IMG/VR virus record: IMGVR_UViG_3300042695_002368
Span: 1-29,449 of that record
DNA: 29,449 nt
Source of the DNA: a virus
Direction: 5' to 3' (one strand)
This document shows, piece after piece, positions 1 to 29,449 of the stretch; within the stretch, counting starts at the first letter, position 1; each line of letters begins with the position of its first letter. The notes below the pieces were generated by a model. It was given only the letters and a program-made list of their open reading frames with translations. It was not told where the DNA came from and did no database searches. The position numbers were made by a program, and so were the translations under genes.

Positions 1-1188
1 TTCTTCGGTGCGGCGCACGATTTCCGGGTGCAGTTGTCGCAGCCGCCGGTTGACCTCAATGAAGCCCTGATCACGCGAGGTGTGAAACCCCACCAATTCA
101 TAGGCCCGGCTGAGGCTGCCAAAGCGCTGGGCGAAGGTGATGGCGCACGGCAGCCCAGGGGCCTGGTCGATGATGAAGCCTGACAAGGTGCCACATTCGG
201 CATAAAGCTGCTTGAGGTGACCCAGCAGCTCTTCGTCGCTGTAGCGGCGGGTGCGCTCGGCCAGCACCTCTTGGGCTTTGAGGAAGGTGTCCAGTGGCAC
301 GATGCCTTCAAACGCACCCTCCTTGCGGATCCACATGGGAGGCGGGTTGTTGACGTGCTTTTTCTTGAGCTTGAAAGAGCGGCGGTTGTAGACGTTGTTG
401 CCGATGTACTTTTCGTTGGTGAGCACCTGGCGCACGGTGCTGTACGTCCAGGGTCGGCCATAGTCGGTGCGGATGCCCTGATCGTTGAGCCGCTTGGCAA
501 TTTCAGCAAGGGGCAGGTCGTCTTGGATGTACCAGGCAAACATCTGCAAGACCGTGGCCACTTCGTGATCGGGGCCTGGCATGAGGATGACGCGGTCGGT
601 TTGCAGGCTTTTGTGCTCGCCGTTTTTGAGATCGCCTTTGATGGTGCCGGTCTGGTCGATCAGCACCCGGCGCAGGCCATAGCCTGCAGGGCCTCCTTGG
701 CGAAACCCCATCTCGATGAGCCGGCACTGGCCGGCAAAGACCTTGGCCGAAAGCTCGCGGCTGTATTCACCGGCCATGGCACGCTTGACGCCTTTGACGA
801 TGGTGGAGACCGGTGAGCCGTCGTTTTCAAACTGCTCGGCCACGTAGGCGACGTGGATGTTCTTGCGCTTGCAGATGTACTCGTAATAGGCCGATTCGTC
901 CGCATCCTGAAACCGGCCCCAGCGGCTGACGTCGTAGACCAGGATGAGGTTGAAGTCGGCGTTACCAGATTCGACGTCAGCAATGAGCTTTTGCAGCGAG
1001 GCGCGGCCATCGATGGACAGGCCGCTCTTGCCTTCGTCGGCATAGGTGCGCACGATCTCGATGCCACGCCGGTCGGCGTATTCCAGAATCTTGTCGGCCT
1101 GGTTGTGGGTGGAGTACTGCTGATGCTCGGTGGACATGCGCACGTACTGCGCGGCGCGGAATGTTTTGGGTGGATCTTCTGAGGTCAT
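1..1188 (-). CDS. Large serine recombinase (putative phage integrase), C-terminus cut by window edge
   Basis: Site-specific serine recombinase that would cut and rejoin DNA through a 5'-phosphoserine intermediate; probably the prophage integrase. The frame is open from ATG at 1188 to the left edge (396 codons, no stop seen). The N-terminal resolvase domain has the active-site context YVRMSTEHQ (nucleophile Ser19), then YADEGKSG and YDVSRWGRF, all hallmark motifs. A recombinase domain follows (GPAGYGLRR, then LTNEKYIGNNVYNRR). The end, beginning RYSDEELLGHL and running to RFGSLSRAYELVGF, resembles homing-endonuclease-associated repeat DNA-binding modules rather than the more usual zinc ribbon. 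It is the last gene seen in the late direction, 114 bases after the RfaH-like gene. A resident mobile-element recombinase next to the prophage is the alternative; the att sites are not visible. Confidence 0.93.
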   Translation of the reverse strand, partial: MTSEDPPKTFRAAQYVRMSTEHQQYSTHNQADKILEYADRRGIEIVRTYADEGKSGLSIDGRASLQKLIADVESGNADFNLILVYDVSRWGRFQDADESAYYEYICKRKNIHVAYVAEQFENDGSPVSTIVKGVKRAMAGEYSRELSAKVFAGQCRLIEMGFRQGGPAGYGLRRVLIDQTGTIKGDLKNGEHKSLQTDRVILMPGPDHEVATVLQMFAWYIQDDLPLAEIAKRLNDQGIRTDYGRPWTYSTVRQVLTNEKYIGNNVYNRRSFKLKKKHVNNPPPMWIRKEGAFEGIVPLDTFLKAQEVLAERTRRYSDEELLGHLKQLYAECGTLSGFIIDQAPGLPCAITFAQRFGSLSRAYELVGFHTSRDQGFIEVNRRLRQLHPEIVRRTEE

Positions 1189-1302
1189 GTGGACTTGTGG
1201 ACTGCTTGGTTCTGTTCGTTCAGGCCATGTTGGCTTCGAAGCGGCAGAGCTATCAAGTCGTTTCTGGCCTATTTGGAATTTTTTGTGCAGACTTTTTTGC
1301 GA
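1189..1302. other. Intergenic gap between RfaH-like gene and recombinase
   Basis: This 114-base non-coding gap precedes the recombinase and contains a short direct repeat (AGTCCACA twice) immediately upstream of its ATG. I see no convincing promoter or terminator. For a serine integrase a recombination site commonly lies beside the gene, so this gap is a candidate place for an att site. The sequence alone does not show one. Confidence 0.3.
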
Positions 1303-2220
1303 TCAGCCACATTTACGCAACTTGTCTGGCTCAATGCGCATGGCCACAGGCTTGTTAAGCATGGACAGCAAGATCATCGAGCGCCGCTCGGCGTCGGTGG
1401 TTTGGTAGATCGCCTCAATGCCCACAAACGGCCCGTCGGTGATGACGACTTTGTCGCCTGCGGCAAAAAGAGCTTGAGGATTGGACTTCTGAAGTTGCTC
1501 GCGCTCGTGCAGGGCGGTGATGAGATCGGCATCGACCTTGGGTGGGTGACCGCCGAATTTGACGAGCTCGCGCACGCCCAGCGTAGAGCGAATGGGCGAC
1601 CAACTTTGGCCCTTGATGTTTGCACTGGTGTCCAGCTGCACGAACACATAACTGGGGAACATGGGCTCGGCCACCACCGCAGGCTTGCCCCGGCGGACCT
1701 TCTCCACATAGAGCATGGGCATGTAACAGCGGAAGTTTTGCCGCTGCAGGTTGGTGATGGCCGTGTCTTCTTGCCGTCCCTTGGTGTGGACCAGATACCA
1801 AGCGTGGTTCGGCGGCAGGCTGAGGTCTTGGGATGGCTTGGTTTGCGCCAGGAACTCAGGCTTGGATCCGGCCATGGGCACAGGCGCCTTGACCTTGGGC
1901 GCAGGCTTGAGGTCTTCGCGCACCGCTGGCTTGAAGACCGTGGGATCAGATTCAATGCCTTGAGTGTTGACCGACAGGTCGAGCGATCGGGCTATTGATC
2001 GAATGAGCGGCAGGGGCCGCTCATGCTGCAGCACTTGCTTGAGGAGGTTACGCAATTCCCGCTGCTCAAAAGCCTCCAGGTCTTCAAGGCGGTAATGGAC
2101 ATCGAGACCTTGCTGGAAGATGGGCAGGCCATCGTCTTGCCAGCGCAGCTTTTGAAGGCTGCCGGGTGTGAGGCCCAGGCGGTCAGCGGCATCTTGCGTG
2201 GTGAGCAACCGGGGGGTCAT
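1303..2220 (-). CDS. RfaH/NusG-like transcription elongation factor fused to an N-terminal winged HTH
   Basis: This 305-residue protein has three parts. Residues 4-53 (LLTTQDAADRLGLTPGSLQK, then YRLEDLEAFEQ) look like an excisionase/MerR-type winged helix-turn-helix. Residues 54-138 form a linker rich in Pro, Lys and Ala. Residues 139-302 match RfaH: an NGN domain (AWYLVHTKGRQEDTAITNL, EPMFPSYVFVQLD, TLGVRELVKFGG) and a KOW domain (GDKVVITDGPFVGIEAIYQ, RRSMILLSMLNKP). RfaH-type proteins bind paused RNA polymerase and suppress termination in long operons. Here it probably acts on the phage late operon. ATG at 2220 is chosen because the longer frame begins at GTG and its extra residues match nothing; neither start has a strong Shine-Dalgarno sequence. 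The HTH-RfaH fusion is unusual and is discussed in the findings. Confidence 0.9.
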   Translation of the reverse strand: MTPRLLTTQDAADRLGLTPGSLQKLRWQDDGLPIFQQGLDVHYRLEDLEAFEQRELRNLLKQVLQHERPLPLIRSIARSLDLSVNTQGIESDPTVFKPAVREDLKPAPKVKAPVPMAGSKPEFLAQTKPSQDLSLPPNHAWYLVHTKGRQEDTAITNLQRQNFRCYMPMLYVEKVRRGKPAVVAEPMFPSYVFVQLDTSANIKGQSWSPIRSTLGVRELVKFGGHPPKVDADLITALHEREQLQKSNPQALFAAGDKVVITDGPFVGIEAIYQTTDAERRSMILLSMLNKPVAMRIEPDKLRKCG

Positions 2221-2309
2221 ACATTGCTTGTTTGGAGTTTCATGCCAGCATGAACGCTCTGGCAGGCACACAAGTCAAGCGAATGAAGCGGGGATTTTGG
2301 AGACTGTGG

Positions 2310-2897
2310 CTAACGGCTCTCTTCTAGGGTCTTGGTCTGCTCGGCGTACCAGCGCTGGAATGACAAGACCATGAGCGTGGCCTGCGCGGCGTCGCTGGCC
2401 AGTTGTTCACAAGTCACTGAAATCTGAGCTCTGGCGGGATCAGGTACAACGTCGGCGGCGGCTGCATCAACACCGGCGGCAGGCTCGGCATGGGCGGGCA
2501 CGGGGCCTGGACCGTGGGTATTGGTGGCTGGCTTACGCAGGCGGTGAGCGTCAATGCGCTGATCAGCAGCCACAGGCGGGGCAGATATGGACGGCGCAGA
2601 CTCCGGAATGTTGGACGCCATTTGAGGCTGCCACAGGCGTTGAAGTTGGGTTTTCTGGATGTCATGGTCGGTGGTGATGTGTTGGTTGATCTGTTGTTGC
2701 CGGTTTTGGACTTGGGCGACTTGCAAGGACTGCTGTAAGGCGGCGGCTTTTTGTTGCATGCGCTCGGAATCCCACGCCTGCTGTACGCCCTGCTGCCCCA
2801 GCCGGTGGCCGGCCCAAAACAGGCCTGCAGCCATCAGGCTTGAGACGATCCATCGCAGGGATAAGGAGCCGAGCCAGGTGATGAGCCACGCACTCAT
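2310..2897 (-). CDS. Rz: Rz-like inner-membrane spanin (i-spanin)
   Basis: Inner-membrane half of the spanin complex that fuses inner and outer membranes at the end of lysis. The 195-residue product starts with a membrane anchor at about residues 9-30 and no cleavage site. A Gln-rich, probably coiled-coil periplasmic stretch follows (about 31-95), then a Pro/Ala-rich region. The ATG overlaps the stop of the lysin gene as ATGA. A second reading frame wholly inside it encodes an Rz1-like lipoprotein, the classical lambda arrangement. Sequence similarity to lambda Rz is weak; the call rests on topology, position and the nested partner. Confidence 0.85.
   Translation of the reverse strand: MSAWLITWLGSLSLRWIVSSLMAAGLFWAGHRLGQQGVQQAWDSERMQQKAAALQQSLQVAQVQNRQQQINQHITTDHDIQKTQLQRLWQPQMASNIPESAPSISAPPVAADQRIDAHRLRKPATNTHGPGPVPAHAEPAAGVDAAAADVVPDPARAQISVTCEQLASDAAQATLMVLSFQRWYAEQTKTLEESR
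2414..2665 (-). CDS. Rz1: Rz1-like outer-membrane spanin lipoprotein embedded in Rz
   Basis: An 83-residue product read in the +1 frame entirely within the Rz gene. It has a basic N-terminal stretch (about 1-31), a hydrophobic core (LWLLISALTLTAC), and a lipobox ending at Cys43. The mature part of about 40 residues is strongly proline-rich (SQPPIPTV, CPPMPSLPP, QPPPTLYLIPP). A short Pro-rich outer-membrane lipoprotein nested in Rz is the signature of an o-spanin. The N-terminal region is longer than usual; no better start codon lies between 2665 and the hydrophobic core. Confidence 0.87.
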   Translation of the reverse strand: MTSRKPNFNACGSLKWRPTFRSLRRPYLPRLWLLISALTLTACVSQPPIPTVQAPCPPMPSLPPVLMQPPPTLYLIPPELRFQ

Positions 2898-3376
2898 GCG
2901 GCCTCCGGTGATAGTTTTAGCGGTAGGTCCAGCGTTTCGAGCTGGTATTTGTCGATCATGGCGATTAACTTGTCGGCATAACGCGGATCGGTGGCATAGC
3001 CGGCCTTGGCCACAGCTTGCGCAAATGTTTTGCCCGTGGTGCAGACAAAGCAGGCGGCATAGCGTTTATTGCGGCGCAGAAACTGACCATGATCCACCAA
3101 GCAGGTCTGCCAGTCGGGGTAGGCACGCCAGTCGGCCGGGATCACCACCCACTGCTTGTTCAAGAACTCACGGGTGTTGAGCGTGATGCGCTGGCCCGTC
3201 CAGCTGCGGTCGACCTTGATGCCAAAGAGGTTTTTGGCCCGAATGGCCAGGCCCGACTCGCCCCAGCCGGATTCCAGCGCGGCTTGTGCCACCACAAAGC
3301 TGGCCGGGATGCCGGTCTGTAAGCGACTGGCCTGCGCCGCAGGGCCAATGAGCGCGATGAAGTCTTGCGGTTTCAC
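2894..3376 (-). CDS. Phage endolysin, glucosaminidase (GH73/FlgJ-like)
   Basis: A 160-residue peptidoglycan hydrolase. The motif AALESGWGESGLA with the likely catalytic Glu35, followed by NLFGIKVDRSWTG, is typical of the mannosyl-glycoprotein endo-beta-N-acetylglucosaminidase (GH73, flagellar FlgJ C-terminal) family. YATDPRYADKL near the C-terminus fits the same fold. There is no signal peptide, so release would depend on the upstream holin-like protein. The start is GTG, overlapping the holin stop by 4 bases, and is preceded by AAGGAG inside the holin gene. It lies inside a holin-lysin-spanin cassette. Confidence 0.92.
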   Translation of the reverse strand: MKPQDFIALIGPAAQASRLQTGIPASFVVAQAALESGWGESGLAIRAKNLFGIKVDRSWTGQRITLNTREFLNKQWVVIPADWRAYPDWQTCLVDHGQFLRRNKRYAACFVCTTGKTFAQAVAKAGYATDPRYADKLIAMIDKYQLETLDLPLKLSPEAA

Positions 3377-3756
3377 AGCATCTCCTTCACGTCCTTGGCC
3401 ACCTGGTCAATGGAGGCGTCGCGGCGCTGACCGATGAAGTTGAACACCCAGCGCACCATGGCCCAGCCGGGCAGGCCACAGGCGAACATGAGCCCGCCCA
3501 GAGCACACAGCCCCACGGTTGAGAACGCCCAATGGTGCAATTGGAAATGCTCCACAGTGATAGCCCCGCCACCAATGCTGGAGACCACCGTGCTGATGAG
3601 CCCGACGGCCCATTCACGTTTGTCGCGCGGGGGCGTCATGAGCATGACCACCACGGCAGCCAGCGTGGCACCACTGGCCACCGCCGCAGCAGTGCCCCCA
3701 AAGGCCTTATAGGCAACAGCCGCTCCTGCCACGCCAGAGCTTGTTGGTTCGGGCAT
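3373..3756 (-). CDS. Holin-like membrane protein
   Basis: A small hydrophobic protein (127 residues from ATG at 3756) with about three membrane segments: an Ala/Val/Gly-rich one at about 20-41, one at about 48-68, and one at about 77-101. The C-terminus is charged (QRRDASIDQVAKDVKEML). Its place directly before the endolysin and its overlap with the endolysin start support a holin role: timed permeabilisation of the inner membrane. ATG at 3756 was chosen over a TTG at 3768 because GGAGA lies at good spacing. It is the first gene after an intrinsic terminator. I do not recognise the holin family. Confidence 0.75.
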   Translation of the reverse strand: MPEPTSSGVAGAAVAYKAFGGTAAAVASGATLAAVVVMLMTPPRDKREWAVGLISTVVSSIGGGAITVEHFQLHHWAFSTVGLCALGGLMFACGLPGWAMVRWVFNFIGQRRDASIDQVAKDVKEML

Positions 3757-3771
3757 AAAAATCTCCAAAGT

Positions 3772-3807
3772 AAAAAATCCGCACTGACCAGAGTCAGGCG
3801 GGCGGAT
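3772..3807 (-). terminator. Intrinsic terminator between radical SAM gene and holin
   Basis: On the minus strand, 3807-3802 pairs with 3782-3777 (ATCCGC/GCGGAT, 6 bp). Inside it a second stem, CTGAC/GTCAG at 3784-3788 and 3793-3797, carries a 4-base loop. A run of T follows directly (A-run 3772-3776 on the plus strand). The signal lies after the radical SAM stop and just before the holin Shine-Dalgarno sequence. It would therefore reduce lysis-gene transcription unless polymerase is modified. Confidence 0.8.
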
Positions 3808-3829
3808 GTTGAGTTGAATGTGTGTTGAA

Positions 3830-5188
3830 TCAGGCTGCGACTGCCGTGTCGTGCACCAAGATTGGTATCACGCGTCTGGTGCGCTGTTCAGGCACGACGT
3901 GGACCTGCCCAAAGACGTCTTTGCGGTTCTGTCTGAAGTCACCGTCGATGTAGTACGGAATGCAGCCGGTAAGGTACTCTATGGCAGCAGCCAAGAACGG
4001 CACGTTGTCCGAATAGGCAGCTTCGCACCCCGCGTCCCACAATGGCCCTTGCAAAAACATGCAAGAGCCTTTGCAGATTTGCAGGACCGGACAGCTGGGG
4101 CAATCGGGCCTGTGGCTCCAATGGGTGGCGCTGCGCATCTTGACGGCCTGCAAGTTGGACAAATGCCCAATCTGATGGGGTTGACCGTTGAGCGCGGTGG
4201 CTGCAGCGCTCACGTTTTGGCAGGTGAGCACGTTGCCATACAGGTCTACTGCCAGGTTGCTCGCTTTGTCCATGTCGCACTTCTGTCCCAAGGCTGAGGC
4301 CGGGCGTGCTGTCCGGATGGACTGCACAAAATCCATGATGCGCTGCTGCGCAACCGCCATGCGCGAAGCAAAGCCCTGACGCAGCTCTATGTAGGCCATG
4401 GATCTGAACCGCAAATGGTCCTGAGGGGTTTGCAGGGTCGCGGCCAAGCCACCTTCGTCGTAGGGGTCAATGAAAGCCCCCTCCCCGATGTTCACATCCT
4501 GACCAAAGCGCTGCTGCAGCCAGGCCTGAATCTGTGCCCGGCTTTGGTTGCCTGCATGGACCATGGCATTGATGCTCATGCGCCCCTGGGGATGGAGTCG
4601 GGCATGCAGGTCCATGATGGCAGCGTATTTCTCAGGAACGTCAAGCGGATCGGGGCCCCTGGTGGACTGGCCCGGACCGTCGTGTGACAGGCCCACAGAA
4701 AACCCCATCCGATCGATCCACTCGTTCTTTTGCGCATCGAGCAAGCTGCCGTTGGTGATGACGCTGAACTGAGCGTTCGGGTACAGCCCGCGTAGGCGCT
4801 CGGCCAGCGGCTTGAGCGTCTTCCAGTACACCAAGGGCTCTCCACCCCAGAACTCGATTCGCTCGGGCGGCTCGATGAGTGCTTCGGTCAGTTGGGCGAC
4901 GAAAGGCTCAATGTCATCCGAATGGCTCGCATCCGCATGTGGCACAAAGCGCTGGTTGCAATAGCTGCACTCGTAATTGCACGACAGGCCCAGGCTGATC
5001 TTGAGGACACGGATATTTTCTTTACGGCCAGGCTGATTAACCGATACCACCGTGGCGTCGCGAAACGTTGCAGGCTGAACTGGCACTACGGGCGTACCGT
5101 CATGCCAAGTCAGTACAGACAACTGGTTGTCATAGTGCAACAAGACGTTTTGACCATCTTGTCGCAAAGCGTGAATTTGGAATTTCAT
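3830..5188 (-). CDS. Radical SAM/SPASM enzyme, candidate tail-fibre maturase
   Basis: A 452-residue radical SAM enzyme. Residues 60-80 carry the [4Fe-4S]-SAM motif CNYECSYC (Cys70, Cys74, Cys77). GGEP at 115-118 is the SAM-binding motif, and VITNGSLL follows at 143-150. The C-terminal SPASM domain is complete: Cys304, Gly318-x4-Cys323, then Cys363-x2-Cys366-x5-Cys372-x3-Cys376, then Cys388. This is the pattern that binds two auxiliary clusters in anSME-type and peptide-modifying enzymes. The family usually modifies peptides or proteins (thioether, C-C links, Cys/Ser oxidation). ATG at 5188 overlaps the oxygenase stop by 4 bases with AAAGG upstream; a 22-residue extension is open but lacks support. 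The product looks intact. The likely substrate is the Cys-rich end of the nearby tail fibre; that is inference. Confidence 0.93.
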   Translation of the reverse strand: MKFQIHALRQDGQNVLLHYDNQLSVLTWHDGTPVVPVQPATFRDATVVSVNQPGRKENIRVLKISLGLSCNYECSYCNQRFVPHADASHSDDIEPFVAQLTEALIEPPERIEFWGGEPLVYWKTLKPLAERLRGLYPNAQFSVITNGSLLDAQKNEWIDRMGFSVGLSHDGPGQSTRGPDPLDVPEKYAAIMDLHARLHPQGRMSINAMVHAGNQSRAQIQAWLQQRFGQDVNIGEGAFIDPYDEGGLAATLQTPQDHLRFRSMAYIELRQGFASRMAVAQQRIMDFVQSIRTARPASALGQKCDMDKASNLAVDLYGNVLTCQNVSAAATALNGQPHQIGHLSNLQAVKMRSATHWSHRPDCPSCPVLQICKGSCMFLQGPLWDAGCEAAYSDNVPFLAAAIEYLTGCIPYYIDGDFRQNRKDVFGQVHVVPEQRTRRVIPILVHDTAVAA

Positions 5189-5793
5189 GGCATGGCCTTT
5201 TGCTGCTCCTGCAGCCGCGTTTTGAACACCAGGACTGGACGCAGATCTCGGCAAGCGCGCGAGATCGGATTGACGCCATGACGAATGTGACCAGCAAAGA
5301 ACACCACCCGAGCCGGTGCCGGCATGACCGAGCCCATTAAGCGGTCGTCCTGGTCATAGAACACCGTCTCTCCACCCCATCCGGCTTGCCAGTGCCGCAC
5401 GCCATAAATCAAAAGGGTTCTGTCCAGCGGGTGTTGGCTGTCGATGTGGACATTGCCTTCGTTGCCATGGGTATTGGCATTGGCATAAACGCCGTGGCAC
5501 TGGGTCATGAGTGGCAGTTGCAGCTTTTGTACGCATTGCTTCCAGACCTGTGACAACACGCTGCCCTGCTCCTGCAAAAACAGCGGTGTGCAGCTGTAGT
5601 CAGAGGCCTGGTTGATGGGCCAGTCACGCCCCAACAACTCTCGGTGCCAAATCGGAAAAGGCTCCGGTTCGTTTTTGTTGGTGATGCGGTAGTAGCGGTA
5701 CTGCAGGTGTTGCAGCCAGTCGATGAGCGCCTGTGCTGTGCTGGGATCCAGAACGTCATCGGCGAATGAAACGGGACTTCGATCATCAAGCAT
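5185..5793 (-). CDS. 2OG-Fe(II) oxygenase (prolyl 4-hydroxylase-like fold)
   Basis: A 202-residue dioxygenase of the double-stranded beta-helix type. Visible motifs are VHIDSQH (metal ligands His116 and Asp118), WGGETVFYD (138-147, typical of the P4H-like family), FFAGHIRHGVNPIS (likely distal His172) and the Arg-rich segment RDLRPVLVF that would bind 2-oxoglutarate. It would hydroxylate or otherwise oxidise a substrate using O2 and 2-oxoglutarate. ATG at 5793 has GGAGG upstream at good spacing and overlaps the previous gene by 8 bases. It is translationally coupled to the radical SAM gene, so the two probably act together. The substrate is unknown; a protein side chain of the virion is plausible. 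Confidence 0.88.
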   Translation of the reverse strand: MLDDRSPVSFADDVLDPSTAQALIDWLQHLQYRYYRITNKNEPEPFPIWHRELLGRDWPINQASDYSCTPLFLQEQGSVLSQVWKQCVQKLQLPLMTQCHGVYANANTHGNEGNVHIDSQHPLDRTLLIYGVRHWQAGWGGETVFYDQDDRLMGSVMPAPARVVFFAGHIRHGVNPISRACRDLRPVLVFKTRLQEQQKAMP

Positions 5794-6505
5794 GGTCAGC
5801 CTCCGGCTCTGCCACCGAATGAAACTCAATCGCCAAGGTGTCGCGCGATTGGGTGCGCAGCGGGAAATACCCATGCGGTGTGCACAGTGGCATGGTCACC
5901 ATCAACCCCGGCTGCGGGGTGATCGGGAAATGCACTGGCGTTTCCCAGGGCAGTAGGCTTTCGTTGACCCGTTTGGCCGGATTGCCGATGACCATGCAGC
6001 CGGGCGTTCGCACATTGGGGCTGTCAGTACCTGGGTAGTCCGCTTGCAAAAACAGCACCGTGTTCAGGCCCGCACGGCTACTTGCAATGTGCTCAGCCAC
6101 ATGGAATCCAGGTTGGCAGCGCATGATGTGAGCACTCAGCCGATAGCGGTAAGTTCCCCAAATGGACTGCAAGTGCGAACGCACCACCGCCAACATGTCC
6201 TGCAGACCATCGGCCTGGGATAAGCCGCTCTGCAGCAAATCGTGGCTGCGGCACTGCCAAGCTTCAGGTCCCCAGCGGTGGACAGCGTCTTCCCTGAGGA
6301 CGGCCTGCACCAACCGTTCAAGCAGCGCGGGAGGCAAGTTTGAGGGTTGCACATGCACAGTGCTGGGCCACAAAGAAAAAACCCAACGTTGGGATGACGT
6401 TGGGTTATTTTCTTGAGCAGCGAAATCTGCGCCTGGATTTTTGCTGGCTTGTGTAGCCACCGCCATGATGGGTGGCGGGGCATGGTCAGATATTTCAAAC
6501 GACAT
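5786..6505 (-). CDS. 2OG-Fe(II) oxygenase-like protein with HxA in place of HxD
   Basis: A 239-residue product. Its C-terminal half looks like the same fold as the next gene. HIASSRAGLNTVLFL aligns without gaps with HIDSQHPLDRTLLIY of the neighbour, and the later block PGLMVTMPLCTPHGYFPLR has the expected distal His211 and nearby Arg residues. The metal-binding Asp is Ala141 here. HxA/HxG is the arrangement in Fe(II)/2OG halogenases such as SyrB2, but an inactive or differently liganded enzyme is equally possible. ATG at 6505 has AAGGAG at ideal spacing and overlaps the upstream gene by 11 bases. The first ~40 residues look unstructured, and the DNA there contains a strong hairpin at 6372-6414. 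The fold assignment is moderately supported, the activity unknown. Confidence 0.7.
   Translation of the reverse strand: MSFEISDHAPPPIMAVATQASKNPGADFAAQENNPTSSQRWVFSLWPSTVHVQPSNLPPALLERLVQAVLREDAVHRWGPEAWQCRSHDLLQSGLSQADGLQDMLAVVRSHLQSIWGTYRYRLSAHIMRCQPGFHVAEHIASSRAGLNTVLFLQADYPGTDSPNVRTPGCMVIGNPAKRVNESLLPWETPVHFPITPQPGLMVTMPLCTPHGYFPLRTQSRDTLAIEFHSVAEPEADHA
6372..6414 (-). terminator. Terminator-like hairpin inside the start of the HxA oxygenase-like gene
   Basis: A perfect 10-bp inverted repeat, AACCCAACGT (6380-6389) and ACGTTGGGTT (6397-6406), with a 7-base loop. It extends through AAGAAAA/TTTTCTT with one bulged base, about 17 bp in all. Transcribed on the minus strand, a T-rich run follows the GC part, as in an intrinsic terminator; the AT flanks make it look bidirectional. 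It falls at about codons 31-45 of an apparently open gene, which is unusual. Confidence 0.6.
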
Positions 6506-7475
6506 GAACGACTCCTTGGGCCAGTGCATTGACGACCCCTAATCCAAATTGAAGTTGTAGGCTTTCACCCGAACGCAGTCCAAGGGCCATGGCCCGCACG
6601 TGGGCCCGTCCTGCTTGCATGCGAACGCGTCGGTGTGGGGCATAACCAGAAAGGGCATGCACATGCAGCCACGCATCGGCAGGCTCTGAAGCACGGACTT
6701 GCAGATCCACCCATTGGTCTGGTGAAACCACTGGCGGTGCAATCACGGTGAGCTTGGGTAAATGCTCGTGCAGCCAGGTGATGGTGTGGGCATGTCCGGC
6801 AAGCGCATCGCTTGGCTTGGCATAAGCCACGTGCTCGTCCACCTGCAAATCGGTCCAGACAGGACCACCTGGGTAAGCATTGATGCGCAGGACCATCTGA
6901 CCGCTGAGCGGTGCTTCATGCCAAGGCACCAAGCAACTGCCAGCCACCAAGTGTTTGTTTCGAGCTTTTGTCAGTGGCAGGGACAAGGCGGTAAAGCCCT
7001 CACTGTCCACCCGACTGCAGCGCGTGAGCACATGCCGATTGAAAGGGGCCATGAATCGCCAAGTGTCTGTACACAGTACAAACATCCAGGCGGCCCAGTC
7101 GCTCAAGTGCTGCCCATACATGCGCGATTTGGATCGCATGGCCTGCGGGTCCAGGGCAATTTCATCGATGAGACCCCACATTTGTCCTTCTATCCTTTCC
7201 TGGTGAGCATGTGGCATGCACTGGCGTACCGGCAACACATAGGGACTGGGGTTTCCGAATCTGAGGTCACCTGGATTTGGGTTCCCGCTGTCCGTGGTGG
7301 TCGGTTGAGGATAGGAGCGTCCTGTCACGGCTCCAAGTGCGGGATCGCCTTGAACCGGTTCCCACAATCGCCAGCTCAGGCGGTCTGACTCAGCCAGGAC
7401 TTCTACGGCCAACGGCAGTGTGAATTCGTCCACCCTTTGCACAAAGCGCGCACGAGCCGGAAGATCTACCTTCAT
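6495..7475 (-). CDS. Unknown protein of the tail-fibre modification cassette
   Basis: A 326-residue protein I do not recognise. The start ATG at 7475 follows a strong GGAGGT and overlaps the previous stop as ATGA. The N-terminal 60 residues and the C-terminal 90 residues (from about LTVIAPPVVSPDQWVDLQVR to the end) are rich in alternating hydrophobic residues and probably form beta domains. The middle is rich in Trp, His and Met (WAAWMFVLCTDTWRF). There is no signal peptide or membrane segment. Its place between the fibre and the oxygenases suggests a fibre accessory, a chaperone or a substrate-presenting protein; this is a guess from context only. Confidence 0.75.
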   Translation of the reverse strand: MKVDLPARARFVQRVDEFTLPLAVEVLAESDRLSWRLWEPVQGDPALGAVTGRSYPQPTTTDSGNPNPGDLRFGNPSPYVLPVRQCMPHAHQERIEGQMWGLIDEIALDPQAMRSKSRMYGQHLSDWAAWMFVLCTDTWRFMAPFNRHVLTRCSRVDSEGFTALSLPLTKARNKHLVAGSCLVPWHEAPLSGQMVLRINAYPGGPVWTDLQVDEHVAYAKPSDALAGHAHTITWLHEHLPKLTVIAPPVVSPDQWVDLQVRASEPADAWLHVHALSGYAPHRRVRMQAGRAHVRAMALGLRSGESLQLQFGLGVVNALAQGVVHVV

Positions 7476-8266
7476 ATCCGCACCTCCAGCTCCTGCACAC
7501 CGCTGTACCACTTGAAGCCCAGCTTGATCTTGGCCAAGGCACCGGGGTCTGCGCCGAAGAGTGTGACCAGGGCGAACCCGTGCTCAAGCTGGGGGCGACT
7601 GTTGCTTAACGCTCCAGCCGTCGTACTCAGGAGCACTTGCCCTGACACCGGCATCACTTGGCCTTCGTCATCCACAACCGAAACGCGGATTCGTCTGGGC
7701 TCACCCCCGTCATCCGCCAGTCGGAAAGTAGGGAACGCCATGGTCATGGCCACCGAAGTGCTTGGCCACTCTGCGTCAAACTCAAAGCCGTTGACCTCGG
7801 TCCGCCCATCTTGTGGCGAGCACATGAGCACCAGCGAGGGCTCAAGGCCCAGTGGTGGAATCCAAAACTGTGCCAAAACCAGCATGGGCTGCTGGTTCCA
7901 GTACTGCCGAAAGTCCTCTTTGGACAGCGCGGTCTGGGCAAACTTGTTGATCCACACCGGCTCCTTCTCTCCTTGGCGCAAGGCAAAGAGCCAGACTGTG
8001 TAAGCGTTGCCAGAGTCTTGTGCCAGCTTTTGCAATTCGGCTTGCCGGAGGGCATGAACAAAAGCGCTTTGGTACCCTGACAGGGTGGGCTGCGCTGCCT
8101 CGTCAATGACACGACCCGATTCATCCAGCGCCATTTCATACGCTGGCAGAAGATGCTCGATGTAGAAATCACCATCTATAAGTTCAATGCGGACTTTGTT
8201 GGTGCTTTGCGCGTTGTTGGGGCTTGCAGGACTTTGCCAGGGATAAGGCATGCGGATGGTTTTCAT
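7472..8266 (-). CDS. Unknown protein with C-terminal Ig-like domain, next to tail fibre
   Basis: A 264-residue protein of no family I recognise. The start ATG at 8266 has GGAG at good spacing and lies 14 bases after the tail-fibre stop. Residues about 30-120 look alpha/beta with a Glu/Gln-rich helix (HALRQAELQKLAQDS), and 120-185 are hydrophobic and beta-rich. Residues about 190-264 (RRIRVSVVDDEGQ, VSGQVLLSTTAG, GFALVTLFG) resemble an invasin/Big-type Ig-like domain, common in phage tails and surface proteins. It could be a structural partner of the fibre or a chaperone. The ORF could be extended upstream into the fibre's Cys-rich coding repeat, but the Shine-Dalgarno sequence supports 8266. 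Confidence 0.78.
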   Translation of the reverse strand: MKTIRMPYPWQSPASPNNAQSTNKVRIELIDGDFYIEHLLPAYEMALDESGRVIDEAAQPTLSGYQSAFVHALRQAELQKLAQDSGNAYTVWLFALRQGEKEPVWINKFAQTALSKEDFRQYWNQQPMLVLAQFWIPPLGLEPSLVLMCSPQDGRTEVNGFEFDAEWPSTSVAMTMAFPTFRLADDGGEPRRIRVSVVDDEGQVMPVSGQVLLSTTAGALSNSRPQLEHGFALVTLFGADPGALAKIKLGFKWYSGVQELEVRI

Positions 8267-8280
8267 GGGCGAGCTCCACA

Positions 8281-9216
8281 TCAGCAGCCGCAGCAATTGC
8301 AGTTGCAATTGCAATTGGCCAACACGCTCACTGTGCGCAAGCGGAGCTGACCGCCTTCATCAATCAACTCGTAGTCATGCCGTGTTGTGATATTGCCGCT
8401 GCCATAGCAATTGATGGCATAGCCAGTGCCACCACAATTGGCCACTTGTTTGAAAAAATAGTCATGCAACCAGCCGTAGTTGGCGGTCCACATGGAGCCG
8501 CCGTTGTTCATGTACATGTCCCAGTTGCCGTCGGTTTTCAGAAACCCCATCAGGTTGCTGTTGACGTGAAGGTAACGGGTGGTGCCTTGGTCTGTGTCGT
8601 AGAAATCAATCGTGGGCGAAGTGCTCTGCACAGTCTGGCTGGGCAAGGTCAGGCGTCCGCTCATGCTGTCGCCAGTGCGCGCCACCCGGCCAGACAGATC
8701 AATGCTGACCGTTGCATTGCCGTTGGCGTCGGGGCCGCCCCCGTTGACTGAGCGAACAAAGGCTGAGGAGTCATAGCCATCGAGCCGGTCCGAATCCGTC
8801 GCTTTGGCGCTGATGCCCAGATAGGCGGCATTGTGGTTGTGCGAAGTCGAGGCAAAGGCGCTGGCGTGCTGACCATCAAGCAGGTCGGCGTCCAGCCCTG
8901 AGCCGGAGCCATCCACCGTGAGCAGTTTGGCCAGCACATCGGCAGCGGTGTATGCCGCAGCATTGAGTTTGGCCGCGAACTGGGCATCAATCCCACTGGC
9001 TAGGTCCATGATGAAGCGCCAGTTGTCCGGGTTGGTGCCGATCAGCTGGTAGAGCTTGAGTTGATCAGTGCGGTAGCACAGCATGCCCACTTGCTGGTTG
9101 GTGGTCGGAAACGTGGTGCCGCTGTTACAAGAAATCGCCGTTTTGTCGTTGTTCAGGATCTCGATCAGCGAGTCAGACAGCGTGCGCGAGGACGGGATGT
9201 CGGTGAAGTTTTGCAT
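8281..9216 (-). CDS. Tail-fibre protein with Asn-Cys repeat, Cys-rich C-terminus
   Basis: A 311-residue tail-fibre-type protein. Typical fibre motifs are present: LDADLLDGQHASAF and SDRLDGYDSSAF (repeated LDG..(S/A)AF units), SHNHNAAYLG, and RTGDSMSGRLTLP. A beta-rich C-terminal part with Trp, Tyr, Asn and Gly follows (residues 200-280). The last eleven residues are NCNCNCNCCGC: Cys at 302, 304, 306, 308, 309 and 311, encoded partly by a hexanucleotide repeat. Other Cys lie at 30, 47, 261 and 270. Such a tail is not a known fibre feature and resembles the Cys-rich cores of radical-SAM-modified peptides. Start ATG at 9216; the gene follows the repeat-containing tail protein by about 40 bases. 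Confidence 0.88.
   Translation of the reverse strand: MQNFTDIPSSRTLSDSLIEILNNDKTAISCNSGTTFPTTNQQVGMLCYRTDQLKLYQLIGTNPDNWRFIMDLASGIDAQFAAKLNAAAYTAADVLAKLLTVDGSGSGLDADLLDGQHASAFASTSHNHNAAYLGISAKATDSDRLDGYDSSAFVRSVNGGGPDANGNATVSIDLSGRVARTGDSMSGRLTLPSQTVQSTSPTIDFYDTDQGTTRYLHVNSNLMGFLKTDGNWDMYMNNGGSMWTANYGWLHDYFFKQVANCGGTGYAINCYGSGNITTRHDYELIDEGGQLRLRTVSVLANCNCNCNCCGC
8284..8314 (-). repeat. Hexanucleotide repeat encoding the Asn-Cys tail
   Basis: Four successive copies of AA(T/C)TGC on the minus strand (three AATTGC and one AACTGC) encode the Asn-Cys dipeptides just before the fibre stop codon; TGC-GGC-TGC finishes the gene. Because the unit is six bases, gain or loss of copies would keep the frame and only change the number of Cys residues. 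Confidence 0.85.
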
Positions 9217-9257
9217 GGTGATTCTTTGGACAAATGGCTGGGGTTGATGACTGGGGT

Positions 9258-10610
9258 TCAGTAGCCCTGCGCGATCCAGGTGAAGGTGCCCGTCACGCGT
9301 GTGCCAGCGGTGTTTTCCAAAAGGGCAGCAAAACCTGTACGGGTGACTGCACTGGCCAAGCGGGGAATGGCCACCACCGTGCCGCCCTTGTGGGTCATGG
9401 TCACCTCGGGGGGCACCCTGAAGCTGCGAGCAAAGCCAATGACTGCACCCGCTGCCGCATCGGTGATCTGCACAGTGCCGCGATCAAAGACATCTGGCAC
9501 ATCCACCGTCACGCGCAGCGCATCGATGAAGCCCCGGTCTGAGTTTCTGGACTTCAAGATGGCCCGGAACAGCGCACGCTGGTAGGTGTAGTCGCCCTGG
9601 ATGAAATCGCGAAAGTCCGTGTAGCCCGGCGGATGACCGGCTTCCACGATGGCCGCAAAATCGGCCTCGGTGATTTCGGTGCTGGCCACGATCATGTCGC
9701 TGATCACGCCGTTGGCGTGCCGGCGGTACTGCTCGGCCAGGGCCAAGGCTTCCTGGGCCTTAAGGCCAAGCGCCCGACGCAGGGCATCCGTGAGCCCCAG
9801 CCCTTCATGCAAGAAGCGCTTGTAAGCCACGGTTCGGCCCAATGCTTCAGCAAACGCCAGAGTTTCTGCCACCTGTTTGACAGACTGGCGGGTGATCTGC
9901 TCGCTTGTGTTCAAGACCTCAACGACTGGCTTTTGGAATTGCTTGGTGCCCTGATCGCTCAAAGCCAGCCCCTCGCCAATGCGCAGGATGAAAGCGATCA
10001 GGTCGTAATAGGTTTCGGCAAAGTTCAGTGCTTCGATGACCCGTTTGCTGAATGCCTGATCCAGGCCATCGTTCAAGACCATCCCTTCAGCCAGTGCTTT
10101 GGTGGTTATCCGAGCGGAAGCTGATGCGATCGGCAGGCTCTCAGCGTGCGTTTGACGCATCTGACGGGACAAGCCTTCAGTGACAGGTAAACCTTCTTGC
10201 AGTGCTTTGACCGCCGAGCGGGCCAAGCCGTCCAGCGTTTGGAGGTTTTCATTCACAGACTTGCGGCTCGACTTGGAAATGCCTTCAGCCACCCCAAGCG
10301 ACTCGACCCAGCGCAGGACATAGGCGATCAGGTCATAGTAGGTGCCAGCAAACCCGAGCGACTCCGTCTTTTGCAGCGCGACTTGAAGCCGCCGGGTTTC
10401 TGCAAGGGACACGGTTTCGCTCAGACGCTTGCCGTGCTGGCGGTTTGACACCTCCACCCAAGCCAGCGTGGCAGCCACCGCCACCACATAAACAGCGGGG
10501 TAGGCCGTGAGCCAAGACTTGCCTGCACTGGCACTGGACCACGTGAAACTGGCGCTGGCCCAGGTGTAGCGCGGGCCTTGGGATTCGCCCACGGTGACCG
10601 TCTCGGGCAT
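9258..10610 (-). CDS. Repeat-containing tail protein
   Basis: A 450-residue probable tail or fibre component. Residues about 61-297 consist of about 13 degenerate repeats of 18-20 residues with the pattern Glu-x-Leu-x-(hydrophobic)-x-Glu, for example ESLGVAEGISKSSRKSV, EGLPVTEGLSRQMRQTHA, EALNFAETYYDLIAFILR. Two units share nearly identical TYYDLIA(Y/F) segments. Residues about 1-58 contain two Trp/Ser-rich stretches and a hydrophobic segment. The C-terminal ~130 residues (DFIQGDYTYQRALFRAIL, then VFDRGTVQITDAAAGAV, ending GTFTWIAQGY) look like a compact virion domain. It lies 5 bases after the preceding tail gene and upstream of the tail fibre. The exact role (fibre shaft, baseplate link or receptor binding) is not clear. 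Confidence 0.75.
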   Translation of the reverse strand: MPETVTVGESQGPRYTWASASFTWSSASAGKSWLTAYPAVYVVAVAATLAWVEVSNRQHGKRLSETVSLAETRRLQVALQKTESLGFAGTYYDLIAYVLRWVESLGVAEGISKSSRKSVNENLQTLDGLARSAVKALQEGLPVTEGLSRQMRQTHAESLPIASASARITTKALAEGMVLNDGLDQAFSKRVIEALNFAETYYDLIAFILRIGEGLALSDQGTKQFQKPVVEVLNTSEQITRQSVKQVAETLAFAEALGRTVAYKRFLHEGLGLTDALRRALGLKAQEALALAEQYRRHANGVISDMIVASTEITEADFAAIVEAGHPPGYTDFRDFIQGDYTYQRALFRAILKSRNSDRGFIDALRVTVDVPDVFDRGTVQITDAAAGAVIGFARSFRVPPEVTMTHKGGTVVAIPRLASAVTRTGFAALLENTAGTRVTGTFTWIAQGY

Positions 10611-10615
10611 GGCGA

Positions 10616-11062
10616 TCAGCTCATGGTGAAGGTGAACACTGCGGTGAGGCTGTCATCAGCCCCCTTGTTCACGACCGGAAACACCACCCTGTCGAGCATG
10701 ATGCCGCCAGAAGCTGCATTGAACACCCCGGCTTCTGTGATTGCCCCTGTACCGTCACCCGCTGGAAAGTCTGCCGTGAAGCTGAAGGCTTTGGTGCCAA
10801 CCGTATGCGTGTAAGTGGCAGCGTTTCGGTCGAGTTCGGAGACCAGGGCCGACTGGCTAGCCGCAGCCGCCGTGGTGCCTGTGCCTAAAGCAATGAAACC
10901 CATGACCGAGGGGCGGCTGGCTGATTTGCCAATCGCGTCGGCGATGAAATCAAAGCCAACGTTCACGATGATGTTGTCCTTGTGAACGGTTTCGATGTCG
11001 CCACTGGCGCGGCGAACAATGAGGGTCATCGCCCCCTGCAACTGCATGGTTTCGTCAATCAT
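10616..11062 (-). CDS. Small tail protein
   Basis: A 148-residue protein of a type often found after gpJ in lambda-like prophages and usually annotated only as a tail protein. It is beta-rich (MTLIVRRASGDIETVHKDN, GFIALGTGTTAA, SFTADFPAGDGTGAITEAG), and the GTGTTAA...ALVSEL segment is typical of small fibre-associated virion proteins. The ATG at 11062 is used; a second ATG five codons downstream is possible. It is the first gene after a terminator-like hairpin at 11102-11134. Confidence 0.7.
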   Translation of the reverse strand: MIDETMQLQGAMTLIVRRASGDIETVHKDNIIVNVGFDFIADAIGKSASRPSVMGFIALGTGTTAAAASQSALVSELDRNAATYTHTVGTKAFSFTADFPAGDGTGAITEAGVFNAASGGIMLDRVVFPVVNKGADDSLTAVFTFTMS

Positions 11063-11101
11063 GTGGTGCCTGAAAGTAGGTTTTTGGAAAGTGAAGTGAT
11101 G

Positions 11102-11134
11102 AAAAAATAGTGCCTACCCTTTCGAGTGCGGCAC
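11102..11134 (-). terminator. Weak terminator-like hairpin after gpJ
   Basis: On the minus strand, GTGCC (from 11134-11130) can pair with GGCAC (11114-11110), with a 15-base loop and a possible extra G-U pair. A T-run follows (A-run 11102-11107 on the plus strand). The stem is short, so this is only a candidate. Confidence 0.4.
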
Positions 11135-11154
11135 CTGTGATGGCTGCGCTGAAT

Positions 11155-11202
11155 CTGCAAAAGAGGGCAACAAAGCGGGCAGTAAAGCGGTCAGCAAAAC
11201 GG
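11155..11202 (+). repeat. Four 12-base tandem repeats
   Basis: Four adjacent imperfect copies with consensus GCARYAAAGCGG: CTGCAAAAGAGG, GCAACAAAGCGG, GCAGTAAAGCGG and TCAGCAAAACGG. They lie directly downstream of the gpJ stop. No function is evident; they could be a protein-binding array or the remnant of a repeat-coding gene end. Confidence 0.75.
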
Positions 11203-11215
11203 ACAATTCCCCGGA

Positions 11216-14200
11216 TCAATAAAGCCTCAAGCTTGTGAACCCACCCACGGGCTCAAGCCCAGCACTGGCCGAGCGAACATCAGCGCCCATCCTGGCGACA
11301 AAGAGACGGCGCTCTATGGGGGTCTGGCACACCCCAAGGCAGATTCGATCGGATGCCTCAAGCTCAAACGCCAGCGCAACGCGTCTGGACAAGTGGTCTT
11401 CCAAAAAGAACGCTTGCGCTTGAGCGTCATAGCCCAACAGCAATGCGCTGCCTGGACTTGTCGCCATCCAGATCACGCAGGTGGTGACCTCTTGTGGGAT
11501 GAACCAAAACGAGGTGTGAAACACCTGCGGAATGTTCACACCCCAGGTCACCTGGGTGGTGTCCTTGACCATGAGTCCATCGCCATAGCGGCCGTCTGCG
11601 TAACTGACGCCTGCCGACTGGCTGGGTATCAGGTTGCCGATGCCCGCCACCGAGCCACTGAGCCGCCAACCGTAGAGCTCACCGGCTTGCAAGGCATCCT
11701 GGCGTGCCATCTGGATGCGGGCATCCACATTGGCGATCGCGCCGTCGTAGGTCCATTGCCGCCGGGCGGCATCACCGCTCCAGACGAAGTCAGCTTCTTG
11801 CCATGTGGTGCGGTCATCGACCGAAGCACCCAGGCTGCTGAGCAGCGTGTTTTGCGCCCTGATGGGCGACACCAGATCCAGCTCAAACAGGTATTCGGCC
11901 ACTCGCGCGTCAGTGTTCATGCGAAGCACATCGCGCCCATTGACCGTGACCACTGAAGCGAAGTGCTTGGTGCCAGAAAAGCCTCCAGCCTGTTCATCGC
12001 GCTCAAGGATCAGGTTGGCGTTTTGCGGCTGGGCCACCACGGTCGAGACGAAGGTGGGCGTGTCGCTGTAGATGCCGGGTGAGGTGATCGCCTTGATCCA
12101 GAACTTGCGCTCACCGTCAAAGCCCGAAGGCAATGTGTAGCTTGTGGATTTGACCTCCGCCACAAAAAGCGATGCATCCCAGGCCGCGCCTTCTCGCAGC
12201 TCGTAGCCCACCACCTCAGGCTCGGGGTTGGGTTGCCAGCGAAACTCCAGCCGGTTGGCAGACTGCACCACATCGAACTGGCGAACTGTGGCCGGAGTTA
12301 ACAAGGTCAACACGAAAGTGGTGACATTCGCGCTGTAGTGGCCCGAGGTGTCGTAGGCGCGGATGTGGTACGGGAACTGCCCGGCCGCATCCTGGTCGTG
12401 GACCATCTGCGTGCCCGAGGTGGTGGCCACCAGTTGGGCGTCGTCCCAGCCGGGCCCAACCCTCACCTCGTAGCCAGCCAAGTCGGCATCGGGCAGTTCG
12501 TCCCAGCACAGCAGCAAATCTGACATGCGGCGCTGGACCGTAAAGCCGGTCACATCCGACGGCGGCAGTGTCTTGCCCAGCACCTTGGCGCTGAGTGTGG
12601 CGGGAGCACTCTCCTTTCGGGTGATGCCGATGGCTCTTAAGCTGAACTCGTAATCGCCCTCCTGTGCATCGCGAATTTCAATGTAATTGGCACTGGTCAG
12701 CGGCAAGCTCACGAAGTTGCCGCCCGCCACTCGGTAAGACAGTCGATAGGCGATGGCCGTTGGCACTTCAGCCCAGGACAGTTGCACCAGCACCTGGGCC
12801 CGGTCTTTGACCCGGTACAGGCGCTCTTGCATGATGAGGCCCGTCGGGAGGGCTGGCGTGTCCGACAACACCGTGATGGCGCGCGGCTGCAGCGCCAGCC
12901 CCTCTTCAATGGCGGCGTACTTGCCCGGGTTGTGGGCCAGCGCCGTGACCTCATGCACACCAGGTTCGGTCTCAGCCACCGAGACCACCCGGAACAGTTG
13001 CGGCTCAATGATCGATGAAGCCAGCACCCAGATGGCATCGGTTTGCGGTGCCATGCTGAAGGGGATGGTCACCGTGAGCGTTCGGCCAGCATTTACGTCA
13101 CCGCTGGGTGCGGCGAAGGTTGCACCCACCAGGCGCTCTTGCACGGTACCGTTTGGCAAGATGACCGAGAGCCGCCAAGGCAAGTCGGCTGGCAATTCTT
13201 GGTCCAGAGTGACGGTGGTGGTGGTAGCCGCTGCGATGCGTCCTCCCAAGCGCATGCCACCGCGAGTCGGATCGGCCACCTGGATGACATCTCCTGGGCG
13301 CACCACAGCACCTTCCAGGCCTGTGCGGAAGGTGATGATTTCTGACTCGGACTGCTCGGAGTACAGCAGCCACTTGCCCACCCGATTGGCCTGGCCGCGC
13401 GAAGTGCAACCCATGGCCACCACATCGGCTTGCACCACGCCATAGCGCGCGATGCCTGCGACGTCCTCGACGTATTCCACCTTCTGACGGTAAAAATCAT
13501 CCGGATCCACCCAACTGACCAAGGCCACCGTGTGCCGAGCCTTGGCGGACGAGCCCTGATAGGCGAACTCGCCATCGATGACGTTGGCGGCGGTGAACTG
13601 GTAGACCGGGTCTTGCGGCGCGTCCTGCGTGACCGTGATGGCACCACCCGACCAATAGGCCATGCCCCGAAACACCGAGGCCATGTCCTGTACCACCTTG
13701 TAGGCCTGCTCACGGGTTTGCAGGTACAGGTTGCAGGTGAAGCGGGGCTCATACCCTCCCAGACCATCAGGCACCAGTTCGTCACAGTAACGGGCCACCC
13801 GGTACAGCGCCCATTTGTCCACTTGAGACTCGGGGATGTAGTTGCCAAGACCGTAGCGGGTATTGGTCACCAGGTCATAAAAGCACCAAGCCGGGTTGTC
13901 GGTCCAGGCCACTTTGAAGGTGCCATCCCAGATTCCGGCATATACCCGAGTCTCAGGGTCGTAGTTGGAGGGCACCCGCACACGCAGGAGCTTCAAGTCA
14001 TAGCTGCGCCTGGGAATGGCGTTGAACTGCGAAGCATCCACACGCAGGGCCATCAAGGCGCTGTTGGGGTAGCGCAGCTTGCTCTCGACGACCTCGGTGT
14101 ACGAGTCCCAAAACGTCTTGTTTTGCAGGCTGCTCTGGCCAGCGTCTTCGGTGAGCCTGCGCAGACGCACATCCCAAGGGCCAGTGCCTGACAGCGGCAC

Positions 14201-14767
14201 GTAATAGCTGCGCTGGTAGCGCGAGGTCGTTTTGCCTGAGACCGTATCGGCGAGCACCTGCACAAACCCGGAGCCCACCGACTGCAAGTCGATCGCGTAG
14301 CTGACCGATGTGCCATTCAGATCGCCGTTGGTCGTGTCCTGCAAAGTCAGCGCGGGCATACTCACTTTGAGGCGAACAGCGTCCACGTCGGGGTCTGTGA
14401 TGGAGCGCACGACCGGCTGGGCGAACTTGCACTCCACACCAACCGAAACCTCGCTTTCTACCGAGGCAAAGCCTGGGATGTAGCCTTGCTGCTGGGTGCC
14501 CGGGCGGCTCTCGAGCGTCACTCCAGAAAAGTTGTAACTGCCATCGGCATTTTGGATGGGTGTGTCGTCCAGAAAAACCGACTGCAGGCCGTTCACCAGG
14601 CCTTCGATTTCTCCCTCGCACACCAGATCAACCACACGGGCATAGGCTTTGGAGCGCAGGCTGTCGGCAGCCTCTTGCGCCACACGGGCGCTGCCCCCAC
14701 CGGACTTGCCCCCACCCCCAGCACCGATGATCAAAGGGATTGGAACTGGCTTCATGTGCTTTGTCAT
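11216..14767 (-). CDS. J: Tail tip / host specificity protein gpJ
   Basis: An 1183-residue central tail tip protein, close in size to lambda gpJ (1132 residues). The N-terminus is Gly/Ser-rich followed by the family block EAADSLRSKAYARVVDLVCEGEIEGL. The segments GIWDGTFKVAWTDNPAWCFYDL and RFTCNLYLQTREQAYKVVQDMASVFRGM are typical of the gpJ family. Fibronectin type III-like units lie at about 640-910 (for example TGFTVQRRMSDLLLCWDELPD and VRQFDVVQSANRLEFRW). The C-terminal ~270 residues are probably the variable receptor-binding part. It overlaps the gpI gene as ATGA. The protein forms the tail tip and determines host recognition. Confidence 0.97.
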   Translation of the reverse strand: MTKHMKPVPIPLIIGAGGGGKSGGGSARVAQEAADSLRSKAYARVVDLVCEGEIEGLVNGLQSVFLDDTPIQNADGSYNFSGVTLESRPGTQQQGYIPGFASVESEVSVGVECKFAQPVVRSITDPDVDAVRLKVSMPALTLQDTTNGDLNGTSVSYAIDLQSVGSGFVQVLADTVSGKTTSRYQRSYYVPLSGTGPWDVRLRRLTEDAGQSSLQNKTFWDSYTEVVESKLRYPNSALMALRVDASQFNAIPRRSYDLKLLRVRVPSNYDPETRVYAGIWDGTFKVAWTDNPAWCFYDLVTNTRYGLGNYIPESQVDKWALYRVARYCDELVPDGLGGYEPRFTCNLYLQTREQAYKVVQDMASVFRGMAYWSGGAITVTQDAPQDPVYQFTAANVIDGEFAYQGSSAKARHTVALVSWVDPDDFYRQKVEYVEDVAGIARYGVVQADVVAMGCTSRGQANRVGKWLLYSEQSESEIITFRTGLEGAVVRPGDVIQVADPTRGGMRLGGRIAAATTTTVTLDQELPADLPWRLSVILPNGTVQERLVGATFAAPSGDVNAGRTLTVTIPFSMAPQTDAIWVLASSIIEPQLFRVVSVAETEPGVHEVTALAHNPGKYAAIEEGLALQPRAITVLSDTPALPTGLIMQERLYRVKDRAQVLVQLSWAEVPTAIAYRLSYRVAGGNFVSLPLTSANYIEIRDAQEGDYEFSLRAIGITRKESAPATLSAKVLGKTLPPSDVTGFTVQRRMSDLLLCWDELPDADLAGYEVRVGPGWDDAQLVATTSGTQMVHDQDAAGQFPYHIRAYDTSGHYSANVTTFVLTLLTPATVRQFDVVQSANRLEFRWQPNPEPEVVGYELREGAAWDASLFVAEVKSTSYTLPSGFDGERKFWIKAITSPGIYSDTPTFVSTVVAQPQNANLILERDEQAGGFSGTKHFASVVTVNGRDVLRMNTDARVAEYLFELDLVSPIRAQNTLLSSLGASVDDRTTWQEADFVWSGDAARRQWTYDGAIANVDARIQMARQDALQAGELYGWRLSGSVAGIGNLIPSQSAGVSYADGRYGDGLMVKDTTQVTWGVNIPQVFHTSFWFIPQEVTTCVIWMATSPGSALLLGYDAQAQAFFLEDHLSRRVALAFELEASDRICLGVCQTPIERRLFVARMGADVRSASAGLEPVGGFTSLRLY

Positions 14768-15372
14768 GCGGAGATCTCGTCGACAGGTATTTCATCTACA
14801 TCTATGCCTGCGCTGATCACGGCCGAACCCACGATCATTCGGCCATAGCCCACGGGTACCGGATGGCCTTGGGCGGTGGTATTCACGGCCCCGTTGAAGA
14901 CATAGCTGGGGCGGTTTTCTGGGCGCTCGGACGGCTCAGAGGCCTTGGCCGTAGGCGCAATCATCTGGGCCACACCGCCCAAGATCATGGATGTGCCCAC
15001 CGAATACAGGGTGGCTTGGGACAGGAATGAACCCGCTGCTGCCCAGCCCATCGGGTTCCACCAGGACACCGCGATCAGCGCCGCCCCCAAGAGAATCTGG
15101 CCTAAGCCATTACCTCCAGCACCCGAGACAACGGGCGCGATGGTGATGCGCTGCTGGCCGGTGGGCTCATGCAGGCGATCGAGCGCCAAAGCATCGCGCC
15201 CGACCAACACCCGGTAGCCCACACCCCGCTCGCCAGAGGACACCAGCTCCCGCTCAAATTGAGGGAAATTGGCGCACAGGGCCCGAACAGCCTCTGCGGC
15301 CGAGGCCACCGTCATCTGATGCCGACGGCCAAAGCGCCTGCCCAGTTCACCATGAAGAAGAATCGTGGCCAT
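14764..15372 (-). CDS. I: Tail assembly protein gpI
   Basis: A 202-residue lambda gpI homologue. A ubiquitin-like N-terminal domain (MATILLHGELGRRFGR, VASAAEAVRALCANFPQFE) is followed by a Gly/Ala-rich hydrophobic middle (about 88-146) and a C-terminal segment with GHPVPVGYGRMIVGSAVISAG. It acts in assembly of the tail tip with gpJ, gpK and gpL and is not usually found in the virion. It starts 26 bases inside the end of gpK, and its stop overlaps the gpJ start. Confidence 0.93.
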   Translation of the reverse strand: MATILLHGELGRRFGRRHQMTVASAAEAVRALCANFPQFERELVSSGERGVGYRVLVGRDALALDRLHEPTGQQRITIAPVVSGAGGNGLGQILLGAALIAVSWWNPMGWAAAGSFLSQATLYSVGTSMILGGVAQMIAPTAKASEPSERPENRPSYVFNGAVNTTAQGHPVPVGYGRMIVGSAVISAGIDVDEIPVDEISA

Positions 15373-16123
15373 CGCGTGACTCGTTATCAGAGCAGTGTGC
15401 TTGTACGTGTTGGTGTGTGTGCAAGTGTGGATGCCGCAAAGCGTGGGTGGTGACCTTGTGCCAGTAACCGCCGTACACGTCCCGACTCGAGAGCCTGCCC
15501 TGCAGGTGGTGCAGGATCAAACCATCCCCCAAATACACCGCCGCATGGTTGGGCACAGGGGAAGCCACCTGCATCAAGAGCACATCCCCCACCTGAAGGT
15601 CTGCCAGATCGGTGGTGTGAAACCCAGCGGAGCCGAAGTTGTCCAGGTACAGGTTCATGCCTCGTTTCCACCACTCGTCAAAGCGCTCAAAATCAGGCAA
15701 CTCGATGCCGCGCTCCTGGGCATACCAGTCACGCACCAAGGCGTAGCAGTCGAGCACCCCATGTGCCCATTGACGGCCCACCAACGGCGCGACGTAGCCC
15801 TGAGGCTTGATCTCAACCCACTGAGCTGTTGGAAACGACACGATGAACCAGGGCAGACCCGTCGCCTCGCAGGCCACACGATCGGCCTGGCTGGGCTCAG
15901 CAGGCAAGCTCGGGTGCGAATGAAAAACACCGACGATTTCGCCTTGGCGGTCGGCCTGGACGTAGTCCTCCGGGTGGATCACGAACTGGTCGGTGCCCAC
16001 ACCGATGTTGCGGCAGGGGCAGTACACCTGCCTGCCCTTTTGAACGATCAGCAGCCCGCAGGCTTCACGGGGGAATTCTTTCGCAGCGTGGGCCAGTGCC
16101 AAGGATTGATTGATTTCGTTCAT
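15347..16123 (-). CDS. K: Tail tip peptidase gpK (JAMM + NlpC/P60)
   Basis: A 258-residue two-domain protein. The N-terminal MPN/JAMM domain has Glu20 in FPREACGLL and the metal site HSHP...SQAD (His68, His70, Asp81). The C-terminal NlpC/P60 domain has the nucleophile in HGVLDCYALVRDWY (Cys126) and the His in PNHAAVYLGDG (His193). The NlpC/P60 domain can cut cell-wall peptides during DNA entry, and the JAMM domain probably acts in tail tip assembly. All key residues are present. Upstream of the ATG at 16123 an 11-base spaced copy of ATCCATGAACGA makes a second, out-of-frame ATG. Confidence 0.95.
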   Translation of the reverse strand: MNEINQSLALAHAAKEFPREACGLLIVQKGRQVYCPCRNIGVGTDQFVIHPEDYVQADRQGEIVGVFHSHPSLPAEPSQADRVACEATGLPWFIVSFPTAQWVEIKPQGYVAPLVGRQWAHGVLDCYALVRDWYAQERGIELPDFERFDEWWKRGMNLYLDNFGSAGFHTTDLADLQVGDVLLMQVASPVPNHAAVYLGDGLILHHLQGRLSSRDVYGGYWHKVTTHALRHPHLHTHQHVQAHCSDNESRDGHDSSSW

Positions 16124-16174
16124 GGATCTCGTTCATGGATTGCATTCGTGGATTTCATTTGCTGACTTCGTTCA

Positions 16175-16894
16175 TCACCTGAACAAGCCCGCTGCCGGAA
16201 ATCCCCCAAACGGCAACTCGGCATTGGCCCCAAAGCGCCTCTGACAAGACGCCAGCCGTTTGCCACAGGCGTCTTGCGCCCTGCTGCTCGCCACCTCATC
16301 ATTGGCATTGAAGAACGCGCTGCCCGTGTAGCCGCACTCGGCACCCCGGTAGGACCAGGGGCAGACGTTTTGCACGATCTGACGGCGAGGTAAGCTGACG
16401 CCTTCCAAGTCAAACGCTGCGGCCAATTCGAACTCGACCACCTCGCGGGTCTCGCGCGATTTGCGGTCAACGCAGTACACATCGTCGGCAAACTCGGCCT
16501 GTGGGTCAGCGGCCGGGTTCACGCCGTCTGCAAAATTAACCGCATCCAGGTACTTGGCAAGCGTGCGTTTACGCGTGATCCTGGCACCCACGAGGTCCTG
16601 GTAGCTCAGCACGAGCGCGGTGATCGTGCCCGTGACGTTGGCCACCCGCAGCCGGGGACGGGGCACTTGCCCGCCGCCGTTGAACTCAAAGCCCTCGACC
16701 TGAATCGGAAATGCCTCGTAGGCATGGCCTTGCCAGACCACGCGCTGCATGAGTGCGTTGGTGCCGGCATGAAACCGCACCGGTCCTTGACCAAACAGGG
16801 ACAGATCGAGGACAAACAGCTCGATCACGGCGCTGGGTGCAAGTTTCTGGATTTCTGCGGTGATCGCTGGATAGGTATGGATTGACTCGGTCAT
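16175..16894 (-). CDS. L: Minor tail protein gpL (Fe-S cluster protein)
   Basis: A 239-residue lambda gpL homologue of the tail tip. The N-terminal two thirds carry the family segments IELFVLDLS, GFEFNGGGQVPRPRLRV and REVVEFELAAAFDLEGV. Cys178, Cys187, Cys210 and Cys217 have spacings of 9, 23 and 7, matching the four cysteines reported to hold a [4Fe-4S] cluster in lambda gpL. The start overlaps the gpM stop by 4 bases. The 51-base gap to gpK is unusually loose for this operon. Confidence 0.96.
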   Translation of the reverse strand: MTESIHTYPAITAEIQKLAPSAVIELFVLDLSLFGQGPVRFHAGTNALMQRVVWQGHAYEAFPIQVEGFEFNGGGQVPRPRLRVANVTGTITALVLSYQDLVGARITRKRTLAKYLDAVNFADGVNPAADPQAEFADDVYCVDRKSRETREVVEFELAAAFDLEGVSLPRRQIVQNVCPWSYRGAECGYTGSAFFNANDEVASSRAQDACGKRLASCQRRFGANAELPFGGFPAAGLFR

Positions 16895-17229
16895 GACAGA
16901 TCAAACACCTGTTTGAACGTGGCCCGCACCGTCTCGACATTGGGCTCATCCACCGAGCGGTTCCACTCTTCGCAGGTGAACTTGGCAGCAGTGCCTGCAG
17001 GGGTAGTCCACTCAAAGGCCTGCACACCCCCGCAAGCGCGCAAAAACGCATCGATCGCACCCGCGTCTTGCGCAGTGCGTCCGCGAAACTCCAACGTCCA
17101 GACCTCCGCTTGGGTGTGGATGCCAAAGGCCAGGCGCTGCTCATAGCCATCGCCAAATGCCACCCGGCGAACGTTGGGCCGCATGGTCAGACTGGCACCC
17201 AGCGAAGGAATCCATGTGAACTCTGCCAT
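16891..17229 (-). CDS. M: Minor tail protein gpM
   Basis: A 112-residue protein matching lambda gpM in size, order and sequence style (FTWIPSLGAS, RVAFGDGYEQRLAFG, AFEWTTPAGTAAKFTCEEW). It links the tape measure region to the tip complex. The ATG sits directly after the tape-measure stop codon, and its own stop overlaps gpL. Confidence 0.95.
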   Translation of the reverse strand: MAEFTWIPSLGASLTMRPNVRRVAFGDGYEQRLAFGIHTQAEVWTLEFRGRTAQDAGAIDAFLRACGGVQAFEWTTPAGTAAKFTCEEWNRSVDEPNVETVRATFKQVFDLS

Positions 17230-19704
17230 TTACAAAGCCCTCCTGCTGTCGAGCAAACCACCGGCCCGCTTTTGGGCAAGCAACTCTTGGCGCACTGCAT
17301 TGGCCACCGCCTGACCCAGGTCACGACCGCCCGCGTTGTCACCCCGTGTTGATGCACCCGAGTCCGAGACGTTCACGGAAATGTTGAAAATGTCGCCGCC
17401 CCCCAATCCCGAATCCGCGCTCGTGTTCACGGTGACGGGAATGGTCCGTCCATCGGGCAAGGGCACATAGGCCTCTGGCCGCGAGCCCTCGCCAAACACA
17501 GCCAGTTGAGGTGAGTTGGCAATGCCGCCACTGGCGTAGCCCCGTAGCGGCAGTGGTCCCTCTGCCGTCATGACTCCGCCATCGGCAAAGCCAAAGAAGC
17601 TGCTCATGGCTTTGGCCAGAGGCAGCGTGATGGCGCGCTGGATCTGGATGCGGATCAGGTCCGAGATGATGGAGTTCGCCAGTGACCTGAAATCGAGCTT
17701 GCCCGTCATCACAAAGCCCACCAGCGCATCGGTCATGCCGTTGAAAGCGCGGATGGTGGCCGCTTCCATTTGCTTGCCAATTTGCTCGGCTTCCTCGGCC
17801 ACAGCGCGCAGGCCTTTGGCAAATCCGGCCTCGGGGTCCGAGAGCTCCTTGGCCCGCTGCGTCAACAGCTGAGCACCGTCTGCCGCCTGGCGCGCAGCGT
17901 CTTCGATTTTTTGGAGGGCGTCGGCGAGCTTTTCGTTGCCGGGGGCGGCGTCTGCCAGCGCACGCGCCTGCTGGGCCAGGGTGGCCAGCTGGTTGGCACT
18001 TGCCTGCCTGGCCTCAGCCAAACGGCTCAGCGAGTCCAGCTCGCTGATGGCTCCGGTCTCGCGCAGGGTTTTGATCTGCTCTTCGCTCGCACGCAACTGG
18101 GCCTGGCCACGCGAGGCCTGCTCTTGCAGGTCCTTGAGCGATTCACCCGGCAAGCGCATCTGGCGCTCCAGGTCTGACTGCTGCGCATCGCGCTCGAGCT
18201 TTTGACGCTTGAGGACGATTTCCGCGAGTTTGTCTTGCAGTTTGAGTTTGTCTTGACTGGTTTTAGCGACCAAATCCAGACCTCGGCGCAAAACAGCCTC
18301 CTCATCCGAAGACAGGGCACCGAGCTTTTGCGTGAAATCTTGCTGCGCAGCCAGGCGGGCGTCACTGGCTTCCTTGAAACTGAGGTAGCCCTGGGTTTCA
18401 TAAAGATCGATGATGCGTTGTCGGTCCTTGAGGATGCCCGACTCCACATCCACCAGGCCTTGCAGGCGCTTGAGCTCACTGTCGATGCCCGCCAAGGCTG
18501 TGGCTGTTACGGCCGTGGTGGCGGTGTTGTAGTTCAGGCGCTTGCGGGGAGCATTCACAGCAGTTTCAGCATTGGCTGCATCGGTGCCTTTGCGAATGTC
18601 TTCAAAGCGCTTGGAGACCGCATCAGCCAGCAGCGGCATGTCCCAAAGTTCGACATAGTTCTGGTTGGCTTGCGCGACGATCGCGTTGCGCTTATCGAGC
18701 GCCGCTTTGAGGCGAGAGCGGTTTTCTTCAGAAAACGGGTTCACGCCCTCACCGCCTGCGAGGAAAGTCCCCGCCAACTCGATGTCTGCCCATACCGCCT
18801 GGAAACTGCCAATCACCGATTTAATGGTCTGGCCGATGCCGCGCAGGGCGTCGATGACTACGGCAATGGCGTAAGCGGTGTTTTGGGCCCAGGTGGTGAG
18901 CGCGCCTTCGCTGCGCAGGCGCTGGATGCCGCCCACGGCATCGTCGGTGCCAAAGAGCACCTGTTTGAGCTCTTGCGCCAACACCGTCATGGACGGAATG
19001 GCGGCAGTGACCAGGGTCTGCGCGACAAAGCCGGTCTCGGCCTTCATGCGCGCCAGAGCCTTGGAGGCGTTGTCCGCTTCCTCGATCTGCTGGGCCGTGA
19101 GGCGGATGTTCAGGTCCTGGTTTTCTGCGAGGTCTTTGAGGAAAGGCAGCATGGTCGCGCCCGACTTGCCAAAGAGCTCCATAGCAAGCGCTGTTTTACC
19201 CGCACCGTCCTCAAATTCGGAAAGCTTCAAGGCCACATCGTTCATGACCTCAGCCGGATCGCGCAGGTTGCCGCTGGCATCCTTGGCCCGGATGCCCAGA
19301 AACTGCAGCGCCTTGGTGGCACCGGCCGTTTCATCGTCCACGCCTGCCAGGCCCTTGGAGAGTTTAGCAAGGCTCCCGCCAATGGCGTCCATGGCGGTGC
19401 CCGAGATGGTGGCCACCGGCGCAAAGCCCGACAGTGCCGTGGCACTCGCCCCCGTTTGCTCAGCCAGGCCTTGCAGCGCAGCCGATGTCTCCAGGGTTTG
19501 AACGACAAAGTCGCGCAGCGCGGCCACCGAAGTGGTGCCAATGACCACCGCAAAGGCGGTCCTGGCAACGCCTGCCACTTGCTGCAGCGAGGCTTTCATA
19601 TCCGAGGCATGCCTGTCCAAAAGACGCGCGCTGCGCCCGAGATCGGCCTGAAACTCGGCGGTGTCGGCCGCAAGTTTGATGACCAGAGAGCCGATATCAG
19701 CCAT
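17230..19704 (-). CDS. H: Tail tape measure protein gpH
   Basis: An 824-residue tape measure, near the length of lambda gpH (853), so the tail should be of similar length. The N-terminus (MADIGSLVIKLAADTAEFQ) and the first 300 residues have the usual tape-measure helices and small hydrophobic stretches. Residues about 430-620 form long charged coiled coil. The C-terminal part (SLANSIISDLIRIQIQRA, FFGFADGGVMTAEG, GEGSRPEAYVPLPDGRTIP) is characteristic of the lambda gpH C-terminal family. It fixes tail length and is ejected during infection. It starts 9 bases after the gpT stop. Confidence 0.96.
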   Translation of the reverse strand: MADIGSLVIKLAADTAEFQADLGRSARLLDRHASDMKASLQQVAGVARTAFAVVIGTTSVAALRDFVVQTLETSAALQGLAEQTGASATALSGFAPVATISGTAMDAIGGSLAKLSKGLAGVDDETAGATKALQFLGIRAKDASGNLRDPAEVMNDVALKLSEFEDGAGKTALAMELFGKSGATMLPFLKDLAENQDLNIRLTAQQIEEADNASKALARMKAETGFVAQTLVTAAIPSMTVLAQELKQVLFGTDDAVGGIQRLRSEGALTTWAQNTAYAIAVVIDALRGIGQTIKSVIGSFQAVWADIELAGTFLAGGEGVNPFSEENRSRLKAALDKRNAIVAQANQNYVELWDMPLLADAVSKRFEDIRKGTDAANAETAVNAPRKRLNYNTATTAVTATALAGIDSELKRLQGLVDVESGILKDRQRIIDLYETQGYLSFKEASDARLAAQQDFTQKLGALSSDEEAVLRRGLDLVAKTSQDKLKLQDKLAEIVLKRQKLERDAQQSDLERQMRLPGESLKDLQEQASRGQAQLRASEEQIKTLRETGAISELDSLSRLAEARQASANQLATLAQQARALADAAPGNEKLADALQKIEDAARQAADGAQLLTQRAKELSDPEAGFAKGLRAVAEEAEQIGKQMEAATIRAFNGMTDALVGFVMTGKLDFRSLANSIISDLIRIQIQRAITLPLAKAMSSFFGFADGGVMTAEGPLPLRGYASGGIANSPQLAVFGEGSRPEAYVPLPDGRTIPVTVNTSADSGLGGGDIFNISVNVSDSGASTRGDNAGGRDLGQAVANAVRQELLAQKRAGGLLDSRRAL

Positions 19705-19713
19705 GGGGTTTCC

Positions 19714-20426
19714 TCATCTTTTAACCCGGTGAGCGAACATGGCCTTGAAACGGACGATGTTCAGCCGAGACTCGTCAATGGCAGGCGTCTTGGGTGAATC
19801 TGCCTTGTGCTGCCTGTCCACAAAGGGCATGAAGTCCTCAGGCGTGAACGGCCTGCCCTCTTTGCTGCGGTGGGCGTTGGCCAAGGTGCAAGCCACGATG
19901 GCCGAACGCAAATCCGCCCGAAAATCTCCAAAGGGCTCGAGCTGATAAAACGCCATCCACTCGGTGAGCTCGTCCGAGCCGATGCGAGCCAGGAGTTCCC
20001 GAACAGGCAGGCTCATCGCCAGCGCCAGCCGAAACACAAAGCGCCGGGCGGGGCTGGCAATCAGGCGTTTTTTGCGGCTTGGGCCTCATCGATGCCAATG
20101 CCGTTCAAGCGCTGGGCCACGGCAAACACCCGGTCCAGCGCGCGGGCGCTCTTGCGTCCGAGGGATTCGATGTCGGCGTCATGAAACAGGCGCTCGCCTG
20201 ACTCACCACACAGGGTGAGCGAGACCAGACGCGCGCGCACGTTTTGCATGCGCTGGTCTTGGGACGACGGGCTGGAATCTCGGCTGATCAGACTTGCCTC
20301 GAAGGCGTCACGGTCCGTACCGGTCATGGTGCGCACGCAAACTTGGCCGCCCCACTCGGGGACGCTGACGATTTCACGCGGCAGATCATCTGCAGCGAGG
20401 ATGGCTTCTTTGGACAGGAGGTTCAT
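19714..20426 (-). CDS. Tail assembly chaperone fusion gpGT made by -1 frameshift
   Basis: A product of about 237 residues made when ribosomes slip back one base at the A_AAA_AAC site (20067-20073) near the end of the gpG-like gene. The T frame then runs from 20067 to the stop at 19714 (117 residues, including EWMAFYQLEPFGDFRADLR, typical of the gpT-like family). There is no good independent start for T: the first codon candidates are GTG without a Shine-Dalgarno sequence. In lambda, gpG and gpGT load the tape measure and recruit tail tube protein, and their ratio matters. Confidence 0.88.
20024..20073 (-). promoter_or_regulatory. Programmed -1 frameshift signal (slippery site plus stem-loop)
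   Basis: The slippery heptamer A_AAA_AAC lies at 20073-20067 in the frame of gpG, three codons before its stop. Eight bases downstream, 20058-20052 (GCCAGCC on the minus strand) pairs perfectly with 20030-20024 (GGCTGGC), a 7-bp stem with a 21-base loop. Slip site, spacer and stem match the classical -1 frameshift layout, and the T frame is in the -1 register. Confidence 0.88.
20061..20426 (-). CDS. Tail assembly chaperone gpG-like
   Basis: A 121-residue protein (MNLLSKEAILAADDLPREIV...) in the lambda gpG position between the tail tube and tape measure genes. The motif WGGQVCVRTMTGTDRDAFE is typical of Burkholderiales prophage gpG-like proteins. ATG at 20426 is chosen because it lies 4 bases after the tail-tube stop; the longer frame starts at TTG inside the previous gene. 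It ends just after the frameshift site. The role is to coat and chaperone the tape measure during tail assembly. Confidence 0.88.
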   Translation of the reverse strand: MNLLSKEAILAADDLPREIVSVPEWGGQVCVRTMTGTDRDAFEASLISRDSSPSSQDQRMQNVRARLVSLTLCGESGERLFHDADIESLGRKSARALDRVFAVAQRLNGIGIDEAQAAKNA

Positions 20427-20430
20427 GGTT

Positions 20431-20841
20431 TTAGCTTTCAGTGATGTCGCCGTCGATTTCAATGCTCACGCTGGCTTCAACCACCGCGTCCACACCACCT
20501 TGCACGCTGAACTGCGTGACATAGCCGTAGAAGGTCCAGGTGGCTGCGGCCACATCGGTGAAGGTGATCCGAAATTGACGACGGGCACGGTTGGCGCGAT
20601 CGGTGCGAAGGCCCTGGTGCACTGCGTCTTCGGGGTTGAAGTGCAGGCTGAGCGAGAGCTGACCCTCGTCTCGCAGTCCCACGCGTTTTTCTTTGGAGGT
20701 CGAAGCCAGATTGGTCACATCGATGACCGAGGCCTGACCACCGGGGCCCTGAAACGAGACCACGTTGGGAATGGTTTCAAAGGTGGTAGTGCCAAAGCGG
20801 GCAATGGCAATGCCCTGTGCGGTGATGGCGGTGCTGCTCAT
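20431..20841 (-). CDS. Major tail (tube) protein
   Basis: A 136-residue tail tube protein. Residues SVIDVTNLASTSKEKRVGLRDEGQLSLSL are typical of the lambda gpV/TP901-1 tube family, and the C-terminal part (FRITFTDVAAATWTFYGYVTQFSV) continues the beta-sandwich. It lacks the extra C-terminal Ig domain of lambda gpV. It polymerises into the tail tube around the tape measure. It lies between the tail terminator-like gene and the gpG-like gene. Confidence 0.93.
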   Translation of the reverse strand: MSSTAITAQGIAIARFGTTTFETIPNVVSFQGPGGQASVIDVTNLASTSKEKRVGLRDEGQLSLSLHFNPEDAVHQGLRTDRANRARRQFRITFTDVAAATWTFYGYVTQFSVQGGVDAVVEASVSIEIDGDITES

Positions 20842-20857
20842 GCATATGCTCCTTGTT

Positions 20858-21220
20858 TCATGTTGAACTGCCCTGTCGGTAGTAGGTGTAGTCCACGCTC
20901 ACCCGGTACAGCCGGGCCTGATCTTCAAATTCACTGAGCCCCATGCGCACATCGGCGACGGTACTCTTGTCCACCAAAAGCGCCGCCAGGACCTGGTCTT
21001 GCAGGTGCAAAGCCTCCTGGTAGGTTCTGGCGTAGGTGTCGACCTGCACGCGCACGCGCTGCAGGCCACGTGACAAATTAGGCCCATCGATGCCAAAGAT
21101 GTGCTCTTGCGCGATGGGCGTGTAGACGATGGCCGGGTACTGGGTGCTTTGTGGGGCCACGAGGGCATACACCTCGCCACCTGCCAAAACCTTGATGACG
21201 TCAAAGAAGTCCTGCACCAC
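20858..21220 (-). CDS. Tail terminator/completion protein (DUF3168-like)
   Basis: A 120-residue protein resembling the DUF3168 family of tail completion proteins (QYPAIVYTPIAQEHIFGIDG, RVRVQVDTYARTYQEALHL). These cap the tail tube and join it to the head, like lambda gpU. The start is GTG (two adjacent GTG codons at 21220 and 21217). It follows the HK97 gp10-like gene by 6 bases. Confidence 0.88.
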   Translation of the reverse strand: MVQDFFDVIKVLAGGEVYALVAPQSTQYPAIVYTPIAQEHIFGIDGPNLSRGLQRVRVQVDTYARTYQEALHLQDQVLAALLVDKSTVADVRMGLSEFEDQARLYRVSVDYTYYRQGSST

Positions 21221-21226
21221 GAGGTC

Positions 21227-21718
21227 CTAGATTTTTGTTCTGAAGTTTTTGGCTTCAAGCGCCACCCGTTGCTGCAAGCGTTCTTTAATAGCCTGCACGG
21301 CTTCGCGGCGTTTGGCTTCAAGTGCCGGGCGCAGAAAGGGGCGTGCACTCATCTTGCGGGTGCCAAACTCCACAAAGCGCCAGTACCAAGCGTCCTGGGA
21401 CAAGTTACCCTTCTTGCCCTGCTTGCGGTACTTCTTGCCGTGGCGCACGGTCACAAAGAAGGTCTGACGCGTGAGGCCGGAGAGCTCTGGGATGTGCTTC
21501 ATGATCACCGAGCGCTTGAGGGTGCCCGGTGGGGGCTGGTTTGCGCCCAAGGACTGAGCTGCTTTGGGTGCCTGAGCACGCGCTTCGTCCCGCACGACCT
21601 TGGCCCCGGCGTAGACCGAGGCACGCAGACCGTTTCTGGCGACACGCCCTGGTAATTCGCGCAGGGCTTTGCCCAGTTCTGCCAGACCTTCGACCTTCAC
21701 GGTTTCACGTTTAGCCAT
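21227..21718 (-). CDS. HK97 gp10-like head-tail joining / minor tail protein
   Basis: A 163-residue basic protein of the HK97 gp10 family: VEGLAELGKALRELPGRVA at the N-terminus, then KVVRDEARAQAPK, and AWYWRFVEFGTRKMSARPFLRPAL, which is the family signature. It acts in joining head and tail. Two ATGs are adjacent (21721 and 21718); the second leads into MAKRETVKVEG. It overlaps the upstream gene by 8 bases. The central HGKKYRKQGKKGNLSQ loop is strongly basic. Confidence 0.92.
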   Translation of the reverse strand: MAKRETVKVEGLAELGKALRELPGRVARNGLRASVYAGAKVVRDEARAQAPKAAQSLGANQPPPGTLKRSVIMKHIPELSGLTRQTFFVTVRHGKKYRKQGKKGNLSQDAWYWRFVEFGTRKMSARPFLRPALEAKRREAVQAIKERLQQRVALEAKNFRTKI

Positions 21719-22061
21719 CATCGAGCCCTTGCGAAGCCAACAAAATGAGTTTGACCCGGCGCTCGTCTTCGTCCAAGGCTGAGTGAATGTTGAACACCCG
21801 GGTCTTGTAGAGCACGCGCATCTGGGCCACCTGCTGAGGGTCGTCAAAAAGACGCTGGTAGCGCACCGTGATCTGGTGGGTCAGTTCAGCTGAGAGTCGG
21901 CCAGCGATCACCGCCTCACGCCCGGACAGGGACTGGATGTCGGCCCACACGGTAGCCACATCGAGCCAGGTTCGGCAGGGGCCACCCAGGCGGTCTTTGG
22001 TTGTGCTGGGGCGCTGGATCTTGATGCGGCGCGTCAATGCGCCGGCTCCGATCGGGTTCAT
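21711..22061 (-). CDS. Head closure / head-tail adaptor protein (SPP1 gp16-like)
   Basis: A 116-residue protein of the phage head-tail adaptor family. It begins MNPIGAGALTRRIKIQRP, followed by WADIQSLSGREAV and HQITVRYQRL, and then a short beta-rich C-terminus (YKTRVFNIHSALDEDERRV). It closes the filled head below the connector. The order connector, closure protein, gp10-like, terminator is the standard HK97/SPP1 order. Confidence 0.92.
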   Translation of the reverse strand: MNPIGAGALTRRIKIQRPSTTKDRLGGPCRTWLDVATVWADIQSLSGREAVIAGRLSAELTHQITVRYQRLFDDPQQVAQMRVLYKTRVFNIHSALDEDERRVKLILLASQGLDDG

Positions 22062-22068
22062 AGAGACC

Positions 22069-22692
22069 TCATATCAGGGGTACCTTGTAGGGATCGAGCA
22101 GGCCATCAACGAAGGGCAAGGGGTCGATGCGACCTCTGGCCATCGAGGCGACTTCCTCGCGGTGGGCGTACAGACTGCCCAGGCGCAGCTTGATCCAACT
22201 TTTGATGCCTTCGGGCACATCCGATGGGCCGCCATACCCGACATCAAAGACTACCGAGACAGCACCTATTTGCGGCAGCGCTACGGGCCAGATTTGCCCA
22301 AACACTGGCGTGATGCGGGCAGGCTCACAGGCCTTGTCCACCGTGTAATGGGCAGCAGGCATGACCTGCGAGACACCCATCATGTCCAAGTAACGGATTT
22401 CCACCACCGATTGCAGGGGCGACTTAGGGATAAGGATGGCATGCCCGGGCAGCGTGAAGGCCTGCCCTGCAGGCACCCCCATGAGGCCACAGCCAGGAAA
22501 GCTGTCGAGCACCATGCGCCAGCGGGCCGTCACCAACTGCCGCTGGGTCAGCATCTCGGCCGCTTGGCGGGCTGCCGAGATCAGGGCCTGGATCAGGGCA
22601 TCGTCCTCGTCAAAGTCCACGCGCAGGTGGAGCTTGGCTTCAGCCAGCGAGACCGGCTCAGCCACTGGCAGGGTAATCAACTGCATGGGCAT
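22069..22692 (-). CDS. Head-tail connector protein (HK97 gp6-like)
   Basis: A 207-residue connector. The N-terminus has the family pattern EPVSLAEAKLHLRVDFDEDDALIQALISAAR, and the C-terminal helix (EGIKSWIKLRLGSLYAHREE) is usual. It forms the ring that attaches to the portal. The ATG at 22692 is followed by another at 22686; the sequence does not decide between them. Order and size fit. Confidence 0.93.
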   Translation of the reverse strand: MPMQLITLPVAEPVSLAEAKLHLRVDFDEDDALIQALISAARQAAEMLTQRQLVTARWRMVLDSFPGCGLMGVPAGQAFTLPGHAILIPKSPLQSVVEIRYLDMMGVSQVMPAAHYTVDKACEPARITPVFGQIWPVALPQIGAVSVVFDVGYGGPSDVPEGIKSWIKLRLGSLYAHREEVASMARGRIDPLPFVDGLLDPYKVPLI

Positions 22693-22712
22693 GCACAGCT
22701 CTGCGCTTCAGA

Positions 22713-23162
22713 TCAAACGATCTGAGCCACTGCAGCCTGGTTGGCTGTCTCGGCTGAGGCCAGTCGCGGATTGACGCCTAACAGCTGCGCCGAGGTGTTG
22801 GCCGCAGCAGTAGCCACAGTGACCATGAGGCGAACGTAGGCAAAGCCGTTGTTCACATCGAGCTCTTCAGGGCGCAGATTGATGAGTGCCTGACAGTTGG
22901 CACCGTTGTTGGCCTGACTCAGCTGGGTGATGGCTTTGCCCGCCACGTCCTTGGCACCGGAGCCACTGATGTCAAGTGCTTGCTGTAACTTGGCGTCGAC
23001 GGTGGCACCTGTGGCCAGTGCACCGGTTTGCACCAGCGCCAGCAGGCCATGGTGGGTGTTCAGCGGCACCCAGCCGGTGTTGGCAGCACCCGTGGCCTGA
23101 TTGCCCGGATCGAGCGTTGCAAGAATGGACAGCTGCTCGCTGCCTTTTGCGTTGGGAAACAT
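22713..23162 (-). CDS. Probable head decoration or accessory head protein
   Basis: A 149-residue protein of unassigned family between the capsid and connector genes, a place often taken by decoration proteins. It is Ala/Asn/Gln/Thr-rich, nearly free of Cys, and looks beta-rich (GWVPLNTHHGLLALVQTGAL, NNGFAYVRLMVTVATAAANTSAQLLG). The ATG at 23162 has a strong AAGGAG at good spacing, suggesting high expression. The segment RPEELDVNNGFAYVRL is the most family-like part. The decoration role is inferred from position and size. Confidence 0.72.
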   Translation of the reverse strand: MFPNAKGSEQLSILATLDPGNQATGAANTGWVPLNTHHGLLALVQTGALATGATVDAKLQQALDISGSGAKDVAGKAITQLSQANNGANCQALINLRPEELDVNNGFAYVRLMVTVATAAANTSAQLLGVNPRLASAETANQAAVAQIV

Positions 23163-23191
23163 GAGGGTTCTCCTTAGGGTTCAGGCGACGA

Positions 23192-24532
23192 TCAACGCGC
23201 GCCCAGTTGGACAAAAGGCGACAAGGTGGTGTTGCCCTTGGCAGGCGCAATGGGCGCTGCGATCTTGGATTGGCCGTCCATGCGGAACGTGGTGCGAAAC
23301 GCCGTGAGGTCCGAATCAAAGTACAGATGCATGGAGGTGGCCGTTTGCATACCTCCCGCCTTGGTGATGGTCTGGTAGTACGACAAGTCGGCGAGCAACA
23401 CATCCCCCGCAGCAGAAAAGCTGTTGGCGTGCTGGGAGACGAACACCGGACGCCCCAGCAAGGTGCCGTAGGGTGAGACTTGAATGCCGCCAACATTCAA
23501 GCCCGTGGGCAAGTAAATCGGGTAGTTGCCCAGCATGAGCGTGAAGAGGGCTGGCAACACGTCGTTGTTGACGATCCACACGGCTTTGCCAAAGGAGCCC
23601 GGCGGAAGGCGAGAGATCATCTTGGCCAGGTTCTGGGCCAGCAGGGTCTGAGCAGCCTGGCCCGATTCCTTGGCCACCGTCACCGTGGTGGCATTGGTCA
23701 TGCAACCCACCGGCAGGCCTGTGCCAGAACCAAACAGGATCGACTCGTTGGTCTTCCAGCGAATGGAGGTGGCGATCTTGTCGGGCAGGTAGGTCGACAG
23801 CGCATTGGTGTCGTCCAGCAGCTCGTCCGTCACCGGCACCAGCGCCATGAGCTTTTTGAGGCGCAGGGTCGACAGGCCCAGCACCGGCTTGGTGGCTCCG
23901 GCTGGGTTGGCTTCGCCTTGCCAATAGGCACGGATGCCGTTGGTGCCCCAGGGTGTGGTCTCGTCCTTGGGGAAGGCCATGGTGTTGCCCGTGATCTCGA
24001 CGTTGTCGGTCAGCGGCAGCAAGGAGTCTTCGCCTAAAGACAGTTGAAAGATTTCTTGAGCGAACTGGGGAGGCACCAGGAAGCCACCGTCTTGTGCCGA
24101 GCCCTCGCTGCCAAAGGAGGCAGGGGCGACGGCGCTTCGACTTGAACCAATTAAGAGGCGCTCATCGATGGCGCTGCCGGGGTTTTGCGCCTGACGCACG
24201 GTCTTGAGGAAGTCACCCACGGTTTTGAAGCCGTGTTTGGGGTCGGTTTCGAGGTTGTCGGTGACGGAAATCACCGTGGCCGTATGGCCATGGGAAATGG
24301 TCGAATGCGCCGACTGCACCACGTTGGCCATGTGAGCCTCTTCGGAGATCAGGGCCGCCTCGCGGTCAATGGCAGCCGATGCCGCCTCGATCTTGGCCTT
24401 AAGGGCGTTGAAGGCGGCAAGTTCTTCATCGGTCATGTCGCGCTCCTCAGCGGCGGCGATATCGGTCAGGGCTCGGGCGTCCTTGACCAGGGTGGCTTTG
24501 CGGGCTTGCAGCTCGCGCAATTGCTTGCTCAT
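23192..24532 (-). CDS. Major capsid protein (HK97 fold)
   Basis: A 446-residue capsid protein with the HK97 arrangement. The first ~115 residues are charged and helical (LRELQARKATLVKDARALTD, then ERDMTDEELAAFNAL), a delta domain acting as internal scaffold. The shell domain follows (GGFLVPPQFAQEIFQLSLGE, VPVTDELLDDTNALSTYLPDK, LYFDSDLTAFRTTFRMDG). The head protease encoded upstream is expected to remove the N-terminal part. The ATG at 24532 has GGAG 8 bases upstream. The leader contains three hairpins, the last terminator-like. Confidence 0.96.
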   Translation of the reverse strand: MSKQLRELQARKATLVKDARALTDIAAAEERDMTDEELAAFNALKAKIEAASAAIDREAALISEEAHMANVVQSAHSTISHGHTATVISVTDNLETDPKHGFKTVGDFLKTVRQAQNPGSAIDERLLIGSSRSAVAPASFGSEGSAQDGGFLVPPQFAQEIFQLSLGEDSLLPLTDNVEITGNTMAFPKDETTPWGTNGIRAYWQGEANPAGATKPVLGLSTLRLKKLMALVPVTDELLDDTNALSTYLPDKIATSIRWKTNESILFGSGTGLPVGCMTNATTVTVAKESGQAAQTLLAQNLAKMISRLPPGSFGKAVWIVNNDVLPALFTLMLGNYPIYLPTGLNVGGIQVSPYGTLLGRPVFVSQHANSFSAAGDVLLADLSYYQTITKAGGMQTATSMHLYFDSDLTAFRTTFRMDGQSKIAAPIAPAKGNTTLSPFVQLGAR

Positions 24533-24551
24533 TGGTGTTGCTCCAGATATG

Positions 24552-24584
24552 AAAAAGCCGCCCTGACGTCAAGCACGGGGCGGC
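24552..24584 (-). terminator. Intrinsic terminator just upstream of major capsid gene
   Basis: On the minus strand GCCGCCC (24584-24578) pairs with GGGCGGC (24563-24557), seven GC pairs with a 14-base loop, and TTTTT follows (A-run 24552-24556). The loop contains the 8-base palindrome TGACGTCA. It lies between the protease stop and the capsid start, so polymerase must pass it to express capsid and everything downstream. Confidence 0.75.
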
Positions 24585-24594
24585 GGTTTGAGGC

Positions 24595-24641
24595 GCGACC
24601 AACGGGTCGCAGGTGGTCGGCAGCCCTCAACGGAGGACTGC
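24595..24641 (-). other. Two further hairpins in the capsid gene leader
   Basis: Two hairpins precede the capsid terminator in transcription. One is 24620-24628 with 24633-24641, nine positions with one mismatch. The other is 24595-24600 with 24605-24610, six perfect pairs. Both have the same four-base loop, CGTT on the minus strand (AACG on the plus strand). They may be processing, stability or attenuation elements. Confidence 0.65.
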
Positions 24642-24670
24642 TGAATTGGGAAAACGGAATCTGTAGGGGA

Positions 24671-25609
24671 TCAGATCAGCGCAAGGGCAGCGCGGGCCTG
24701 ACCAAGCCGGGAGGCACCCGGTGGCTTTTGAGAGATGGCTGACTTTTGCATCTTGGCCAGCACATCATCGAAGCTGGCAATGCCGTCCACCATCTTGGCG
24801 GCAAGGGCTGCATCGGCACCCAGCACCCTGCCTTCGCCCATGCCACCTCGCACATCAGCAACCGAGACGCCTCGGCCCTTGGCCACGGCTTTGATGAAGG
24901 CGTTGTAGTAATCGTCCACACGAGACTGCATGAAGGCCTGCGCTTCAGGATCCAGTGGCACATACGGGTTGCCCTCGACCTTAAACTTGCCTGCCGAGAT
25001 CAGGGTCGGTTTAACCCCCTCCTCTTGCAGCGCCTTCGAATAATCAAAGTGGGCCTGCCAGACACCAATGGAGCCCACCTCGCCACCCGGGGTGACATAG
25101 AACTCACCGGCCGAGCAGCCGATCCAGTAGGCGGCAGAGGCGGCCAGGCTGTTGGCCACGGCCACCACAGGCTTTTGGGTACGGGCTTTGACGATCTCTG
25201 CGGCCAGCTCGGCCACGCCGTAGACGCTGCCACCAGGGCTATCGATGTCGATCAGGATCTGCCCCACAGTGTTGTCAGCCAGGACCTGGCGCAAGGCGCT
25301 CGTGAATTTTTGGGTGCTGGTGCTGCCCGGCCCGGAGATGTCATCGACCATGTTGCCGCGCTGCGTGACCACCCCATACAGGGGCAGGACCGCGATGCCG
25401 GATCCGGCATTGGAAGCAGCACGATCTGAGGCGAACTGTTTGCGCGTGTCGCGCAGAACCCGGTCTGCATTCACCTGAAACAGGGTTTCATCGCTGGGCG
25501 GTTCATCCGAGGACCAGCGTGTAAGAACAGCGGTCATGGCCTGCAAACGCTCGGGCATGAGCGCCCACGGCGTGGTCAGGAATTCAGAAATCAGAAGGTG
25601 TTTGTTCAT
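24671..25609 (-). CDS. Head maturation protease (S49 peptidase, SppA/ClpP-like)
   Basis: A 312-residue prohead protease of the S49 family. IDIDSPGGSVYGVAEL at 120-135 and AVANSLAASAAYWIG at 150-164 give the crotonase-like core with likely nucleophile Ser158. GGEVGSIGV follows, and the Lys-containing SAGKFKVEG supplies the likely general base. It matures capsid protein and may remove scaffold-like parts. The start overlaps the portal stop by 4 bases. No separate scaffold gene is seen, in keeping with the capsid's own delta domain. Confidence 0.95.
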   Translation of the reverse strand: MNKHLLISEFLTTPWALMPERLQAMTAVLTRWSSDEPPSDETLFQVNADRVLRDTRKQFASDRAASNAGSGIAVLPLYGVVTQRGNMVDDISGPGSTSTQKFTSALRQVLADNTVGQILIDIDSPGGSVYGVAELAAEIVKARTQKPVVAVANSLAASAAYWIGCSAGEFYVTPGGEVGSIGVWQAHFDYSKALQEEGVKPTLISAGKFKVEGNPYVPLDPEAQAFMQSRVDDYYNAFIKAVAKGRGVSVADVRGGMGEGRVLGADAALAAKMVDGIASFDDVLAKMQKSAISQKPPGASRLGQARAALALI

Positions 25610-27084
25610 GTGGAGTTTCCAAGTTGGATCAGCGCCTTGAGCAGCACTGGTTCGTCGGTTGACGGTTGAGATAGCGCCCAGGCTCGCACTTCGGGCTCTT
25701 GCAAGCCCAGGGCTTGGGCAATGAGGGTGATTTCCTGAGCGTCCAGGTGGCCCTTCTTGCTGATGCGCCGGGCCAGGCGCTGGGCGTTGGCCTCAATGAG
25801 CTTGCGCAATCGCTGGCTCATTTGTTGATCAGGCTCGACCGGGGTATCTGCGACTGCTGCGTCAGGCACCTCGTCTTCTGGCTCCTGCGCTTCGGCGTCC
25901 TCTTCTTCAACCATGTTCAGCGGCCTGAGCGGTTGATCGAGTCCTTTGATCGGATTGAGGTTCTCGGCGATGCGGGCCTCGTTACGGGTGAGCCAGCCGT
26001 TTTGGATGCCGCTTTGGTAGTAGGCCGAGCGACTGGCTGCATCGCCGCGCATCAGGTTGGCGAAGTCAAATTCGATTTCGAGTTCATCACCGTCCAGCAT
26101 CAAGTCCGCTTCGATCGAAGCCTCCCAACGCTCAGCCCAGGGCGTCATGGTGTGCATGACGAATTCCAAGCTCTGCTGCTCGATGTTGGAGAACGTCGCC
26201 CGGTCCAGGTCCGCGATCATGTGAGGCGGCACCCGAAACAGGCGAGCGATGTCCGTGATCTGGAACTTGCGCAGCTCCAGGAACTGGGCGTCCTTGTTCG
26301 TGACACCCACCTCATGGAACTTCATGCCGTTTTCCAGCACAAGCACCTTGCCTCGGTTGGCACCGGACTGAGCAGCCTGATAGGACTCCCGGAACACCCG
26401 TTTGGCCTCGGTGTCCTTGAAGTTGCCTGGAAACTCGATCCACCCTCCCGTGGGTTTGGCATCGTTGTTGAAGAACCGAGCACCGTAGTCCTGCGCGGCC
26501 AACGCCATGCCCAGGCTCTCTCGGGAGAGCTCGATCGGGCTCAGTCCCAGCAGGCCGTCCGAGGACAAGCCCCGCAGGTGCCAAACCTCGCCCCGAGGCA
26601 GAACCAACTCGTGACCCGTCTGGTTCTGGATCCGGTAGCGGTAGTCTCCTTCGGTGAGCAGCTCCATGCGCACCCGGTCAGGATGAATCGGGATCAACTC
26701 GGTGATCTCGCCCCGGCCGTTGGCCAGGATCTGGCAGAAGGCATTGCCACGCAGGGCCAGGTGCCCCTGCAGCATCTCACGCCACTCGAACGGGTTCTGG
26801 TAGCGGTTGGGCTTCTTGCCCAGCACCCGGTAGAGCCAGTGGTCCGTCACCCGGTCCTTGCCCCCGTCCGCTCGAGCACGGTAGACCACCAGTGGCAGCG
26901 AGGCCATGGTCTCAGACAGGATGCGCACGCAAGCGTAGACCGCAGCCAGGCGCATGGCCGAATCGGCCGAGACACGCATGCCAGAAACGCTGCGCACCGA
27001 CACCGGCTCAAAAAAGAAATCGCCCCATGGGGAGCGATCACTTGTGGAAGCTTTGAATCGGTCAAAGAGGTTGAAGATTCCCAT
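25606..27084 (-). CDS. Portal protein (HK97 family)
   Basis: A 492-residue portal protein. SPWGDFFFEPVSV near the N-terminus, RLAAVYACVRILSETMASLPLVVY, and KFQITDIARLFRVPPHMIADLDRATFSNIEQQ are diagnostic of HK97-type portals. The protein forms the ring through which DNA enters and leaves. The C-terminal ~90 residues are acidic then basic and longer than the HK97 portal's. The ATG at 27084 lies 4 bases after the terminase stop, and the stop overlaps the protease gene. Confidence 0.97.
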   Translation of the reverse strand: MGIFNLFDRFKASTSDRSPWGDFFFEPVSVRSVSGMRVSADSAMRLAAVYACVRILSETMASLPLVVYRARADGGKDRVTDHWLYRVLGKKPNRYQNPFEWREMLQGHLALRGNAFCQILANGRGEITELIPIHPDRVRMELLTEGDYRYRIQNQTGHELVLPRGEVWHLRGLSSDGLLGLSPIELSRESLGMALAAQDYGARFFNNDAKPTGGWIEFPGNFKDTEAKRVFRESYQAAQSGANRGKVLVLENGMKFHEVGVTNKDAQFLELRKFQITDIARLFRVPPHMIADLDRATFSNIEQQSLEFVMHTMTPWAERWEASIEADLMLDGDELEIEFDFANLMRGDAASRSAYYQSGIQNGWLTRNEARIAENLNPIKGLDQPLRPLNMVEEEDAEAQEPEDEVPDAAVADTPVEPDQQMSQRLRKLIEANAQRLARRISKKGHLDAQEITLIAQALGLQEPEVRAWALSQPSTDEPVLLKALIQLGNST

Positions 27085-27088
27085 CGTT

Positions 27089-28795
27089 TCAAAGCAGCAT
27101 CAGTTCGTAGTCGGATCCCAGCACCACCGAGTTTCCCGGTTTGATCGCCCGTGAGAGGGCCATGATCAGTGCCACGATCCCGTCGATCTTGTTTTCTGCT
27201 CGCTCCTTGCGCGGGTAAATGTTGTCTTTGACGTCCGTGTGGGCGACCACGTTGCTGGCCATCCAGGCCAGTACCGGGTCACCGTCATGGACGAGCTTCT
27301 TTTGCAGAACCAGGGCTTCAAGCGTCTTCATCGGTTCGCTGAAATTCAGTACCGTGGGACGCACCTCGATCATTGGCAGGCCCTCGGAGAGCATCCGGGT
27401 GGACAGCTGTGTGGCCTGAAACGGATCGAAGGCCACGGCCTCCACCGCGAAGCGGGACGCGATGTCCAGCAGATCGGCCTCGATCCAGCTGAAATCGATC
27501 ACGTTGCCCGGCGTCACCGACAGGCGTCCGGTATGGGCCCAGCCCTCGTACTGACTGTTGCCAGCAGCTTGGACGGTATCCTCGGGTAGGTAGTACTTGC
27601 CAAACACCGCGTATGCGTCGGGTGTGTCGGGGTGCTCGAACACCATGACGAGCGCCGCAATGTCCGTCTTGCTGGCCAGATCCAGCCCCACCCAGCAGGG
27701 CTGGCCCAGGAACTGATCGAGTTCCAGATCGGGGTTGGTGTTCGTGTCCCAGGCCCTCATGTCCATCCAGGCCTTGTCCGCACTCACCCACTCGTTGAGG
27801 TGCTTGGTCTTGAAGTTGTTGACCGCGCTGGGCAACTGCATGGCCTTGGCCTGCAGGGGCACCAGGATCTCCTCGCGCACAGAGATGCCCCAGTTGGGGT
27901 TGGCTTTGATGAGCGAGTCCTTGGCGGCCCAGTCATCACTTTCATCGAGCCCATAAATGATTCCAAACTGGGAATCGTCTTCGAACACCCGGTTGAGCAG
28001 CTTGGTGACAAAGCTTCGGACCTCGTAGCAAATGCCCGATCGGTTGCTGCCAGCCGTGGTGATCACCCACAGCAGTGAGTTGTCCCGCTTGCCGGTACCA
28101 GTCTCCACCACGTCATAGACCGTTCGGGTCTTGTGGGCGTGCAACTCGTCGATGCAGCCGAAGTGGATGTTCAAGCCGTCGAGCGTCGAGCCTTCTGCCG
28201 AGAGCGCCTCGAACTTGGAGCCGGTTTGGAGCACATGCATGTTGTGCGCCCCGACGTTCACGGCAAAACGGTTCCTAAAGCCTGGGCTTAGGCGCGCCAT
28301 GGTCTGTGCATCGCCAAAGACGATGCGGGCCTGATCCCTTGTGGTGGCCAGCGAATACACCTCAGCGCCACCCTCGCGGTCGGCCGCCAGCATGTACAGC
28401 CCCACTGCCGAGGACAGGGTGGACTTGGCATTGCCCCTAGGCACCTCGATGTAGGAGCGCCTGAAGCGGCGCTTGCCGTCTGATTTGACCCACCCGAAGA
28501 CTGTGGACAGGATGAACACCTGCCAGGGCTCCAGAACGATCATCTTGCTGGCCAGTGGGCCTTTGACGTGGGGCAATCGCTCAATGAAGGCGCACAGGTT
28601 GTCCGCTGGCCTGTAGGGCCTGCCATAGCGGTCAAGCAGTTCCGGGTTGAACTGGTAGAGGCTGCTCTTGCGTTTGAAGCGGATCAGGTCATCGAGCTGG
28701 CGTTTGCAGGCTTTCTGGACCCAATCGCAGGTCAGGATCTCATGGGAGACAACGCGCTCGGCATATTGTTTGGCGCTCGCGGCGTATGTGCTCAT
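27089..28795 (-). CDS. terL: Terminase large subunit
   Basis: A 568-residue terminase (Terminase_1 type, as in HK97). The ATPase domain has the Walker A-like VPRGNAKST (118-126), Walker B CIDEL (214-218, Asp216/Glu217) and the coupling segment WVITTAGSNRSG. The nuclease domain has GLDLASKTDIAAL and the late acidic block AENKIDGIVALIMAL. It packages DNA and cuts genome ends; this subtype normally goes with cos sites. It follows the small subunit by 16 bases, with AAAGGG before the ATG. Confidence 0.97.
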   Translation of the reverse strand: MSTYAASAKQYAERVVSHEILTCDWVQKACKRQLDDLIRFKRKSSLYQFNPELLDRYGRPYRPADNLCAFIERLPHVKGPLASKMIVLEPWQVFILSTVFGWVKSDGKRRFRRSYIEVPRGNAKSTLSSAVGLYMLAADREGGAEVYSLATTRDQARIVFGDAQTMARLSPGFRNRFAVNVGAHNMHVLQTGSKFEALSAEGSTLDGLNIHFGCIDELHAHKTRTVYDVVETGTGKRDNSLLWVITTAGSNRSGICYEVRSFVTKLLNRVFEDDSQFGIIYGLDESDDWAAKDSLIKANPNWGISVREEILVPLQAKAMQLPSAVNNFKTKHLNEWVSADKAWMDMRAWDTNTNPDLELDQFLGQPCWVGLDLASKTDIAALVMVFEHPDTPDAYAVFGKYYLPEDTVQAAGNSQYEGWAHTGRLSVTPGNVIDFSWIEADLLDIASRFAVEAVAFDPFQATQLSTRMLSEGLPMIEVRPTVLNFSEPMKTLEALVLQKKLVHDGDPVLAWMASNVVAHTDVKDNIYPRKERAENKIDGIVALIMALSRAIKPGNSVVLGSDYELMLL

Positions 28796-28811
28796 CCTAT
28801 ATCCCTTTGGG

Positions 28812-29273
28812 TCAACCCACGATGTCCTCCCAGAGATCGAGCTCCTCGCCCGGGCGTTCGTTTGGAATGGAGATGCGCGAGCGAGATGCCGGGGTGAATC
28901 CCATCTCGATCGCAGCTTTGGTCATGATCTGGGCCTGCTTGTTGGCAATGGCCAGATACGGCGACTGCATGGGCACACCGCTGTGGGGCGCCTTCACCAG
29001 GAGCCCGGTTTTTCCGATGCCCGCCTGGGCCTGCCGGTAGAGATCTGCCGCACAGGCCCAGATCTCCAGCACGGACATGTCCAGCTTGCGGATCAACGTG
29101 GGCGGGGCGCATTCAAGCGCGTAGCGCCAGGCGGCCTTGGCACCCTCTGGCATGTAGTCCGGCGGCTCGACCAGCAAGCCCTCTGGGATGGGCTCGTGGT
29201 AGTTGGTCCGGCATGGCTGCAAGGTACCTTTTAGCTGCTTTATGCTTGTTGGTAGTGGTTTTCTTCCTGCCAT
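28812..29273 (-). CDS. terS: Terminase small subunit (P27 family)
   Basis: A 153-residue P27-type small terminase. MAGRKPLPTSIKQLKGTLQP is the typical N-terminus, and PYLAIANKQAQIMTKAAIEMGFTPASRSRI is the C-terminal family signature. It binds the packaging start site and recruits the large subunit. ATG at 29273 is selected because it begins this conserved segment; upstream in-frame starts are TTG. The Shine-Dalgarno sequence is weak. It is the first late gene visible. Confidence 0.95.
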   Translation of the reverse strand: MAGRKPLPTSIKQLKGTLQPCRTNYHEPIPEGLLVEPPDYMPEGAKAAWRYALECAPPTLIRKLDMSVLEIWACAADLYRQAQAGIGKTGLLVKAPHSGVPMQSPYLAIANKQAQIMTKAAIEMGFTPASRSRISIPNERPGEELDLWEDIVG

Positions 29274-29297
29274 GTCTGACCCCAAGGAAAGTGAAAT
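29274..29297. other. Short gap between divergent starts
   Basis: Only 24 bases separate the terminase start from a possible plus-strand start. No promoter for the terminase fits inside. A minus-strand promoter would have to lie in the AT-rich DNA to the right; TTTACG and TATTTC with 17-base spacing (about 29291-29319) is a weak candidate. Confidence 0.25.
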
Positions 29298-29449
29298 ATG
29301 AAAAATAACCACCAACGTAAATCAGCCACTCTAAAAATATTCAGTGTGGATTGGTATGTCAGCAGGTGTAGAGAAGGTCTTATTCCACATTGCCCATCAC
29401 ATGTTTTGCAGGAATGCGTCAAGCGAGCAGGAAAAGAACAAAAGCATGT
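29298..29449 (+). CDS. Possible plus-strand gene, start only
   Basis: An open frame of 50 codons from ATG at 29298 to the window end, preceded by AAGGAAAG at good spacing. The predicted start is MKNNHQRKSATLKIFSVDWY, followed by a Cys/His-containing stretch (SRCREGLIPHC). The DNA here is clearly AT-richer than the rest. I recognise no family. It could be a regulatory or accessory gene flanking the late operon, or a chance frame: 50 codons without a stop is not rare. Confidence 0.35.
   Translation, partial: MKNNHQRKSATLKIFSVDWYVSRCREGLIPHCPSHVLQECVKRAGKEQKH

Follow-up and report, generated by a model that had tools for sequence, protein, structure and literature searches.

An open reading frame on the minus strand of a 29,449-nucleotide virus record (IMG/VR IMGVR_UViG_3300042695_002368, positions 1 to 29,449; hereafter, the window) encodes, at positions 1303–2220 and as a single in-frame protein of 305 residues, the antiterminator RfaH joined through a linker to a winged helix-turn-helix (HTH) domain of the excisionase/BldC type. 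RfaH is a model fold-switching antiterminator that is recruited via a DNA pause signal, and the cell coat on the other side of the phage encounter often serves phages as a receptor. The fusion is a real and conserved RfaH variant for which, as for its genomic setting, no published description was found in the literature searched, and its association with loci carrying the pause signal, ops, makes its function, which we infer from sequence comparisons, testable. Through this protein, the virus probably controls the coat of its host. A fused domain that binds duplex DNA would be a natural experiment in target finding by RfaH-type factors; the setting further suggests that temperate phages integrate beside, and control, a coat-building operon, so that phage control of surface structures becomes testable via one gene. 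RfaH-like genes on prophages have already been mentioned (PMC7593976). RfaH reviews and a large survey treat the horizontal transfer of RfaH, its copies on plasmids and prophages, and the additional domains of certain NusG proteins; a text search of their freely available main text returned no HTH fusion.

Domain Architecture and Fold of the Fusion Protein

Read from the N-terminus along the minus strand, residues 1–57 (positions 2050–2220) make up a winged HTH of the HTH_17/excisionase/BldC fold, recognized through Pfam, an AF2 model, Foldseek and dN/dS. Residues 58–111 (1888–2049) are a linker conserved in the clade of window-like proteins, and residues 112–138 (1807–1887) a variable linker whose length differs among the fusions. 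The NGN domain follows at residues 139–236 (1513–1806; Pfam, NCBIfam and model), and the KOW domain, assigned by sequence only, occupies residues 247–305 (1306–1482). In profile searches with the fusion, the Pfam NusG family matched residues 140–234 with 75.1 bits (cut-off 22.2), while HTH_17 matched residues 5–54 with 25.0 bits (E 2.3e-5), just below its cut-off of 27, a score that is lower or absent in the other fusion clades. The NCBIfam RfaH family TIGR01955 matched residues 141–300 with 169.8 bits against a cut-off of 144.5, which is exceeded in all three fusion clades, and PRK09014 gave 154.8 bits against 124; the profiles of the specialized paralogues UpxY (67.4 vs. 100 bits) and LoaP (49 vs. 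125 bits) were both below their cut-offs. The sequence-only reading had called the NGN and KOW halves very close to RfaH, and whereas membership of the family stands, the closeness is only moderate, with 37.8% identity to Salmonella RfaH; comparison with the solved E. coli RfaH gave E ~1e-27. The Xis-like DNA-binding domain that it placed at the N-terminus is borne out by the AF2 model of residues 1–85, which is a winged HTH (pLDDT 85) with the excisionases RdfS and GIsul2 Xis and the regulator BldC as the nearest solved folds in Foldseek (TM by target 0.66–0.82, at weak E-values, the best being 1.6e-3). The best structural match of the whole-protein model is E. coli RfaH bound to ops DNA; in the full-length model the HTH and NGN are resolved, and the pLDDT of the KOW is mostly below 45. 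Since the protein has 305 residues and an added HTH, in place of a single NGN-KOW protein of about 160 residues, it is an architectural variant of RfaH rather than an ordinary member.

Conservation and Origin of the Fusion

The virus and genome collections scanned contain 26 distinct full fusions, all sharing this architecture and falling into three clades that are about 50% identical to one another. Mean pairwise dN/dS in the window-like clade is lowest in the HTH (0.05), which is thus the most constrained segment; NGN has 0.08, the conserved linker 0.09 and KOW 0.10, whereas the variable linker reaches 0.41. The N-terminal segment could have been poorly conserved or out of frame in homologues; it is instead in frame, the best conserved part and under strong purifying selection. 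Stand-alone RfaHs from these loci branch as a separate clade (support 92/99), and because they group apart, the fusion protein is not a host RfaH, as had been conceivable; a phage origin is supported. The 26 like fusions, the constraint on the HTH and the separate clade of host RfaHs together exclude an artefact. A single origin of the fusions is compatible with the tree (AU p 0.278). Among named phage records, NusG/RfaH relatives are only distant, and none aligns over the HTH.

Several proteins touch on the question of ancestry. A stand-alone HTH protein of 107 residues (L016:9995-10318) lies in tandem with, and immediately ahead of, a fusion gene that the contig end truncates, and aligns with the first 80 residues of the fusion, that is, including linker residues 58–80, which suggests, by sequence likeness, a source of the HTH domain. 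At L206 (G540) 1297-1986, directly before an ops leader, an RfaH carries an N-terminal extension resembling the fusion linker and no HTH; it may have arisen from a fusion by loss of the HTH, or be related to the ancestor. An apparent stand-alone protein in L014 was rejected as a fusion cut by the contig end, and L017 was excluded as a distant NusG-like protein without HTH.

Gene Neighbourhood and Promoter Region

The fusion family is carried by prophages of freshwater Betaproteobacteria, in which the late genes are followed by the lysis genes, the fusion, the serine recombinase and two ParB/RepB-like genes, with the host beyond. The neighbours had been correctly recognized in the window, where all of them lie on the minus strand: upstream of the fusion are a small holin-like protein of the lysis cassette (3373–3768; phrog_1024, which carries no function there, so that holin-like is taken from position), an endolysin (glucosaminidase; 2894–3376) and, as the final late-region gene, an Rz-like spanin (2310–2897), the latter two by gene annotation. 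Downstream is a large serine recombinase (1–1188), cut by the window end and about 515 residues long in relatives. At L138:5983-8258, a 72% identical recombinase in another phage is adjoined by a stand-alone RfaH on the opposite strand and by a polysaccharide-type gene. The left ends of the G007 and G008 prophages carry a second serine recombinase and the 3' end or a fragment of an HU gene. No convincing pair of direct repeats was found at the prophage ends, and hence no attachment core is claimed. Elsewhere in the window (8281–9216 and 3830–7511, minus strand), a fibre-like protein ending in NCNCNCNCCGC lies near a radical SAM/SPASM protein and a 2OG-Fe(II) oxygenase, which resemble peptide-maturation enzymes; related phages have similar Cys-rich ends, and it is possible that the phage fibre is modified enzymatically.

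Ahead of the fusion, at positions 2250–2278 of the minus strand, lies a promoter-like element, TTGACT-N17-GTTCAT, which as TTGRCT-N17-STTCAT is found with identical spacing upstream of all 26 fusion genes examined. A consensus promoter scan listed no promoter-like site at the fusion, so the assignment rests on conservation across the clades. Fusion genes of the window-like clade carry an exact or near-exact dyad TCATGCnnGCATGA that overlaps the second hexamer; in the window this candidate HTH site occupies positions 2240–2253 and has one exact match, against 0.17 expected at one mismatch or fewer. It occurs once in each of six prophage regions, each time at the promoter-like element of the fusion, and is found neither in the prophage-free genome G043 nor near the right prophage end. 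Shortly before the fusion, the late region of clades b and c and of five clade a members terminates in a GC-rich hairpin with T's after it (three of these fold at −39 to −45 kcal/mol); no such hairpin precedes the promoter-like element in the window. Because of this late-region terminator and the conserved element, the fusion seems to be transcribed as a separate unit, and it is probably autoregulated.

The ops Element and the Adjoining Polysaccharide Operon

Of the 12 fusion loci whose flank extends more than 2.7 kb beyond the recombinase, 11 have an exact GGCGGTAGCGT at 2160–2799 nt downstream of that gene, or nine of ten after the removal of two duplicates; some of the flanks are homologous and several of the loci are related by descent or transfer, so that the association represents fewer than nine independent events. 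Since they are not all independent, the counts are given as an association, with no p-value. None of 60 recombinase relatives without the fusion has the exact 11-mer at that place. In six loci (G005, G008, G009, G010, G301 and L131), GGCGGTAGCGT(G) lies about 200 bp or less past the second ParB gene and is followed by a MarR_EPS-type regulator (TIGR04176, 153 bits in G010) and then by further polysaccharide genes, while in G217, G499 (= L137) and L134 the host rfaH comes first, then ops, then the polysaccharide cluster. The exception is G007, in which the second ParB gene is truncated, with no ops after it and an apparent tRNA fragment at that end. The 13-base exact ops of G499 has one copy in a 2 Mb genome, at the fusion locus. 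The sequence-only reading had suggested a scan for conserved sites, ops-like ones included, upstream of the late operon; the exact ops lies instead beyond the prophage, at the polysaccharide operon of the host, invisible from the window.

The same leader heads polysaccharide clusters in the prophage-free Comamonadaceae relatives G043, G052 and G087, and in G016, where it is preceded by a stand-alone rfaH. When G043 is compared with the prophage junctions, homology begins with the second ParB gene's stop codon, which places the right prophage end at a host promoter region; the ops beside the prophage therefore belongs to the host. The attachment site of the recombinase may by itself account for this adjacency. 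In G106:C19, near 671, a truncated polysaccharide leader follows an apparent 3' end of the second ParB gene, possibly a scar left by a prophage since lost. G217 (L100) and G499 (L225), whose genomes differ in size, share 10.9 kb at 94% identity, from the fusion into the polysaccharide cluster, a recent joint transfer of the module with the first polysaccharide genes.

E. coli RfaH contacts ops through K10, H20, R23 and R73, the last being important (PMC5995543). The fusions keep K10, R23 and Q24, have mostly N at position 20, and have L, V or I at position 73; in the stand-alone RfaHs encoded at neighbouring ops clusters, position 20 is N and position 73 is I, V or K. As the same positions are substituted in both, the fusions seem, by these residues, about as well equipped for ops as the RfaHs of their hosts. 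The loss of R73 speaks against action at ops, but it was given no decisive weight, since some stand-alone RfaHs at ops clusters also lack it. Every fusion has E48 and R138, the interdomain pair of RfaH.

Proposed Function and Alternative Explanations

The arrangement of these loci makes it fairly probable, in our judgement, that the fusion is an RfaH-type regulator expressed in lysogeny and acting via ops on the adjoining host polysaccharide operon, with its HTH working at its own promoter. Besides the exact ops next to the prophage, this reading is favoured by the polysaccharide genes beside the fusion in L131 (glycosyltransferase and Nudix) and L147 (galU), by the shared movement of the module and the first polysaccharide genes, by the absence of an ops core from the window and the G008 prophage, and by L013, where no plus-strand terminator-like site separates the fusion from the ops. 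The prophage would make the factor in lysogeny from that promoter, separately from the late genes; the NGN would then join polymerase paused at ops, some 2.2–2.8 kb past the recombinase in the leader of the exopolysaccharide/O-antigen operon, and the KOW would keep transcription and translation running through this long operon. The outcome would be lysogenic control of the host cell surface, and an altered coat might shut out other phages or maintain the fitness of the lysogen. The HTH would bind the candidate dyad over the promoter, most simply for regulation of the gene itself, or, as a more novel option by analogy with AlpA, for loading polymerase there. Because a stand-alone RfaH is already present at the cluster in some hosts, the phage copy may be redundant.

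The dyad also invites an explanation in the manner of Q and AlpA, which we regard as unlikely: the HTH would replace or supplement ops, handing the NGN from duplex DNA at its own promoter to polymerase, which would read through the recombinase and both ParB genes into the polysaccharide operon without ops, thereby linking viral to host transcription. That an HTH can load an antiterminator from duplex promoter DNA has a precedent in AlpA (PMC9371919). The conserved promoter-like element with its overlapping dyad, found at the fusion only, and the absence of R73 fit this route, as does L013, where the genes from fusion to ops lie on the same strand with no plus-strand terminator-like site between them. 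However, the dyad covers the second hexamer, whereas the AlpA site lies between the hexamers, and an operator so placed suits repression better. E. coli RfaH is autoinhibited before it encounters ops, and the retention of E48 and R138 points the same way. A duplex phage site had been proposed as a second way of recruiting the factor; of this, the candidate dyad, once per prophage, survives, but no evidence ties the protein to antitermination of the late operon. Action as an antiterminator of the late genes, independently of ops, is highly improbable. Plasmid-borne NusG paralogues are located in the operons that they are thought to serve (PMC7593976), yet the fusion comes after the late region, often separated from it by a strong terminator, and was kept in G499, whose prophage is largely degraded with few structural genes left. 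The ops core GGCGGTAG, moreover, is absent from both strands of the window and of the G008 prophage; single coding-strand copies occur at the start of the tail-fibre J gene in G007 and G301, and near the start of a reading frame in G005.

The fold of the HTH, nearest to excisionases, and the position of the fusion beside the recombinase in most loci would also suit an excisionase or recombination directionality factor for that enzyme, the RfaH part being secondary. This is distinctly unlikely: related recombinases (≤72% identity) occur without the fusion; excisionases of the RdfS/GIsul2 type are known as partners of tyrosine recombinases; no copy of the dyad lies near the right prophage end; polysaccharide genes intervene as cargo between fusion and recombinase in L131 (glycosyltransferase and Nudix) and L147 (galU); and a full, conserved RfaH would be left unexplained. 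Nor do we give much credence to a captured host rfaH merely hitch-hiking on a polysaccharide island with no special phage role. The joint movement of module and polysaccharide genes and the decay of the G499 prophage are in its favour, but the three fusion clades stand apart from host RfaHs, the HTH is strongly constrained, and the fusion is retained alongside a host rfaH in G217, G499 and L134. The regulator acting on the host operon via ops is thus the explanation that we prefer.

Comparison with Known Systems

The fusion resembles E. coli RfaH (TIGR01955; PDB 5OND) in its NGN and KOW domains, most of the ops-contact residues, the pair E48-R138 and the exact ops at a neighbouring operon, and differs in its N-terminal winged HTH and long linker, its carriage by a prophage, the replacement of R73 and the mostly N in place of H20. 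It shares with plasmid-borne RfaH/NusG paralogues (PrfaH of IncX3, PDB 9IK0, and those of tra operons) the condition of an RfaH-like factor on a mobile element; unlike them, it has an added HTH, and its proposed target is a host polysaccharide operon, whereas theirs is the element's own operon. UpxY and LoaP are likewise specialized NusG paralogues, for long polysaccharide or antibiotic operons, but the fusion falls below the cut-offs of their families. We know of no HTH in either family. The excisionases RdfS and GIsul2 Xis and the regulator BldC share the fold of the N-terminal domain, and are small proteins for which no NusG-like fusion is known to us. AlpA and 21Q offer a likeness in principle, namely an HTH reading duplex promoter DNA together with a polymerase-modifying part; no sequence relation to them was seen, and their modifying part is a ring in the RNA exit channel, whereas that of the fusion is an NGN domain (PMC9371919).
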